Shown piece by piece: positions 1 to 64,000 of a stretch of 64,000 nt of DNA (positions are counted from its first letter, which is position 1; every line of letters begins with the position of its first letter). The notes beneath the pieces are model-generated. The model worked only from the letters and a program-made list of their open reading frames with translations, was not told the origin of the DNA and ran no database searches. The position numbers were made by a program, and so were the translations under genes. Source of the stretch: Paucibacter sp. B2R-40 (GTDB lineage: Bacteria > Pseudomonadota > Gammaproteobacteria > Burkholderiales > Burkholderiaceae_C); the NCBI RefSeq assembly GCF_025717555.1, contig NZ_JAJIRP010000016.1, positions 1 to 64,000 on the forward strand. Reading direction: 5' to 3'.

Positions 1-38
1 TTAACAGTCCGGCGCTCTACCAACTGAGCTATCGAGGA
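1..38 (-). tRNA. tRNA-Asn (GTT), partial, cut by window edge
   Basis: These bases are identical to the 5' half, through the anticodon, of the complete tRNA-Asn at 132-207, read on the minus strand. The 3' half lies outside the window. It is the second member of a tandem pair transcribed leftward. The 93 bases between the copies hold a strong terminator hairpin, so the two may be separate transcripts. Confidence 0.93.
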
Positions 39-88
39 ATTATTCGGTTTGTGACACGACTCAAAAGAGTAGGCCTACATAAATGGGA

Positions 89-120
89 AAAGCCGCTTGG
101 CATTGCTACCAAGCGGCTTT
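89..120 (-). terminator. Rho-independent terminator between the two tRNA-Asn genes
   Basis: A perfect 12-bp inverted repeat (89-100 pairs with 109-120) has an 8-base loop. On the minus strand it ends in a run of T, just downstream of the tRNA at 132-207. It would end transcription of that tRNA before the second copy. Confidence 0.75.
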
Positions 121-131
121 CACATTTTCTG

Positions 132-207
132 TGGCTCCTCGACCTGGGCTCGAACCAGGGACCTACGGATTAACAGTCCGGCGCTCTACCAACTGAGCTA
201 TCGAGGA
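132..207 (-). tRNA. tRNA-Asn (GTT)
   Basis: A complete 76-nt cloverleaf on the minus strand: the acceptor stem starts TCCTCGA and pairs with TCGAGGA, the D-loop and the T-arm GGTTCGAGCC are canonical, and the CCA end is encoded (TGG at 132-134). The anticodon loop CTGTTAA gives anticodon GTT, hence asparagine. It sits just downstream of the TonB receptor gene but has its own good promoter. Confidence 0.97.
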
Positions 208-219
208 ACAGAGCCTCAG

Positions 220-249
220 ATTATAGACCAGTTTTCTAGAGCTTTACAA
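220..249 (-). promoter_or_regulatory. Sigma-70 promoter of tRNA-Asn
   Basis: On the minus strand a perfect -10 box TATAAT (220-225) lies 18 bp from a TTGTAA -35 box (244-249). The -10 box ends 13 bases before the mature tRNA. The -35 box overlaps the TAA stop codon of the upstream TonB receptor gene. Confidence 0.7.
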
Positions 250-2397
250 GTGGTATTCCAAACTGGCGCGGAAAGTTCTTGGTGCCAGCGGGTAGAGGTA
301 AACATGGCCAAACTGAAACGGCGACTCCTTCCAGGCCCGCTTGTCGGCCAAGTTGTCTACGCCGACGCGCCACACCAGCAATTGCTGGCCCATCAATGCT
401 TGCTCGAAGCGTGCGCCCGCGTCTAGGCGGGTCCAGCCTGGAATGAAGACGCTGTTGTCGGCCAAGACCGCCCGCGGGCCTTCGTAGACCAGGCCGGCTT
501 GCAGTTGCAAACCGCTTAACGCGGCGATGTCCTGGCGCGCTTGCAGGCGCAAGCTGCGCTCGGCCACGTTTTCGGGCCGCAGGCCGTTGAGGCTCGCGTC
601 GGCGCTGTCCTCGCGGCGTGCTTTGAGCTGCATCGCGCTGGCCAGCAGGCCACCGCCGGCCCATTTCAGGTCGGCCTGCGCTTCCAGGCCTTGATGGCGA
701 GCGATGCCGTCGGCCCGGCGCACGCAGCTGCCTGGCTTGCTATCCGAGCATTCGCCCAGATCGGCCCATTTGGGGCGGCTGGTGTTGAACCAGTTGAGCG
801 ACCAATCGACCGTATTGCTGCCGGCTTTCAAGCCGATCTCGAATTGCCGACTGGTCAAAGCGGGCAGGGCACGGCCCGCCGCATCGCCATAGCGCTTGCG
901 GTTCGGGGTGACTTCGCTCTCGACGCCTTCGCCCCAGCTGGTGTAGGCCAGCAATTGGCTGTTGATCGCATAGCTCAGGCCCAACCAGGGCGTAGTGATG
1001 TTCTGCGTGTAGCCGGTGGCGCGGGAGCCATCGGTGCGCACGCTGTCGCGCTCCAGCCGCGTATGGCGCAGGCCGGCCCAGGCTTGCCAGTCGGCGCTGA
1101 GCTGGATGGCGTCGCGCAGATAGAACTCCGTGCTGCGCTCGTCACGGTTGGTGTTCTCGTCCGTCAGGCTGGGGTCGGCGATGGTGATGGCCTTGCCGTC
1201 AATGGTGCCGGTGCCGGCCCAGTTATAGGCCTGCTTTTGGAAGCGACTGTTGAAGCGGCTGAGCAAGACGCCGGTGCTGACTTGGTGAGTGATGCTGCCC
1301 GTCGCCAACTTGCCGGCCAAAGACAGATCCAGCGCCTCGCTATTGCGGCGCTCGTTTTCGCTGCGGAAGTCATACATATCGAACGTGCCGTCGGGGCAGT
1401 AGCGATCAGCGTAATAGTTGCCGTCCGCTGCGGTGCAGCCATAGGCGTAGGCCAGCCTGTCGTCGGTCTTCAGGCGCTGCACGCCCAGGTGCGCTTGGGC
1501 CCGCCAATCGGCATTGAGCTTTTGCGTCACACGCAGTGAGGCATGGCTGTTGTCAAACACCACCGGCTGCGACCAGCTTTGATTGTTCAGGTTGATGCGA
1601 GGGTCGAAGTCTTTGGCGCTGGGCAGCTTGTCGCCCAGCATGCTCATGCCGGGCTGGCTGGGCTGGCTCTGCTTGTTCAGCTCGAACTCGGCCTCGACCA
1701 GGGTGTCAGGGCTCAGGCGCCAGTCGCCGGCCATGGCCAGCAAATGGCTGCGGCCTTCGGCATCGCGCAACTGGGGCATGAGTTCGGCGGCGGCTGCGTT
1801 GACTCGCAGGCCTAAAGCTTGGCCCTCGCCAAAGCGCTGGCTCCAGTCCAGGCTAGCCTCGGTCGTGCCGCGCTCTCTGAGTGACAAACCCAGCACCGTC
1901 ATGGGCTGAGCTGTCGGCCGTTTGACGATCATATTGACCAAGCCTGCGGGCGAGCTGGTGCCGGCCTGGATGCCGCTGCTGCCTTTAAGAATCTCGACGC
2001 TTGCCTTGTTGCCCAGCGCCAAGGCGGTTTCCGCATTGATAGGCAAGCCGTCGCGGCGGTAGTTGAAGCGGTTGTCGAGGTCGAAGCCGCGAATCTTCAG
2101 GTAGGACACATAGCCTGCCGCGTTATAGGCGTCGCCGACGCTGGCGTCCAGCGCGGTCAGTCCAGATAAAGCGCTAATGCCGGCATCCATCAGGCGCTCG
2201 CTGCTGATCAGGCTGAGCTGTAGCGGTAGCTTAGCGACCGGAATTTCACCGAAGCCGCCGACTTGTGCGGGCGTATCCGCCGAGCGGCCGCTGACCGACA
2301 CGGTCGGCAGGCTTTGCGCCAAAGCGGCCGTGCCGCAAATAAGGCCGGCCGCAGCGGACAGCAAGGACTTCTTGGAAATTGGAGTTGTGGGTGTCAT
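244..2397 (-). CDS. TonB-dependent outer-membrane receptor, probable thiamin-compound uptake
   Basis: A 717-residue outer-membrane transporter of the TonB-dependent siderophore-receptor type. After a signal peptide (cleavage after the A-L-A-Q region near residue 28) there is a TonB-box-like stretch (TVSVSG), a plug domain with the usual EILKGSSG and GLVNMIVKRP motifs, and a long beta-barrel ending in an aromatic-rich strand. The start at 2397 is chosen because the signal peptide then begins with basic residues; a TTG at 2433 would add 12 residues. By sequence type alone it would be called an iron-siderophore receptor. The TPP riboswitch in its leader, however, points to thiamin or a precursor as substrate. 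That is inferred from regulation, not from the protein. Confidence 0.9.
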   Translation of the reverse strand: MTPTTPISKKSLLSAAAGLICGTAALAQSLPTVSVSGRSADTPAQVGGFGEIPVAKLPLQLSLISSERLMDAGISALSGLTALDASVGDAYNAAGYVSYLKIRGFDLDNRFNYRRDGLPINAETALALGNKASVEILKGSSGIQAGTSSPAGLVNMIVKRPTAQPMTVLGLSLRERGTTEASLDWSQRFGEGQALGLRVNAAAAELMPQLRDAEGRSHLLAMAGDWRLSPDTLVEAEFELNKQSQPSQPGMSMLGDKLPSAKDFDPRINLNNQSWSQPVVFDNSHASLRVTQKLNADWRAQAHLGVQRLKTDDRLAYAYGCTAADGNYYADRYCPDGTFDMYDFRSENERRNSEALDLSLAGKLATGSITHQVSTGVLLSRFNSRFQKQAYNWAGTGTIDGKAITIADPSLTDENTNRDERSTEFYLRDAIQLSADWQAWAGLRHTRLERDSVRTDGSRATGYTQNITTPWLGLSYAINSQLLAYTSWGEGVESEVTPNRKRYGDAAGRALPALTSRQFEIGLKAGSNTVDWSLNWFNTSRPKWADLGECSDSKPGSCVRRADGIARHQGLEAQADLKWAGGGLLASAMQLKARREDSADASLNGLRPENVAERSLRLQARQDIAALSGLQLQAGLVYEGPRAVLADNSVFIPGWTRLDAGARFEQALMGQQLLVWRVGVDNLADKRAWKESPFQFGHVYLYPLAPRTFRASLEYHL

Positions 2398-2480
2398 CGA
2401 AACAGTCGGCGATGACAGGGCTGCAAACAGCAAGGCCAGGACGTCAGGAGAAATGCGAATCGACGTCGGCCGATGAAGGC

Positions 2481-2570
2481 TTGCTTCCCTGCGCGAGGAT
2501 TAACTCAATCAGGTTCAAAGGGACTTTCTCAGCCGGCCCGGTTTGATCCGGACCAGCACCCCTAGCGTGG
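2481..2570 (-). promoter_or_regulatory. TPP (thiamin pyrophosphate) riboswitch
   Basis: Read on the minus strand this carries the conserved THI-element blocks in order: GGGGTGC, GGCTGAGA, CCTTTGAACCTGAT, then GTTAATCCTCGCGCAGGGAAGC. The element ends 83 bases before the start codon of the TonB receptor, enough room for an expression platform. No strong terminator is visible in that gap, so control may be translational. A -10-like TACAAT (2599-2604) lies just upstream, without a convincing -35 box. In this element class, bound TPP normally lowers expression. Confidence 0.93.
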
Positions 2571-2614
2571 ACAGCGATGCGAATCGCTGCTTGGGACTAT
2601 TGTATCGGCCCATG

Positions 2615-2641
2615 AAAAAGGCCCGCGGTCAGCGGGCCTTT
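2615..2641 (-). terminator. Rho-independent terminator after the ferredoxin-NADP reductase gene
   Basis: A 10-bp stem (2617-2626 with 2632-2641) has a 5-base loop. On the minus strand the descending arm runs into five consecutive T. It lies 28 bp beyond the stop codon of the reductase and upstream of the TPP-riboswitch transcript, so it insulates the two units. Confidence 0.85.
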
Positions 2642-2669
2642 GATCAGCAAAATTCGAACTCAGTCGAAC

Positions 2670-3794
2670 TCAGTCGAACACAGGCGACTCGACGCCCAGC
2701 ACCTTGTGCAACTTGGGGCTGGTGGTCGTGTACTGCAGATGAATGCGCTTGTCCGGGCTGATGTAAGGCATGGCGCCAAAGGCCGCCAAGGCGCATTCAT
2801 GGAAGCCCGACAGAATCAGCTTCTTCTTGCCCGGATAAGTGTTCACATCGCCCACGGCAAAGATGCCCGGCACGCTGGTCTGGAATTTTTCGGTGTCCAC
2901 GACGATTTGCTTGCGCTCCAGCGCCAGGCCCCACTCGGCGATCGGGCCCAGCTTGGGGCTCAGGCCGAAGAACACCAGCAACTGTTCGCAAGGCATCACG
3001 CGGGTGACGCCGTCGCCGCCGGTGACCTTGATGTCGGTGAGAACGCCGTCAGCCTCGACGATGTCCGTCACCTGGCCGACCACGAATTGCATCTCGTAGG
3101 CGTCGCAGAGTTCGCGCATCTTGGCGACCGAGGCGGGCGCCGCCTTGAAGCCGTCACGGCGGTGCAAGAGGATCACGCTCTCGGCCTTGTTGGCGCTGCC
3201 GTCGGCATTGCCGGCGCAAAAGTTCAGCGCCCAGTCGAGTGCGGAGTCGCCGCCGCCGACGATCACCAAGTTCTTGCCGGCGAACTGCGCCGGGTTGCGA
3301 ACGCGGTAATGCAGCTGGTTGCCTTCGTACTTGTCGATGCCGTCGACCTTCAGCGTACGCGGCTGGAACGAGCCCACACCGCCAGCGATGAAGATGGTCT
3401 TGGTCAGGAACTGCGTGCCCTTGGAGGTCTCGACGAAGAAACGGCCGTCTTCTTGCTTCAAGACGGTGGTGACTTCCTGGCCCAGGTGGAAGGTCGCGCC
3501 AAAGGGCTCGATCTGCTTGAGCAGGTTGTCGGTCAACTCCTTGCCGGTGCAGATGGGCACGGCCGGGATGTCATAGATCGGCTTGTCCGGATACAGCTCG
3601 ATGCATTGGCCGCCGGGGTAGGCGAGCGAGTCAATGATGTGGGCTTTGACTTCGAGCAATCCGAGCTCGAAAACCTGGAACAGTCCGACCGGACCGGCGC
3701 CGACGATGACGGCATCGGTCTGAATCGCGTCGGGTCCGGGCGTTGGGTTTGCGTCGGCCGTCGTGGCAATCTCTGCGTTCAATTGAGCATCCAT
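2670..3794 (-). CDS. Ferredoxin-NADP(+) reductase, thioredoxin-reductase-like type
   Basis: A 374-residue FAD flavoprotein of the TrxR-like ferredoxin-NADP reductase family, which exchanges electrons between NADPH and ferredoxin. The FAD-binding GAGPVG motif is at residues 32-37 and the NADPH-binding GGGDSA at 180-185. Near the C-terminus there is VGDVNTYPG followed by [13 protein letters not shown], typical of the family. It lacks the redox CxxC of true thioredoxin reductases. The gene lies 44 bp downstream of the ferredoxin gene on the same strand, and both follow the sulfate-assimilation operon. Ferredoxin is therefore the likely partner, and sulfite reductase a plausible final acceptor. 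The roughly 25 residues before the Rossmann motif are an unconserved-looking extension. Confidence 0.9.
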
Positions 3795-3838
3795 TTTTTC
3801 TTGGGGCCTGAGCTTGGAGCCAGGCGGCGTTCTACAAA

Positions 3839-4162
3839 TTAGCGGAGCAGCTCGGGCAGCTTGCCCGTGCGATCCTTCCAGTCATCAGCGTCCGGCAGCG
3901 GGGCGTGGCGCTTGGTGATGCTGGGCCATTTCTTGGCCAGATCGGCATTCAGCTTAATCATGTGCTGCATATTGCCGGGCACATCTTCCTCCGGCACGAT
4001 CGCATTGACCGGGCACTCAGGGATGCAGACGGCGCAGTCGATGCACTCATCGGGATCAATGGTCAGAAAGTTCTGGCCTTCGCGGAAGCAATCGACCGGG
4101 CAGACATCGACGCAGTCGGTGTACTTGCAGCGGATGCATGATTCGAGGACGACGTGGGTCAT
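3839..4162 (-). CDS. fdxA: Ferredoxin FdxA, 7Fe type
   Basis: A 107-residue soluble electron carrier with one [3Fe-4S] and one [4Fe-4S] cluster. Nine cysteines lie in the first 50 residues (9, 12, 17, 21, 25, 40, 43, 46, 50), including the [12 protein letters not shown] cluster motif. The long C-terminal tail (from about residue 60, ending in [14 protein letters not shown]) is characteristic of FdxA proteins of Proteobacteria and matches their usual length. It sits between the siroheme methyltransferase gene and the ferredoxin-NADP reductase gene, all on the minus strand. Confidence 0.95.
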
Positions 4163-4248
4163 GATGGTGCAGCTCGTGTTGTTGTTTGGTCTGAATTGCC
4201 GCGCAATGCCATTTCACTCTGAGGCTGAACGGCGGCAAAACGCGGATT

Positions 4249-5052
4249 TTAATCGCTTGGGGTGCTTATGCCGGCTTGATGCGTCGCAAGACCCGGCGTG
4301 ATGCTGGAATTTGTTGGCGCGGACTGGGCTTGCGGTGGTGGCAAAGCCAGCGCTTTGGCACCAGCGCCAACGGTCACCACGGTCGGCCGGCCCTTGTGCA
4401 GCAGCGAGGCCGCTGCGAGCGAATCCACCCGGTGATCACTGGCCAAGGCATCGGCACAGCCCGCCTTGGAGACCACGCTGACCGGCGTATCTGCCGGCCA
4501 ACCGGCCTCAATCAGTTTGCGGCCCAAGGGGCCGAGCTGGCGCCCGGCCATATAGAAAACTTCGGTGTCGGCCGAGCGTGCGGCTTGCAACTCGCCCAAC
4601 TGTGTCATCGCCGTCGTCAGGCTGACGCTGCGGCCCGTGCCGCGCCGTGTCAAAGGGCGCTGCGTTTGCGCGGCAGCGGCAATCGCGGCGGTCACGCCGG
4701 GCACCACTTCGCTGGCGATGCCGGCCTCGGCCAAGGCCAATAACTCTTCTTCCAAGCGGCCAAACACGCTGGCGTCGCCGCCCTTCAAGCGCACCACCAG
4801 GCTGTGGCTCAAGGCCTGCTTGACCAGGGTCGCGTTGATAGCGGTTTGCTTGGTGGAATGGCAAAAGCCGCGCTTGCCGACGTCGATCCAAACTGCGTTT
4901 GGCGCCAAGTCACGCAAGGCCGGGTCTGTCAAGGCGTCGAACAGAACGACCTCGGCCAAACCCAGCGCGCGGGCGCCGCGCACCGTGATCAAGTCGGCCG
5001 CGCCGGGGCCGGCGCTGACGAAGATGACTCGGCCTTTGCTCGCGCTGCTCAT
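4249..5052 (-). CDS. cobA: Uroporphyrinogen-III C-methyltransferase (siroheme branch)
   Basis: A 267-residue SAM-dependent enzyme that methylates uroporphyrinogen III at C2 and C7 to precorrin-2, the first step towards siroheme, the prosthetic group of sulfite reductase. The family motifs are present: GPGAAD (15-20), the glycine-rich VRLKGGDASVFGR (about 87-99) and VPGVTAA (117-123). It is a stand-alone methyltransferase without the CysG oxidase/ferrochelatase half. It starts 2 bp after the cysN stop codon, so it is the last gene of the sulfate operon. The proline- and serine-rich C-terminal 30 residues look like a non-conserved tail. Confidence 0.93.
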   Translation of the reverse strand: MSSASKGRVIFVSAGPGAADLITVRGARALGLAEVVLFDALTDPALRDLAPNAVWIDVGKRGFCHSTKQTAINATLVKQALSHSLVVRLKGGDASVFGRLEEELLALAEAGIASEVVPGVTAAIAAAAQTQRPLTRRGTGRSVSLTTAMTQLGELQAARSADTEVFYMAGRQLGPLGRKLIEAGWPADTPVSVVSKAGCADALASDHRVDSLAAASLLHKGRPTVVTVGAGAKALALPPPQAQSAPTNSSITPGLATHQAGISTPSD

Positions 5053-5054
5053 GA

Positions 5055-6383
5055 TCAGCTCGCCGCGCGCACCAGCAAGGCGCCGCTGGTGCGGTTGCTG
5101 GTCGGGTCGACCACGATCAAGGCGCCACCGATGCGGTTGTTGGCGTAGGGCTCAACCGGCAGCGCGCTTTGCGTTTCGATGCGCACATGGCCGATTTCGT
5201 TGACCTTGATTTCGGCGGCTTCCTGCTCGGCCAAGGTGTGGATGTCCAGGCGGTGCTCGATTGAGCTGATGCGCGCCTGCACCCAGCGGTTGCCATGGCG
5301 CAGCCAATATTTGCGCCCGGCCACGGCAGGCTCGGTGTCCAGCCAGGCGAGGGTTGCCTCAAAGCTTTGCGTCGGCGTGGCCGAGCCGGGCGTGACGATC
5401 CAGTCGCCGCGCGAGACGTCGAGTTGACGATCCAGCAGCACACCGGCCGACTCACCGGCGACGCAATGCGCGACCGTCTCACCAGCGCGCCGCACTTCGG
5501 CGACGATGGCTGTTTGGCCGCTGGGCAGAATCTGAATCTGGTCGCCGGCCTTGACCTGGCCGTGCGCAATCCGGCCCCACAGGGTGCGCGGCTGATGCCC
5601 AACGCCATCACCGGCGTCGCCGGGTTCACGCGCCACATATTGCACCGGGATCGACAGCCCACCTTCGACCTTTTCCTGCACGCCGGGCAGGCTTTCCAGC
5701 ACTTGCAGCAGCGAGGGGCCTTGGTACCAGGTCGCCCATTCGCCGTCCAGCGGCTGGGTCACGTTGTCGCCGCGCAGCGCCGACACCGGCACGATGGCGG
5801 TGACGTCAATGCCGGCTTGCTCGGCAAAAGCGCGCAAGGCTTTGCTGACCGCCGCGAAGGCCGGGCCGGGCTGGGCCAGCGCGTCGAGCTTGTTGACGGC
5901 GAAGACGATGCTGGGCACCCGCAGCAGATGCGCTAACAGGCTATGCCGACGGGTTTGCGGCAACAGTGTGACGGCGTCTACGCTGGTGTCCAGCTTGGTG
6001 ATGTCGACCAGCACCACGGCGGCGTCTGAGCCGGCGGCGGCGGTCACCATATTGCGCGTGTACTGCTCATGGCCGGGCGCGTCGGCGATGATGAATTTGC
6101 GCGACTTGGTGGCGAAGTAACGGTAGGCCACGTCGATGGTGATGCCTTGCTCGCGCTCGGCCTCCAGGCCGTCGGTCAGCAGGCTCAGGTCCAGGGGTTG
6201 ACCGGCGGCGCGCTTTTCCAGCATATCGAGTTGATCAGCCAGAATCGCTTGGCCGTCGAACAGCAGGCGGCCGATCAAGGTGCTCTTGCCGTCGTCAACG
6301 CTGCCGGCGGTCAGGAAGCGCAAGGCGCGGTGGTGGGTGTCCACCTCGTTGTCGTGGACGATTTTTTCAGTCACGGTTGTCAT
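5055..6383 (-). CDS. cysN: Sulfate adenylyltransferase subunit 1 (GTPase)
   Basis: A 442-residue regulatory GTPase subunit of ATP sulfurylase; GTP hydrolysis drives formation of adenylyl sulfate (APS) by CysD. The GTPase motifs are intact: P-loop GSVDDGKS (27-34), DAPGHE (101-106) and NKLD (164-167), followed by EF-Tu-like beta-barrel domains. There is no C-terminal APS-kinase (CysC) fusion, consistent with the APS-type reductase upstream. Its start codon overlaps the cysD stop codon by one base, so the two subunits are translationally coupled. Confidence 0.97.
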   Translation of the reverse strand: MTTVTEKIVHDNEVDTHHRALRFLTAGSVDDGKSTLIGRLLFDGQAILADQLDMLEKRAAGQPLDLSLLTDGLEAEREQGITIDVAYRYFATKSRKFIIADAPGHEQYTRNMVTAAAGSDAAVVLVDITKLDTSVDAVTLLPQTRRHSLLAHLLRVPSIVFAVNKLDALAQPGPAFAAVSKALRAFAEQAGIDVTAIVPVSALRGDNVTQPLDGEWATWYQGPSLLQVLESLPGVQEKVEGGLSIPVQYVAREPGDAGDGVGHQPRTLWGRIAHGQVKAGDQIQILPSGQTAIVAEVRRAGETVAHCVAGESAGVLLDRQLDVSRGDWIVTPGSATPTQSFEATLAWLDTEPAVAGRKYWLRHGNRWVQARISSIEHRLDIHTLAEQEAAEIKVNEIGHVRIETQSALPVEPYANNRIGGALIVVDPTSNRTSGALLVRAAS

Positions 6384-7342
6384 CAGAAATAGCCCTCTTT
6401 TTTCCGGCGCTCCATCGAGGCTTCCGAAGTTCTGTCGTCCATGCGGGTGGCGCCGCGCTCGCTGACGGTCACGGTCAGCGTCTCGGCGACGATGTCGGTG
6501 GCGGTGGCGGCATTGCTTTCGACCGGGCAGGTGCAGGTCATGTCGCCAACGGTGCGAAAGCGCACCGTGGCCGTCTCGACCACTTCGCCGGCTTCCGGCG
6601 GCGTCACCTCGGTCAGCGGCACCAGCAGGCCCTTGCGGCGAATCACTTGGCGCTCATGCTTGTAGTACAGGCTAGGCAGCGGGATGTTCTCGCGCGCCAG
6701 ATAGAGCCATACATCCAGCTCGGTCCAGTTGCTGATGGGGAAGGCGCGGAAATGCTCGCCCGGCCGGATGCGCGTGTTGAACAAGCTCCACAACTCGGGC
6801 CGCTGCTCCTTGGGCTGCCATTGGCCGAAGCTGTCGCGGTGGCTGAAGATGCGCTCTTTGGCGCGGGCCTTTTCCTCATCGCGGCGGGCGCCGCCGATCA
6901 GCACATCGAAGCGGTTCTCTTCGATCGCCTCCAGCAGCGTGACGGTCTGGTGGCCGTTGCGCGACTCCAGCGGATAGGCCAGGCGCACCGTGCCTTTTTT
7001 GATCGACTCGTCCATGTGCGCGACGATCAGGCGGTCACCCGATTCGGCCACCAACTGGTCGCGGAATTCAATCACTTCGGGGAAGTTGTGGCCGGTGTCC
7101 ACATGCACCAGCGGGAAGGGCAGCTTGCCCTTGTAGCTGCCGTCGGCTTGGGCGTTCTTGAAGGCTTTTTCGGCCAGACGCAAGACCACGCAGGAATCCT
7201 TGCCGCTGGAGAACAGCAGGCCCGGCCGCTCGAAGGCAGCGGCCACTTCACGCAGGATAAAGATCGCTTCTTCTTCCAGGTGGTCGAGGTGGCGGTGGTC
7301 GATATTCGGCAGCAATTGGTTCAAATTAACGGGGGCGTTCAT
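6383..7342 (-). CDS. cysD: Sulfate adenylyltransferase subunit 2
   Basis: The 319-residue catalytic subunit of ATP sulfurylase (ATP plus sulfate to APS plus pyrophosphate). The PP-loop of the adenine-nucleotide alpha-hydrolase fold is at residues 45-50 (SSGKDS). Downstream are the family motifs VHVDTGHNFPE and GGARRDEEKARAKERIFS, and the C-terminal MERRKKEGYF typical of CysD. It overlaps cysH upstream by 4 bp and cysN downstream by 1 bp. Confidence 0.97.
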   Translation of the reverse strand: MNAPVNLNQLLPNIDHRHLDHLEEEAIFILREVAAAFERPGLLFSSGKDSCVVLRLAEKAFKNAQADGSYKGKLPFPLVHVDTGHNFPEVIEFRDQLVAESGDRLIVAHMDESIKKGTVRLAYPLESRNGHQTVTLLEAIEENRFDVLIGGARRDEEKARAKERIFSHRDSFGQWQPKEQRPELWSLFNTRIRPGEHFRAFPISNWTELDVWLYLARENIPLPSLYYKHERQVIRRKGLLVPLTEVTPPEAGEVVETATVRFRTVGDMTCTCPVESNAATATDIVAETLTVTVSERGATRMDDRTSEASMERRKKEGYF

Positions 7343-8124
7343 GCCGAGGCTCCATTGGTCAATTCAGGGACGCGTGTTGCATGCAAACCGCATTCTTTTG
7401 CGCTTGCATCCTCCCACCACCAGCGCCCCGAGCGGAAATCTTCTCCGACCGAGATCGCCCGGGTGCAGGGCGCGCAACCGATGCTGGGCATGAACTGGTC
7501 ATGCAGCGCGTTGAAGGGCACGTCAAACGTGGCGATGTAGTGCCAGACATCGGCCCAGCTCCAGTCGGCCAGCGCGTTGATCTTGGCCCGGCCGTTGTTG
7601 TCGGTTTCGCTGAAGGGCACGACCGCGCGGTTGCTGGACTGTTCGCGGCGCAGGCCGGTGATCCAGGCGGTGTGGCCTTCCAGCATGCGGCTCAGCGGCT
7701 CCAGCTTGCGGATCGCGCAGCATTCCTTGCGCAGCGCCAGGCTTTCATACATGGCGTCAGCGCCGCGCACACGCACGAAAGTGACAACCGCATCATTGAT
7801 CGGGCTGTAGACCGCGACCTTGAGGCCGTAACGGGCCTCGATCTGCGGCAGCAGCGCCAGCGTTTCGGCATGCAAGCGGCCGGTGTCCAGCGTGGCGATG
7901 CTGATGGGCAGTTTGTGGCGGGCGATCAGGTCGGTGATGACCATGTCTTCGGCGCCCAGGCTGCTGGATTGCAGCAGGCCATTGCCATGATCGAGTGCGG
8001 CCTCTTGCAGCAGCTCCACCGTCTTGGCCAGGCGTTCGGCAAAGCCGGCTGTTTCTCGGGCGTAGAGCTTGATGGCCGAGGCGCTGGTCGCCGCGCCGGG
8101 TAGCGAAAAGACCTCGCCGCTCAT
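7339..8124 (-). CDS. cysH: Adenylyl-sulfate (APS) reductase
   Basis: A 261-residue reductase that converts activated sulfate to sulfite using thioredoxin. It carries the four iron-sulfur cysteines (C135, C136, C217, C220) in the CC and CxxC arrangement that marks the assimilatory APS-reductase type, and the catalytic C-terminal ECGLH (C245). PAPS-specific enzymes such as that of E. coli lack the CC/CxxC cluster. The operon has no APS kinase, which agrees with APS as substrate. It overlaps DUF934 (upstream) and cysD (downstream) by 4 bp each. Confidence 0.95.
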   Translation of the reverse strand: MSGEVFSLPGAATSASAIKLYARETAGFAERLAKTVELLQEAALDHGNGLLQSSSLGAEDMVITDLIARHKLPISIATLDTGRLHAETLALLPQIEARYGLKVAVYSPINDAVVTFVRVRGADAMYESLALRKECCAIRKLEPLSRMLEGHTAWITGLRREQSSNRAVVPFSETDNNGRAKINALADWSWADVWHYIATFDVPFNALHDQFMPSIGCAPCTRAISVGEDFRSGRWWWEDASAKECGLHATRVPELTNGASA

Positions 8125-8609
8125 GCCTCACCTCGTGCAAACAAGGGCTGCTTGGCGTCCACATCGCCCTGGTAATGACCTTTGAAGAAGCCCAGCGCGC
8201 GCTCGGCCGCGGCCTTCGACTGGTCGGCGCGCATATGCACCGCGTCAAAGCCGGTGCGGGCCAGCAGCGGCAGCATGTCGACCAAGACCTCGCCGGTGGC
8301 GCGGATCTCGCCGGCAAAGCGGTAGCGCGAACGCAAGAGCTTGGCCTGGCTGTAAGCGCGGCCGTCGGTCCACTTCGGAAACTTCAGCGCGATCATCGTG
8401 AAGCGAGGCAAATCGGTCACCAAGTCTTCGATCTCAAGGTCGTTGTTCAGTTCAACTGCAGTGACCAGACCGACCGGCCAATGGCCACGCACCGCATGCC
8501 ATTGCTCCAGGCTCAGCAGGATGTACGGCGCTGGATCGGGGCAGGGCATCGGTCCGTCTTCGCCGACCACGTGGTGCCATTGCTGATTGTGGTTATCAAT
8601 AAACTTCAT
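8121..8609 (-). CDS. DUF934 family protein of the sulfate operon
   Basis: A 162-residue protein of the DUF934 family, which in Proteobacteria usually lies between a siroheme sulfite reductase gene and cysH, exactly as here. No catalytic motif is recognisable; the sequence has the LEQWHAVRGHWPVGLV and RYRFAGEIRATGEVL stretches seen in family members. It lies 15 bp from cysI and overlaps cysH by 4 bp. An accessory role in sulfite reduction is assumed from this conserved placement; the biochemical function is not known to me. Confidence 0.85.
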   Translation of the reverse strand: MKFIDNHNQQWHHVVGEDGPMPCPDPAPYILLSLEQWHAVRGHWPVGLVTAVELNNDLEIEDLVTDLPRFTMIALKFPKWTDGRAYSQAKLLRSRYRFAGEIRATGEVLVDMLPLLARTGFDAVHMRADQSKAAAERALGFFKGHYQGDVDAKQPLFARGEA

Positions 8610-8624
8610 GATGGTCAGGCTCTT

Positions 8625-10331
8625 TCAGTTGGCGGCGCCGGTCACGCCGGTCACAGTTCGTACGGCGTTGGCGGGCGCCTTGAAGGGCTCCAGCCCGATG
8701 CGGCGCACGGTGTCTATGAAACGTTCGGCCTGGCCGTTGCGCTGAGTGCGGTAGGTGTCGATGACGGACTCGATCACATCGGCCACTTCGTCGGCGGCAA
8801 AGGAGGGGCCGATCACGCGGCCTGGCACCGACTGGCCCGACAAGGTCGAGCCGTCCGAGCCGCCCAGCGAAATCTGGTACCACTCCTTGCCGTCCTTGTC
8901 GACGCCGAGCACGCCGATGTGGCCGCTGTGGTGGTGGCCGCAGCTGTTGATGCAGCCGCTGATGTGCAGGTCGATGTCGCCGATGTCGTACTGCTCGTCC
9001 AGGTCTTCGAAGCGCTCGGTGATGGCCGCCGCGACGGGGATGGAGCGGGCATTGGCCAGGGCGCAGAAGTCGCCGCCGGGGCAGGCAATCATGTCGGTCA
9101 GCAGGCCGATATTCGGCGTTGCCAGGCCCAGCGCGCGGGCGGCTTCGAAGACGGCGGGCAGGTCGGCCTCGCGCACCCAGGGCAGCACCAGATTCTGGTC
9201 ATGGCTGACGCGCAGCTCGCTGGCGCTGTAGCGATCGGCCAAGTCGGCCGCCGCTTCCATCTGTGCGTCGGTGGCGTCGCCCGGCGCAATGCCGGCACGC
9301 TTCAGCGACAAGGTCACGGCCCGGTAGCCGCTGAGCTTGTGGCGCGCGACATTGCGTTCCAGCCAGCGCTTGTAGGCGCCAGCTTCGACACCGGCAAAGA
9401 TGTCTGAGGAGGCAGTGGCTTGCACGCCGGCCGGCGTGACGAAGCAGGCCGCCACGCGGTCCAACTCGGCTTGTGGAATCAAGTGCTCTTGGCCCCCGGC
9501 GTCCTGTTCAAGAATTTGCTTGAACTCGGCGTTCACGTCGTCGAAGAAGGCCTGACCTTCGGCCTTGACCAGGATTTTGATGCGAGCCTTGTAGAGGTTG
9601 TCGCGCCGGCCGTAGCGGTTGTAGACCCGCACGATGGCTTCGATGAAGACCAGAATCTGCTGCCAGGGCAGGAATTCGCTGATGACCTGGCCGACGATGG
9701 GTGTGCGGCCCATGCCGCCGCCAACCAGCACCTTGAAGCCAACCTCGCCGGCCGCGTTCTTCAGCAACTGCAGGCCGATGTCATGCCAGGCAATCGCGGC
9801 GCGGTCTTCTGTCGTGCCCGAGACGGCGATCTTGAACTTGCGCGGCAGGAACGCAAACTCCGGATGCAGCGTGCTCCACTGGCGCAGCACTTCGGCGTAC
9901 GGGCGCGGGTCTACCAGTTCGTCATGTGCAACGCCGGCAAAGCAATCGCTGGTGATGTTGCGGATGCAGTTGCCGCTGGTCTGGATGCCGTGCATGTCAA
10001 CGGCGGCCAGGCGGTCCATCACATCGGCCGATTTGTCCAGCGGGATCCAGTTGTATTGCAGGTTCTGGCGGGTCGTGAAGTGACCATAGCCGCGGTCGAA
10101 TTCACGCGCGATGGCACCCAACTGGCGCAGCTGGGCGCTGCTCAGCGCGCCATAAGGAACGGCCACGCGCAGCATTGGCGCGTGGCGCTGCACATACCAG
10201 CCGTTTTGCAGGCGCAGCGGACGGAAGTCTTCGTCCGGCAGGTTGCCGGCCAGATGGCGCTCCAGCTGGTCACGGTACTGCGCCGCGCGGGCGTGGACGA
10301 ATTGGCGGTCAAAGTCGGTGTAGGCGTACAT
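8625..10331 (-). CDS. cysI: Sulfite reductase, siroheme/4Fe-4S hemoprotein (nitrite/sulfite reductase family)
   Basis: A 568-residue enzyme reducing sulfite to sulfide with six electrons. The C-terminal third has the cluster/siroheme cysteines as CPGGDFC and, about 60 residues on, GCINSCG. The ferredoxin-like half-domains (HAPMLRVAVPYG, FTTRQNLQYNWI) are recognisable. The start at 10331 begins MYAYTDFD, typical for the family; the frame stays open 20 codons further upstream, but those residues overlap the end of the TauE gene. No flavoprotein subunit (CysJ) is encoded nearby, and a ferredoxin plus its reductase lie downstream, so ferredoxin-dependent reduction is likely. Confidence 0.93.
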   Translation of the reverse strand: MYAYTDFDRQFVHARAAQYRDQLERHLAGNLPDEDFRPLRLQNGWYVQRHAPMLRVAVPYGALSSAQLRQLGAIAREFDRGYGHFTTRQNLQYNWIPLDKSADVMDRLAAVDMHGIQTSGNCIRNITSDCFAGVAHDELVDPRPYAEVLRQWSTLHPEFAFLPRKFKIAVSGTTEDRAAIAWHDIGLQLLKNAAGEVGFKVLVGGGMGRTPIVGQVISEFLPWQQILVFIEAIVRVYNRYGRRDNLYKARIKILVKAEGQAFFDDVNAEFKQILEQDAGGQEHLIPQAELDRVAACFVTPAGVQATASSDIFAGVEAGAYKRWLERNVARHKLSGYRAVTLSLKRAGIAPGDATDAQMEAAADLADRYSASELRVSHDQNLVLPWVREADLPAVFEAARALGLATPNIGLLTDMIACPGGDFCALANARSIPVAAAITERFEDLDEQYDIGDIDLHISGCINSCGHHHSGHIGVLGVDKDGKEWYQISLGGSDGSTLSGQSVPGRVIGPSFAADEVADVIESVIDTYRTQRNGQAERFIDTVRRIGLEPFKAPANAVRTVTGVTGAAN

Positions 10332-10348
10332 AGTTCTTTGAAATAGAT

Positions 10349-11116
10349 TTAATGGATGACTTTCCAGCCGGCCAAAACCAGCGAGCCGCAAAGCAGGCCG
10401 CGAATCACGCCGTCAGGCAGGCGGCGCGTCAGCTGCGCGCCCAACCAGATGCCGGGCATGGAGCCCAGCAGCAGCGGCAGCAACAAGGCCCAATTTACAT
10501 TGCCCAGCGTCGCATGGCCAATGCCCGCGACGAGTGTCAGGGGAACCGCATGGGCAATATCGCTGCCGACGATGTAGCGGGCCTCCAGGCGCGGGTAGAG
10601 CAAGAGGATCAAGGTGGCGCCAATCGCGCCGGCGCCGATCGACGACAGCGACACCAGCACGCCCAGAATCACGCCGCAAGCCACCGTCAAGGCCGGTTTG
10701 CGTGACTCGGGGATGTAGCGCTCCAGCCGCAGGCCAATCACTTGCCAGGACTTTTTGAAGGCCACCACCACGGCGGTCAGCAGCAGGGCGATGCCCAAGG
10801 AAAAGGTCAGCGTACTGGCCCAGCCCTTGGTGATCTCGGTCATGTGCATGATGGCCACGGTGCCTATCGAGGCCGGGATGCTGCCGAGCAACAAGAGGCC
10901 GGTCAGCTTCCACTTCACATGGCCATGGCGCGCGTGGGCAACCGATCCGGATACTTTGGTCAACGCCGCAAACCACAAGTCGGTACCGATGGCAACGGCC
11001 GGGCTGAGCTTGAAGACCGACAGCAGCAGCGGCGTCATCAAGGAGCCGCCGCCCACGCCGGTGATCCCGACGATGATGCCGACGCCCAAGCCGCTCAATA
11101 CTGCAATCCAGTCCAT
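10349..11116 (-). CDS. TauE/SafE family membrane transporter
   Basis: A 255-residue integral membrane protein with about eight hydrophobic segments in two repeats, the glycine-rich GVGIIVGITGVGGGSLMTP near the N-terminus and a related stretch (SLSSIGAGAIGATL) in the middle, as in TauE/SafE proteins. These move sulfur-containing anions such as sulfite or organosulfonates. It is the first gene of the sulfate operon, 17 bp before cysI, so export of excess sulfite or uptake of a sulfur source is the natural guess; the direction is not decided by sequence. An AAGGAG ribosome-binding site precedes the chosen ATG. Confidence 0.9.
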   Translation of the reverse strand: MDWIAVLSGLGVGIIVGITGVGGGSLMTPLLLSVFKLSPAVAIGTDLWFAALTKVSGSVAHARHGHVKWKLTGLLLLGSIPASIGTVAIMHMTEITKGWASTLTFSLGIALLLTAVVVAFKKSWQVIGLRLERYIPESRKPALTVACGVILGVLVSLSSIGAGAIGATLILLLYPRLEARYIVGSDIAHAVPLTLVAGIGHATLGNVNWALLLPLLLGSMPGIWLGAQLTRRLPDGVIRGLLCGSLVLAGWKVIH

Positions 11117-11162
11117 GCATCTCCTTGTTGAGCGGCCACGGAGGCAACCCTAGGGGGCGGAC

Positions 11163-11232
11163 TTTAATGTTCGGCTATAGATATGCAAACCATTTGTTCG
11201 TAAATTGCTTATTCGATAATTCGTATATAGCG
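11163..11232 (-). promoter_or_regulatory. Candidate promoter/operator region of the sulfate operon
   Basis: An unusually A/T-rich block in the 198-bp divergent gap between the TauE gene and the NYN gene. It contains the partly symmetrical TTATTCGATAA (11209-11219), of the TTAT...ATAA kind bound by CysB-like LysR regulators, and several TATA-like hexamers on the minus strand. CysB-type control is a plausible inference; no exact consensus match is claimed. Confidence 0.4.
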
Positions 11233-11314
11233 GCCTGCCGGCTAGGTCGCCCGGCCCGCTCGCGGTAAGCTCAGCGTCCCCGCCTTCCCTGAATTCTGTC
11301 AAACCTACGTCCAC

Positions 11315-12232
11315 ATGTCCCAATTCCCCAGCTCCCGCGCCGAAGCCACCAAAGTGGCGATTTACTGGGATTTTGAAAATCTCCATGCCGTGCTGGCCAA
11401 CGCCGCGCATGGCGACAGCGCCTACCGCGACAACCGGCTCAAGCTGCAGCCGGTCTTTGTCGACCTCAAGCCCATTCTTGAATATGCCGCGTCCTTGGGC
11501 GACATCATCATCAACCGCGCCTATGGCAACTGGCAGTTTTTTGCCAATTACCGCCATGCCTTGAACGAGGCCGGGGTCGATTTGATCCAGATGTTCCCGC
11601 GCGGCTCGAATATGAAGAACAGTGCCGACATCCGCATGGCGCTGGATGCGCTCAGCGATGTGCACAACCACCCGCATCTGACCCATGTGGTGGTGATCTC
11701 CAGCGACAGCGACTTCATCAGCCTGGCGCAAAAGGTCAAGCAGGCCGGCCGCTTCATCGCCGGCGTCGGCGTGGCCGGCTACAGCAACCGCTTCTGGACG
11801 GTCAGCTGCAACGAGTTCAAGTTCTATCAAAACCTGTTGGCCGCGTCGGCGCCTAGCCCAGTTGAAGGAGAGCCGCTGGAGCTGGAAGCTGGGGCGGGCG
11901 TCGTGCCGCCTGCGGTAGACGAGGTCGAGTCGGTCGAAGCTGTCGGCTCACCGTCGCTGGAGGACGCCAAACAAGCCTTGCTGCGCGCGCTCAAGCAATT
12001 GGTGGATCGCAACGGTGAAAACTATGTGTCGCGCAGCGCGCTCAAGGTCTTCATCAAACGCCTTTTGCCCTCGTTTGATGAGCAGGCGCTGGGTTGCAGC
12101 AATTTCTCGGAGTTCTTGCATCGCTTCCCCGACTTGGTGGTCGAGGTCGACGCGATCAGCGGCGGCCATGTGGCGTTCGCCAATCAGCCGGTCGGGCAGG
12201 CTGTTGCCTCGCCGGAAGATCCGGCCGCTTAA
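11315..12232 (+). CDS. NYN-domain ribonuclease-like protein with C-terminal OST-HTH/LOTUS domain
   Basis: A 305-residue protein of the LabA/DUF88-like family. The N-terminal NYN domain (residues 13-165) is a PIN-like nuclease fold with its acidic residues in YWDFENLHA (D19, E21), SADIRMALDAL (D105) and ISSDSDFISLA (D131, D133). After an acidic linker (about 170-205) a C-terminal OST-HTH/LOTUS-type domain (about 210-295) ends the protein. The combination suggests RNA cleavage guided by an RNA-binding winged helix; the targets are unknown. It is divergent from the sulfate operon, and its stop overlaps that of the convergent ybiB by 4 bp. Confidence 0.88.
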   Translation: MSQFPSSRAEATKVAIYWDFENLHAVLANAAHGDSAYRDNRLKLQPVFVDLKPILEYAASLGDIIINRAYGNWQFFANYRHALNEAGVDLIQMFPRGSNMKNSADIRMALDALSDVHNHPHLTHVVVISSDSDFISLAQKVKQAGRFIAGVGVAGYSNRFWTVSCNEFKFYQNLLAASAPSPVEGEPLELEAGAGVVPPAVDEVESVEAVGSPSLEDAKQALLRALKQLVDRNGENYVSRSALKVFIKRLLPSFDEQALGCSNFSEFLHRFPDLVVEVDAISGGHVAFANQPVGQAVASPEDPAA

Positions 12233-13158
12233 GAAGTGGCCAGCTGAACCAAGGCCCGCACCTGCTCCGTGATGCGCGGGGGCACGGCCGCGCTGCCGTC
12301 CAGCATCGCGCGGATCAGCGCCGCGTTGGCCTGGGCATCACAAGCGTCTGACAGCGGCCAAGCTATGTCCTCGGTGTCGGCCGGGTGCAGATCCGAGCGT
12401 TGGCCGTCTGCATAGCCGTAGAGCTGGGCCTTGCGACGCAGATGCGCATAGGCCTCGCCCTCGCTGGCGCGCATCAAAAGCGCGCGCCCACCGTTCGCCG
12501 TCAGCCCCGTCAGAGCCTCGCCCATGCTGATCAGGTACTCCGGATGCGTGACGGCCACCACTCGCACACTGCGCCCAGGTGCGGCGTCCAGCAGCTTGGC
12601 CACGCTGTGGCCGCTATTGCGCACGCCCAGGCGTGGCCGCAAGGCCATCAAGGCGTCGAGACCAGGGTTCAGCGCGGCCAGCGGCAGGCAAGCCAGACGG
12701 GTGCTCAACAAATGCGCGGAAGCTTCGGCCACCGATTCGGCCAAAGGCAGACCCAGCGCGGCCAGCAAATCGAACGGGCTTTCGCGGCTGTCGAAATCAT
12801 GCCGCCCGTGTATCAACACCGGCACACCCTCGCGCGCCAGCAATAGCGCCACCAGTGGCAATAGATTGGCCTGCTTGCGGGCGCCGTTGAAGGTCGGCAG
12901 CAACACGCAGCGGGGGCCTGTGGCGCCACCAGGCACGCTGATGTGCGCCGTGCGTGCCTGCATCGCGCGCTCGAAGCCCGTCAGCTCCGCCTCGCACTCG
13001 CCCTTGATGCGCAGCGACAGCAGGATCGCGCCCAGTTCCAGATCCGGTACGGCGCCGTCCAGGATGGCGCCAAACAACGCCTCGGCCGTGGCCGCGTCCA
13101 TATCGCGGGCGCCCTTGACGCCGCGGCCGATTTCCTTGATGAGGGGAGCAAATTGCAT
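12229..13158 (-). CDS. ybiB: YbiB/TrpD2 family DNA-binding protein (anthranilate phosphoribosyltransferase fold)
   Basis: A 309-residue protein related to anthranilate phosphoribosyltransferase (TrpD) but of the TrpD2/YbiB subgroup. It opens with a helical domain (IGRGVKGARDMDAATAEALF) and has family stretches such as LPTFNGARKQANLLPLVALL, LIHGRHDFDSRES and LGVRNSGHSVAKLLDA. YbiB of E. coli binds nucleic acid and responds to DNA damage, so tryptophan synthesis is not expected; no trp genes are nearby. It is transcribed divergently from the DUF1993 gene. Confidence 0.88.
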   Translation of the reverse strand: MQFAPLIKEIGRGVKGARDMDAATAEALFGAILDGAVPDLELGAILLSLRIKGECEAELTGFERAMQARTAHISVPGGATGPRCVLLPTFNGARKQANLLPLVALLLAREGVPVLIHGRHDFDSRESPFDLLAALGLPLAESVAEASAHLLSTRLACLPLAALNPGLDALMALRPRLGVRNSGHSVAKLLDAAPGRSVRVVAVTHPEYLISMGEALTGLTANGGRALLMRASEGEAYAHLRRKAQLYGYADGQRSDLHPADTEDIAWPLSDACDAQANAALIRAMLDGSAAVPPRITEQVRALVQLATS

Positions 13159-13273
13159 GGTGGCAGTTTAGTGGCCAGCAGCGTGAGCCGCAGAAGGATA
13201 GGCGGCGCTCAGCCAAAACTCGCGCGGCCTGCCAGAATGGCGCTCTTCCAAACCTACCGACTGCGCCATCCCC

Positions 13274-13783
13274 ATGAGCAACCCAATTTTTCAAGCCTCC
13301 GTACCCGTGTTCAAGCAGATGTTGGGCGGCTTGTCCGACGTGCTGGCCAAGGCCGAAGCCCATGCGAGCGCGCGCAATATCGACGCCAATGCCTTGCTGC
13401 AAGCGCGCCTGTTCCCCGATATGTTCGCGCTGACCAAGCAGGTGCAAGTGGCCTGCGATTTCGCCAAGGGCGTGTGCGCTCGTTTGGCCGGCGTCGAAGT
13501 GCCCTCAGCCGAAGACAGCGAGCAGAGTTTTGCCGAGCTGCAAGCGCGCATCCAAAAGACCTTGGCCTTCATTGAAGGCCTGGACGCCACCAAGTTCGTA
13601 GACGCCGCTGCCCGCGACATCGTGACCCGCCCCGGCACGCCCAAGGAGCGCCACTTCACCGGCCAGGACTATTTGCTGCATTACGGTCTGCCGCAGTTTT
13701 TCTTCCACGTCACCACCGCCTATGCATTGCTGCGCCATAACGGTGTGGAAGTGGGCAAGAAAGACTATATGGGCGCCTATTGA
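13274..13783 (+). CDS. DUF1993 family protein
   Basis: A 169-residue soluble protein matching the DUF1993 family in length and layout: an N-terminal helix with VPVFKQMLGGLSDVLAKAEAH, a central LFPDMFALTKQVQVACDFAKG and a C-terminal FFHVTTAYALLRHNGVEVGK. Members have a DinB-like four-helix-bundle appearance, but no function is established. It has its own short upstream region, divergent from ybiB, and is probably monocistronic. Confidence 0.88.
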   Translation: MSNPIFQASVPVFKQMLGGLSDVLAKAEAHASARNIDANALLQARLFPDMFALTKQVQVACDFAKGVCARLAGVEVPSAEDSEQSFAELQARIQKTLAFIEGLDATKFVDAAARDIVTRPGTPKERHFTGQDYLLHYGLPQFFFHVTTAYALLRHNGVEVGKKDYMGAY

Positions 13784-13893
13784 TGATCGGTCTGAGCCCC
13801 TGTCAGTTCATGGCAAACTCGGGGTCGTTTCAGGTAAGTTCCAGCAACATTGGCGCAATATCGAGGTGATGTGCGCCACAACAGGAGATCGCA

Positions 13894-14034
13894 ATGGCAA
13901 AAGGTCAGCAAAAAACCAATAAAGAAGCGAAGAAGCCAAAGAAGGACACATCCCCTCCAAAGCCGATTTCTCCTGATGCAGTGACGCCAACACGGGTGAC
14001 GGTGGTGGCCGATCGCAGCAAGAAGGCAAAGTGA
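13894..14034 (+). CDS. Small basic protein (46 residues), hypothetical
   Basis: A short frame starting MAKGQQKTNKEAKKPKKD and ending SKKAK, with an AGGAG ribosome-binding site 7 bases before the ATG. It is lysine- and proline-rich with no hydrophobic segment. The MAKGQ...NKE.KKPKK opening resembles a family of very small conserved hypothetical proteins in Proteobacteria, which supports a real gene. A nucleic-acid-binding role is only a guess from charge. A hairpin lies 68 bp downstream. Confidence 0.75.
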   Translation: MAKGQQKTNKEAKKPKKDTSPPKPISPDAVTPTRVTVVADRSKKAK

Positions 14035-14102
14035 ATTGGCGGCCCGTGCTCGCGGGCCAAGCCGGCCAAGTCAGGCCAAGCGCTGCTAAACAGCGCCGAT
14101 AA

Positions 14103-14126
14103 AAATGGACCCCTCGGGGTCCATTT
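14103..14126 (-). terminator. Terminator hairpin between the small basic gene and the PEP-CTERM gene
   Basis: An 11-bp inverted repeat (14103-14113 with 14116-14126). On the minus strand it is followed by five T, so it fits best as the terminator of the leftward PEP-CTERM gene. On the plus strand only three T follow, so its action on the convergent small gene would be weaker. Confidence 0.7.
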
Positions 14127-14164
14127 GTCGTTCTGCAGAGCGCTTGTTTAAAGCGCTTGAAGGC

Positions 14165-14878
14165 CTAGCGGTTGTGCCGGTTCGAGCGGCGGCGCGATAC
14201 AAAGCCGATCACGCCCAGTCCAGCCATCAGCAAAGCGTAGCTGCTGGGCTCCGGCACGGCGGTAACCGGCGGCAGGGCGTTGAAGCGCAACAAGTCCTGG
14301 TGATCGGCATTGCTGAGCTTCTCGACTTGATACAGGTTGGCGCCCTTGTAGGCAGCGCCGGCATCCAGGTAGCTGTTGGCCTGGCTCATCAGCGAGGCGT
14401 AATTGGCGCTGCTGTCATTGAGGCTGAAGCCCTGGCTGACATCGCCATAGCTGCCCTCGGTGACGCTGAATTTGCCGGCCTTGCTTTCATGGGTCAACTC
14501 CCACACCGCCAGCTGAAAAGCCGCGCGCTCGGTGTTGGTGTCTACCGATGCATAGCTGGCAGACAGCAGATTTTGCAGATTGCTGCCCTGGCTGGTGTTG
14601 AAACTGCCGACCTGGTAGGTCTGCAGCGAGCTGGAGGTGTACTGCCCCAATTCCACGCAGTAGGCCGAGAAGCTCCTTTTGTCGCTGGTCTCGAAGTTCA
14701 GCAAGCCGGCGGTGACGCCGCTCCTGTTGCTGCTGAATTGTTTGATGTCGAGCTTGACGCCGCCACCGGAAATGCCGGTGTACTTGAGGCTCAAGTCGGT
14801 GGCCAAAGCGCTCGAAGTGACGGTCGCCAAGCCGGCCAGAAGCAATGTTGTGGCAAAAGCAGAGTGGAGTTTTTTCAT
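14165..14878 (-). CDS. PEP-CTERM sorted surface protein with thioester-domain-like motifs
   Basis: A 237-residue exported protein. Residues 1-26 are a signal peptide (cleavage after SALA); the C-terminus has the sorting signal VPEPSS (208-213), a hydrophobic helix (YALLMAGLGVIGFV) and a basic tail, the substrate layout for an exosortase. The ectodomain has SAYCVEL (C74) and AFQLAVWEL (Q122), which resemble the Cys and Gln motifs of thioester (TED) domains; this is pattern similarity only. The start at 14878 gives a normal signal peptide; the frame runs further upstream without one. The XrtB exosortase gene lies 6.4 kb away. Confidence 0.88.
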   Translation of the reverse strand: MKKLHSAFATTLLLAGLATVTSSALATDLSLKYTGISGGGVKLDIKQFSSNRSGVTAGLLNFETSDKRSFSAYCVELGQYTSSSLQTYQVGSFNTSQGSNLQNLLSASYASVDTNTERAAFQLAVWELTHESKAGKFSVTEGSYGDVSQGFSLNDSSANYASLMSQANSYLDAGAAYKGANLYQVEKLSNADHQDLLRFNALPPVTAVPEPSSYALLMAGLGVIGFVSRRRSNRHNR

Positions 14879-15140
14879 GTGACTGTGAGCCGGGCCTGAA
14901 CCCTGGGCTTTTTTCCTCTTGTCCTCGTGACTGAAGCTGCGGACTGTAGGGACAGGCCCTAGCCTGCGCCAGACCTTGCGCCGCACTTGTCACAGTGGTT
15001 GTGAGCTTGTGCACGGGCCAAGCCCCGGTGTTTCATTTGCTTACAGGGTGGCTCTCAAGTGGTATGGGCTGGCGAAGGCAAGCGCACCGTTAAACTCCCG
15101 CTTCTGCGCCGCAGCGTGCGAATCAACGAGATCCTTACCC

Positions 15141-15557
15141 ATGGCCGGCCTTAACTCCACCACCCCCACGCCCACCGACATCACCGTTCACCAGCAGTCG
15201 CGCGTGCTGGAGGTGGCGTTCTCGGATGGTGCGCGCTTTCGCATCCCCTTCGAGTTGATGCGTGTCTACAGCCCCTCGGCCGAGGTCAAAGGCCATGGCC
15301 CCGGCCAGGAAACGCTGCAAACCGGCAAGCGCGAGGTGCTGATCACCGCCTTGGCGCCGGTCGGCCATTACGCCGTGCAGCCGCAGTTCTCCGATGGCCA
15401 CGACAGCGGCCTGTTCTCCTGGGACTATCTGTACGACTTGGGCGCCAATCAGGCCAGGCTGTGGCAAGACTACGAAGCCCGCTTGGCGGCAGCCGGCCTC
15501 AGCCGGGATCAGCCGATGCCGATCAAGGGCGGCGGCAGTGCCTGCGCCAGCCACTGA
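15141..15557 (+). CDS. DUF971 family protein (GBBH-like N-terminal domain)
   Basis: A 138-residue protein with a DUF971 domain, the small metal-binding module also found at the N-terminus of gamma-butyrobetaine hydroxylase. Recognisable stretches are [31 protein letters not shown] and [22 protein letters not shown]. The start at 15141 (MAGLNS) is used because the frame upstream is not protein-like. In many Burkholderiales this gene directly precedes ubiE, as here (41 bp gap); its role is unknown. Confidence 0.9.
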
Positions 15558-15598
15558 AGCCCACTTCATCAATCACAGAATTTGAAAGCCTTGCTCCC

Positions 15599-16330
15599 AT
15601 GACCAGCACCCATTTCGGCTACAAAACCGTTGACGAAGGCGAAAAAGCCAGCCGCGTGCGCGGCGTGTTCGACTCGGTCGCCTCGCGCTACGACGTGATG
15701 AACGACCTGATGTCCATGGGCATGCACCGCGCCTGGAAGGCCTATACCGTGGCCGTCGCCAATCTCAAGGCGGGCGAGCGCGTGCTCGACATCGCCGGCG
15801 GCACCGGTGATCTGGCGCGCGCCTTTGCCCGCAAGGTCGGCGACAGCGGCATGGTCGTGCACACCGACATCAACGAGGCGATGCTGCGCCAAGGCCGCAA
15901 CCGCCTGCTCGACGAAGGCTTGATCCTGCCCACCAGCCTGTGCGACGCCGAAAAGCTGCCCTTCAAGGACGAAAGCTTCGATCTCGTCAGTGTCGCCTTC
16001 GGCCTGCGCAATATGACCCATAAAGATCAGGCGCTGGCCGAAATGTGTCGGGTGCTCAAGCCCGGCGGCCGCCTGCTGGTGCTGGAGTTTTCCAAAGTTG
16101 CAGCTCCCTTGCAAAAGCCGTACGACTGGTACTCATTCAAGATCTTGCCGCGTCTGGGCCAGATGATCGCCGGCGACGCCGACAGCTACCGCTACCTGGC
16201 CGAGTCCATCCGCATGCACCCGGGCCAGCAAGAGCTCAAGGCGATGATGAAGACGGCCGGCTTCGGCCATGTCGATGTGCACAACCTCAGCGCAGGTGTA
16301 GTGGCGCTGCACGCGGGGATCAAGTGTTGA
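15599..16330 (+). CDS. ubiE: Ubiquinone/menaquinone biosynthesis C-methyltransferase UbiE
   Basis: A 243-residue SAM-dependent methyltransferase that carries out the C-methylation in ubiquinone synthesis. It begins [25 protein letters not shown], has SAM motif [11 protein letters not shown] (62-71), and the family signatures [14 protein letters not shown] and [30 protein letters not shown]. Length is normal. In related genomes ubiE is usually followed by a Tim44-like gene and ubiJ/ubiB; here the EPS locus follows instead. Confidence 0.97.
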
Positions 16331-16599
16331 TGTTTGCGCCACCTTCGATGCGGCCATCGTCATCGTTGCGGTGCAGGCTTGCCACCCAAGCCTTGTCCTA
16401 GTCTGCGCAATGGCCTGCCCCTCGAAGCCAGGCTGATCTTCAAATATGGGCCTCTGGGTCCCTGGCATCCAGGCCAAGAAATATTCAGGCCAGCAAGAGA
16501 ATCTAGCCAGGAACAAGGGGATGCAGGGGATGTGCGTTGCCCTGGCACATCACAAGAATGGGATGGGCCGCCCCGACCTTTCTTGACCCCCCCCTTGGC

Positions 16600-16623
16600 G
16601 GCCGACGACCTCTATCGTCGGCC
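16600..16623. repeat. Perfect 9-bp inverted repeat upstream of eps genes
   Basis: The arms GGCCGACGA (16600-16608) and TCGTCGGCC (16615-16623) are perfectly complementary around a 6-base centre. No T run follows, so it is more likely an operator for a dimeric regulator, or an RNA hairpin, than a terminator. Confidence 0.5.
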
Positions 16624-16784
16624 TAGGGCCGCTCACAGTCATGGATCAAAATTCAGCTCCGTGACATCTTCGCCAAGCTTGCCATCCAAGCTCGGCCGGC
16701 CAAGCGAGCCAAATCGCACCCCCCTGAACCAATGCCCCAAACCTCCACTTGCGTCATATCAGGCCATTGCAAACGCGTTCATCC

Positions 16785-16933
16785 GGGTAAACCGTAGGCA
16801 ATCCCACCGGGATTTACCCCTGTGCTGGGGTGAATTGTCATTTTCCAAAGTTACACTCGCTCGTCCCAAAAGGGCTAGCTGCGTGCTGCATTGCAGCAAA
16901 AATTTTAGACAGAGACGCCGGGGCCGGCGTCTC
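16785..16933 (+). promoter_or_regulatory. Structured leader of the eps operon (three hairpins)
   Basis: Three stem-loops follow each other in the 180 bases before epsD. The first is GGGTAAA...TTTACCC (16785-16791 with 16813-16819), enclosing ATCCC/GGGAT. The second is TGCTGC/GCAGCA (16884-16889 with 16893-16898), followed by AAAAATTTT. The third is a 10-bp stem (16912-16921 with 16924-16933) ending 29 bases before the epsD start codon. Such stacking suggests a regulatory leader or an attenuator; it matches no riboswitch class I know. Confidence 0.4.
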
Positions 16934-16962
16934 AGGTGGACGAGAACAAGGGTAGACAAGTC

Positions 16963-18021
16963 ATGAAGCTGAAGACGACTCAACAAGAGCAACAAGAATT
17001 TCTGGGTGCACCCACATCGACGCGCCTGTCCGCCCTGGTTGCGGCCGTGGCGGTGACGGTCTTGCTGGCCGCTTGTGGCGGCGGCAAGTCCGATAAAGCC
17101 TCGCAGACCGCAGCCAAGGTCAATAAAGAAGAAATCACCGTCCACCAGATCAACTTCGTGCTGCAGCGCCAACAAGGCCTCAAGCCCGAGCAAGCCGAAG
17201 CCGCCTCCAAGCAAGTGCTGGAGCGCCTGATCGAGCAAGAACTCGCCGTGCAAAAAGGCCAAGAGCTCAAAATCGACCGCGACCCCAAGGTGGTCCAGCA
17301 GATCGAAGCTGCCAAGCGCGAAATCATCGCCCGCGCCTATGTCGAGCGCATCGGTGACTCGATCGCCAAGCCCACCGCCGAAGAAGTCAGCAAGTACTAC
17401 AACGAAAAGCCCGCGCTCTTCAAAGACCGCCGCATCTTCAGCCTGCAAGAGTTGGCCATCGAGGCCACGCCCGATCAGTTCGGCGCCATTCGCGACAAGC
17501 TGCAGTCCTCCAAGAACATGGCCGAGTTTGCCGAGTTCCTGAAGACCAACAACATCCGCTTCAATGGCAACCAAGCCGTGCGCGCCGCCGAGCAGCTGCC
17601 GCTGGCCGGCCTGGACGCCATCTCCCGCATGAAAGACGGCGACTCCGCCGTCACGCAAACCCCCACCGGCCTGACCGTCTTGTTCCTGGTCGGCTCGCGC
17701 AGCCAGCCGGTCGACGAAGCCCGCGCCAAGCCAGCGATCGAAGCCTTCCTGGGCAACCAGCGCAAGTCCGAGCAAGTGCAAAAAGACATCAAGGCGCTGC
17801 GTGAAGCCGCCAAGATCGAATACATCGGCAAATTCGCCGAAGGTGCACCGGGCAGCGCCGGTGCGGCGGCCTCCGCTGCTGCAACCACGCCAGCCACTCC
17901 CGCCCCGGCCACCACGGACGCGCCCGCAGCGGTAACAGCGCCCGCTGCACCGGCTCCTGTGGCGCCGGCCGCCAGTGGCCTGGATGCCAGCGCCATCTCC
18001 AAAGGCATGGGCCTGAAGTGA
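16963..18021 (+). CDS. epsD: EpsD family periplasmic peptidyl-prolyl isomerase, lipoprotein
   Basis: A 352-residue EpsD protein, a SurA/PpiC-type parvulin-like factor found in exosortase-linked EPS operons. Residues 21-38 form a lipoprotein signal ending in the lipobox LLAAC (C38). The SurA-like N-domain (NKEEITVHQINFVLQRQQ, VLERLIEQELAVQKG) precedes a degenerate parvulin region, and the last 70 residues are an Ala/Pro/Thr-rich tail. The ATG at 16963 is preferred over a GTG at 16936 because it follows an AAGGG. It is the first gene of the epsDEFG-xrtB-epsI series and probably helps fold or assemble the outer-membrane export machinery. Confidence 0.92.
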   Translation: MKLKTTQQEQQEFLGAPTSTRLSALVAAVAVTVLLAACGGGKSDKASQTAAKVNKEEITVHQINFVLQRQQGLKPEQAEAASKQVLERLIEQELAVQKGQELKIDRDPKVVQQIEAAKREIIARAYVERIGDSIAKPTAEEVSKYYNEKPALFKDRRIFSLQELAIEATPDQFGAIRDKLQSSKNMAEFAEFLKTNNIRFNGNQAVRAAEQLPLAGLDAISRMKDGDSAVTQTPTGLTVLFLVGSRSQPVDEARAKPAIEAFLGNQRKSEQVQKDIKALREAAKIEYIGKFAEGAPGSAGAAASAAATTPATPAPATTDAPAAVTAPAAPAPVAPAASGLDASAISKGMGLK

Positions 18022-18062
18022 GCGCCATGACTAGCAAGCGCAACAACAACCACGAACGGACG

Positions 18063-18911
18063 ATGACGATGGCAAAGCTCGCGACGAAGCAAACCCTGCT
18101 GGCTTGTGCGCTGATGGGCGCCCAGGCATTGATGATGACGCCGGCCTTCGCGCAAGCGTCGGCTGCCGCCCCGGCTGCTTCAGCTGAATACCGGCTCGGC
18201 GCCGGAGACGTGATGCGCGTCTCGGTCTACCAGAACCCCGACCTGACGCTGGAGACCCGGGTCTCCGAGAACAACGTCGTGTCCTTCCCATTGCTGGGCA
18301 GCATCAAGGTCGGTGGCTTGAGCGTCACGCAAGCCGAGCAACTGATCACCGACGGCCTGAAAAAAGGCAACTTCGTCAAGAACCCGCAAGTCACCATAGT
18401 GGTTCTGCAGGTCAAGGGCAACCAGGCCAGCGTCTTGGGGCAGGTCAACCGCCCGGGCCGCTACCCGATTGAAACCGCCGACATGCGCCTGACCGACCTG
18501 ATCGCCAATGCTGGCGGCGTGCTCACTGGTGCCGGCTCCGAAACGCTGGTGCTTACCGGCAAGCGCGAAGGCAAGCCCTACCGCCTGGAAATCGACTTGC
18601 CCGGCATCTTCGCCGTCGGCGGCGGCGCGCAAGACGTGTTCATCCAGCATGGCGACGTCGTCTGGGTTGACCGTGCGCCCATGGTCTACATCTACGGCGA
18701 AGTGCAGCGCCCCGGCCCCATGCGCCTGGAGCGCGGCATGACGTTGATGCAAAGCCTGGCCACGGGTGGCGGCATCACCCAGCGCGGTACCGAAAAAGGC
18801 ATCCGCGTGCACCGCAAGAACGCCGACGGCAAGGTCGAAATCATTCAGCTCCCGATGGACGAGAGTTTGAAAGATGGCGACGTTGTGTATGTCAAAGAGA
18901 GTTTGTTCTAA
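18063..18911 (+). CDS. epsE: EpsE family polysaccharide export protein (Wza-like)
   Basis: A 282-residue outer-membrane export component of the Wza/OPX class. A signal peptide (to about residue 30, TPAFA) is followed by the poly-export domain (YRLGAGDVMRVSVYQNPDLTLE) and two SLBB-type repeats (ASVLGQVNRPGRYPI and VYIYGEVQRPGPMRLERGMTL). Unlike E. coli Wza the signal lacks a lipobox cysteine. An in-frame GTG at 18018 overlapping the epsD stop would add 15 residues; the start at 18063 gives a standard signal peptide. It is expected to form the exit channel together with EpsF. Confidence 0.92.
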   Translation: MTMAKLATKQTLLACALMGAQALMMTPAFAQASAAAPAASAEYRLGAGDVMRVSVYQNPDLTLETRVSENNVVSFPLLGSIKVGGLSVTQAEQLITDGLKKGNFVKNPQVTIVVLQVKGNQASVLGQVNRPGRYPIETADMRLTDLIANAGGVLTGAGSETLVLTGKREGKPYRLEIDLPGIFAVGGGAQDVFIQHGDVVWVDRAPMVYIYGEVQRPGPMRLERGMTLMQSLATGGGITQRGTEKGIRVHRKNADGKVEIIQLPMDESLKDGDVVYVKESLF

Positions 18912-18920
18912 GGATTCGGT

Positions 18921-20342
18921 ATGACATTCGGACAATTTATTGCGATCCTTCAAGCCCGCTGGAAGTTGGCTTTAGCGGTCTTTGGCGGGACAGTATTCAT
19001 CGTCATGGTCGTGAGTTTTTTGCTGCCTAAGCAGTACACAGCGACGGCCAGTATTGTTGTTGATGCAAAGCCCGACCCCTATACAGCGATGGGTTACCCT
19101 TCCATGGTGACGCCGGCATTTATGGCAACCCAAGTTGACATTATTCAAAGTGACCGAGTTGCCCTGCGTGTGGTGCGTAGTTTGAGATTGGCGGAAAACC
19201 CACAGGTTCGAGAACAGTGGAAGCAAGCGACAAAAGGTGAAGGCAATATTGAAGTTTGGTTGGCCGAGTCTTTTCAAAAGAATTTGGATGTGCGCCCGTC
19301 GCGTGAATCCAATGTTGTGAATGTTTCTTACAAGGGCTCGGACCCGAAGTTTGCGGCTGGTTTGGCAAATGCCTTTGTGCAAGCCTATCTCGACACGGTT
19401 CTGGAGTTGAAGGTAGACCCGGCCAAGCAGTACAGCAGTTTCTTTGAAACCCGCTCAAAAGAAGCACGAGCAACGCTAGAAGCTGCGCAGGTCAAACTGA
19501 GCGCTTTTCAGCAAGAGAAGGGCATCTTCAACGCAGATGAGCGCCTCGATATTGAGAATGCGAGGCTCAATGAGCTCTCATCGCAATTGGTCGGCTTACA
19601 AGCGCTTTCTTCGGAGTCTGGCAGCCGCAATACCCAGGCGACAGGTTCTTCCGGCGACAAGATGCAAGAGGTGCTGAACAACCCTATCGTTGGTGCACTG
19701 AAGGCTGATCTTTCGCGCGCCGAAGTGAAGTTGCAGGAAGTAAATTCGCGTTTGGGCGACAGTCATCCACAAGTGGTCGAATTGAAGGCAAATATTGCCG
19801 AACTCCGAATCAAAATCAATGAAGAAACTCGTCGGGTCACCACAGGTGTCGGTGTAACGAATAACATTAATCGGCAGCGTGAAACGCAGTTGCGGGCTGA
19901 GCTTGATGCGCAGCGCAAAAAAGTTCTCGGCATGAAGCAAGTTCGCGATGAAGGCATGGTTCTATTGCGCGATGTAGAAAGTGCACAACGCGCCTATGAC
20001 TCTATCCTGCAGCGCTTGACGCAGTCCAGCCTCGACAGTCAGTCCACTCAGAGCAATGTGAATGCTCTGACTATGGCCACGCCACCTATGGATCCGTCGA
20101 ATCCCAAGATGTTGCTTAACGCGATCGTGGCCGTATTTGGCGGCACCTTGTTGGGCGTGATGGTCGCCTTCATTCGGGAGATATCTGACCGTCGCGTGCG
20201 TTCGGTCGAAGACATTTCCAGCGCCCTTGGTATTCCGGTTATCGGAATATTGCCAAAAACAGGTAGCAAGAAATCTGGTCTGCTGGCCGTTGCTGACGCT
20301 CAGCGCCGTGTGATTGGCCACTCGCCTGCTGTTGGCCAGTGA
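18921..20342 (+). CDS. epsF: EpsF family chain-length determinant protein (Wzz-like)
   Basis: A 473-residue inner-membrane polysaccharide co-polymerase. It has an N-terminal membrane segment (about 14-36), the Wzz domain (YTATASIVVD...), a long periplasmic coiled-coil (about 180-370) and a second membrane segment (about 400-420) followed by a cytoplasmic tail. It partners the ATPase EpsG encoded 33 bp downstream and EpsE just upstream. From this gene onwards base composition becomes noticeably more A/T-rich than in epsD, epsE and the flanking housekeeping genes. Confidence 0.93.
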   Translation: MTFGQFIAILQARWKLALAVFGGTVFIVMVVSFLLPKQYTATASIVVDAKPDPYTAMGYPSMVTPAFMATQVDIIQSDRVALRVVRSLRLAENPQVREQWKQATKGEGNIEVWLAESFQKNLDVRPSRESNVVNVSYKGSDPKFAAGLANAFVQAYLDTVLELKVDPAKQYSSFFETRSKEARATLEAAQVKLSAFQQEKGIFNADERLDIENARLNELSSQLVGLQALSSESGSRNTQATGSSGDKMQEVLNNPIVGALKADLSRAEVKLQEVNSRLGDSHPQVVELKANIAELRIKINEETRRVTTGVGVTNNINRQRETQLRAELDAQRKKVLGMKQVRDEGMVLLRDVESAQRAYDSILQRLTQSSLDSQSTQSNVNALTMATPPMDPSNPKMLLNAIVAVFGGTLLGVMVAFIREISDRRVRSVEDISSALGIPVIGILPKTGSKKSGLLAVADAQRRVIGHSPAVGQ

Positions 20343-20375
20343 TCCAACTCCAAAAGAACATAGAGGGATATCCAA

Positions 20376-21263
20376 ATGACCGAAGCTAACGCGGCGCAGG
20401 CGAGTGCAAAGGCTGAGCCTGCGCAACAAGATCGTTCCATCGGCGCCATCATTGCCGAAACCAGGGATCTGTCGGCAGATCAAGTTGCCAAGGTGCTCGA
20501 GTACCAGCGCGGCAAGAATGTGCGCTTTGGAGAGGCGGCCATTGCATTGGGCTATGCCAATGCGGACGATGTGCTGTTTGCCTTGGCGCAACAGTTCAAT
20601 TACCCCTATGCGTCCGAAGTCAAGCGCGGTCAAAACCCCGAACTGATTGCCTTGAATGAGCCGTTTTCAGCTCAGGCGGAAATGTTCAGGGCGGTGCGCA
20701 GCCAGGTCATGATGAGGGTCTTCAATGACCTCGACGGCCCACGAAGGGCTTTGGCCGTGATCAGTGCCAACCAAGGGGACGGCAAGACGTTTTTTGCTGC
20801 CAACTTGGCCGTCACTCTGGCGCAATTGGGTGGCCGTACCTTGTTGATCGATGCTGATATGCGAGGCCCGCGCCAACATGAGGTGTTTGGTGTTGCCAAC
20901 ACCGCAGGCTTGTCCGGTATTTTGTCGGGCCGGTCTGAAGGCCAATTGGTCCAGCAAATCACAGCTGTGCCGGGCCTATTCCTGCTTCCGGTTGGCATCA
21001 CGCCTCCAAATCCGCTCGAACTGATCGAGCGGCCCGCTTTTGCATTGCTGATGCGCGAATTGCAGTCCAAGTTCGACTACGTGATCGTTGATACTCCGGC
21101 TGCCGAGCTGGGTTCGGACGCAGTAGTCATTGCATCGCGCTGCGGAGCGGCTTTGCCGATCGCGCGCAAAGGGCAATCAAAGCTGAGCCTATTCCAAGAC
21201 TTGGTCACTGCCTTGACCGATGCGCAGACTCAGGTTACTGGTGCTGTCTTGAACGAATATTGA
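20376..21263 (+). CDS. epsG: EpsG family chain-length-determinant ATPase/kinase with N-terminal MshEN-like domain
   Basis: A 295-residue cytoplasmic partner of EpsF of the bacterial tyrosine-kinase fold. Walker A is NQGDGKT (132-138) and Walker A' is LLIDADMRG (156-164), with VIVDTPA further on. The C-terminus ends at LNEY and has no tyrosine cluster, so classical autophosphorylation sites are missing. Residues 21-44 and 50-73 form two 24-residue repeats of the pattern R-L-G-x5-G-x6-L-x3-L-x2-Q, separated by five residues. This is the layout of the MshEN c-di-GMP-binding domain; the second copy fits well and the first is degenerate (Ser for Arg at 21). Ligand binding is an inference. Confidence 0.92.
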   Translation: MTEANAAQASAKAEPAQQDRSIGAIIAETRDLSADQVAKVLEYQRGKNVRFGEAAIALGYANADDVLFALAQQFNYPYASEVKRGQNPELIALNEPFSAQAEMFRAVRSQVMMRVFNDLDGPRRALAVISANQGDGKTFFAANLAVTLAQLGGRTLLIDADMRGPRQHEVFGVANTAGLSGILSGRSEGQLVQQITAVPGLFLLPVGITPPNPLELIERPAFALLMRELQSKFDYVIVDTPAAELGSDAVVIASRCGAALPIARKGQSKLSLFQDLVTALTDAQTQVTGAVLNEY

Positions 21264-21269
21264 CCGAAC

Positions 21270-22178
21270 ATGTCTCAGACTTCGCCAGCGAGCCCGACGT
21301 TGCCCAATGCTCAAATAGAAGGCTCTCCCGTACTTGAGAAGCAGGATCTAGGCCTGCTCTTGGTTCTGCTGCTTGGCTTTTTGGCCATGTATGTGCCAAC
21401 TTATCTCAATCTTTCTGGTACGGTTTGGGCGAGTGACGAGCAAGGGCATGGGCCAATTATTCTGGCGGTTAGCATTTGGTTGCTGTTTCAGCAGCGGCAT
21501 GTGTTGGCCGCGCTGAAGCCAAAACCTGCTTATGTGGCGGGTGGCTTAAGTTTTTTGCTGGCGATTGTTTTGTATGTATTCGGGCGATCGCAGTCGGTGC
21601 TGCTCTTTGAGGTGTCGTCGCAGATATTCACGCTAATAGCGATTGTTTTGATTGTTCTTGGAACCTCGGCGCTACGCTTGATTTGGTTCCCTTTGTTCTT
21701 TTTGATTTTCATGGTGCCATTGCCTGAAGTCTTGGTAACTTGGTTGACCACACCTTTAAAGTCAGCCGTTTCCGCCGTGGCATCAGGGATCTTGTATCAG
21801 TTGGGTTATCCGATTGGGCGCGCCGGGGTTGTGTTGACCGTTGGCCCCTATCAGCTTTTAGTAGCGGATGCCTGTGCAGGTTTGAACTCCATGTTTACCT
21901 TGGAGGCGCTTGGCCTGCTCTATATGAAGCTCATGAATTACACCTCGGTGGGGCGCAATGTTACGCTCGCCTTGTTGTTGATACCAATTTCTTTTGTGTC
22001 CAATATCGTACGCGTGATGATTTTGGTATTGGTGACCTATCACTTTGGGGATGCAGCCGGACAAGGTTTTGTGCATGGTTTTGCCGGTATGGTTTTGTTC
22101 ATGGTTGCCCTGGTTTCGATGCTCTTGGTAGATAAGTTGCTCAATGTCTTTTGGGATACAGGTAGGGTTGGAAAATGA
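21270..22178 (+). CDS. xrtB: Exosortase B
   Basis: A 302-residue polytopic membrane transpeptidase-like enzyme that recognises PEP-CTERM tails. The catalytic triad is visible: Cys in VADACAGLNSM (C202), Arg in SNIVRVM (R248) and His in QGFVHGFAG (H269), all on the periplasmic side of predicted helices. It starts 6 bp after epsG and overlaps epsI by 4 bp. The arrangement epsDEFG-xrtB-epsI is that of the exosortase B systems of Betaproteobacteria. A candidate substrate is encoded at 14165-14878. Confidence 0.94.
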   Translation: MSQTSPASPTLPNAQIEGSPVLEKQDLGLLLVLLLGFLAMYVPTYLNLSGTVWASDEQGHGPIILAVSIWLLFQQRHVLAALKPKPAYVAGGLSFLLAIVLYVFGRSQSVLLFEVSSQIFTLIAIVLIVLGTSALRLIWFPLFFLIFMVPLPEVLVTWLTTPLKSAVSAVASGILYQLGYPIGRAGVVLTVGPYQLLVADACAGLNSMFTLEALGLLYMKLMNYTSVGRNVTLALLLIPISFVSNIVRVMILVLVTYHFGDAAGQGFVHGFAGMVLFMVALVSMLLVDKLLNVFWDTGRVGK

Positions 22179-22852
22179 AGTACAACCCAATCGCCGTTGT
22201 CGTGATGGCCGTTTTGATGGCAGCCTCGTCCGGGGCTGCACATCTGATGACGCCGACCGTGCATCTGGCGGATAAAGTTGGCCAACCTAATTTGGAGGCC
22301 ATATTTCCCAAGAGTTTTGGTGATTGGGTAATTGATAGAAACACCCCAGTGATATTGCCCGCACCCGATGTGCAGGCGCGCCTGGATAAGATTTACAACC
22401 AAGTGCTCAGTCGCACTTATGTGAATAAGCGCGGCGAGCGAATCATGTTGTCGGTCGCTTATGGCGGCGACCAGTCTGATGGCACCCGCCTGCATCGCCC
22501 GGAAGTGTGTTATCCGGCCCAGGGTTTTCAAATTACATCGAACCGAGCAACGGACTTGCAGTTGCCTGGCAAGAATTTGCATATTCGCCAATTGACTTCC
22601 AAATTGGACCAGCGATTCGAACCAATTACTTATTGGGTGATTGTGGGTGACGAGGCAGTGACTTCCGCAACGCAGCAAAAGCTGGCACAACTTTCCTATG
22701 GGGTGCGCGGCCTGATTCCTGACGGCATGTTGATGCGTGTTTCTTCCATTGATATGGATTCGGAGCGCGCATTTGGTATTCAGAGTGAATTTCTGCAGGC
22801 TTTGGCCTTGGCTGTTCCTCCCGAATCACATGCAAGAATATTCGGCAAGTAG
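22175..22852 (+). CDS. epsI: EpsI, exosortase B-associated periplasmic protein
   Basis: A 225-residue EpsI-family protein with an N-terminal membrane anchor (residues 7-25) and the family core SFGDWVID and HRPEVCYPAQGF (C112). In some exosortases EpsI is fused to the C-terminus of the exosortase; here it is a separate gene overlapping xrtB by 4 bp, so the two probably work together. A direct enzymatic role has not been shown, as far as I know. Confidence 0.92.
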   Translation: MKYNPIAVVVMAVLMAASSGAAHLMTPTVHLADKVGQPNLEAIFPKSFGDWVIDRNTPVILPAPDVQARLDKIYNQVLSRTYVNKRGERIMLSVAYGGDQSDGTRLHRPEVCYPAQGFQITSNRATDLQLPGKNLHIRQLTSKLDQRFEPITYWVIVGDEAVTSATQQKLAQLSYGVRGLIPDGMLMRVSSIDMDSERAFGIQSEFLQALALAVPPESHARIFGK

Positions 22853-23009
22853 AGCCAAACTTCAAGCAGTATTGTCATAGTGCTTGCGCGTTAGCCTGGA
22901 AAAATCTGCTGCATTCGAATAGCCAAGCTGCATACATGCTGACTGGCCTGCTTGTCAGACGCAACTGAATCCACTTCCTTCCATTTCTATTGAATGTCCT
23001 GCTGACAAG

Positions 23010-24521
23010 ATGAGCGAGCTAGCGGTAAAGACAGTGAGTGCAGCCAAGTGGGGTTTGCTTTCCGCCGTCGCTAAATTCGCCATGCAATTGGGTGTGAATA
23101 TTGCTGTAGCTCGCCTTTTGGGGCCAGATAGTTATGGTTTGTTTGCATTGGCGACCTTGGTCTTAATCTTTGCTACTTTTTTTTCTGAATTTGGCTTGGG
23201 TTGGAGTTTGATGCAGCGCGAGACCATCGATGAGGAATCGATACGTTTTGTTTTTACGTGGCAATGTATCAGCGGACTGTTGGGCGCGGCAATTATGTTT
23301 GTCGGAGCCGCTGCGGCGGCCAAATTTTTACATGAGCCGCGCTTGACAGAAGTTGTGCGCTGGTTGGCACTTACCTGTATTTTCAATGCCGTGGCATCTA
23401 CGGCTAGCAACCTGCTGCGGCGAGAATTGCGATTTAAAGAACAGGCAATTGTGCAGGTTCAGAGTTATGCCAGCGCATATGGCCTTTTGGGATTACCTCT
23501 GGCGGCTTTAGGATTTGGTGTCTGGAGTTTGGTTGCGGCTTGGGTGTTTCAGGCATTTCTAGGCGCAGTATTAAGTTTTCGTTGTCGACCACATCCAAGT
23601 CGGCTTCTGTTTCGTGTGGCTAAGCCAAGAGAATTCATCAATTTTGGATTTATTGTCCTCGTGACAAATATCTGCAATTGGCTCCTGCTCAATGCAGATC
23701 GATTTCTTATCGGCAGAATTTTGGGTACTCATTCCGCAGGACTGTATGCTGTTGGATACAATCTTGCTTCCGTCCCAAATGGTTTGTTGATTTCTGCTTT
23801 GCAGCCTGCTTTTTTGGCCTCAGGCGCCCGTTTGCAGGATCAAATTCCTACTTTGCGAAAAGCATATTTGGAGGTTCAGTCCTTCATATGGATGGTAGTC
23901 GCTCCCGTGTTTTCTGCGTTGGCGTTATCCGGCTCAGATATTGTGCGCATACTCTATGGCCCCAATTGGGATGAGAGCGGCCGGGTATTCGTGCTTCTAT
24001 TGATGGTCATGCCAGCTTATCTAGCATGGTCAATGACAACGCCGATACTTTGGAATACCGGAAGGCGGCGACTGGAGGTGCTTTGTCAGATCCCTTTATT
24101 GCTGGGTGGTTTAGCAGCCTTGGTATTGGCTTCGCGTTTTGGCTTGGTTGCAATGGCAGGCGTGGCAGCTGCGCTTATCTTTTTACGCTTTGCGGTGTTG
24201 GCTGTGCCGGCAGCTAGGGCGTTAAAACTAAGCGGTGCCACTGTTTTGAATTTATTCTGTCGGGCGGTTATGTTGAATGGTTTGGTACTGGCTTCTGGCT
24301 ACTTGAGCGGCCTTATAGCTGACCATTTGAATGGTCACGCCCTTTTATTGCTCCTCAGCCGCACAGGTGGGTCGGCCCTGATCGCAGTACTACTTTGGGT
24401 GAGTGTACCTAAGCTTTTGGGTCAACCGGCAGCGACATTGTTGACTCGATTCCTGCCTACAAACTCTTGGCTTACGCGCCATTTTGCCCGACATTTTAGT
24501 GGCACAAGCACGACACGTTAA
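23010..24521 (+). CDS. Polysaccharide flippase, Wzx/MOP family
   Basis: A 503-residue inner-membrane protein with about 14 hydrophobic segments, of the lipopolysaccharide biosynthesis/WzxC type of the MOP superfamily. It begins with VSAAKWGLLSAVAKFAMQLGVNIAVARLLGP, the standard opening, and has DRFLIGRILG in the middle. It would flip lipid-linked EPS repeat units across the inner membrane. A 157-bp gap with nothing recognisable separates it from epsI. The A/T-rich composition continues here. Confidence 0.9.
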   Translation: MSELAVKTVSAAKWGLLSAVAKFAMQLGVNIAVARLLGPDSYGLFALATLVLIFATFFSEFGLGWSLMQRETIDEESIRFVFTWQCISGLLGAAIMFVGAAAAAKFLHEPRLTEVVRWLALTCIFNAVASTASNLLRRELRFKEQAIVQVQSYASAYGLLGLPLAALGFGVWSLVAAWVFQAFLGAVLSFRCRPHPSRLLFRVAKPREFINFGFIVLVTNICNWLLLNADRFLIGRILGTHSAGLYAVGYNLASVPNGLLISALQPAFLASGARLQDQIPTLRKAYLEVQSFIWMVVAPVFSALALSGSDIVRILYGPNWDESGRVFVLLLMVMPAYLAWSMTTPILWNTGRRRLEVLCQIPLLLGGLAALVLASRFGLVAMAGVAAALIFLRFAVLAVPAARALKLSGATVLNLFCRAVMLNGLVLASGYLSGLIADHLNGHALLLLLSRTGGSALIAVLLWVSVPKLLGQPAATLLTRFLPTNSWLTRHFARHFSGTSTTR

Positions 24522-24532
24522 ACGAGAATCTC

Positions 24533-25978
24533 ATGGAACCAATCATTTATTACGGCATGTATCTGTTAATGGCGTTTGCCGTGGCAATAGGTTTTGTGCT
24601 GGTGGTGGGTGGGACCTTGCATCTGGGTGTAAAGCGGCCTGATGGTTTCTTGATATATATGTTTGTGCCTATGGTGATCGCTATCGCAATAGGTACCTTG
24701 GCCTCGGGAAGAAATTTAGGGTTCTCAGAGGATATGTTGCCAGAATTGGCGGAGGGTGGAGGTGCTGTGGCGAAATGGGTGCAGCGGCTCACTTCACTCT
24801 TTTTGCTTGCAGCATCGGTACAGCAAATTACAACATTTGCGCTCGCGAAACGGCAGATAAATACTCCCCGCGTCTTAATGGCGGCATTTGTGGGATTTTG
24901 GATTTGTTCAGTCGCACTGCCAGCGATTTTTGGTACGCGACCAGTATTTTCGCATGAGTACGCCTACGCGCTCGTAATTGGCTTTGCTGCAATGTTGACA
25001 ACTGAAAAAGGGGCCCTTCGCACTATTGTTTGGGCGCGAAATGCGTTGATTGTATTCATGGGCGCGGGCTTGTTGGTCCTTGCCGTCAAGAAAAGCATGG
25101 TGTTAGCGCCATATTTGACGGGTTTCATTCCTGGTTTTAAATATCGTTATTACGGGCTTTCTTCCGGCCCAAACGCAATAGGACCATTGGCAGTTCTGAC
25201 CCTTATCTGCATTTGGTGTAGCCCATTTACTCAACGTTGGCTGCAAAATTTCGCCTGGGTCGTGGCTGCGGTGACACTCGTGCTTGCACAATCCCGAACT
25301 AGTTGGATTGCGGCGGTTCTTTGTTTGGTTGTTTTGCTTTTTGTTCAGCAAAAAGGCAAGCCCAAGGGTTTAGGTTTGGGGCTGCAACATAAGGAATTCA
25401 CGCAATCTGCGCTGTTGGGTGTGATGATTTTGGTTGTCGCGGCAATGTTTGTGCTTATTTCTGGTGCCTTTGACGCGAAAGTTGAAAAGTTTTTTGAAAC
25501 CCGGATGGGCAATGACCTACTGACTTTGACCGGGCGTACAGAGATTTGGGCTGTAGCTTTCCGTGAATGGCAGCGAAGCCCCGTATTTGGGTATGGACCG
25601 GCTATGTGGGACCCATATCATCGCTTCCAGATAGGATATGCATCGGCCTTTCACGCTCACAACCAATTCGTGAATGTGCTGGCGGTTTCCGGGGTTGTGG
25701 GTATGATCAGTTTTTTGATTTATTTGCTCGTTCTAGTCAAGCGGCTAATTCCTCGGTATGCCGCCTTCGGAGGCTTGCCTGCAGCCTTGGTTGTACTAAT
25801 GGCTGTTCGGTCTGTTAGCGAAGTGCCAATTTCTTTGCATAGCTTTGGTAGCGAATCCATGTTTCATGTGCTGTTGTTAATGTTGGTTTCCGCTGCGCCG
25901 ATTCAAAAAGCTCGAATGAGTTGTGTCGGACAAAATTCAAAGAAGGCTACTCAAGATTTTCGACTTCGAGATGTTTGA
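24533..25978 (+). CDS. O-antigen ligase/polymerase-like membrane protein (Wzy candidate)
   Basis: A 481-residue polytopic protein (about 11-12 hydrophobic segments) of the O-antigen ligase family. The characteristic large periplasmic loop is at roughly 315-385 and ends in FHAHNQFVNVLAVSGVVG; the preceding LTGRTEIWAVAFREWQRSPVFGYG is also typical. Next to a flippase in an EPS locus it is best read as the repeat-unit polymerase (Wzy); ligases of this family cannot be told apart by sequence alone. It lies 11 bp after the flippase gene. Confidence 0.85.
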   Translation: MEPIIYYGMYLLMAFAVAIGFVLVVGGTLHLGVKRPDGFLIYMFVPMVIAIAIGTLASGRNLGFSEDMLPELAEGGGAVAKWVQRLTSLFLLAASVQQITTFALAKRQINTPRVLMAAFVGFWICSVALPAIFGTRPVFSHEYAYALVIGFAAMLTTEKGALRTIVWARNALIVFMGAGLLVLAVKKSMVLAPYLTGFIPGFKYRYYGLSSGPNAIGPLAVLTLICIWCSPFTQRWLQNFAWVVAAVTLVLAQSRTSWIAAVLCLVVLLFVQQKGKPKGLGLGLQHKEFTQSALLGVMILVVAAMFVLISGAFDAKVEKFFETRMGNDLLTLTGRTEIWAVAFREWQRSPVFGYGPAMWDPYHRFQIGYASAFHAHNQFVNVLAVSGVVGMISFLIYLLVLVKRLIPRYAAFGGLPAALVVLMAVRSVSEVPISLHSFGSESMFHVLLLMLVSAAPIQKARMSCVGQNSKKATQDFRLRDV

Positions 25979-26101
25979 GTAAATGAAACTGGAGAGCGAT
26001 TCGCTGTCATTGAAGGTTAATGTTGAATTCAATCGTCTAATTGCTCTGTTGAGTTAGTAACTATTTCGACTAAATAACGTTAATTATAATTATTAAATTG
26101 C
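25979..26101. promoter_or_regulatory. A/T-rich gap, possible internal promoter
   Basis: A 123-bp gap that is among the most A/T-rich sequence in the window. Before the glycosyltransferase start it contains TTATAATTATTAAATTG, with a TATAAT hexamer, but no well-spaced -35 box. It could host a secondary promoter for the glycosyltransferase group. Confidence 0.25.
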
Positions 26102-26854
26102 ATGAAATTTTCAATAGTAACTTGCACTTGGAATAGTGTGAAAACATTGAATGAGACTATCGACTCCGTGCAAGCCCAGAAAGGTGTAGGCTTAGAAATA
26201 GAGCATATTTTCGTCGACGGGGGTTCAACCGATGGCACGTTGGAGATTATTAGTCGGCGTTGCCCGAAAGCTATATTGCTGCGTGATGTAGGTGGTGGTA
26301 TCAGTCATGCTATGAATGCGGGGATAGATGCAGCTAGTGGCGAAGTTGTTGCCCATCTGCATTCGGATGACTTCTTTGCTGACCCAGACGTTCTCGCCGC
26401 AGTTGCTGAAGTGATGGCAAGTGGTGCGATGTGGGCCTTTGGTCGCATTGATGTGTTGTGTGGTTCCGATTTGCAACGCAGCAGTGTGCCTATGCAAAGG
26501 TTTACTCGATTTGCATATGCCAGCGGGTCCGGAAAATTGTTTGTGCCTCACCCAGCAACCTTTGTTCGTAAACAGGCGTTCTCAGAGGTAGGCCAGTTTG
26601 ATGAAGGTCTCAAATTGGCGATGGATATTGATCTCTGGATGCGCTTGGGGTGGCGGCATGTTCCTGCGCAGTTGGACCGACCGTTGGCCATTTTTAGAGA
26701 TCACCCGGGCAGCGTCTCGTCGGCAAACAAGCTAAAGGCGCGAAGAGAAGAACTTTCGGTGCGGCGGCGGTATTGGTGGCGAAATCCATTGGCTCATCTC
26801 TTATTCGAAATACGTTATTTGAAGCGTACTCGTCATTTGAGAAGTGGTGACTGA
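26102..26854 (+). CDS. Glycosyltransferase family 2
   Basis: A 250-residue GT-A-fold glycosyltransferase. It opens FSIVTCTWNSVKTLNETIDSV, has the nucleotide-sugar motif FVDGGSTDGT and the metal-binding HSDD within GEVVAHLHSDDFFADPD. Further motifs HPATFVRKQAF and LAMDIDLWMRL are typical of WcaE-like transferases that act on EPS or colanic-acid repeat units. Donor and acceptor cannot be told from sequence. It is separated by an A/T-rich gap from the polymerase gene. Confidence 0.9.
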   Translation: MKFSIVTCTWNSVKTLNETIDSVQAQKGVGLEIEHIFVDGGSTDGTLEIISRRCPKAILLRDVGGGISHAMNAGIDAASGEVVAHLHSDDFFADPDVLAAVAEVMASGAMWAFGRIDVLCGSDLQRSSVPMQRFTRFAYASGSGKLFVPHPATFVRKQAFSEVGQFDEGLKLAMDIDLWMRLGWRHVPAQLDRPLAIFRDHPGSVSSANKLKARREELSVRRRYWWRNPLAHLLFEIRYLKRTRHLRSGD

Positions 26855-26889
26855 ATATCTAATCGCCGATATTTAATTGGGTAAATCAA

Positions 26890-27336
26890 ATGCTGTTGAT
26901 ATTTCGAATTTCCCATTGGCTTTTCAGCCATCGCATCCCAGTTCTGCCGCGCCTTTTGTATGCCTTGAATCGAATGTTGTTTGCCATCGCTCTGCCGCCC
27001 AGCGTACAGCTTGGGCAAGGTGTGTTGTTCGGCTACAGCGGCTTAGGCATCGTGGTACACGCGCGCACGGTTATCGGTGACCGGGTAAAGATTTCGCAAA
27101 ATGTCACCATTGGCGGACGTTCCGGGTTTTTTGAGGTGCCGATTCTGGAAGACGATGTGGAGATCGGTGCCGGCGCTTGCGTGCTTGGGCCGGTTCGAAT
27201 AGGTCGCGGGGCCAAGATTGGCGCAAATGCTGTCGTACTGACTGATGTGCCTGCTGGTGCCATCGCTGTCGGGGTACCTTCTAAGCTGCTGCCAATCAAC
27301 GGTAAGGCACCAGGGGCTACGCAGGTAAATTCATGA
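26890..27336 (+). CDS. Short serine-acetyltransferase-like hexapeptide acetyltransferase
   Basis: A 148-residue left-handed beta-helix acyltransferase. It contains the CysE-like hexapeptide repeats (QNVTIGG, VEIGAGACVLGPVRIGRGAKIGANAVV) and the closing VPAGAIAVGVPSKLL. At about half the length of CysE it lacks that enzyme's N-terminal domain, as EPS-cluster acetyltransferases do. The likely role is O-acetylation of a sugar rather than cysteine synthesis. It overlaps the following glycosyltransferase by 4 bp. Confidence 0.85.
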   Translation: MLLIFRISHWLFSHRIPVLPRLLYALNRMLFAIALPPSVQLGQGVLFGYSGLGIVVHARTVIGDRVKISQNVTIGGRSGFFEVPILEDDVEIGAGACVLGPVRIGRGAKIGANAVVLTDVPAGAIAVGVPSKLLPINGKAPGATQVNS

Positions 27337-28547
27337 ATTTGCGTCTGCTGTTTTTGTTGTATGACTATTTGCCAGCTGCTCGGCCTGATGTGGCGGTATT
27401 GTTTGGCAAGGAGTTGAAGCGACTCGGTGTTGCCTCCGATCTGCTAGGGCAAATGGTGCTTCGCAAGTCGGTCTCGGGGGGGCAGGCTTGGCCTGCCGGG
27501 GATGTCTTCGTACATGGTACCGAGTCTCACAGTGTGCTTGGACAAATGTTGCGGCCCGTTCATGATTTGGCGCTGCTGCGTCGCCTCCAGCCCCAACACG
27601 CTGTCATTCAAGTCCGCGACAAAATTCGCACAGGCTTGTTGTCGCTTTGGGTAGCGCGCTTGACCGGGCGGAAGATGACTTATTGGATGTCTTTTCCCTT
27701 TGCTGAGGGTTTCAAAGTCAGGGCTCAGCAAGTGGGGCCGAACCAAGGGCGAGCGAAGCAACTTTTTTATCACTTGCGGGCGGCATTTGCTGGTCATATC
27801 TACTACCACTGGCTGGCGCCGCGGGTTGATCACCTGTTTGTGCAGAGTGAAGCCATGCTGGAGTTCATGGTGAGGAAAGGCGTGGCGCGTAGCAAGATGA
27901 CGGCGGTACCCATGGGCGTAGACCTAGATTTGTTTGAAGCGAATCATTGCGTGTTGCCTCGCCCGCCACAATTTCACGAGCGCAAGGTGTTGGCTTATAT
28001 GGGCACCCTGGGGCATTCAAGGCATTCTGACTTTTTGCTTGCGGTGTTGAAGCAGGTCAGGGTGCAGGAACCCACCGCTATGCTTTTGTTGGCTGGCGAC
28101 GGTGCCAGTGACGATGAAAAGGTGTGGATTCGCCAGGTGATCGCCGATAGCGGTTTGGCTGATCATGTGTGGTTGACAGGTTGGCTGCCTCAGGTCGAGG
28201 GATTGGCCTTGTTGCGTCATGCCGACGTGGGGCTTTCTCCGATTCCGCGTGGCCTGTTGTTCGATGTGTCATCGCCGACAAAGGCAGTTGAGTATTTGGC
28301 CTTGGGTCTGCCTTGTGTCGGCAATGACATTCCGGATCAGAAAGTAGTGCTGGAACAAAGTGGCGCCGGTCTTTGTGTCCCCATGGAAATTGACGCATTT
28401 GCTGCGGCTTGCTTGCGTCTGCTTCAAGAACCAGGTTTCGCTGAGGGCTTGCGTGCTAAAGGGCCATGCTGGGTTGTTGAGCATCGCGCTTACAAGGCCA
28501 TTGCGCAGCAAGTGGCGGCCGTATATCAAACGCTTGTCACAGATTGA
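27333..28547 (+). CDS. Glycosyltransferase family 4 (group 1)
   Basis: A 404-residue GT-B-fold transferase. The N-terminal half is variable (LLFLLYDYLPAARPDVAVLFGKELKRLG). The C-terminal half has the donor-binding domain with AVPMGVDLDLF, LAYMGTLGHSRH, LLLAGDGA and GLSPIPRG followed by SSPTKAVEYLALGLPCVG. Sugar specificity is not predictable. Translationally coupled (4 bp overlap) to the acetyltransferase gene. Confidence 0.9.
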   Translation: MNLRLLFLLYDYLPAARPDVAVLFGKELKRLGVASDLLGQMVLRKSVSGGQAWPAGDVFVHGTESHSVLGQMLRPVHDLALLRRLQPQHAVIQVRDKIRTGLLSLWVARLTGRKMTYWMSFPFAEGFKVRAQQVGPNQGRAKQLFYHLRAAFAGHIYYHWLAPRVDHLFVQSEAMLEFMVRKGVARSKMTAVPMGVDLDLFEANHCVLPRPPQFHERKVLAYMGTLGHSRHSDFLLAVLKQVRVQEPTAMLLLAGDGASDDEKVWIRQVIADSGLADHVWLTGWLPQVEGLALLRHADVGLSPIPRGLLFDVSSPTKAVEYLALGLPCVGNDIPDQKVVLEQSGAGLCVPMEIDAFAAACLRLLQEPGFAEGLRAKGPCWVVEHRAYKAIAQQVAAVYQTLVTD

Positions 28548-28638
28548 ATGCTAGCCTTCGCGACTTGGCCTAGCCATTTCATTTGGGTTTCGAACTTAGC
28601 CTTTGTTTTAATTTGTTTGGTTTGTGGGGAGTAGGGAA

Positions 28639-29730
28639 ATGCGCGTAGTTATCGTCGGAGCTGGAAATGCGGGCTGTGCCCATGCGGCTGAGTTGTCGCT
28701 TCGTGGTCATCAGGTCGTTTTGTTGAAGACTTCGAAGTCCATGCACGACGCCAACTTTGAGCGTGTGTTGGAACGCCAAGGCATGGATGTGATTGACAAC
28801 CCGCGCCACGGCGAGCGCCGCTTTCAGCCTTTCACGCTGGCGACTCGTGACTTGGATGCGGCCTTTGCTACCCGGCCGGATATTGTGTTCGTCGCTACAC
28901 AGTCAACTCAACATGAAGCGATTGCCCGCCTGATCGGCCCGCGTTTGAATGCTGGGCAGTTAGTCGTTGTGAGCCCAGGCTATATGGGTAGCTGCTACTT
29001 CCGCAAATACAGTTCATCGCCTGATGTGATCGTGGCCGAAGGTGAAAGCCTGCCATTTGATGCTCGCATTACCGAGCCGGGCGTGGTCAATGTGTTGTGG
29101 GAGAACACTCGCAACGCCTTGGCCTTTCTGCCACGCAGCCGTAGCCAAGAAGGTTTGGCGATCGCGCAGGCGCTGTTGCCTCGCTATGTGGCGGCGCGCA
29201 GCAATGTGGTTGAGTCGGCGATGCACAACCCGAATCTGATCTTGCATACGGTGGGTACTTTGTTGTCGGCCAGCCGAATTGAGTATTCGCAAGGCGAATT
29301 TTGGATGTACCGGGAAGCGTTTACGCCGTCCACTATTCGGTTGATGGAGCGGTTGGACGAAGAAAAGAAGGCCATCATTGCCCGCACGCAAGGCGAGCCA
29401 AGCGCTTATCTGGAGGCCTTCAAGTTCCGCAATGAAGAAAACCTGGACATGCCAGCCATCGACGTGTTGCGAAAGTACGCGAGCGAAGGCGGACCAAAGG
29501 GCCCGACAGATATGACGACCCGCTATGTCACTGAGGATGTGCCCATGGGGCTGGGGCTGATGTCGTCCTTGGGCCAGCGCCTGGGGGTGCCGACACCGGT
29601 TTGCGATTCATTGATTGTGTTGGCCGGAGCCTTGCTGGGGACCGAGTTTGAATCAAAGGCGCGAACCTTGGATCAACTCGGTTTTGCCGGTATGTCTGCG
29701 GATGAGTTTGTGGCTGAGATCAACGGTTGA
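28639..29730 (+). CDS. NAD(P)-dependent octopine/opine dehydrogenase family protein
   Basis: A 363-residue oxidoreductase with an N-terminal Rossmann motif [13 protein letters not shown] (4-16) and a C-terminal helical domain containing [20 protein letters not shown], which includes the His characteristic of the octopine/nopaline dehydrogenase family. Such enzymes reductively condense an amino acid with a keto acid. The ATG at 28639 is preferred to the GTG at 28624. Only 4 bp separate its stop from the start of the CapK/PaaK-like gene, so the two form a pair. Inside an EPS locus it probably makes an N-(carboxyalkyl) amino acid or a similar amine for sugar decoration; the substrate is inferred. 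Confidence 0.87.
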
Positions 29731-29734
29731 AGCG

Positions 29735-31051
29735 ATGAGCCTGATTGACCACTTGGAAAAGGCCTACTACAAGTACCGAGCCTTCATCCCACAGCGTTTG
29801 CTGTATCACCCGCAGTACTTTCAGGTGTTGGAATTGCAAGCGCAGCGTGCGCAGTCTCCCGACGGGTTGATGCGGCAACGACAAGCGAGGCTGCGGGCTT
29901 TGTTGGCGACTTGCGTTAATGATGTGCCTTTCTACCGAAACGAAGTCAAGTTAAGTGCCTCCGAACTGGTTCATGAAGACCCATATGCTTTGCTAGAGCG
30001 CTTCCCTCTGTTGGAGAAGAACACGGTGATGAGCCGGCAGGCTGAGTTTCGCAATGAGCGTTACAGCTTGAGCCGCCTTCATTACGCTACCAGCGGTGGC
30101 TCCACCGGGGAGGGCATAGGACTGTGGCGCAATAAGAGATTGGCCGATATCGAGCGGGCGTTTTTCGCGTTCGAGTGGGGCAAATTTGGCTTTAGCTTTG
30201 ACAAGTCGCAGTACTTGCGCATTGGCGCCGATGCCAGAGCCAAAGCGAATGAGCCACCTACGCGCGTCAATGGCAATCGATTGATGCTGTCGCCGTACCA
30301 CGTCAATGTCGGGCACAAGACCGCTATCTTGGCGGCGCTGCGACGTTTCAAACCGGCGTTTATCCACGCCTATCCGAGTGTGGCGGCTGATTTAGCCGAT
30401 TTATTGAAGGGCGAGGACCTGGGTTTTGAGGTGCGAGCGGTTTTGCTGGCCTCAGAACCTGCGACGTCAAGCCAACTGAGTGCGATAGCGCGTGCCTTCA
30501 AATGCCCAATCTCGGTGAACTACGGTTTGACCGAGCGCACAAATATTGCCTTTGCTCGGTATGAAGGAGGCGAAGCTCTGAGGTTTCAGTTCGATGATTT
30601 GTACGGGGTCAATGAAAATCGTTTGATAAATGGCCGGGCTGAGATCGTCGGCACGTCCCTTTGGAACGACGTGACGCCCTTAGTTCGCTATTGCACCAAG
30701 GACTTTGGTGCAATAGATGCAGGCGGTTTGTGTGAATTGATTGAAGGCCGCAGTCAGGAGTTTTTGACCGACCGATTTGGTGGGCGTATTCCTGGCCTAT
30801 CGATCGTGATCGACGAGGTGACCTGGGATTTTGTGCGCCTGTATCAGGTGCGCCAGCGCAAGCCAGGTGCAATTTCTATTGCTGTGGTGCCGCGTGGCGA
30901 TGCAATGACCGAAGAGCAACAAAAATTTGTGCTGGACGCCCAACTGAAACGGTGGGGTAGTTTTTTTGATGTTGAGCTTGAATTGGTGAATGACATTCCC
31001 TTGGGCAAAAACGGCAAGCGCAAGTTGGTGCAGATCGATCTGACAACATGA
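29735..31051 (+). CDS. Phenylacetate-CoA ligase family / CapK-like adenylate-forming protein
   Basis: A 438-residue member of the PaaK/CapK adenylate-forming family. The ATP-binding motif YATSGGSTGEG is at 118-128, the adenylation core VNYGLTERTN near 268-277, and a C-terminal lysine region (LGKNGKRKLVQ) ends the protein. CapK-type homologues in capsule loci are thought to activate an acid for transfer to a sugar; true phenylacetate degradation genes are absent here. The start at 29735 (MSLIDHLEKAYYKYR) follows the opine dehydrogenase stop by 4 bp. Confidence 0.88.
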   Translation: MSLIDHLEKAYYKYRAFIPQRLLYHPQYFQVLELQAQRAQSPDGLMRQRQARLRALLATCVNDVPFYRNEVKLSASELVHEDPYALLERFPLLEKNTVMSRQAEFRNERYSLSRLHYATSGGSTGEGIGLWRNKRLADIERAFFAFEWGKFGFSFDKSQYLRIGADARAKANEPPTRVNGNRLMLSPYHVNVGHKTAILAALRRFKPAFIHAYPSVAADLADLLKGEDLGFEVRAVLLASEPATSSQLSAIARAFKCPISVNYGLTERTNIAFARYEGGEALRFQFDDLYGVNENRLINGRAEIVGTSLWNDVTPLVRYCTKDFGAIDAGGLCELIEGRSQEFLTDRFGGRIPGLSIVIDEVTWDFVRLYQVRQRKPGAISIAVVPRGDAMTEEQQKFVLDAQLKRWGSFFDVELELVNDIPLGKNGKRKLVQIDLTT

Positions 31052-31073
31052 ATATGAAGTCAAAGGCTGTAGC

Positions 31074-32165
31074 GTGAGTGCGCACCTAGCCTTGATGATA
31101 GGCACCGACCCAGTTGGCAAAGGCGGTGTGGCGGCGGTGGTCTCGGTCTATATCGACAACGGTCTGTTTGATCGTTTGCCCATTCGCTATTTGTCCACAC
31201 ACCGGGAAGGCAGCAAGTTCAGCAAACTTTGGGCAAGCGTTAATGCGACCGCCAAGCTTGTAGCTTTGTTGGCTTCGGGGCGGGTCTCTCTCGTGCACGC
31301 CCATGTCGCCTCGAATGGCAGCTTTTTGCGCAAATCGCTTTATTTGGGGTTGGCGCGGCTGTTTGGCGTGGCGACGGTATTCCATTTGCATGGCGGTGGA
31401 TTTCAGGAGTTTTATGCGGGCTCTCCGGCCTGGCTGCAACGCTGGATCGCTCACACCATTGCTCGATCGAACCGGGTCGTGGGGCTGTCTACGGCTTGGG
31501 CAGAGTTCTTGGCGAAATTTGCTCAGCCTGGGGCGGTGCGGGTGATCGCCAATCCAGTATTCCTGCCTGTGACGGTGTCGCATCAGCGTGAAGAAGCCGG
31601 GCGCTTGCTTTTCTTGGGCCGCGCCGAGCAAGCGAAAGGTATTTTTGATTTGCTGGAGGCAGTGAAGTTGCTCGCACCTCTTTGTCCCGGTTTGCGCCTC
31701 GCCATTGGGGGTGATGGGGATGTAGAGAGGCTACGCAGTCGGGCGGCGGAGTTGGGTATTGCAGAGCACGTCGAGTTTCTGGGTTGGGTGCTCGGCGACG
31801 CGAAGCTGCAGCAGTTCGCCCGCGCCGAGGTGTTTGTGCTGCCGTCCTTCCATGAGGGCTTGCCGATGGCGATGCTGGAGGCGATGGCGCATGGCAAGGC
31901 GATGGTGGTGACGCCAGTGGGCGGCATTCCGGAGGCGGTGCAGCCTGGGCAGCAAGGCTTGTTGGTCACGCCCGGCCAACCGCAGGAGCTGGCGGATGCG
32001 TTGCTTCGCCTGTTGCGGGATACCGGCTTGCGAATGCAACTGGGGGAGCGGGCGAGGGCGCGGGTGGCGGAGCGATTTGGCACCGAGCGGGTATTGGGCC
32101 AGGTCGCAGCTTTGTACCGGGAACTGGGTGTCCAGGAGTTTGGCGCGAAGGGGCCTGGCCAATGA
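31074..32165 (+). CDS. Glycosyltransferase family 4 (group 1)
   Basis: A 363-residue GT-B-fold transferase starting with GTG and the glycine-rich MIGTDPVGKGGVAAVV. The donor domain has RLLFLGRAEQAKGIFDLLEA, LAIGGDGD and the EX7E motif in FHEGLPMAMLEAMAHGKAMVVTPVGGIPE. It begins 22 bp after the CapK-like gene and overlaps the heparinase-type gene by 4 bp. Composition rises back to GC-rich within this gene, from about 31.6 kb. Confidence 0.92.
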   Translation: MSAHLALMIGTDPVGKGGVAAVVSVYIDNGLFDRLPIRYLSTHREGSKFSKLWASVNATAKLVALLASGRVSLVHAHVASNGSFLRKSLYLGLARLFGVATVFHLHGGGFQEFYAGSPAWLQRWIAHTIARSNRVVGLSTAWAEFLAKFAQPGAVRVIANPVFLPVTVSHQREEAGRLLFLGRAEQAKGIFDLLEAVKLLAPLCPGLRLAIGGDGDVERLRSRAAELGIAEHVEFLGWVLGDAKLQQFARAEVFVLPSFHEGLPMAMLEAMAHGKAMVVTPVGGIPEAVQPGQQGLLVTPGQPQELADALLRLLRDTGLRMQLGERARARVAERFGTERVLGQVAALYRELGVQEFGAKGPGQ

Positions 32166-34192
32166 GTAGCCAGGAGGCCGGCGGCCGGCTGGCTTGGTTC
32201 TGGAACCGCCTGTGTTGCATGACGCCGGCCGAGGTCGCGCATCGGGCGCTCTATGCCTGGCAGTCAAAGGCTGAGCGTGTGCTGGGCCTCGGCGTCTTGA
32301 GTGCAGAGCCGGTCAGGCAGTTAGGTGGTGGCGCCCAATGGGTGCGGGCTTCGCCTGCGCCTAGCTCGGTGGATGCGGCAGCCTATCTGGCCGAAGCGGC
32401 GGCGATTGAGCGCGGCTCTGTGCGCCTGTTCGCCAGCCAACGCTACGAGGTGGGCTCGCCCCCGCAATGGAATCGCTGCCCCTTGACCGGGGTGCAAGCG
32501 CCGGCGCTGGCGGCGCATGCGATTGCTATCACCGACCGCGCTCAGGTGGGTGACATCAAGTACCTGTGGGAGCTCAATCGGCATCTGCATTGGGTTGCGC
32601 TGGCGCAAGCCTGGGCACTCAGCGGTGACACAACCCACTTGCGAGCTTTGGGCGAGCAATTGCGCTCGTGGCTGGATCAATGCGCTTTTGGCATCGGCCC
32701 GAACTGGACCAGCTCCTTGGAATACGCGCTGCGTTTGCTGAATTGGTCGGCGGTCTGGCAGTTGATTGGCGGCTTGACCTCGCCCTTGTTTGACGGTGCC
32801 CAGGGGATGGACTTGCGCCAACGTTGGCTAGCCAGCATCAATCTACATGCGCGCGCGATCAGCAAGCATTTCTCGCGTCACTCGTCGGCGAACAATCACT
32901 TGGTGGGCGAGTTGGCGGGCATTTTTGTAGCGGCGCAGACTTGGCCTTTTTGGGCGTCGTTTGAGATCTTGGCGGAGCAAGCGCGCCGGGAGTTGGAGCG
33001 TGAGGTGCAGTTGCAGGTTACGGCAGATGGTGTGTTGCGAGAGCAGGCCTTCGAGTACGCGACGTTTACCTTCGACTTCTTCCTGGCCGCAGAGCGCGCA
33101 GCTGCGGCTGCTGGCCGGCCGATGTCGCCCGCCTATCTGGCCCGTATGAAGGCGATGTGTGAATTCGTCGCCGCCGTCACCACCGTCAAGGGTGAGGTGC
33201 CGCAAGTGGGCGACGCCGATGGCGCCGAGGCTTTCAGGCTTGACCCGCGCTCAGGCCGAGACTGTTTCGCGGCCATGCTGCAAAAAGGCGCTGCGTTGTT
33301 TGCCATGCCCGAGTGGCTGCCACTTAAACACAAGCTGCGTGATGACGTGGCCTGGCTCGATATGGCAGGCGCAAATCTGGCCCAGCCAGGCAAGCTAGCT
33401 GGTGCCGCTCTGCGTCAATTGGATTTTCCTGAGGGGGGCTATTTCCTCTTCGGCCGCAATTTGGGTGGGCCGGATGAGGTGTTAGGGCTGGTGGACGCCG
33501 GCCCACTAGGTTACTTGGGTATCGCGGCGCACGGCCATGCCGATGCTTTACAGGTCTGGCTATCGGTCGCCGGCTTGCCGGTGTTGATCGATCCCGGTAC
33601 CTATTCCTATTGGGCTGACAAGTGGTGGCGAGACTATTTCAGAGGGACGGCTGCACACAACACGGTGCGAGTGGCCGGTCTGGATCAGTCGGTCAGCGGC
33701 GGGCGCTTTATGTGGACACGCAAGGCGCAGATAGGTGCAGATCGATCAGTGCAGCGCAGTGCTGATGGCGGTTTTCACTTGCGCGCCAGCCATGATGGTT
33801 ATCGCCGCTTGCCCGGCCGCTTCTGCCACACCCGTGAAGTGAAATTTGACAAAATCGGCGAAGAGTCGAAATTGCTGGTGATTGACGAGGTGCGCGGTAG
33901 CAGCGCGGAACTGATTGAACTGTTCTGGCATGTGGCACCCGATTGGACTGTCGAGCCTGCTGGCGAGGATCAGCTTTCACTCAGGCACAAGATTAAAGGC
34001 CTATGCATTGGTTTGCGCATCAATGCCTCCCTTGCTGGGCGCTTAGAAGTCATCACGGCTCAGGATGCCCCCCCCCTGGCTTGGTGGTCCAAAGACTATG
34101 GTGAAAAGAAGCCTTGCCATACCATTCGATGGGCGGGGCAAGGTAGCGAGTTGCGGATAGAGACTCAGTTCAGCCTACCAAGGAATTTATAA
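32162..34192 (+). CDS. Heparinase II/III family polysaccharide lyase
   Basis: A 676-residue protein of the heparinase II/III (alginate-lyase-like) family. The N-terminal two thirds is the alpha/alpha toroid (HSSANNHLVGELAGIFVAA, DGVLREQAFEYATFTFDFFL). The C-terminal beta-sandwich carries AAHGHADALQVWLSVAGLPVLIDPGTY and RGTAAHNTVRV, with the catalytic-type His and Tyr residues. No signal peptide is visible, which is odd for a lyase but common for the heparinase-like proteins of EPS operons. It would modify or trim uronate-containing chains, or act during assembly. Overlaps the upstream transferase gene by 4 bp. Confidence 0.9.
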   Translation: MSSQEAGGRLAWFWNRLCCMTPAEVAHRALYAWQSKAERVLGLGVLSAEPVRQLGGGAQWVRASPAPSSVDAAAYLAEAAAIERGSVRLFASQRYEVGSPPQWNRCPLTGVQAPALAAHAIAITDRAQVGDIKYLWELNRHLHWVALAQAWALSGDTTHLRALGEQLRSWLDQCAFGIGPNWTSSLEYALRLLNWSAVWQLIGGLTSPLFDGAQGMDLRQRWLASINLHARAISKHFSRHSSANNHLVGELAGIFVAAQTWPFWASFEILAEQARRELEREVQLQVTADGVLREQAFEYATFTFDFFLAAERAAAAAGRPMSPAYLARMKAMCEFVAAVTTVKGEVPQVGDADGAEAFRLDPRSGRDCFAAMLQKGAALFAMPEWLPLKHKLRDDVAWLDMAGANLAQPGKLAGAALRQLDFPEGGYFLFGRNLGGPDEVLGLVDAGPLGYLGIAAHGHADALQVWLSVAGLPVLIDPGTYSYWADKWWRDYFRGTAAHNTVRVAGLDQSVSGGRFMWTRKAQIGADRSVQRSADGGFHLRASHDGYRRLPGRFCHTREVKFDKIGEESKLLVIDEVRGSSAELIELFWHVAPDWTVEPAGEDQLSLRHKIKGLCIGLRINASLAGRLEVITAQDAPPLAWWSKDYGEKKPCHTIRWAGQGSELRIETQFSLPRNL

Positions 34193-34272
34193 AACTAAAG
34201 CGCTGATGAGGCGGCCAGTAGAGCTGCCCAGAGCAAACATGCTGAACGCAAGAGTAGGGAGTGGAGTGAAAA

Positions 34273-35547
34273 ATGAAGGATGTGATCGAGTTAGCCTATC
34301 GATGGCTGGACCGACAGATGTTTCGTGCCAGCCAGATTGAACTGTCGCAGGCTACGAAATCGCTGGCCGCTTGGCCAGATTGGCAGTTGTCGGTGGGTGG
34401 TTTGCCGCTGGCCCAACTTGAAGACGGAGTCAGAGCCTATATTGGGTCGGGCCTGACGATTCCGATTGAAATTCGATGTGGCCAGTCGCGCGAATTGATT
34501 TACACCGCCCAGGCTTGGATTGAACATCGTTCACTGCGGCGCAGCATGGGCTTGGTGCTGGCTAAGCTGCCCGCCGTGTTGGCGAAGGCGCAATTGGTAG
34601 CGCAGACAAGGCCACAGAGCTTGCCTGGTCCGGCTACACAGTTGCGTAGCGCTTCGCCCGCGCCAAGCAGTTCTTTTCGTTTGATATACCAACTGCTGCG
34701 CGACGCAATAAGGTCGGTGCTGATGCGGGAGCAATGGGTACTAGCAGTTGGGCGCTGGGGCGATAAGACGGATAAGTTCTTGGTCACGGCCGTGATCGAA
34801 CCACCGGGTGATCGGTTTTGGGCAGATCCTTTTGTTACCGAACTTGCGGGCAAACGGTGGCTGCTTTTCGAGGAATTGGTCTTCAAGGAGAACCGGGGCA
34901 AGATTGCCGCCGTGGAACTGGGGGAGCAGGGGCAAATTATTGGTTCGCCTCGACTGGTGCTCGATTTACCCTATCACCTGTCTTACCCCTTCTTGCTAGA
35001 AGATGCAGGCAAGCTCTACATGATCCCCGAGTCGTCCGCCAATAGGACGGTTGACCTGTATGTGAACGGGGGCAGCATTGAGACTTGGACCAAGGTGGCT
35101 ACCCTTTTGTCGGGTGAGCGCTGGGCCGATGCGACGGTTATTCAATATGAGGGCAAGTGGTGGATGTTTGCAGCCCGGGGCGATGCTGGCGCCTCAATCT
35201 TTGACGAGTTGGTAATTTTTTGGGCGCATGATTTGCTGGGGCCATGGCAGGCACATGCAGCAAACCCAGTCAAGATCGATGCGCAAACTGTCCGCCCAGC
35301 GGGAGCCATGTGGGTAGAAGACGGCGCACTTCATCGCGTAGTCCAAGATTGTTCAGCAAGGTACGGCGCTGGGGTCAGGGTTCAGCGCGTGACCGAACTC
35401 TCGGCGACAAGTTTCTTTGAAGAGGACTTGGGTCCAATTTCCTGGGACGGGTCGTCAGAGTTTTTTGGTTTACACACGCTGTCGACTTTTGGCTCGACAG
35501 CGTGCGTGGACTTGCTCAGACGCATTCCTGTTTTTGATTTGATCTGA
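34273..35547 (+). CDS. Beta-propeller EPS protein, GINT1-like domain
   Basis: A 424-residue protein. Residues about 150-420 look like the five-bladed beta-propeller found in glucosamine inositolphosphorylceramide transferase 1-like proteins of EPS clusters: FWADPFVTELAGKRWLLFEE, YHLSYPFLLEDAGKLYMIPES, ERWADATVIQYEGKWWMFA and the final WDGSSEFFGLHTLS. In related proteins this domain often follows a formyltransferase-like N-terminal domain. Here the first 140 residues are short, lack that enzyme's motifs and may be a remnant or a different domain. The function is unknown; sugar binding or transfer fits the context. Confidence 0.75.
   Translation: MKDVIELAYRWLDRQMFRASQIELSQATKSLAAWPDWQLSVGGLPLAQLEDGVRAYIGSGLTIPIEIRCGQSRELIYTAQAWIEHRSLRRSMGLVLAKLPAVLAKAQLVAQTRPQSLPGPATQLRSASPAPSSSFRLIYQLLRDAIRSVLMREQWVLAVGRWGDKTDKFLVTAVIEPPGDRFWADPFVTELAGKRWLLFEELVFKENRGKIAAVELGEQGQIIGSPRLVLDLPYHLSYPFLLEDAGKLYMIPESSANRTVDLYVNGGSIETWTKVATLLSGERWADATVIQYEGKWWMFAARGDAGASIFDELVIFWAHDLLGPWQAHAANPVKIDAQTVRPAGAMWVEDGALHRVVQDCSARYGAGVRVQRVTELSATSFFEEDLGPISWDGSSEFFGLHTLSTFGSTACVDLLRRIPVFDLI
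35475..35504. repeat. Perfect 11-bp inverted repeat inside the 3' end of the propeller gene
   Basis: The arms CACGCTGTCGA (35475-35485) and TCGACAGCGTG (35494-35504) enclose an 8-base loop. It lies 43 bp before the stop codon and 62 bp from the stop of the convergent heparinase gene. No T run follows on either strand, so if it stops transcription it would not be by the standard intrinsic mechanism. Confidence 0.5.
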
Positions 35548-35565
35548 GCTTGCGTTCTGGCTGCC

Positions 35566-38500
35566 CTACAAAGGCAGCTTGACGAGCTTCTTGTCAAAAA
35601 CAGCTGCTGTGCCGCCGTTGATAGTCACTGCAGCGCTCGTGCCTGTTAAGTTGACTGTAACGGGCACCGCTCGGCAGTCCTCCCTGATGACGGTGACGGC
35701 TGCGAGTTCCTTGCTTGGCGATGCTGCCGAGTATCTGGCCCGATGTTGATCGGCTGCGCCGTTTTCAGGTGCTACAGGGAAACCGCTGAACAAGGCAGGC
35801 GCATTGCCTGCCATGCCGTAAACATCAATGCAGGCAGAAGCGACACCATTGACGATCTTGACGGTCTTGCCGCTGACGGTTGGCAAGGTCAAGCTCTGGA
35901 AGTTCAGTTCCCATGTTCGGTTTGACGTGCTGGTGGCCCAGTCGTAAATGATCAGCACTTTTTCGGAGCGGTTGTAGGCAATGGATCGAATTGCATTGCT
36001 GAGAACTGGAGACCACACAGCCGTGGTTTGGTTTTGACCTTGGTAGGCCAAACTGGCATCACCCGTCGTGGCGGCCCAGGTCCCGGTATCAGTGAAGTTG
36101 ATCAGTTGCCCACGGGCATCCATGGTATCAACCGGTTTGCCCGGCGCGGTTGGATTGGCACTGGGCTCAGCTTGCCCGATACCGCCGTCAAAGGTCAGCG
36201 CATTTTTGAAACGAGTGGCGCGCGCCACTGTCAGATGGTGTGGCGAGCCATAGTAAGGGTAGTAACCACCGCTGATCAAAAGGGGTAAGCCTTTTGAGCT
36301 GAAGTTGAAGGAGTTGTTGTCAGCGTGCGAATGGCTAAAACTGCCTAGGCGGCTGGACCTGAAAAACACACTGCTTCTTGCCGGGTCGGCGGCTTTGCTG
36401 TGGATGGCGACAAGCCCTGCATCTTCAAACAACGAGGAGTTGAGTGACGGCGCTGTCGCTGCTGGCCGGCTCGGGTAGAGACCCAACATCATGTAGTTTG
36501 CGGGAGTGACAGCCCATCTATAGGCCAAGCTCGCTGAATTCTGGCGCCAATACCACTCGTGAACTGGGTCGCGGGTCAATGAAGCATAGAGCCTGTAGCT
36601 GTCGCTGCTGTAGTCCCAGAAATGGCTACTTCGTTCGTTGTCGTCGCCGAAAGAGCTTCTGCTGGGGCCGGGCACATTTGTAAAGGCTATTTGACTGTTG
36701 CCAAACTTGCCAACGCTAGCCCATTTGCTGAGATCAACTCCTGCGATCAGTCGTGCCGTGGCTACGGAATTGGCAAAGTTCGCCATCGTGTACCAACCAT
36801 AGGCTTCACCATTGCCGTAGGCACCGTCGGAGCCTCCCCAGATACCAATTGTTCCGGTCAGCCAAACTTCCCATGACTCGGCAAGCCAAGTCTTGGCCTC
36901 AGGAAAACCTGTGGTGCCGACTGCGTAAAGCAGTGCTTCCGTAATCAATTGCGCTGCCGTTAATACATGGGAGTTGTACGGATTGGCGTCCAGAGTTGCT
37001 ACATCGGCCCGGGCTTGCTGGATCCGGTCTTTCAAGGTTGCAACAATAGTCGCCGTCTGCTGCGAAGTGAGCGCCGCCCCAAAAAAGTCCAGTCCTTTTG
37101 CCAGTGCAAGATAGATTTGTCGATTCGCTTGGTCTTGAATGGCTTCGCTGGTTGGCCCCGTGGTGGACCATGCGGCGAGCGCCATGACGTGGTCGATGCC
37201 CGCCTTCTGATACTTCAAGTCACCGGTGAAAATGAAGCCGTAGCCTAGAGCCTCAATGGCGGCATGTTCTGCCTCAGTTTGCTTTTTGATTGCTATCAAT
37301 GCGCCCGCGTCAGCTACGGAAAGCGCCGCCCTCGGGGCACTGACAGGCGCGGCGGTCGGCGGAGTTGCAAGAGCTGTATCGGCTGCAGTCAAGAAAGCAC
37401 TGAAGGAGGTACCCAACTCGCTGGCGCGCGCTGCTGCGGCGATCTTGGTTGGGGTTGACCCGGTTGGAACAAGCCTAGGATGCGGCTTGCTAGCAGCCGC
37501 ATTCGCAAGGGCCAAGCCAGATGGAAGTGTTGCATTTGAAGCGCCAGTTGCTACCGAGAAGCGCCGAGCTTCGCTGGTGATGAGCACCTTCTTGTTGTCG
37601 GTATAGCTGACCGTCCAGGTGTACTGTCCTGGAGCTAGCGATTGATCGGCCAAGAGCAGGCGCGGTGAGCTGGACTGTCGTGTCAACACAAGTTCACCAT
37701 TTGGCTTGTTGAGCCTAAAAATCCATGCGACTTTAGTATCGCGTGTAGTGGGTTGCCGCCATGAAAAAACCGGCGTTGAGGTCTGCACAATTGCGCAGTC
37801 TCTGGGCTCCAGCCGTCGAGTTGTCCAAGTTGCCGAATCAATGAAATCGGCCTTTATGCTGGGAACGCAACCATCGGAATAGACGGAGCTGATGCCTGTT
37901 CCATAAAGTTCAATGTACTTGGGCAGTACAGTCGCAATAGGTTGTTTTGGCAACGCAGCCACGGCCGAGTTCGTGACCGGAGCAACAGAAGGGGCAAGCA
38001 CAGGGGCAGGCGTTGGTGCTGCAGCCAAAGGCGGCAAGCTGGGTAGCACCAGCGTTGGCACAGCAACCGAAACTTTGGGTGCAGCATTGGCCACAGTAGC
38101 TGCAGCGGGAGGTGCAGCCGTTGGCGGTACCGTCCCAATCTGGCCAGCGACGGTCGCCATCGGGACGGAGGTGCTGGTTGTTGGGCTCGCCGCAGTTGTT
38201 TTTGATGCCGTTGCAGGTGCAGATGCAGGTGCAGTTGCAGTTGCAGCCGACGCGGCCGGTGGCGCGGTCGCTATCTTGCTGTTGGTGTCCAATGCCTTTG
38301 CGGCTTGCGCCTGTGCGCTGGGGCCACTGGCTACGCTATCCGCAGCCGATGCGGCATTGGCCACAGCTACAGCAGCCGAAGCGGAGTCGGATGCGCTTTG
38401 CGCCGCAGCTGTCGCTCCTGATGCTTCCCCGCTTGGTGTGATTGCGGAGACAGATTTGTTGTCAGCACTGTTTTCCCCCCCCGCCCCACCTCCGCAGGCG

Positions 38501-38604
38501 TTGAGCAAGGCACCAGCGACAAAGAGGCCAATTAGCTTTGTCAGGCGTGGGGTTTTCGTCGAATTGCAGAGGGACTGCGGAAGGTACTTCATGGCACTGG
38601 ACAT
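35566..38604 (-). CDS. Large heparinase II/III-type lipoprotein
   Basis: A 1012-residue exported protein. A lipoprotein signal ends in the lipobox LLNAC (C37), followed by GGGAGG. Residues about 44-235 are a low-complexity Ala/Ser/Thr/Pro/Val linker. A small beta domain (about 240-360, TSTPVFSWRQP...YTWTVSYTD, fibronectin-III/DUF4962-like) comes before the alpha/alpha toroid (about 400-680) and a heparinase II/III beta-sandwich with SFSHSHADNNSFNFSSKGLPLLISGG. It is probably a cell-surface EPS depolymerase on a flexible tether. It is encoded convergently to the propeller gene and 186 bp downstream of fcl. Confidence 0.85.
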   Translation of the reverse strand: MSSAMKYLPQSLCNSTKTPRLTKLIGLFVAGALLNACGGGAGGENSADNKSVSAITPSGEASGATAAAQSASDSASAAVAVANAASAADSVASGPSAQAQAAKALDTNSKIATAPPAASAATATAPASAPATASKTTAASPTTSTSVPMATVAGQIGTVPPTAAPPAAATVANAAPKVSVAVPTLVLPSLPPLAAAPTPAPVLAPSVAPVTNSAVAALPKQPIATVLPKYIELYGTGISSVYSDGCVPSIKADFIDSATWTTRRLEPRDCAIVQTSTPVFSWRQPTTRDTKVAWIFRLNKPNGELVLTRQSSSPRLLLADQSLAPGQYTWTVSYTDNKKVLITSEARRFSVATGASNATLPSGLALANAAASKPHPRLVPTGSTPTKIAAAARASELGTSFSAFLTAADTALATPPTAAPVSAPRAALSVADAGALIAIKKQTEAEHAAIEALGYGFIFTGDLKYQKAGIDHVMALAAWSTTGPTSEAIQDQANRQIYLALAKGLDFFGAALTSQQTATIVATLKDRIQQARADVATLDANPYNSHVLTAAQLITEALLYAVGTTGFPEAKTWLAESWEVWLTGTIGIWGGSDGAYGNGEAYGWYTMANFANSVATARLIAGVDLSKWASVGKFGNSQIAFTNVPGPSRSSFGDDNERSSHFWDYSSDSYRLYASLTRDPVHEWYWRQNSASLAYRWAVTPANYMMLGLYPSRPAATAPSLNSSLFEDAGLVAIHSKAADPARSSVFFRSSRLGSFSHSHADNNSFNFSSKGLPLLISGGYYPYYGSPHHLTVARATRFKNALTFDGGIGQAEPSANPTAPGKPVDTMDARGQLINFTDTGTWAATTGDASLAYQGQNQTTAVWSPVLSNAIRSIAYNRSEKVLIIYDWATSTSNRTWELNFQSLTLPTVSGKTVKIVNGVASACIDVYGMAGNAPALFSGFPVAPENGAADQHRARYSAASPSKELAAVTVIREDCRAVPVTVNLTGTSAAVTINGGTAAVFDKKLVKLPL

Positions 38605-38790
38605 CTCGCTGGCTGACTTTCCTAGGAGGCATTTACCTTGGTAGGGGCAATGAGTCGATAGACTCGTGCCACTGACTTTGGCGGGAAAGCTGGTATAGGC
38701 ATTGTCGGCAAGTAGCGATTTGTCTTTAGTGATTTACCTCTCACTTATCCTTAGTCAAATGCAAGCAATGGAAACAGTCTTGTTTGGCGA

Positions 38791-39747
38791 TCAGTTCGAT
38801 GTGGCCTGCTTGGTCAGGAAATCGGCAAGAGCGAGCCGTATACCCTCTTCCAAGCTGGTGCTGGCGCGCCAACCCAGCCCAGCCAGCCGGCTTACGTCCA
38901 TCAGCTTGCGCGGCGTGCCGTCCGGCTTGCTCGCATCAAAGACGATGCGGCCTGCAAAGCCGACCACTTTCATCACTGTTTCGGCCAGCTCGCGAATAGT
39001 CACATCGGTGCCGGTGCCCACATTGACCAGCGGGCCGTCGTAGCCAGATTCCATCAGGTAGACGCAGGCGTCAGCCAAGTCGTCCACATAGAGAAACTCG
39101 CGCATTGGCGTGCCGCTGCCCCAGACCACGTACTCGGCGTCGCCGCGCAGCTTGGCCTCGTGTGCCTTGCGGATCAGCGCGGGCAGCACATGGCTGTTGC
39201 TGAGGTCGTAGTTGTCATTCGGCCCATACAAATTTGTGGGCATGGCGCTGATGTATTGGCGGCCATATTGCTGGTTATAGCTTTCGGCTAGTTTGATGCC
39301 GGCAATCTTGGCAATCGCATAAGGCTCGTTGGTTTGCTCCAGCGGGCCTGTCAGCAAATACTCTTCTTTGATCGGCTGCGGGCAGTCACGCGGGTAGATG
39401 CAGCTGGAGCCCAGGAACATCAGGCGCTGTACGCCGGCCAGATGTGCACCGTGAATCAGATTTGCCTCGATCAGCAGGTTTTGATAGAGGAAATCGGCGC
39501 GGTAGATATTGTTGGCGTTGATACCACCAACTTTTGCTGCGGCAATATAAATGTAGTCCGGCTTTTCTTCGGCCAAGAAACTATGCACAGCTTGCTGATT
39601 CAACAAATCCAGCTCGGCACGCGTACGGGTCACCAGATTCGTATAGCCAGCCTTTTGCAGGCGACGCACCAAGGCCGAGCCCACCATGCCGCGATGGCCG
39701 GTGATATAGATTTTTGACTGCTTGGTGATGGTGCTACTGCTACTCAT
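38791..39747 (-). CDS. fcl: GDP-L-fucose synthase
   Basis: A 318-residue short-chain dehydrogenase/reductase that epimerises and reduces GDP-4-keto-6-deoxymannose to GDP-L-fucose. The NADPH-binding GHRGMVG is at 17-23, the catalytic Ser in FLGSSCIYP (114/115), Tyr143 and Lys147 in [10 protein letters not shown]. The ATG at 39747 is used; a TTG at 39759 would add four residues. It follows gmd on the same strand with a hairpin in the 107-bp gap, so the pair supplies GDP-fucose from GDP-mannose. Confidence 0.95.
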
Positions 39748-39780
39748 GTTTCTACTCAAAAGGTGAAGCTCTTACGACAA

Positions 39781-39802
39781 AGGGGCCGCTGAACCGGCCC
39801 CT
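39781..39802 (-). terminator. Hairpin between gmd and fcl
   Basis: An 8-bp GC-rich stem (39781-39788 with 39795-39802) has a 6-base loop. On the minus strand the descending arm ends in TTT followed by G. It may cause partial termination after gmd, lowering fcl expression, or stabilise the gmd mRNA end. Confidence 0.55.
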
Positions 39803-39854
39803 CGAAGACTAACTAGCGCTCAAATATTACGAGCTCGGTGTCGCCCGTTACAGC

Positions 39855-40976
39855 TTACTCGTTGTAGTCGTAAGCTTTGAATCCAGCCATTTTTACCAGG
39901 CTGTCGCGGCGCGCCGAGGTGTAGTCGGCCTCGACCATTTCGGCCACCAATTCACGCAACGTGGTGGTGGGCACCCAGCCGAGTTTTTCTTTGGCCTTGG
40001 TTGGGTCGCCCAAGAGGGTTTCGACTTCGGTCGGACGGTAGTAGCGCGGGTCAACCTTGACGATCACATCGCCGACCTTGCACTTGGCCTTGTCGCCGGT
40101 CACAGATGCCACGGTGCCGATCTCGTCAGCGCCTTCGCCGGTGAAGGCGATGGTGATGCCCAACTCAAGTGCAGCAAACTCGACAAACTGGCGCACGCTG
40201 TACTGCACGCCGGTGGCGATGACGAAGTCTTCGGCCACTTCTTGCTGCAGCATCATCCATTGCATCAGCACGTAGTCGCGGGCATGGCCCCAGTCGCGCA
40301 GCGCGCTCATGTTGCCGAGGTACAAGCAGTCTTGCAGGCCTAGCGCGATGCGCGAGACTGCGCGGGTGATCTTGCGGGTCACAAAGGTCTCGCCGCGCAG
40401 AGGGCTCTCGTGGTTGAACAAGATGCCGTTGCAGGCGTAGATGCCGTAGGCCTCACGGTAGTTGACCGTGATCCAGTAGGCGTACATCTTGGCCACGGCG
40501 TAGGGGCTGCGCGGGTAGAAGGGCGTGGTTTCCTTTTGGGGGATTTCTTGCACCAGGCCATACAGCTCGGAGGTCGAGGCTTGGTAAAAGCGAGTCTTCT
40601 TCTCCAGGCCCAGGATGCGGATCGCTTCCAGGATGCGCAGCGTGCCCATGCCGTCAGCGTCGGCCGTGTACTCGGGGCTCTCGAAGCTAACGGCCACATG
40701 GCTCATCGCGCCGAGGTTGTAGATTTCGTCTGGCTGTACCAGCTGGATGATGCGGATCAGGTTGCTGCTGTCGGTCAGGTCACCGTAATGCAGGGTGAAG
40801 TTCTTCTTGTCGACATGCGGATCTTGGTACAGATGGTCGATGCGGTCGGTATTGAACGATGACGAGCGGCGCTTGATGCCGTGGACTTCATAGCCCTTGG
40901 AGAGCAGCAGTTCAGCCAGGTAGGCGCCGTCTTGGCCGGTTACGCCGGTGATGAGCGCGATCTTCTTCGTAGTCAT
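39855..40976 (-). CDS. gmd: GDP-mannose 4,6-dehydratase
   Basis: A 373-residue SDR enzyme converting GDP-D-mannose to GDP-4-keto-6-deoxy-D-mannose. The coenzyme motif [10 protein letters not shown] is at 11-20, the catalytic region STSELYG at 134-140, and Tyr159/Lys163 in [22 protein letters not shown] and [12 protein letters not shown] are family signatures. Length is as usual. GDP-mannose synthesis genes are not in the window. It feeds fcl downstream. Confidence 0.97.
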
Positions 40977-41063
40977 ATTTCTATATTTAGGTTGAGTATT
41001 CGGCCTGTCGCTTCAAAGCAGCAGAATTTTTGTGCATTATCGATGGGCTCAGTTATCAGGCGC

Positions 41064-41804
41064 TTAGCGCTGCCGCCATTCCTTCAGCAGCAATCCAAAG
41101 AACGCCATGTCTTCGATGAAATAGCGCCTGAACATGCGCCGCGGCTCTTGCAGGAAGCGGTAGAACCACTCCAGCCCGGTTTTCTGCATCCACACCGGCG
41201 CGCGCTTGACCTTGCCGGCCGCTACGTCAAAGGTGCCTCCCACGCCCATGGCGAAGGGAATCTTCATCTGCGATTGATAGGCGCCGAGGAATTGCTCTTT
41301 CTTGGGCGAGCTGATGGCAACAAACAGTAGGTCGGCTTTTGCCACCGCAATTTGCGCCACCACGCCGGCTTCTTCCTCCGGCTTCCAGTAGCCGTTGCGA
41401 TAGCCGGCAAACACCAGCTTGGGGTATTTGTGAGCGTAGATATCGCGCACGCGTGAGACGATTTCTTCTTTGGCGCCGAGCAGGTAGACGCGCCAGCCTT
41501 TGTCGGCCGCGCCAGCCATTAAGGCCTCGAACAAATCAACCCCGGCTACGCGCTCCTTCAGTGGCTTGCCCAGCAGGCGCGAGGCCCAGACGACGGGCAT
41601 GCCGTCGGCGTTGATCAGCGCACAGTCATTGATGATTTGGCGCAGTTCGGGGTCCTGCTGGGCCTTGACCAACTTGTCGACATTGACGACGACATGTTGA
41701 TGCGGCTTGCCGCTTTTGATGAAGCCCTCGATGGTTTGCACCGTTTCGGCCATCGTCAGGTTGTCGATGGTGCAGCCCATCATTTGAATGCTTTGGCGGG
41801 TCAT
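41064..41804 (-). CDS. WecG/TagA/CpsF family glycosyltransferase
   Basis: A 246-residue GT26-family transferase. The signatures are VVNVDKLVKAQQDPELRQIINDCALINADGMPVVWASRLLG and LLFVAISSPKKEQFLGAYQ (only parts of each needed for recognition). It also has VGGTFDVAAGKVKRAPVWMQKTGLEWFYRFLQEP. WecG members transfer N-acetylmannosamine-type sugars to a lipid-linked acceptor, which suits the wecB gene 155 bp upstream on the same strand. Which donor it uses here is inferred. Confidence 0.9.
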   Translation of the reverse strand: MTRQSIQMMGCTIDNLTMAETVQTIEGFIKSGKPHQHVVVNVDKLVKAQQDPELRQIINDCALINADGMPVVWASRLLGKPLKERVAGVDLFEALMAGAADKGWRVYLLGAKEEIVSRVRDIYAHKYPKLVFAGYRNGYWKPEEEAGVVAQIAVAKADLLFVAISSPKKEQFLGAYQSQMKIPFAMGVGGTFDVAAGKVKRAPVWMQKTGLEWFYRFLQEPRRMFRRYFIEDMAFFGLLLKEWRQR

Positions 41805-41959
41805 GTGTGAGTGCTTGGGAGAAATTGACGAGGCGGGACGATGGCAGCTTAGGGTCAGCGCGCGATTCTAGGCGGCGAATATGTCCGCTTGAGTATTGCG
41901 CTCATTGATCCAAGCGGCGGCACCCGGCCTGGCGAGCCCGCCTCTCGAATTCAGGCGCT

Positions 41960-43066
41960 TCAAGCCCCCAGCTTCTCCGCCAAGATCGCCACGATCCGCT
42001 CGGCCGATTTGCCGTCCCACAGGGCCGGGCGGCGGCCTTTTTTGCCGCCGTTTTTGATCGTGTCCAGCGCCAACGGGATGATGACGGCGGGGTCGGTGCC
42101 GGCCAAGACATTGCTGCCTTCGTCCACGGTGATGGGCCGCTCGGTGTTTTCGCGCATGGTGATGCAGGCGACACCCAGCGCGGTGGTTTCTTCTTGCAGG
42201 CCGCCGCTGTCGGTCAGCACCACGACCGCGTCTTTCCACAGATGCAGGAAGGACATATAGGCCTGTGGGCCCATCAGGGTGACATTGGCGCCGAGGTTGA
42301 CGCCGAATTTCTCGATATTGGCGCGGGTGCGCGGGTGGACCGGGAAGACCAGCGGCAGCTCGGGCGAGACCGCGCGCAGCACGGTGGCAATGCGCTCCAG
42401 CGCTTCCGCACTGTCCACATTGCTGGGGCGGTGCAGGGTGACGACGCCGTAGCGGGCATGCTGGCGCTTGAAGGCGTCGGTCTCGAAGCCGGTGGTGTCG
42501 GTGGTTTGCAGCTTGTGGGCCTGGAACAGCACGTTGTCGGCCATCACATGGCCCACGTCATAGACCACGCTCATGTCGCGGCCTTCGCGACGCAGGTGTT
42601 CGGTGGCGCTGGGCTCGGTGACGAAGAACCAGTCGGTGATGGCGTCGGTGACGAGGCGGTTGATTTCCTCGGGCATGGACATATCGCCGCTGCGCAGGCC
42701 GGCTTCAACGTGGGCGACGGGCACGCAGGCCTTCTTGGCGACGATGGAGCAGGCGGCGGTGGAGTTGACGTCACCGACCACCAGGCAGGCAGCCGGTTTG
42801 TCGGCGGCGATCAAGGCTTCATAGGCGACCATGATCTTGCCGGTCTGCTCGGCATGGGTGCCGCCGCCGCAGCCCAGGCGCACATCGGGGGCGGGGATGC
42901 CGAGCTCTTCAAAGAACACCTCATTCATATCGCGGTCGTAATGCTGGCCGGTGTGGATGATCTTCCAGGCCAGGCGGCCGTCAGCTTGCAGCGCCCGCAC
43001 GATGGGGGCGATTTTCATGAAATTGGGGCGCGCGCCGGCGATCAGGTGAATGCAAGGCTTGGTCAT
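41960..43066 (-). CDS. wecB: UDP-N-acetylglucosamine 2-epimerase (non-hydrolysing)
   Basis: A 368-residue enzyme that interconverts UDP-GlcNAc and UDP-ManNAc. It begins IHLIAGARPNFMKIAPIVRAL, has HTGQHYDRDMNEVFFEELGIP, GDVNSTAACSIVAKK, HVEAGLRSGDMSMPEE and the C-terminal TDSGGLQEETTALGVACITMRENTERP. The ATG at 43066 is the family start; the frame continues upstream without similarity. Together with the adjacent WecG-type transferase it implies ManNAc in the polymer. Confidence 0.96.
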   Translation of the reverse strand: MTKPCIHLIAGARPNFMKIAPIVRALQADGRLAWKIIHTGQHYDRDMNEVFFEELGIPAPDVRLGCGGGTHAEQTGKIMVAYEALIAADKPAACLVVGDVNSTAACSIVAKKACVPVAHVEAGLRSGDMSMPEEINRLVTDAITDWFFVTEPSATEHLRREGRDMSVVYDVGHVMADNVLFQAHKLQTTDTTGFETDAFKRQHARYGVVTLHRPSNVDSAEALERIATVLRAVSPELPLVFPVHPRTRANIEKFGVNLGANVTLMGPQAYMSFLHLWKDAVVVLTDSGGLQEETTALGVACITMRENTERPITVDEGSNVLAGTDPAVIIPLALDTIKNGGKKGRRPALWDGKSAERIVAILAEKLGA

Positions 43067-43289
43067 GGCTGGGTTCTCGCGGATAGATGCTGCTGGGGTG
43101 GCGCATTCTAGGGGGCGAAAAAGGCAGTTCTGTTGAAGCCAGCAGGTGATTGCCGTGAAGGCCGTCACGGCAGTGGACTGGGCTTTTCGCATGCGAGGCC
43201 CAATGCCGGCATGGGCTTGGGCGAGAATGCCGGGCGCTTGGCTGCAAGCAAGCCTCGAATTCCAGACCATCCCCCAGGAGATCACATCC

Positions 43290-44297
43290 GTGAAAGTACT
43301 CGTTACCGGCGCGGCCGGCTTTATCGGCATGCATGTCAGCCAACTGCTGTTGGCGCGCGGCGACCAAGTGGTGGGCCTGGACAACCTCAACGACTATTAC
43401 GACCCGCAGCTCAAAGCTGACCGCTTGGCTCGGCTGACGCCGCTGAAGGGTTTCAGCTTCGTCAAGATGGACGTGGCCGACAAGGAAGGCATCGCCCAGC
43501 TGTTCGCGACCGAGAAGTTTGACCGCGTGGTGCATCTGGCCGCGCAAGCCGGCGTGCGCTATTCGATCGAGAACCCGCACGCGTACATCGAGAGCAATAT
43601 CGTCGGCTTCACCAATATCCTGGAAGGCTGCCGCCACAACAAGGTCGAGCACCTGGCCTATGCCTCAAGCTCCAGTGTCTACGGCGGCAACACGCTGATG
43701 CCTTTCTCCGAGCATCACAGCGTGGATCACCCCGTCAGCCTGTACGCGGCGACCAAGAAGGCCAATGAGCTGATGGCGCACACCTACAGCCATCTGTTCC
43801 GCCTGCCGACCACCGGCCTGCGCTTCTTCACCGTCTACGGGCCCTGGGGCCGGCCGGACATGGCGCTGTTCTTGTTCACCAAGGCCATCATCGACGGCAA
43901 GCCTATCAATGTGTTCAACCACGGCAATATGGTGCGCGACTTCACCTATGTGGATGACATCGCCGAGGGCGTGCTGCGCGTGCTGGACCGGGTGGCGACG
44001 CCGGAGCCGGGCTATGACGCGATGAAGAGCGACCCGGCGCATTCGAACGCGCCGTATCGTGTGTTCAATATCGGCAACCATGCGCCCATCAAGCTGATGG
44101 AATTCATCGAGGCGATTGAAGCCGCCGTGGGCAAAGTGGCCGAGAAGAACTACATGCCGCTGCAAGACGGCGATGTGCCGGCCACGCATGCCGACGTGGA
44201 GGAACTGGCCGCCTGGACCGACTTCCGCCCGGCCATGCCGGTGCCGGACGGCGTGGCCAAGTTTGTGGCCTGGTACCGGGATTACTACAAGGTTTGA
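43290..44297 (+). CDS. UDP-glucuronate 4-epimerase (SDR family)
   Basis: A 335-residue nucleotide-sugar epimerase of the CapI/UDP-glucuronate epimerase type. It starts with GTG after a CAGGAG ribosome-binding site. The coenzyme motif GAAGFIG is at 7-13, [12 protein letters not shown] at 31-42, Ser in ASSSSVYG (126-129), and Tyr152/Lys156. [17 protein letters not shown] is typical of the uronate-specific group. With UDP-glucose dehydrogenase (61047) it would give UDP-GalA. Transcribed divergently from wecB. Confidence 0.92.
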
Positions 44298-44362
44298 TCG
44301 GCTGACAACTGCCTACGGCGCGACCGCCATGCGCCCTAGGTCGGATGTTCTTGAATCGCGGG

Positions 44363-45319
44363 TTAGGCCTTGTCCAGCCACACCGCCAGCCCCTGGGCAT
44401 TGAGCTCAATGTCCATCTCCAGCAGCGCGGCCTGCTGCGCTGGTGCCAATTGGCAACCATGCGCCTGCAGGCGGCGTAAGTAGATCTCCCGCAGGCCGGC
44501 TTTCAGCTGCTGATGCCGATCCGGCGCGTCTCGCAGCTGAAGTCCCAAGGCCTCCATCTCGTCCACCTGCGCCAGCAGCAGCGCGGCCAGGCGCGGCAGA
44601 TCCTGCTGGTCGAAGCCGATGCGGCCATAGTGCGTCAGATACATCGCCTGCGGCTCAAAACTCATCAGCCGCAGCACCGAAGCGCGCAAGGCCTGCGGGT
44701 CGAACTGCACCGGCGTGCTGGTGGGCAGCAGCCATTCGCCCGCCGCCGTGTCGAACTCACGGTAGCTCAGGCCAAAGGTGTCGCCGGTGAACCAGCCCCG
44801 GCTGCGCGCGTCCCAGATGCAGTGGTGGTGGCGGGCGTGGCCGGGGGTGTCGATCAACAAGAGCGGGCGGCCGCCCAGCGCTATCGTTTGCCCATCCATG
44901 CTGGCTTGCGCCCGCTCGGCCGGCACCGGCTGCAGCTCGCCGTAGGAACGCTGCATTTCGGCCATGCCGTAGACGGCCAAGGCGCCCTCGAACAAGGCTG
45001 AGGGGTCGACCATATGGCGCAGGCCGCGCGGATGCACCAGCAGCTTGGCCTGTGGCAGCGACTGCATCAAGAGCCCGACGCCGCCGGCATGGTCCAGGTG
45101 CACGTGCGTGGGGATCACCCAATCGACGGCGGACGGCGCCAGGCCCAGATGGTCGAGCGCCTTCAGCAGGCGCGGCACGGCGTGGTTGGTGCCGGTGTCG
45201 ATGAAGGCGGCGCGGCCGTTTTCGACCATCAAATAGGCAGCGTCAAAGCGCGGGCGCTGAAAACCGGTGTCGATGGCGTAAATGCCGTGGCCGAGTGGTT
45301 CGAGGTAGTCAGGCTGCAC
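44363..45319 (-). CDS. MBL-fold metallo-hydrolase
   Basis: A 318-residue metallo-beta-lactamase-fold hydrolase. The metal-binding motif THVHLDHAGG and the later DTPGHARHHHC and FTGDTFGLSYREFD are intact, with a C-terminal helical region. The GTG at 45319 is chosen because AAGGAG lies 6 bases upstream; a TTG at 45343 would place that site inside the gene. A glyoxalase II-like or esterase activity is possible, but the substrate is unknown. It is transcribed divergently from the deformylase gene. Confidence 0.88.
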   Translation of the reverse strand: MQPDYLEPLGHGIYAIDTGFQRPRFDAAYLMVENGRAAFIDTGTNHAVPRLLKALDHLGLAPSAVDWVIPTHVHLDHAGGVGLLMQSLPQAKLLVHPRGLRHMVDPSALFEGALAVYGMAEMQRSYGELQPVPAERAQASMDGQTIALGGRPLLLIDTPGHARHHHCIWDARSRGWFTGDTFGLSYREFDTAAGEWLLPTSTPVQFDPQALRASVLRLMSFEPQAMYLTHYGRIGFDQQDLPRLAALLLAQVDEMEALGLQLRDAPDRHQQLKAGLREIYLRRLQAHGCQLAPAQQAALLEMDIELNAQGLAVWLDKA

Positions 45320-45366
45320 AAGTGTCTCCTTAGAATGCGCCAACGATAGCGCAGAGGACGACAGCC

Positions 45367-45903
45367 ATGGCCGTACATGAGATTTTGAAAATGGGTGACC
45401 CGCGCTTGTTGCGCGTGGCCAAGCCGGTGACCGAGTTCGGCACCCCTGAGTTGAAGGCGCTGATCAAAGATATGTTCGAGACCATGAAGGCCGCCAACGG
45501 CGCCGGACTGGCGGCGCCGCAGATCGGGGTTGATCTGCAACTGGTGATATTTGGCTTCCAGAGCAATGAGCGCTACCCGGAAGCGCCGCCGGTGCCGCCC
45601 ACCGTCTTGATCAACCCGGTCGTCACGCCGCTCTCGGACGAGATGGTGGAAGGCTTCGAGGGCTGCTTGTCGGTGCCGGGCCTGCGCGGCGTGGTCGAAC
45701 GCTTCGAGCGCCTGCGCTACAGCGGCTTTGATGCCGACGGGCAGCCGATCGAGCGCGAGGCGGATGGCTTCCATGCCCGCGTCGTCCAGCATGAGTGCGA
45801 CCATCTTGTCGGTGTCTTGTACCCCTCGCGTATCAAGGACTTCAGCCGCTTTGGCTTCACCTCGGTGCTGTTCCCCGACATGGACCCGAACGCCGACGAT
45901 TGA
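45367..45903 (+). CDS. def: Peptide deformylase
   Basis: A 178-residue metalloenzyme that removes the N-formyl group from nascent proteins. All three family motifs are intact: [10 protein letters not shown] (45-54), EGCLSVP (98-104, Cys100) and QHECDHLVG (H142, E143, H146). The insertion [22 protein letters not shown] is seen in the secondary deformylases of Burkholderiales. It is not beside fmt, so this is probably a second copy. Confidence 0.96.
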
Positions 45904-45971
45904 AATAGTTTGTAAAGCAGGTCGGCTTGGGTGCCATCTCGAACGTTGAGCTTGCACTGAAGGAGCACCCC

Positions 45972-47915
45972 ATGCTTGCCGCCGCATTGAAACGAATTTT
46001 TGTCCCCGCCCTGATCTTGATCGGTCTGTTGGCCGCGCCCATCAGGGCGGCTCAGGCCGCCGATGGCGACCCCCCGGCGCGTGCCGGGCGCGTTTCCGAA
46101 GTCATCGGCGACGCCTGGCTGTTTGACGCCGACAGCAAGGAATGGGTGCGGGTGACGCGCAACCAGACCGTTGCCGAGGGCGACCGCCTGCGCACCGATG
46201 AGCGCGCCCGCGTCAGCCTGACGGTGGGCTCGACCAGCATGTGGCTGGACGAGCGCAGTGACCTGGAATTCAGCCAACTCGATGAAGGTCGCGTGTTGCT
46301 GATGTTGGCCAAGGGGGATATGGGCCTGAGCCTGCGCTCGCAAGCGGCCGTCAGTGAGTACAAGGTGCAGACCCGCGAAGGGCGCTTCTACGCCGAACAG
46401 CAGGGCATGTACCGGGTCGAACAGATGGACCGAGGCAGCCGTGGCTTCGCCTTCAAGGGGCGCCTGCGCTTTGAGTTTGAGCGTGGCGAAGGCAGCCAGC
46501 CGGTGTGGCTGCAGAACGGCGAGCAAGCTGAATTTTGGTGGGCCGGCGGCCCGCGCACTGAGCGCCAGCGCTTGGGCAGCGACAGCTTTGGCGAATGGCT
46601 GCTGGCGCAAAGCCGTGCCGAAGGGGATCGCTTTGCCTCCGGCGTCAGCCAGCGCTATGTCTCGCCCGAGATGACCGGCGCCGACGAGCTGGACCGCCAT
46701 GGCCGCTGGGAGTCGTCGAGCGAATATGGCAATGTCTGGATCCCGACGGCGGTGGCGGTTGACTGGGCGCCTTACCGCTATGGCCATTGGGCCTGGTCGC
46801 GCCACTGGGGCTGGACCTGGGTGGACGATGCGCCCTGGGGCTATGCACCGTTTCACTATGGGCGCTGGGTGACTTATGGCGGGCGTTGGGTCTGGGCGCC
46901 GGGTAGTTATGTCGTCAACCCGGTCTATGCGCCGGCCTTGGTGGCCTGGGTGGGCGGGGTCTCGGTCGGGGTTGGCGGCGGCTATGGCTATAACAACCGG
47001 CCCTACTACGGCTGGTATCCGCTCGGCCCGCGCGAGATCTATGTGCCGCCCTACCGGCACAGCCCTTCGCACATTCACCGCATCAATATCGACCCCGATC
47101 CGGTCACCGTGAAGCGCCCGCACAGCAACCGTGATGTGGTCGGCGCGGTCAGCTATTTGCCCGGGCAGGGCGGGCCGGTGCGGGCGATGCCGGTCGGCGA
47201 GGTGCGGCCGGTGCGGCCGATGCCGACGGCGCCGGCTCGCAATGATTTGATGGCGGTCTTGCCGGCGCGCAGCGCCGTCGAGGCGCAGGTCAAGCCAGCC
47301 CCCGCGGATATGCCCTGGCGCAGTGAAAATTTGGGGCGACGCGAGCGTGAACGCGAACGCGAGCGAGATCAGGCCCAAAGTCAGATGCGTGACCCAGCGC
47401 GCGAGCGCGCCCGCCCGCAGTTGCCGGATGCGAGCGGCCCGCCTTCGGCGGCGCGGTCAGTGACTGTGCCCGAGCAGCGCAGCGAAAGCCAGCCCTCGGC
47501 GCAGCGCCAAGAGCGCACCGATCGAATTGAGCGTTTGGAGCGGATCGAGCGGCAACAGCAGCAACAGCAACAGCAGCAGCAGCAGCGCGTAGAAGCCGCG
47601 CCGCCGCCATCGCAGGTCCGCCAGGCGACCGACCGCGCGATGGAGCAGATGAGGGAGCGTGCGGTGGAGCGTCAGCAAGAACGGCCGCAAGAACGGCAAC
47701 AAGAGCGCCAAGCCGAGCGTCAGCGTGCGGTGGAACCGGCGGCGCCGCCGCAGGTCCAGATGCAAGCCCCGCGCCCGCAGCCCGAGGCTCAGCGGCCTGC
47801 GCAGCCGCAGCGCCAAGATGATGCCGGCCCCAGGCGCAACCGCGCCGAGGAGGGCCAGCGCTCCGGCGGCGAGCGGGCTAGCGGTGAGCGGCGCCGGGGC
47901 GAGGCCGAGCGTTGA
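45972..47915 (+). CDS. DUF6600/FecR-like exported protein with Q/R/E-rich tail
   Basis: A 647-residue exported protein. A signal peptide (about 1-30, ending AAQAAD) is followed by a FecR-like beta region (about 35-180: GDAWLFDADSKEWVRVTRNQTVAEGDRLRTDE...). A Trp/Tyr-rich DUF6600-type section (about 235-350) repeats GRW, GHW and WVWAPGSY. The last 230 residues are disordered, with Arg-Glu repeats, an 11-Gln run and proline-rich blocks. The start at 45972 gives the signal peptide and has GGAGC upstream. Function is unknown; an envelope-associated or regulatory role is possible. Confidence 0.85.
   Translation: MLAAALKRIFVPALILIGLLAAPIRAAQAADGDPPARAGRVSEVIGDAWLFDADSKEWVRVTRNQTVAEGDRLRTDERARVSLTVGSTSMWLDERSDLEFSQLDEGRVLLMLAKGDMGLSLRSQAAVSEYKVQTREGRFYAEQQGMYRVEQMDRGSRGFAFKGRLRFEFERGEGSQPVWLQNGEQAEFWWAGGPRTERQRLGSDSFGEWLLAQSRAEGDRFASGVSQRYVSPEMTGADELDRHGRWESSSEYGNVWIPTAVAVDWAPYRYGHWAWSRHWGWTWVDDAPWGYAPFHYGRWVTYGGRWVWAPGSYVVNPVYAPALVAWVGGVSVGVGGGYGYNNRPYYGWYPLGPREIYVPPYRHSPSHIHRINIDPDPVTVKRPHSNRDVVGAVSYLPGQGGPVRAMPVGEVRPVRPMPTAPARNDLMAVLPARSAVEAQVKPAPADMPWRSENLGRRERERERERDQAQSQMRDPARERARPQLPDASGPPSAARSVTVPEQRSESQPSAQRQERTDRIERLERIERQQQQQQQQQQQRVEAAPPPSQVRQATDRAMEQMRERAVERQQERPQERQQERQAERQRAVEPAAPPQVQMQAPRPQPEAQRPAQPQRQDDAGPRRNRAEEGQRSGGERASGERRRGEAER
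47553..47585 (+). repeat. CAG/CAA tract encoding 11 glutamines
   Basis: Eleven consecutive glutamine codons (mixed CAA and CAG, with five CAG in a row at the end) interrupt the charged tail of the DUF6600 protein. Such tracts can change length by replication slippage in steps of one codon without breaking the frame. Confidence 0.85.
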
Positions 47916-47916
47916 T

Positions 47917-47961
47917 CAAAGCAGGCCTAAACAAAGCAGGCCTATACAAAGCAGGCTTATA
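47917..47961. repeat. Three tandem 15-bp repeats
   Basis: The units CAAAGCAGGCCTAAA (47917-47931), CAAAGCAGGCCTATA (47932-47946) and CAAAGCAGGCTTATA (47947-47961) stand head to tail between the convergent DUF6600 and TesA-like genes. The third covers the TesA stop codon. They look like a recent local duplication; no terminator hairpin is present. Confidence 0.85.
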
Positions 47962-48607
47962 GCAAGGGCTGCAATTTCGGCCACACCAGATCCAGCATGA
48001 AGGGATGTGCCTTGGCCAGCGGGTGGATGCGGTCGGGCTGGAACCAGTCCAGGGCGTCGGGCCGGTCCGCCACGCCCTTGAGCAAGAAGGGCAGCAGCGC
48101 GGTCTTTTCTTCTTTGGCCACCCGCTCGAACAGGCCGGCGAATTCGCGCCCGTAGCTGGCACCGTAATTCGGCGGCACTTGCATGCCCAGCAGCAAGACA
48201 CGCGCGCCGGCTGCTTTGGCCGCGCGCGTCATGGCCGTGAGGTTTTCATGGCTGGCGGCCAGCGGCAGGCCGCGCAGCGCGTCATTGCCGCCCAATTCAA
48301 TGATGACGACGCTGGGCTGGTGCTGGGTCAACAGGGCGCCTAGTCGAGCGCGTCCGCCGGCCGTGGTGTCACCGCTGATGCTGGCGTTCAACACGGCCTG
48401 GGGCATTTTCTTTTCTTTGAGGCGTTGCTCCAGCAAGGCCACCCAGCCCTGACCACGCGCCAGGCCATATTCGGCCGAAAGGCTGTCGCCGACCACCAGC
48501 ACCAGCGGCGCCGGTTTGGCCGCTGCCGCCTCGGCAAGACCCGGCACAGACCAAGCCAATGCCAAGGCGCTAAAGTACGCCCAGCAATCACGCCGTCTCG
48601 ATGTCAT
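47957..48607 (-). CDS. tesA: TesA-like arylesterase/lysophospholipase, SGNH hydrolase
   Basis: A 216-residue periplasmic esterase. A signal peptide (to about residue 28, GLAEA) is followed by the SGNH blocks: GDSLSAEYG (Ser42), ISGDTTAGG (Gly79), LGGNDALRG (Asn108) and PDRIHPLA (Asp192, His195). The start at 48607 gives a normal signal peptide. It is divergent from the YbbA-type ATPase gene, whose start is only 20 bp away; the pairing tesA/ybbA is conserved in many Proteobacteria. Confidence 0.93.
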   Translation of the reverse strand: MTSRRRDCWAYFSALALAWSVPGLAEAAAAKPAPLVLVVGDSLSAEYGLARGQGWVALLEQRLKEKKMPQAVLNASISGDTTAGGRARLGALLTQHQPSVVIIELGGNDALRGLPLAASHENLTAMTRAAKAAGARVLLLGMQVPPNYGASYGREFAGLFERVAKEEKTALLPFLLKGVADRPDALDWFQPDRIHPLAKAHPFMLDLVWPKLQPLL

Positions 48608-48627
48608 CACTTGGAAATCTCCGCTCA

Positions 48628-49299
48628 ATGTCCGTCAATATCGTTGAAGTCGACCGGGTCAGCAAACGCGTGCAAGACGCTTCCGGCGAGCTGACCATTC
48701 TGCATGACATCTCGTTCAATCTCGCCGCCCAGGAATCGGTTGCCATCGTCGGCGCTTCAGGTTCGGGCAAAAGTACCTTGCTGGCGATTTTGGCCGGCTT
48801 GGATACGCCCAGCAGCGGCACCGTGCGCCTGCGCGGGCAAGATTTGTTTGTACTGAACGAGGATCAGCGCGCGGCAGTACGCGGCGCCGAGTTGGGCTTT
48901 GTGTTCCAGAGCTTTCAGCTGCTGCCCAACTTGAACGCGCTGGAAAACGTGATGCTGCCGCTGGAGTTGCGCGGCGACCGCGATGCCAGGGCAACGGCGA
49001 CGCATATGCTGGGCCGGGTCGGCTTGTCACAGCGGCTCAATCATTACCCGCGCGTGCTTTCGGGGGGCGAGCAGCAGCGGGTGGCGCTGGCGCGTGCCTT
49101 CGTGATGCGGCCGGCCCTGCTCTTGGCCGATGAGCCCACCGGCAGCCTGGACTTCGCCACCGGCGCGGCGGTGATGGCCTTGATGTTCGAGCTCAACCGC
49201 GAAGCGGGCACAACCTTGGTGTTGGTCACGCATGATCCATTGATTGCGCAGCGCTGTCAGCGCCAGTTGCGTATCGAAGCCGGCGCGCTGGTGGTCTAA
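48628..49299 (+). CDS. ABC transporter ATP-binding protein, YbbA/LolD type
   Basis: A 223-residue ATPase with Walker A GASGSGKST (42-50), signature LSGGEQQ (144-150), Walker B LLLADEP (164-170) and the H-loop THD. The sequence is of the LolD/MacB/YbbA group that serves FtsX-like permeases. The matching permease gene (YbbP) normally follows, but here the next gene is DUF2062 on the other strand, so this ATPase is an orphan in the window. An alternative ATG at 48601 would overlap the tesA start. Confidence 0.92.
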   Translation: MSVNIVEVDRVSKRVQDASGELTILHDISFNLAAQESVAIVGASGSGKSTLLAILAGLDTPSSGTVRLRGQDLFVLNEDQRAAVRGAELGFVFQSFQLLPNLNALENVMLPLELRGDRDARATATHMLGRVGLSQRLNHYPRVLSGGEQQRVALARAFVMRPALLLADEPTGSLDFATGAAVMALMFELNREAGTTLVLVTHDPLIAQRCQRQLRIEAGALVV

Positions 49300-49862
49300 G
49301 CTCTTGCGGCATGGGCCCGCTGGCGCAGGCGCCGCCAGCGCTCGCCCCTGATCACCGCCCACCAACCGAAGTACACCACCAGATAGGCCAGCGCGCCCAG
49401 CACCAAGCCGGCCAAGGGCAGGCCGATCAACAGCGGCTCGCCCAGCGCCTGCACCCAGGCCCACAGCGAGGGCCACCAGGTCGCGGGCTGCTGCCACTCA
49501 AGCGCCAGCATCTCCGGCGTGGCGATAGGGCCGTGATGGCCAGAGGCCATGCGACCCAAGGCGATGGCCAAGCTCCAGATCGGCACAAGGGTCAGCGGGT
49601 TGGTCAACCAGGTGGCCGCTATTGCCGCGGCCACATTGGCGCGGCAGACGATGGCCAGCAAGGCGGCCAACACCATCTGCGTTGGCAGCGGGATGACGCC
49701 GGCGGCCAAACCCACGGCCACGCCCATCGCGACGCGGCGCCTATGCGCCACCCACAGCCAGGGCCGCGGCGCCAAGTAGCGGCCCAGCCACTTCAAGCCC
49801 CTGGTTTGGGACAGCGTGTCGGGGTGGGGCAAGATGCGGCGGGCAAGACGGGAAGCGGGCAC
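49296..49862 (-). CDS. DUF2062 family membrane protein
   Basis: A 188-residue membrane protein of the DUF2062 family. It has a basic N-terminus with a GTG start, then hydrophobic segments around GVAVGLAAGVIPLPTQMVLAALLAI and ANVAAAIAATWLTNPLTLVPIWSLAIALG, the family core. The C-terminal segment GLPLAGLVLGALAYLVVYFGWW closes the protein. Function is unknown. Its stop codon overlaps that of the convergent ATPase gene. Confidence 0.88.
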   Translation of the reverse strand: MPASRLARRILPHPDTLSQTRGLKWLGRYLAPRPWLWVAHRRRVAMGVAVGLAAGVIPLPTQMVLAALLAIVCRANVAAAIAATWLTNPLTLVPIWSLAIALGRMASGHHGPIATPEMLALEWQQPATWWPSLWAWVQALGEPLLIGLPLAGLVLGALAYLVVYFGWWAVIRGERWRRLRQRAHAARA

Positions 49863-49886
49863 GCAATTCTTTCGGCGGCTAAATAT

Positions 49887-49925
49887 AAAAAAACCCGCGC
49901 TGCCGGTGAAGGCGCTGCGCGGGTT
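49887..49925 (-). terminator. Rho-independent terminator of the PpiC-BolA-YciB unit
   Basis: A 9-bp GC-rich stem (49892-49900 with 49917-49925) has a 16-base loop. On the minus strand it runs into seven T. It lies 84 bp beyond the stop codon of the peptidyl-prolyl isomerase gene and is the best intrinsic terminator in this half of the window. Confidence 0.88.
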
Positions 49926-50008
49926 GAGCAGTTTCGACTAGGTGGGAGCTCAAGCGGCAATTACAAGCCGCTATTGAGACTGCTCAGCAGTCAAAATGCT
50001 ATGCTCGC

Positions 50009-50830
50009 TCAGTTCGGAGCCGCGCCTTGCGGTGCGCTGGCGAACTTGTAATCGGTCTTGGCCTTGCTCTTCAGCTCTTGCTGATAGGCGCCGAGCTTTT
50101 GCTGTTCCAGGCGCTTGACAATTTGCGGCTTGACGTCGTCAAAGGCGGGGAATTGCGCTTCGCGGCTGTCGTCCAAGCGGATGATGTGGAAGCCGAACTG
50201 CGATTTGACCGGCGTTTGCGTCATTTCACCCTTTTGCAGCAGGGCCAAGGCTTCGGTGAATTCCTTCACATAGCTATTGCCATTGGCCCAGTCCAGATCG
50301 CCACCATTGGCGGCGGAGCCTGGGTCTTTGGAGTTCTTGGTGGCCAGGTCTTCAAACTTGGCGCCGGCCTTGATCTGAGCGATCAGGGCTTTGGCTTCGT
50401 CTTCTTTTTCCACCAGGATGTGGCGGGCGCGGTATTCCTTGCCGCTGTTCTGAGCCTTGAACTTGTCGTACTCGGCCTGCGCTTCGGCGTCCGAGACGGG
50501 GTTCTTCTTGGCGTAGTCGGCAAACAGCTCACGGATCAGAATGCTCTGGCGGGCCAATTCCATCTGGGCCTTGTAGTCGGCGCTGGCGGGCACGCCGCGC
50601 TTTTCGGCTTCCTGGATGAAGATCTCGCGCAACACGACTTCGTCTTTGACCTGCGTCTCCAACTCAGGCGTGCGTTGCTGCTGGCCGCTCTTGGTGACTT
50701 GCGTGAGCAGGAGCTCGGCGCGGGCCTTGGGCACCGGTTTGCCGTTCACGACGGCGATATTTTGCGCGCTGGCGGCCAGCGGCAACAGAGCAGCGGACAG
50801 GGCCACAGCGGCCAACAAATTTTTCTTCAT
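50009..50830 (-). CDS. Periplasmic parvulin-type peptidyl-prolyl cis-trans isomerase
   Basis: A 273-residue exported foldase. The signal peptide (residues 1-22, LAASAQ) is followed by a SurA-like helical N-domain and a PpiC/rotamase domain (about 130-230) with YRARHILVEKEDEAKALI, FEDLATKNSKDPGSAANGGDL and QFGFHIIRLDD, all typical. The start at 50830 (MKKNLLAAVALSA) is chosen over an upstream extension. It follows bolA and yciB on the same strand, the usual order in Burkholderiales. Confidence 0.95.
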   Translation of the reverse strand: MKKNLLAAVALSAALLPLAASAQNIAVVNGKPVPKARAELLLTQVTKSGQQQRTPELETQVKDEVVLREIFIQEAEKRGVPASADYKAQMELARQSILIRELFADYAKKNPVSDAEAQAEYDKFKAQNSGKEYRARHILVEKEDEAKALIAQIKAGAKFEDLATKNSKDPGSAANGGDLDWANGNSYVKEFTEALALLQKGEMTQTPVKSQFGFHIIRLDDSREAQFPAFDDVKPQIVKRLEQQKLGAYQQELKSKAKTDYKFASAPQGAAPN

Positions 50831-50902
50831 GAGGCAACGATCGTTGAGGCTAAAAAAATTGCGCCGGTGAGGGCGCATCATGATCAATACGGGCAGCTTG
50901 AT

Positions 50903-51178
50903 TCAAATTTCATCCGGTGCGCGGGCATCGATGGCCAGCGCATGGATGCCTTGTTGCATCAACTCTGCCAGACAATGATATACGAGCCGGTGGCGTGCCA
51001 CCCGGCCCAAGCCTTTGAAGCGCTCGCTGACGATGCTCAGGCTGTAATGCCCGCCTTCTTTGGCACCGGCGTGGCCGGCATGTTGATGGCTGTCGTCTTG
51101 CAGCTTCAAGACGCTGGGCTCCAGGCCGGCGAGCAAGCGCGCTTCCATCTCCGTCAGGCTGGCTTTGGGCGTGCTCAT
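50903..51178 (-). CDS. BolA family protein
   Basis: A 91-residue BolA-like protein with the family core MEARLLAGLEPSVLKLQDDS, HAGAKEGGHYSLSIVSERFKGLGRVARHRLVYHCLAELM. BolA proteins act with monothiol glutaredoxins in iron-sulfur handling and, in some species, as transcription regulators. The conserved His and the helix-turn-helix-like segment are present; the small internal variation is normal. Its start overlaps the yciB stop by 4 bp. Confidence 0.93.
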   Translation of the reverse strand: MSTPKASLTEMEARLLAGLEPSVLKLQDDSHQHAGHAGAKEGGHYSLSIVSERFKGLGRVARHRLVYHCLAELMQQGIHALAIDARAPDEI

Positions 51179-51840
51179 GGCTTTTCCCCTTCTTTGGTGG
51201 CGTCTTCGGGTGCGGCGTCGGGCTTGGCTTCAGGCAGGTAGCGGCTCATGTAAATGCCCTGCGCCAAGGTGAACACCAAGATCAGCCCGGTGGTGCCGAA
51301 GGCCTTGAAATTGGCCCAGGCCGAGGTGGAGTAGTTGTAGGCCACATAGATGTTGAGCACTCCGAGTGCTGCAAAGAACAACACCCAGGCGCGGTTCAGC
51401 GTCTTCCAGACAAAGTCGGGCAGTTCCAGCTCCGCGCCCAGCATCGCCTTGATCAGGTTCTTGCCCCAAAAAGCCTGCGAGGCCCAAAACACGGTGGCCA
51501 TCGCCCAGTACAGACCAGTGGGCTTCCATTTGATGAAGGTGGCGTTGTGGAACCAGATCGTCGCTCCCCCCAGCGTGACAACCAATCCCAGGCTGATCCA
51601 CAGCATCAAATCGATCTTCTTGCCGCGCAGCTTCAGGATCAAGGCCTGGGTCAAGGTGGCCAGCATCACCACCACGGTGGCCAAAAGTACAGCCGCTTCG
51701 TCCGGGCCGACCTTGCCGCCGGAGACTAAGAAGCCGAAGTTATCGGTCGCGAACTGGGCGGCCCAGTCCTTGTGCGCATCGGCATATTTGAAAGTGCCGA
51801 AAAACAGCAGCAAGGGCAAGAAATCGAGCAAAAGCTTCAT
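51175..51840 (-). CDS. yciB: Septation protein A / YciB inner-membrane protein
   Basis: A 221-residue inner-membrane protein of the YciB/IspZ family, involved in cell-envelope synthesis and division. It opens MKLLLDFLPLLLFFGTFKYA, typical of the family, has five hydrophobic segments and the conserved ATIWFHNATFIKWKPTGLYW and NRAWVLFFAALGVLNIYVAYN. The C-terminal 25 residues are charged. Overlaps bolA by 4 bp. Confidence 0.95.
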   Translation of the reverse strand: MKLLLDFLPLLLFFGTFKYADAHKDWAAQFATDNFGFLVSGGKVGPDEAAVLLATVVVMLATLTQALILKLRGKKIDLMLWISLGLVVTLGGATIWFHNATFIKWKPTGLYWAMATVFWASQAFWGKNLIKAMLGAELELPDFVWKTLNRAWVLFFAALGVLNIYVAYNYSTSAWANFKAFGTTGLILVFTLAQGIYMSRYLPEAKPDAAPEDATKEGEKP

Positions 51841-51886
51841 GGAGAGCGCGGCCGGGTCCGAAAGCGAGAGACAGAGAAGCGGCCGA

Positions 51887-52309
51887 TCAGGGCTGCTGGG
51901 GCGTGAAGTCTATCGCAGCCGAGTTGATGCAAAAACGCTCGCCAGTCGGCTCGGGGCCGTCGGGGAAAACATGGCCCAGGTGCGAGCCGCATTTGTTACA
52001 GCGCACTTCAACCCGCACCATGCCGTGGGCATGGTCGACCACGCGCTCGATCACCTCGGCATTGACCGGGGCGAAATAGCTGGGCCAGCCGCAGCCGGCA
52101 TCGAACTTGGTGTCGGCCTCGAACAGCGGTGTGCCGCAGCCTATGCATTTGTAAGCGCCGGCCTCGAAGTGATCCCAGTATTTGCCGGTGAAGGCGCGTT
52201 CGGTTGCGGCGTGGCGGGCCACCGCGTATTGCTCCTGGTCGAGCTGGGCGCGCCACTCGGCGTCGGTTTTTTGGACCGGGTAGGTCTTGTCGTCTATGGG
52301 TTTGCTCAT
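51887..52309 (-). CDS. msrB: Peptide-methionine (R)-S-oxide reductase
   Basis: A 140-residue MsrB enzyme that repairs the R-epimer of methionine sulfoxide in proteins. The structural zinc is held by two CxxC pairs (C55/C58 and C104/C107). The catalytic Cys127 lies in [11 protein letters not shown], and [10 protein letters not shown] is conserved. It overlaps the upstream selO gene by 4 bp, so the two redox-protection genes are translationally coupled. Confidence 0.97.
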
Positions 52310-53811
52310 GATGAACAGCTGACTTCCAAAGTTTGAGCCCAGTCGGGCGGGAGGGCGGCGTCCGAGGCGCGCTCAGGTTCGTCGTAGGGGCGTTGCAAAA
52401 CTTTCAGCAGCCGCTCGGTTTCGCTGAAATCGCCGGCCTGCGCGGCCCGGATTGCGCCTTCGGCCAGGTGATTGCGCAACACGACAGCCGGGTTGACGGC
52501 GCGCATGCGCAGGCTACGCTGCACGTCGTCGCTGCTCTCAAGGCTCAAACGGGCCCGGTAGCGCTGCAGCCACTGCGCCAGCGCGGTTTGGTCGATGAAG
52601 AGATCGCGCAGCTGGGCCGGGTCGTCGGTTTGCGTGAGCGAGCTCAAGCGTCTGAAGCTCAGCGTGAAATCGGCGCGTGGCCCGGCCATCAGCTTGAGCC
52701 AGTCGTCAAGCAGCGCTTGGTCCTGAGCCTGTTCGGTCAGCAGGCCCAGTTTGGCGCGCATGCGCTGCATCAAGGCGGCCGGGAAGGCGGCTTTGTAGAC
52801 ATCCAATGCCGCCAATAGCGGCGCGCCGTCGCGGTCAGCATCAATCATCAGCGGCAGCAGCGCTTGTGCCAAGGCATGCAGATTCCAAAAACCGATATTC
52901 GGCTGGCGGGCGTAGGCATAACGGCCTTGATGGTCGGAATGGTTGCAGACATGGCCCGGATCGAAGCCGTCCATAAAGCCGAACGGGCCGTAGTCCAGCG
53001 TCAGCCCGAGCATGGACATATTGTCGGTATTCATCACGCCGTGGCAGAAGCCGACCGCCTGCCAGTCGGCCATCAAGGCTGCGGTCTGGCGTACCACCCG
53101 CTCGAGCAGTGCGACATAGGGCTTGGCTGCGGCCAGGCATTCGGGCGCATGGTGGTGAATGAAGAAGTCAGCCAGCTGGCGCAGCTCGGCATGCTGGTGG
53201 GTGTGGGCGAAATGTTCGAAATGGCCGAAGCGGATAAAGCTCGGCGCCACGCGGGTGACCACGGCCGCGGTTTCCAAGGTCTCGCGTCGCACCGGCAGCG
53301 CCGAGGCGGTGATGGCCAAGGCCCGCGTGGTGGGTATGCTCAAACCTGCCATCGCTTCCGAGCACAAGAACTCGCGGATGGACGAGCGCAGCACCGCGCG
53401 GCCGTCGCCCATGCGGGAGTAGGGGGTGGCGCCCGCGCCCTTGAGTTGCAACTCCATGGTGCCGGCGGCGGTTTCGACCTCGCCCAGCAGCAGCGCGCGG
53501 CCGTCGCCGAGCTGACCGGCCCAGGCCCCGAATTGATGGCCGCTGTAGACCGTGGCCAGCGTGCGCATGCCGGGCCAGACCGCATTGCCGCTGAGCACGT
53601 CCAAGGCCTGCCAGTCGGCACGCTGCCACCAGTCGGCGGGCCAGCCCAACTCGGCGGCGAGGCCGGCGCTGCGCGCGACCCAAACCGGATTGGCCATGCC
53701 TTGTGCAGGCAGCTCGGTGTGAAATGCCTCGCCCAGCGCGGCGTAACGGTTCAGCCAAGCGGTGGGCGGCGGCGAGCTTGAGACGGTGGCGTGCGGTGCA
53801 GGGCTGTTCAT
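52306..53811 (-). CDS. selO: Protein adenylyltransferase SelO (YdiU)
   Basis: A 501-residue pseudokinase-fold enzyme that transfers AMP to protein hydroxyls. Family motifs are present: [97 protein letters not shown] (each recognisable in part). The start at 53811 is the ATG giving [10 protein letters not shown]; the longer frame upstream is not protein-like. The C-terminal Cys-Ser-Ser is the family's redox position. E. coli SelO modifies redox enzymes, consistent with msrB next to it. Confidence 0.95.
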
Positions 53812-54014
53812 TCGGGCAGTGTAGCCAGCGAGCCAGGGCACTGCCGTCGAAGGGGCAATGCCTCGGCAGAGGCCGCCGCCGGGACGGTGAATACCCCTAG
53901 AGCCGTTGCCAAGCAGCTGTAACACCGGCGACTATGGCGCTGGCGTGGGCAGGCCTAGACTGAATGTGTAAATTGGCGCCGCCTGCGCCGGTGCCTCAAA
54001 CAGGAGACAGACAC

Positions 54015-55670
54015 ATGGCTTTGATGGGTCAGATGATGACGATGCCGCTGCTGATTTCGTCGCTGCTCAAGCATGCGGCTCGGCATGCGGGCGATACCGA
54101 GATTGTCAGCAAGCGGGTCGAGGGCGATTTGCATCGCTACAACTGGCGCGCGGCGGAGCTGCGAGCGCGCCAACTCGCGCAGGCGCTGGCCCGCTTGGGC
54201 TGCGCCCCAGGCGATCGCGTCGCGACCTTGGCCTGGAATGGTTACCGGCATCTGGAGATCTATTACGGCGTGTCGGGCTCGGCCCTGGTCTGCCACACCA
54301 TCAACCCGCGCCTGTTCCCCGAGCAGATCACCTGGATCGCCAATGACGCGCAGGACCGCGTACTCTGCTTTGATCTGAGCTTCCTGCCTCTGGTGGAAAA
54401 GCTGGCAGCGCAACTGCCCAGCATCAAGCACTATGTGTTGATGACTGATCGCAGCCATATGCCGGCGCAGAGCTCGCTGCCTGGCCTGCTTTGCTATGAA
54501 GAGCTGATCGAGGCCGAAGACGGCCGCTACGTCTGGCCCGAGTTTGACGAGCAGACGGCGTCGAGCATCTGCTACACCTCGGGCACGACCGGCCACCCCA
54601 AGGGCGCCGTCTACAGCCACCGCTCGAGCGTGCTGCATGCTTTTGCCGCGGCACTGCCGGACGCCCTGGACTGTTCCGCCCGCGATGTGGTGATGCCGGT
54701 GGTGCCGATGTTCCATGTCAATGCCTGGGGCCTGCCCTATGCCTGTGCCATGGTCGGCTGCAAGCTGGTGATGCCGGGGCCGCATATGGACGGCAAGTCG
54801 CTGTATGAGCTGTTCGAAGGCGAGGGCGTCACCTTCAGCGCCGGTGTGCCGACGATCTGGCTGGGGCTGCTGACGTACGTGAAGGCCCATGGTCTGAAGT
54901 TCAGCAGCTTCAAACGCACGGTGATCGGTGGGTCGGCCTGCCCGCCGGCGATGATGGCAACGCTGATAGACGACTACGGCGTCGATGTGATCCACGCCTG
55001 GGGCATGACCGAGATGTCGCCGCTGGGCACAGCCGCCAAATTGAATGCAGCGCAGTTGAAGTTGCCCAAGGATCAGCAGCGCCGCCAGCTGGCCAAGCAG
55101 GGCCGCGCGATCTATGGGGTTGATATGGCCATCATCGATGACGAGGGTCAGGTCTTGCCTTGGGACGGTACGAGTGCCGGCAATCTGGTGGTGCGCGGGC
55201 CTTGGGTGATCAGCCATTACTACGGCCATGCCGAGTCACCGCAGATCAGCGTCGAAGGTGAGCCGGGCTGGTTCCCGACCGGCGATGTCGCCACCATCGA
55301 CGCCCAGGGCTTCATGCAGATCACCGATCGCAGCAAGGATGTGATCAAGTCAGGCGGCGAGTGGATCAGCTCGATTGATCTGGAAAACATTGCGGTCGCT
55401 CACCCCGCCGTGTTTGAGGCGGCGGTGATAGCCTGCGCTCATCCGAAATGGGATGAACGGCCGCTGCTGGTGGTGGTCAAGAAGCCGGATGCCGAGTTGA
55501 CGGCCGAGCAACTGTTGGAGTTCTTCGAAGGCCGCATCGCCAAGTGGCAGATTCCGGACGATGTGGTGTTCGTCACCGAGTTGCCGCACACCGCCACCGG
55601 CAAGCTGCAGAAGCTGAAATTGCGGGAGCAGTTCAAAGCCCATCGCCTACCGACGGACTCCCAGGCCTGA
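54015..55670 (+). CDS. Long/medium-chain acyl-CoA synthetase (FadD-like)
   Basis: A 551-residue AMP-forming ligase. The nucleotide motif [11 protein letters not shown] is at 187-197, with [38 protein letters not shown] and the C-terminal lysine region [16 protein letters not shown]. Such enzymes activate fatty acids with CoA. CAGGAGAC precedes the start. It is divergent from selO; it stands alone with no other fatty-acid genes next to it, and the PrsT gene follows 104 bp downstream. Substrate chain length is not predictable. Confidence 0.93.
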
Positions 55671-55774
55671 CCTAGCGTGCAATCTTGACGGCATAGAGGG
55701 GGGCGATGGTTGGTCTGGCGGGTGCCTGGCCCTATACTTTTCGACCACATCACTCACCCTCCTGCTCAGGCGCC

Positions 55775-58591
55775 ATGACAACTTCTTTGCTCAAGCGAAT
55801 TGCTCCCGTTGTTTTCTCGGCCTGCCTGTTGGTGGCCTGCGGTGGGGAGGGCTACGACAGTCTGATGAACTCAGCCCGCACGGCTTTGTCCAAGGGCGAG
55901 AGCAAGACGGCCATCATTCAGTTGAAGAATGCACTGCAGAAGAATCCGGAGTCCGGCGAGGCGCGTTTTCTCTTGGGCAAGGCCTTTTTGGACAGTGGTG
56001 ACGCGCGCTCGGCCGAGGTGGAGTTGCGCAAGGCGATCGCCGCCAAGTTTGAGGCCGCACAGATCGCGCCGGTGATGGCGCGTGCGCAGCTGGCGCTGCA
56101 GGCCTACAAGCCGATGATCGAGCTTTACGGCGAATTCAAGCTGGCAGACGCGGCGGCAAGAGCCGACCTGAAAACTTCGCTGGCGACCGCCTATGAGGCG
56201 ACCGGCGCGCGGGAGAAGGGCGAAGCCGCCTTGCAAGAAGCGCTGCAGGCCAAGCCCGGCTTTGCGCCCGCCGTCTTGCTGCAGGTTCGCCTGAAGCTGC
56301 GTGGCGGCGATGCGCCGGCCGCCCTGCAGCTCCTGGATGCCTTGCTCAAGAACGAGCCCGCGCTGGCTGAAGCCTGGCGGCTCAAGGGCGATATCGTCTT
56401 GGGTGGCATCAAATCGGCGGTCGAAGGCGTCAAGGACATGGACGCCGCAGAGGGCGTGGCAGCCTATCGGCAGGCGCTGGTCTTGAATCCCAAGGATCTG
56501 GGAGCGCATGCGGGGCTGATCAATCATTGGATCGAGGCCGGTGAGCTTGACAAGGCTGCTGCCGATCTCGAGGGGTTGAAGAAGGCGGTGCCCAAAGACC
56601 CGCAGGCTTTTTACTTCGAGGCGCTGCTGGCATATTCCCGCAAAGACTACGCGGCCGGACATGGCCCGGCCCAGGAGCTGGTCAAGCTCGCGCCTGAAAG
56701 CCCATTGGCATTGCAACTGGCCGGGGCGATCGAGTACGAGCTGAAGTCTTTTGGCCCGGCCGAGGAAATGCTGGCCAAGGCGTTGAAGCTGGCGCCTAAC
56801 TTGTCGGCGCCGCGGCGCATGCTGACGCAAATTTATCTGCTGACGTCCAGCCCTGCCAAGGCCGTGACGGCGATCCAGCCCCTGCTTTTGAACGGCACGC
56901 CCGATGCGCAAGTCTATTCGCTGGCCGGCGAAGCCTATCTGCAAAACGGCGATCCGAAGAAGGCCGAAACCTACTTCGCGCAAGCCGCCAAATTGAACCC
57001 CAAGGACAGCCGCAGCCGCACCCAGCTGGTCTTGGGCAAGGCGGCCACCGCAAAGCCCGAGGACATCTTGGCCGATCTGAAGGCAATTTCGGACAGCGAC
57101 CCCAGCTCGGTCGCCGATATCGCCATCATCCGCGCGCACCTTCAGCGCCGTGATCTGGACAAGGCCTTGGCCGCCATTGATGTGCTGGAGCGCAAGAGCC
57201 CGAAGCGCCCGATCGCTGCCAATCTGCGCGGCTTGGTGCAGCTGGCCCGCAAGGATGTGGCCGGCGCGCGCGTCAACTTCGAGAAGGCCTTGGCCTTGGA
57301 CCCGAGTTTCTATCCGGCGGCCGCCTTGCTGGCGTCTTTGGATATGGCCGACAAAAAGCCCGATGCCGCCAAGCTGCGGTTCGAGACCTTGCTGAAGGCA
57401 GCGCCCGATAACGTCAAAGCCCACCTGGCTTTGGCCGAGCTGAAGGAGATCGGCGGGGCAAGCAAAGAGGAAGTCCTTGCGCTGATCGAGAAAGCCGTGT
57501 TGATCAAGCCCACCGACGCCGCGCCGCGTGTGGCCCTGGTCGATCATCATCTGAAAAACCGGGACCTGAAGGCGGCCCAGATTGCGGCGCAAAAAGGCAT
57601 CGCCGCGCTGCCCGAGGCGCCCGAATTGCTGGAGGTGCAGGGCCGCGTGCGCATGCTCGCGGGTGAGTACAACCAGGCGACCGAATCATTCAATGCGCTG
57701 GCCCGGGTGATGCCGCGCTCGCCGATGCCGCATATGCGCTTGGCCGAGGCCTATGTGTCCTTGAGGAATTTTCCTAACGCCACGGCCAGTCTGAAGCGGG
57801 CTTTGGATTTGGCGCCCGACTATCTGGTCGCCCGCAAGCGACTGGGCGAGGTGCAGTTGGCAGCGGCCGACTACAAGGGCGCCCTGGCCAGCGCCGCTTT
57901 GATGCAAAAGCAAGAGGCCGGCAAGCCGGCAGGCTTGAGTCTGCAGGGTGATGTGTTGGCGGCCCAGAAGGACTGGGCCGGTGCAGCATCAGCTTATCGG
58001 CAAAGCTTGGCGGCCGGCGCGGAGGCGAATGCCGATGTGGCGGCCGGCGTGGCCAGCAAATTGCATCATGCGCTGGTGCTGACTCCAAACAAGGCCGAGG
58101 CCGAGAAATTTGCCGCCGGCTGGATCAAAGACCACCCCAAGGATGCGGTGTTTCAGTTCTATCTGGGCGGAGAGGAATTGCTGCAAGGCCAGTTGGCCCT
58201 GGCCGAAACCCGCTTTGCCGCAGTGTTGAAGTTGCAGCCCGAGAATGCCCCGGCACTGAACAACATGGCTTGGTTGCTGATGAAGCAGGGCAAACCGGGT
58301 GCCTTGCCTTTGATCGAGAAAGCCAATCAGCTGCTGCCCAAGCAAGCCGAGTTCCTGGATACCCTGTCCTTGGTGCTGGAGGCCGAAAAGCAATTGCCCA
58401 AGGCGATTGAGGTGCAGAGCCAGGCGCTGGATTTGCAGCCTGACAACCATGAAATGCGCATGCGTTTGGCCAAGCTCTACTTGGCCAGCGGCGACAAGAC
58501 CAAGGCCAGCGCCGAGTTGCAACGGCTGGCCAAGGCCGGCAAACAGTACGGCGGCCAAGCCGAGGTGCAGCAGTTGCTGCGTGCGCTCTGA
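55775..58591 (+). CDS. prsT: PEP-CTERM system TPR-repeat lipoprotein PrsT
   Basis: A 938-residue lipoprotein. A signal ends in the lipobox LLVAC (C22); the rest is a nearly continuous array of tetratricopeptide-type helical repeats (SKGESKTAIIQLKNALQKNPESGEARFLLGKAFLDSGD at the start, VEFLDTL-like at the end). It is the large TPR protein found in exosortase-bearing genomes. A role as periplasmic scaffold for EPS export or PEP-CTERM protein handling is inferred. It is separated from xrtB by 34 kb. Convergent with the hydrolase gene, 12 bp between stops. Confidence 0.92.
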   Translation: MTTSLLKRIAPVVFSACLLVACGGEGYDSLMNSARTALSKGESKTAIIQLKNALQKNPESGEARFLLGKAFLDSGDARSAEVELRKAIAAKFEAAQIAPVMARAQLALQAYKPMIELYGEFKLADAAARADLKTSLATAYEATGAREKGEAALQEALQAKPGFAPAVLLQVRLKLRGGDAPAALQLLDALLKNEPALAEAWRLKGDIVLGGIKSAVEGVKDMDAAEGVAAYRQALVLNPKDLGAHAGLINHWIEAGELDKAAADLEGLKKAVPKDPQAFYFEALLAYSRKDYAAGHGPAQELVKLAPESPLALQLAGAIEYELKSFGPAEEMLAKALKLAPNLSAPRRMLTQIYLLTSSPAKAVTAIQPLLLNGTPDAQVYSLAGEAYLQNGDPKKAETYFAQAAKLNPKDSRSRTQLVLGKAATAKPEDILADLKAISDSDPSSVADIAIIRAHLQRRDLDKALAAIDVLERKSPKRPIAANLRGLVQLARKDVAGARVNFEKALALDPSFYPAAALLASLDMADKKPDAAKLRFETLLKAAPDNVKAHLALAELKEIGGASKEEVLALIEKAVLIKPTDAAPRVALVDHHLKNRDLKAAQIAAQKGIAALPEAPELLEVQGRVRMLAGEYNQATESFNALARVMPRSPMPHMRLAEAYVSLRNFPNATASLKRALDLAPDYLVARKRLGEVQLAAADYKGALASAALMQKQEAGKPAGLSLQGDVLAAQKDWAGAASAYRQSLAAGAEANADVAAGVASKLHHALVLTPNKAEAEKFAAGWIKDHPKDAVFQFYLGGEELLQGQLALAETRFAAVLKLQPENAPALNNMAWLLMKQGKPGALPLIEKANQLLPKQAEFLDTLSLVLEAEKQLPKAIEVQSQALDLQPDNHEMRMRLAKLYLASGDKTKASAELQRLAKAGKQYGGQAEVQQLLRAL

Positions 58592-58603
58592 TTCAGAACG
58601 TCC

Positions 58604-59866
58604 TCAGGTCTTGGCGATTTTGGCTGGTTTCAACCAGTCCAGCATTTGCTGAGTCAGCAAGGGGCTGCTGAGCAACTCCATATGGTTCATGCGGTAACAG
58701 ACCAGTTGCTCTGACTTGGCAAAGCCCAGATCACGGCGCGGGTCACTGTGTTCGCCCAAGGCGCTGTGCAAGGGCACCAGGCCGTCGCCGATCAGCCGGT
58801 TGGCGAGCGCGCCTCGTTTGGCTGCCATCGTGGCCGCAACCGCAAAGCAGTTGACGCTGGCCGGCAGCGGCGTGATCAGGCGTTGATCGGGCAGGCGGTG
58901 GAAGCGATTGTCGCCCTGCCAGTCTTCGTCGCGCACATGACCATGGCGCAGGTCGGTGATGCCGGCGCTGCGCAAATGACCGAGCTTGGCCAGCGGCGCG
59001 GTGTAGGGTGTGCTGCCCAAGAGCACATCGATCCAGTTGCCGGCCCGCTCCAGTGGTGCGCCGTGATGCGGTGTGCCCAGGAAGACGATGTTCTTCAACA
59101 AAGGCAACCAGTTCGATCCCTGTTCAGACGCCAGATGGCAGGCACTGCGCGTCAAGAGGCCGCCCATGCTGTGGGCGACGATGCTGATTTCTTCGAGCGG
59201 AGTCGGCCAATGCCGCGCCAGCAATTCCAATTGAGCCGCCAACTCGCGGCCGTTTTGTGAGGTGTGCAGGCCCGAGTTGTAGCGCAGATAGATGGGGGTG
59301 TAGCCCAGCGCCAAGGCCAGTGCCTGGCCGTGATCGACCGGCTGCCCCTTGTTGTCGGCTTGCCATTGCAGATCATTCATACACAGGCCGTGGATCAGCA
59401 GCAAGACCTTGCCGCTCGGGGCGAACTTTGGCGGCAGGTCTTGCCAGTCCAAGACCTTCCCTTGCCAGCGCAGGCTCATCGCCGTGGCCAGGGGGTTGTG
59501 GGTCGCCAGCAAGTGGTCGCCCATCACGCCATTCAAGGCCGCCAGCAGGGCGGCTCGCTGCGGGCTTTCTGTTGAGCTGTCGGTGCCGGACGCCAACATG
59601 GGTTCGAGTCGCTTCAACAGTGCTTGCAGGCCAAGCCCAACCAGGCGATTGACGCCGTGCACGCTTTTGTAGGCCAGGCCGGTGATGCCGCGCGTTTGCC
59701 CGGCCACCTGCCCGCCCGGAACGCCGAGGCGATCCCAAATCGATTGATGCACGCCTTCAACAATGCGTGCAATGCCCTCGGTTGCTTGGTTGCCCAGTTG
59801 GGCGATGCCACGCAGATCCGAAGGCAATAAATGTTTGGCGGTGCGCTTGGGAGTCTTTGAGTTCAT
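58604..59866 (-). CDS. Alpha/beta-hydrolase, PGAP1/lipase-like
   Basis: A 420-residue alpha/beta-hydrolase. The nucleophile elbow is AHSMGG (231-236, Ser233), the oxyanion region LLLIHGLCMND (156-166), and LRYNSGLHTSQNGRELA precedes it. The N-terminal 130 residues are a helical extension of unknown role. The long open frame running upstream to 60901 is only a GC-driven extension over the DUF3667 gene; the ATG at 59866 is used. A lipase or esterase activity is likely. Confidence 0.88.
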   Translation of the reverse strand: MNSKTPKRTAKHLLPSDLRGIAQLGNQATEGIARIVEGVHQSIWDRLGVPGGQVAGQTRGITGLAYKSVHGVNRLVGLGLQALLKRLEPMLASGTDSSTESPQRAALLAALNGVMGDHLLATHNPLATAMSLRWQGKVLDWQDLPPKFAPSGKVLLLIHGLCMNDLQWQADNKGQPVDHGQALALALGYTPIYLRYNSGLHTSQNGRELAAQLELLARHWPTPLEEISIVAHSMGGLLTRSACHLASEQGSNWLPLLKNIVFLGTPHHGAPLERAGNWIDVLLGSTPYTAPLAKLGHLRSAGITDLRHGHVRDEDWQGDNRFHRLPDQRLITPLPASVNCFAVAATMAAKRGALANRLIGDGLVPLHSALGEHSDPRRDLGFAKSEQLVCYRMNHMELLSSPLLTQQMLDWLKPAKIAKT

Positions 59867-59940
59867 GCTCGCTGGGCCGGCGATAAAAAGTCGCAAGGAG
59901 GCTCGATTGTGCGGCCACCCACCTAGACGCGCCGCTCTAT

Positions 59941-60870
59941 TCAACTCACCAGGGTCAACACCGCGAAGCTGGAAAACACAAAAACGATGCTGCTGAAGTT
60001 GAGTACAAGGAGTGCAAAGGCGCGCGGCAAGGTGCTCCACCAGCGGCAGCGGTAGACGCGCTGCAGGGCAATGACGGGATAGACCAGGGCGGCCGTGCCG
60101 GCGATTGCCGACAAGGGCTCCCATTGAATCAACAGCAGCATCACCATCACAAACCAGAAGGCGTGCAGGTGCAGCGCGAACGTCAGATGCTCGGTGTAGC
60201 GCATGCGCTTGTCCCAAAAAATCAATTTCAACCAGAGCGCAAAGCAGGGCAGCAGTACAAACATGGTGGTGCCGATATTGCCCAGGGCCCGCTCGGACAA
60301 CTGCACCATCTCCTTGGCCATGCCGGCGTGATCCAGCGTTAGGCGGTGTTCCAGGCGTTTGCACATTGATTCGGGCAATTTGTCGCAGAAGAACACGCCG
60401 TCTTTCAAGCCGGCCTTGAAGCCGCCCAGCCCGCCGATTTGGATGTTCTTGGTGTCGCCGTCTTCCAACTGAATGACCTTGGACGAGCTTGGGCCCTTGA
60501 TCTCCGGGGCATTGGCTTCGATTTTGCTGCTGGCTACCAGGCGCAACGACAATAAAGCCAGCACGCTGATGGTCAGGTATAGGCGCAGTGGCAGCACATA
60601 GCGGCGCCGCCTTCCGGCCAGGTATTCCAATGTCAACTGGCCCGGCAACAAAAGCAGGCGCCACAGCGTGCGCCACAGCGCCCCTTCGGTCGAGATATAG
60701 GCGCCGCCGAATTGCTGCATGAACTCCAGCAGCGTCGGCGCACGCAGGTTCGATTCTTGACCACAGGCACCGCAGAACTTGGGCCGCGGAGCGGGGAAGG
60801 GTGTGCTGCAGTTCGCGCAGCAATCCTGTGTGGGGGTTGGTTGGCCATTGTGGCCCGGCAAGATAGTCAT
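59941..60870 (-). CDS. DUF3667 family zinc-ribbon membrane protein
   Basis: A 309-residue protein. The N-terminal zinc ribbon has two CxxC pairs (CANC at 18-21, CGAC at 33-36), followed by LPGQLTLEYLAGRRRRYVLPLRLYLTIS, the hallmark of DUF3667. Several membrane segments come after it. Function is unknown. It is separated from the UDP-glucose dehydrogenase gene by a 176-bp divergent region. Confidence 0.88.
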   Translation of the reverse strand: MTILPGHNGQPTPTQDCCANCSTPFPAPRPKFCGACGQESNLRAPTLLEFMQQFGGAYISTEGALWRTLWRLLLLPGQLTLEYLAGRRRRYVLPLRLYLTISVLALLSLRLVASSKIEANAPEIKGPSSSKVIQLEDGDTKNIQIGGLGGFKAGLKDGVFFCDKLPESMCKRLEHRLTLDHAGMAKEMVQLSERALGNIGTTMFVLLPCFALWLKLIFWDKRMRYTEHLTFALHLHAFWFVMVMLLLIQWEPLSAIAGTAALVYPVIALQRVYRCRWWSTLPRAFALLVLNFSSIVFVFSSFAVLTLVS

Positions 60871-61046
60871 CGCATGATTGTCTGAGCAAACGCAACGTCA
60901 TATCGAGTGTCCGGGTTCATACCGCCTACACACTATTCAGTTAGGCTGAGGGATCGCCAATCAAGGCGCACCTTGGCTGCTTGTTCCGCATTTCCAGCTT
61001 GACCGCAGGCGCTACCATTGCGCTACAAAATTGAAAGGTTTGAAGA

Positions 61047-62375
61047 ATGAAAGTAACTGCCATTGGCACCGGCTATGTCGGCCTCGTGACCGGCGCGTGT
61101 TTGGCCGAGATGGGCAATCATGTGGTCTGCCTGGACGTCAATGCTGAAAAGATCCGGGTGCTCAACGCGGGGGAGATCCCGATCCATGAGCCGGGCTTGT
61201 TGGAGATCGTGCGCCGCAACGTGGCGGCGGGGCGTTTGCAGTTCACCACCGATGTAGATTTGGCCGTCAACCACGGCACCATTATGTTCATCGGTGTGGG
61301 CACGCCGCCGGACGAAGACGGCTCGGCCGATCTGCAATATGTGCTGGCGGCGGCGCGCTCGATAGGTGCGCGCATGACCGACTACAAGGTGATCGTGGAC
61401 AAAAGCACGGTGCCCGTGGGTACGGCGGACAAGGTGCGGGCTGCGGTGGCCGAGGAATTGGCAAAACGCGGTTCCACATTGGCCTTTTCGGTCGTGTCCA
61501 ACCCCGAGTTTCTGAAGGAAGGCGCGGCGGTCGAGGACTTCATGAAGCCCGACCGCATCATCATCGGCTCTGACGACGAGCAGGCAACGCTGTTCATGCG
61601 AGCCTTGTACTCGCCCTTTACCCGCAACCATGACCGCATGATAGTGATGGACCTGCGCAGTGCTGAGTTCACCAAATATGCGGCCAATGCGATGCTCGCC
61701 ACGCGCATCAGCTTCATGAATGAAATGGCGTTGTTGGCCGAGAAGGTCGGCGCAGATATCGAGTTAGTCCGTCGGGGCATTGGATCCGATCCGCGGATCG
61801 GCTACAGCTTTTTGTATGCGGGCGCCGGTTATGGCGGTTCCTGCTTCCCCAAGGATGTGAAGGCCTTGGTGCAAGCTGCGCAGAGCGAGGGCATTCCATT
61901 GCAGGTTTTGACAGCCGTGGAGGCCGCCAACGAGCGTCAGAAGCTGTTGTTGGTGGACAAGGTGGTGGCGCGCTTCGGTGCCGATCTGAGTGGCCGGCAT
62001 TTCGCCATCTGGGGGCTGGCATTCAAGCCCAATACCGACGATATGCGCGAAGCGCCTGCCTTGGTGATCCTGCGCGAACTGCTTCGCCTAGGCGCTACGG
62101 TCGCAGCCTACGACCCGGTGGCCATGACCGAGGCCAAGCGACAGTTGGGCGAGCTGCCGGCCTTGAGTTATTGCCAAAGCGCGGAGCAGGCGCTGGAGGG
62201 CGCCGATGCTTTGTTGCTGGTGACCGAGTGGAAGGAATTCAAAAGCCCGGACTTTGACGTCATCAAATCGGCCTTGAAGCAGCCGGTCGTGTTTGACGGC
62301 CGCAATCAGTACGAGCCTTCATTGATGAAGGTCTTGGGCATTGAGCACCACGGCATCGGCCGTGGCACGGCCTAG
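61047..62375 (+). CDS. UDP-glucose 6-dehydrogenase
   Basis: A 442-residue dehydrogenase oxidising UDP-glucose to UDP-glucuronate. NAD motif GTGYVG is at 7-12, the catalytic Cys266 in YGGSCFPKD, Lys210 in EFTKYAAN, and the C-terminal domain begins [13 protein letters not shown]. The product feeds the UDP-glucuronate 4-epimerase encoded at 43290. A weak promoter-like pair TTGACC (60999) and TACAAA (61024, spacing 19) lies upstream. Its stop overlaps that of rfbC by 4 bp (convergent). Confidence 0.96.
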
Positions 62376-62926
62376 TCAAACAGCCTTGGGGCATCGGCCA
62401 GCAAAGGCGCTTTGGCGTCTTTGTCGGCCAGCAAAGCCGGTACGCCAGTGGCGGGCCAGTTGATGCCGATGGCGGGATCATCCCAGCGCACCGCGCCCTC
62501 GCATTGCGGGGCGTAGTAGTCGGTGGTTTTGTAGAGGAAGTCTGCTGTTTCGCTCAAGACCAAAAAGCCATGTGCAAAACCTGGCGGCACCCAGAGCTGA
62601 CGTTGGTTCTCTGCACTCAGCTCGACGCCTTCCCAGCGACCGAAGTTGGGGCTGGAGCGGCGGATATCGACCGCCACATCAAACACCGCGCCGCTGACCA
62701 CGCGCACCAGCTTGCCTTGTGTGTGCGGCGGCAACTGGAAATGCAGACCGCGCAGCACGCCGCGTGCCGAGCGGGAATGGTTGTCTTGTACGAAGCGGAC
62801 CTCATGTCCGACCGCCTTGTTGAAGCTCGCCTCGTTCCAGCTCTCGGTGAAAAATCCGCGTGCGTCGCCGAACACGCGCGGCTCGACGATCAGGACCTCG
62901 GGCAGGCTGGTAGGGGTAATTTTCAT
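62372..62926 (-). CDS. rfbC: dTDP-4-dehydrorhamnose 3,5-epimerase
   Basis: A 184-residue cupin-fold epimerase, third step of dTDP-L-rhamnose synthesis. Motifs [39 protein letters not shown] (catalytic His62), [20 protein letters not shown] and YKTTDYYAP are intact. The ATG at 62926 is the family start. It lies 2 bp after the rfbA stop and follows rfbD and rfbA on the same strand. Confidence 0.97.
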
Positions 62927-62928
62927 TG

Positions 62929-63816
62929 TCAGAATGCTTTTTCGCTTAGCAACTTTTGCAGGTATTGGCCGTAGCCATTCTTGGCCAAGGGTTTGGCCAG
63001 TGCGGCCAGTTGATCGGCCGTGATCCAGCCCGAGCGGAAGGCGATTTCCTCGGGGCAGGCCACCTTCAGGCCTTGGCGTTTTTCCAGCGTGGCGATGAAC
63101 TGGCCGGCTTCCAGCAAGCTGTCGTGGGTGCCGGTGTCCAGCCATGCATAGCCGCGCCCCATGATTTCGACCTGCAATTGCTGCTGCTTCAGGTACTGGG
63201 CGTTGACATCGGTGATTTCCAACTCACCGCGCGGGCTGGGCTTGATGGCAGCGGCAATATCGCAGACCTGCTCGTCGTAAAAATACAGGCCGGTGACGGC
63301 GTAATTGCTCTTTGGTTGCAGCGGTTTCTCGGCCACCGAGAGGGCCTTCTTTTGCGCATCGAACTCGACCACGCCGTAGCGCTCGGGGTCGGTCACATGG
63401 TAGGCAAACACGGTCGCGCCGGTTTGATTGGCATTGGCATTGGCGAGCAGACCTTGGAAGTCATGGCCGTAAAAGATGTTGTCTCCCAGTACCAAGGCGC
63501 TGGGGCTGCCATTGATGAAATCGCGGCCGAGGATGAAGGCCTGCGCCAAGCCGTCCGGGCTGGGCTGCACACAATAGCTGATGTTCAGGCCCCAGCGCGC
63601 ACCGTCGCCCAGCAAGGCTTCGAAGCGCGGGATGTCCTGCGGGGTGCTGATCAAGAGAATGTCACGGATGCCGGCTAGCATCAAAGTCGCCAGCGGGTAG
63701 TACACCATCGGCTTGTCATAGACCGGCAGCAACTGTTTGCTCATGGCCAGGGTGGCGGGATGCAGGCGGGTGCCGGAACCACCGGCGAGGATGATGCCCT
63801 TGCGATTTGTGGTCAT
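62929..63816 (-). CDS. rfbA: Glucose-1-phosphate thymidylyltransferase
   Basis: A 295-residue nucleotidyltransferase making dTDP-glucose, first step of rhamnose synthesis. The signature [11 protein letters not shown] is at 12-22, with [16 protein letters not shown] and [12 protein letters not shown] following. Length and C-terminus ([15 protein letters not shown]) are normal. It sits between rfbD (partial, upstream) and rfbC on the minus strand. Confidence 0.97.
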
Positions 63817-63826
63817 GAAGTCTTCC

Positions 63827-64000
63827 TCAGAGGATTTCGGTCAGCATGCGCTCAACGCCCACTTGCCAAGCTGGCAGCTTGAGGCCGAAGGCGGCTTGCA
63901 GCTTGATGGTGGACAGGCGGGAGTTCAAGGGGCGTTGCGCGGGTGTGGGGTAGTCGCATGTTGGGATCGCCAGCACTTGGTCTGGGCTGACCTTGATCGG
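63827..64000 (-). CDS. rfbD: dTDP-4-dehydrorhamnose reductase, C-terminal part
   Basis: Only the last 57 or so codons are inside the window; the gene runs off the right edge. The end reads [19 protein letters not shown] followed by MLTEIL, the usual RfbD C-terminus, and the stop TGA lies 10 bp before the rfbA start. RfbD reduces the keto sugar to dTDP-L-rhamnose. rfbB would be expected further upstream. Confidence 0.88.

Follow-up and report, generated by a model that had tools for sequence, protein, structure and literature searches.

The protein encoded at positions 20376-21263 (forward strand) of the window, the 64,000-nucleotide stretch of Paucibacter sp. B2R-40 DNA analysed here, carries at residues 21-44 and 50-73 a 24+5+24 unit that is homologous to the MshEN domain beyond chance, and this unit stands ahead of a domain with the BY-kinase fold. 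The protein is EpsG-like. We propose that its action on the membrane protein EpsF is gated by c-di-GMP in place of a phosphorylation switch, and from the sequence we rate this predicted binding and its role at somewhat better than even. The MshEN of EpsG is ordinary as a domain hit; it is more interesting as a possible exchange of phosphorylation for c-di-GMP. If EpsG senses c-di-GMP, the signal that governs the biofilm lifestyle would act directly on the chain-length machine of an exosortase-linked exopolysaccharide (EPS) pathway. A second messenger would then have replaced protein phosphorylation inside one conserved machine, for which the natural members without a Walker A lysine are test cases. 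The question of what drives Wzc-like cycling without a tyrosine tail is thereby made directly testable.

The epsG-like gene starts with ATG, encodes 295 amino acids and lies in the gene order epsE-epsF-epsG-xrtB-epsI, all on the forward strand. Its neighbours each score above the cut-off of their model: epsE (18018-18911), a polysaccharide export (OPX) protein (TIGR03028, 329.5 bits); epsF (18921-20342), a chain-length (PCP) protein with Wzz and GNVR domains and the membrane partner without kinase (TIGR03017, 555 bits); xrtB (21270-22178), exosortase B (TIGR03113, 350 bits); and epsI, type B (22175-22852; NF045609, 293 bits). The EpsG equivalog model, TIGR03029, aligns with the protein over nearly the whole model (positions 2-274 of 274) with 281 bits, under its cut-off of 313.8, and the protein is identified as EpsG-like by this alignment and by the synteny epsE-epsF-epsG-exosortase. 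In 29 of 30 named loci EpsG is preceded on its own strand, some 1.5 kb upstream, by an EpsF homologue. The closest named relatives include Roseateles (L034, 81% identity, and L039). Across 299 sampled genomes of the bacterial family, TIGR03029 exceeds its cut-off in 32 and reaches E ≤ 1e-30 in 142, the weaker matches including plain BY-kinases.

The first-pass annotation had placed a tandem MshEN-like domain ahead of the ATPase domain, and profiles, fold and conservation now support this homology well. Motif I, SIGAIIAETRDLSADQVAKVLEYQ, occupies residues 21-44 (20436-20507) and motif II, RFGEAAIALGYANADDVLFALAQQ, residues 50-73 (20523-20594), with the five-residue spacer RGKNV between them (residues 45-49; 20508-20522). 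The translation bears out the two 24-residue units and their gap, as well as the residues that had been singled out: glycine at position 3 of both (G23, G52), a leucine or valine at position 17 (V37, V66), leucine at 21 (L41, L70) and glutamine at 24 (Q44, Q73), with R50 and G59 also in the second unit and Ser21 standing for arginine in the first. The residues described as hydrophobic at positions 6 and 7 are there (I/A in motif I, A/I in motif II) but are only weakly so, and position 10 of motif I is arginine (R30), where the motif has glycine. The BY-kinase-fold domain follows at residues 84-295 (20625-21260). Within it lie ExxRxxR (residues 102-108; 20679-20699), the motif through which BY-kinases oligomerise, Walker A SANQGDGKT (130-138; 20763-20789), Walker A' TLLIDADMR (155-163; 20838-20864) and Walker B YVIVDTP (235-241; 21078-21098), all on the forward strand.

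Comparisons were made with a family set drawn from 210 matched loci, 164 of them of the full type (match beginning at query residue 75 or before), from which duplicate removal left 160 rows. Two fused kinases without the domain (L074, L094) and one protein that has no N-domain and matches from residue 46 (L132) were dropped, giving 157 proteins including the window EpsG. The set is biased, in that a locus entered it on account of a good TIGR03029 score and of its full length. Matches to TIGR03029 begin at model positions 1-5 in 21 of the 22 cases of one search set (the other at 38), and at positions 1-8 in all cases among the matches listed with E ≤ 4.4e-57; the score limits favour proteins that bear the N-domain, and such start positions give no unbiased share of EpsG without it. 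Nine further kinases were chosen by hand among the partial matches listed in the TIGR03029 search of the 299 genomes: seven fused Wzc-type kinases, and two stand-alone EpsG-like paralogues (L257 and L260) with neither an MshEN-like N-terminus nor a tyrosine tail, whose Walker A motifs read GDGKS and GDGRS respectively. These two show that the domain can be absent from EpsG-like proteins.

Evidence for homology comes from several profile comparisons. NCBIfam NF053729 (cyclic di-GMP-binding domain, MshE-related) matches the window protein with E 4e-6, aligning residues 22-73 with model positions 2-53 of 53. Its score, 26.5 bits for the whole protein and 30.7 for the domain alone, lies under the curated cut-off of 38, so that the profile match proposed as a check by the first-pass annotation was found in this model and in a family profile, but below the curated limit of the former. 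The same model reaches E ≤ 0.01 in 94 of 95 diverse EpsG N-domains, and a tally of scan matches against EpsG locations puts 26 EpsG copies, spread over 25 of the 52 genomes, above the cut-off. A profile built from the 95 N-domains and run against solved structures finds PilF (6f8l) at E 2.6e-15 and MshE (5htl) at E 3e-9; all eight solved-structure sequences under E 0.01 are PilF, PilB or MshE. In the reverse direction, 23 MshENs from other proteins of these genomes were made into a model, which gives the window N-domain 19.3 bits. With this model 156 of the 157 EpsG N-domains, the exception being L154, outscore all 3,140 shuffled domains, of which 2,769 were reported with 11.7 bits as their top score, and 156 of 157 lie above the kinase parts used as a second control (70 reported, best 2.5 bits).

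Pfam PF05157 matched neither the EpsG protein nor any of the 95 N-domains in a Pfam scan. The genome's own MshEN ATPase (L001, C48:160850-161188) is a secretion-type protein in which four consecutive MshEN-type motifs, residues 198-311, precede the ATPase domain, and here PF05157 covers residues 312-395. Since it starts just after the motifs, PF05157 appears to model a part that EpsG is without, and its failure to match would then not speak against an MshEN in EpsG. The MshEN_C subdomain is missing from EpsG. The Pfam model FumaraseC_C matched 19 of the 95 N-domains (best E 3e-4), and fumarases, which have a similar helix arrangement, rank after MshENs in the fold lists.

The structural comparison proposed by the first-pass annotation also came out in favour of MshE. 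The AlphaFold model of the protein (mean pLDDT 91) has four N-terminal helices, at residues 22-29, 34-47, 51-57 and 63-73, in a domain that was also folded alone, and the N-domain is thus predicted to be a four-helix bundle like that of 5HTL. Foldseek places MshE 5htl, with c-di-GMP, first for the N-domain model (probability 1.00, rmsd 1.6, 58 columns). It reports no match at E ≤ 0.001 for this 77-residue model, a length that gives poor E-values. With VIA-align the best match is again MshE (Z 8.1, rmsd 4.5 over 68), ahead of the best fumarase (Z 5.7); a Z of 8.1 is modest, values under 13 being compatible with a common arrangement in helical bundles. The whole-protein VIA-align list holds rows for the kinase part only, for which reason the N-domain was folded separately.

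The N-terminal domain of Vibrio cholerae MshE (PDB 5HTL) shares with EpsG the 24+5+24 layout, Gly3, Gln24, hydrophobic residues at positions 2, 17 and 21 and the four-helix bundle. Unlike MshE, EpsG has serine for arginine in motif I, phenylalanine for leucine at position 2 of motif II (II-2) and no MshEN_C subdomain, and its domain is fused to a BY-kinase fold rather than to a pilus or secretion ATPase. NfrB, the c-di-GMP-activated EPS synthase of E. coli, resembles EpsG in having an MshEN attached to exopolysaccharide machinery, and the NCBI model of NfrB is matched by 37 of the 95 EpsG N-domains; in NfrB the MshEN sits at the C-terminus of a glycosyltransferase, whereas in EpsG it stands at the N-terminus of a co-polymerase partner. 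We drew on passages of Wang 2016 (PMC5013675), Neissner 2025 (PMC12002112), Junkermeier 2021 (PMC8669469), PMC11731258, PMC9850573 and PMC9601211. Exopolysaccharide biosynthesis in Methylobacillus sp. is among the functions that the passages from Wang 2016 (PMC5013675) give for MshEN-containing proteins, citing Yoshida 2003, and we infer that the Methylobacillus protein, unnamed in that text, is EpsG. The MshEN assignment had thus been foreseen for a relative; new here are the erosion of the kinase and the variant pocket. Among the open-licence papers listed by our searches we found no link between EpsG and c-di-GMP beyond this citation, and nothing on loss of the Walker A lysine in EpsG, on the Phe/Ser variant or on c-di-GMP binding by EpsG. 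The passages of PMC4195743 use epsG for a glucosyltransferase gene and hold no mention of c-di-GMP.

Ligand contacts lie at positions 1, 2, 3, 17, 21 and 24 of each motif, according to the passages from Wang 2016 (PMC5013675). Across 131 non-redundant EpsG, these contact columns vary less than the other 41 of the 53 columns (p 3e-4); the five most conserved of all, F51, G23, G52, Q73 and L70, are contacts, and Q44 ranks seventh. G23, G52, Q44 and Q73 are jointly present in 149 of the 157 EpsG. The conservation of R50 and Q73, which the first-pass annotation had held to be informative, is high: R or K occupies position 1 of motif II in 136 of 157, and Q73 is found in 130 of 131 non-redundant sequences. 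The hydrophobic contacts of the window protein are I22, V37 and L41 in motif I and F51, V66 and L70 in motif II. A contact core of Gly3, Gln24 and hydrophobic residues at 2, 17 and 21 in both motifs, with alanine permitted at 17, is present in 138 of 157 EpsG and fails in 19; this test is looser than the Wang motif, which even in relaxed form is matched in both halves by only 4 of 157 (motif I by 6, motif II by 104). In the window protein, motif II has the arginine of position 1 (R50; Arg, Lys or Leu in the extended form), and motif I, with S21, has none of these.

Such conservation could be structural rather than driven by a ligand, and the domain might be a retired MshEN, free of ligand, on which EpsF or another partner docks, in the manner of XpsE and PilF GSPII-A. 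Non-binding MshENs are thus known, the domain sits at the presumed EpsF/kinase junction, the NF053729 score of the window protein is under the cut-off, and the arginine or lysine of motif I is lost in 138 of 157 EpsG. Against this, XpsE (in the passages of Wang 2016, PMC5013675) and GSPII-A (in the portions of its literature consulted), both non-binders, are altered in the Gly3/Gln24 set, which 149 of the 157 EpsG keep, including all 12 whose Walker A holds neither lysine nor arginine. We regard a docking surface as unlikely, though it is to be taken seriously. Those portions of the PilF literature also report that binding stayed absent when the whole consensus was put back into GSPII-A, where a helix N-cap, or capped extra turn, blocks the pocket, and that in GSPII-B an extra helix turn unwinds upon c-di-GMP binding. 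Since repair of the consensus was ineffective and an N-cap blocks the site, motif residues alone are no proof of binding. In EpsG, S21 is likely to be a helix N-cap, placed differently from that of GSPII-A; in the model it lies just before helix 1, which would start about where bound c-di-GMP requires.

A c-di-GMP gate would fit the state of the kinase half. VIA-align superposes the C-terminal domain on CapA1B1 (4jlv; Z 30.9, rmsd 1.5 over 202 residues) and Wzc (7nhr; Z 29.8). EpsG shares the kinase fold, the Walker motifs and ExxRxxR with CapA/CapB and the Wzc BY-kinases, and CapA and CapB form a split pair of PCP and kinase, as do EpsF and EpsG. It differs from them in having an extra N-terminal sensor-like domain and no tyrosine cluster, and in that the Walker A lysine is often replaced among its relatives. 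As the first-pass annotation had noted, the window protein lacks the C-terminal tyrosine cluster, the only tyrosine within its last 25 residues being the final one, and at least three tyrosines in that stretch occur in 0 of 157 EpsG. The seven fused Wzc-type kinases of the same bacterial family all have 6-9. Among 46 other BY-kinases, which are the non-full matches rather than a designed sample, 25 have at least three and 11 have none, and EpsG is thus not alone in lacking the tail. One EpsG, L134, has a C-terminus that runs 108 residues past the usual end.

In the Walker A lysine column, 94 of the 157 EpsG have K, 51 have R and 12 have another residue, so that the lysine is replaced in 63; of the 46 other BY-kinases, 45 have K. 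At D161, the second of the Walker A' aspartates, 27 of 157 carry Asn. A quick tree of 107 rows, several of them long, gives as rough counts of changes 8 for Walker A K/not-K and 17 for D161, compared with 0 for R108, 1 for D159 and 3 for D239, and 1, 5, 1 and 1 for G23, Q44, G52 and Q73. Hence the family is losing its hold on the catalytic lysine and on D161 while the remaining nucleotide site largely holds; R108, D159 and D239 vary as little as the sensor, so that the site as a whole is not in decay. The four MshEN Gly/Gln residues are retained by each of the 12 EpsG whose Walker A residue is other than K or R; NF053729 was run on 10 of these, of which 7 score above the cut-off and the other 3 score 35-37 bits. 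Five of the 12 (L025, L026, L031, L137 and L114) are without the Walker B Asp as well as the Walker A Lys and keep all four Gly/Gln; four of the five have a Lys-Leu-Gly motif I, and in L114 position 21 of motif I is Ala.

The window EpsG retains Lys137, and its kinase may thus be live. The N-domain might then only tune an active tyrosine kinase that acts on other proteins. The window protein has intact Walker A, A' and B motifs and an intact ExxRxxR, the fold is that of CapB and Wzc, and D159 and R108 are nearly constant in the family (of the ExxRxxR residues, E102 is found in 151, R105 in 153 and R108 in 157 of 157). Set against the absence of a tyrosine cluster from every one of the 157 and the replacement of the Walker A lysine in 63, such an activity seems to us improbable as the explanation of the domain.

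BY-kinase octamers such as those of Wzc and CapAB cycle through phosphorylation of the C-terminal tyrosine cluster. Because EpsG has no such cluster and many members are without the Walker A lysine, c-di-GMP is proposed to replace tyrosine autophosphorylation as the switch. EpsF in the membrane and EpsG in the cytoplasm would make up a split Wzc-type co-polymerase in which the MshEN-like unit lies where the two halves part, and the four-helix bundle would bind one c-di-GMP. Carried over by alignment from the description of 5HTL, guanine 1 would adjoin S21, F51, V37 and L41 and guanine 2 would adjoin R50, I22, V66 and L70; Q44 and Q73 would hold the ribose-phosphates, and the backbone at G23 and G52 would read the bases. 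The bundle is placed where the cytoplasmic tail of EpsF should meet the kinase-fold domain, so that ligand binding would set the packing of EpsG on EpsF and thereby polymer growth. As there is no tail that could be phosphorylated, the simplest switch left would be one in which the ligand alters this junction. Two findings lower our confidence in the c-di-GMP gate and in the outright swap described below: part of the kinase site varies as little as the sensor, and tyrosine tails are missing from some other BY-kinases too. By analogy with NfrB, the expected effect of c-di-GMP is activation. More tentatively, and with the balance leaning against it, the lineage may have swapped one switch for the other outright, the kinase of some species, from which the lysine of Walker A and the aspartate of Walker B are both gone, being ATP-dead and acting purely as a c-di-GMP-gated clamp on EpsF. 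In all, the MshEN homology of the earlier interpretation is well supported, and c-di-GMP binding and chain-length switching stay as candidate functions.

The pocket itself is a variant. Position 1 of motif I is arginine or lysine in 19 of the 157 EpsG and mostly serine otherwise (88). Position II-2 is Phe in 157 of 157. Among 40 MshENs of other proteins from the same genomes, position I-1 is R or K in 35 and II-2 is Leu in 33 and Phe in 0; these 40 are the top of the NF053729 scan, lean to consensus, were not annotated singly and include 17 with a longer spacer, and II-2 is likewise never Phe among the remaining 23, which have the five-residue spacer. The passages of Wang 2016 (PMC5013675) place Arg9 and Leu39 of 5HTL, the residues at I-1 and II-2, on opposite faces of guanine 1, and report that the isolated N part of MshE binds c-di-GMP at 0.35 uM and that Arg9 mutants lose no more than about fivefold in binding. 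As reported for PilF, the MshEN-type site of Thermus GSPII-B binds c-di-GMP at 6 nM without the arginine; it has Lys/Leu at position 1 and Leu at II-2, where EpsG has Ser and Phe. These precedents suggest that loss of the arginine would be tolerable for a c-di-GMP site in EpsG, and we infer that stacking by Phe51 may compensate for it.

As the arginine or lysine of motif I is missing from 138 of 157, ligand specificity could differ, and the pocket might read another cyclic dinucleotide such as 3',3'-cGAMP: Ser21, capping helix 1, could engage the amide of residue 24, by which guanine O6 is otherwise read. Helix 1 starts at residue 22 in the AlphaFold model, I-1 is Ser, Thr, Asp, Asn or Pro in 118 of 157, II-2 is always Phe as described above, and MshE itself binds cGAMP weakly in the passages of Wang 2016 (PMC5013675). 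This idea, which has no direct support, is in our view a long shot, given that 6 of the 12 Walker A-lost EpsG carry Lys at I-1 and that the many GGDEF matches in the genome fit c-di-GMP. The genome (5.6 Mb) has 63 GGDEF match rows, some of them split domains, and 24 EAL rows, none of either on the contig of the window, and can make c-di-GMP within a large network. Chance likeness of two helical hairpins, for which the weak single-sequence similarity to MshE (phmmer, E 0.043) might be adduced, was rejected with near certainty on the profile E-values, the 94 of 95 members matched, the shuffles and the fold.

One further observation concerns the exosortase. On the reverse strand of the window, the open reading frame at 14165-14986 ends in a tail, VPEPSSYALLMAGLGVIGFVSRRR, that by eye is PEP-CTERM-like, and its product is a likely substrate of the exosortase encoded at 21270-22178.
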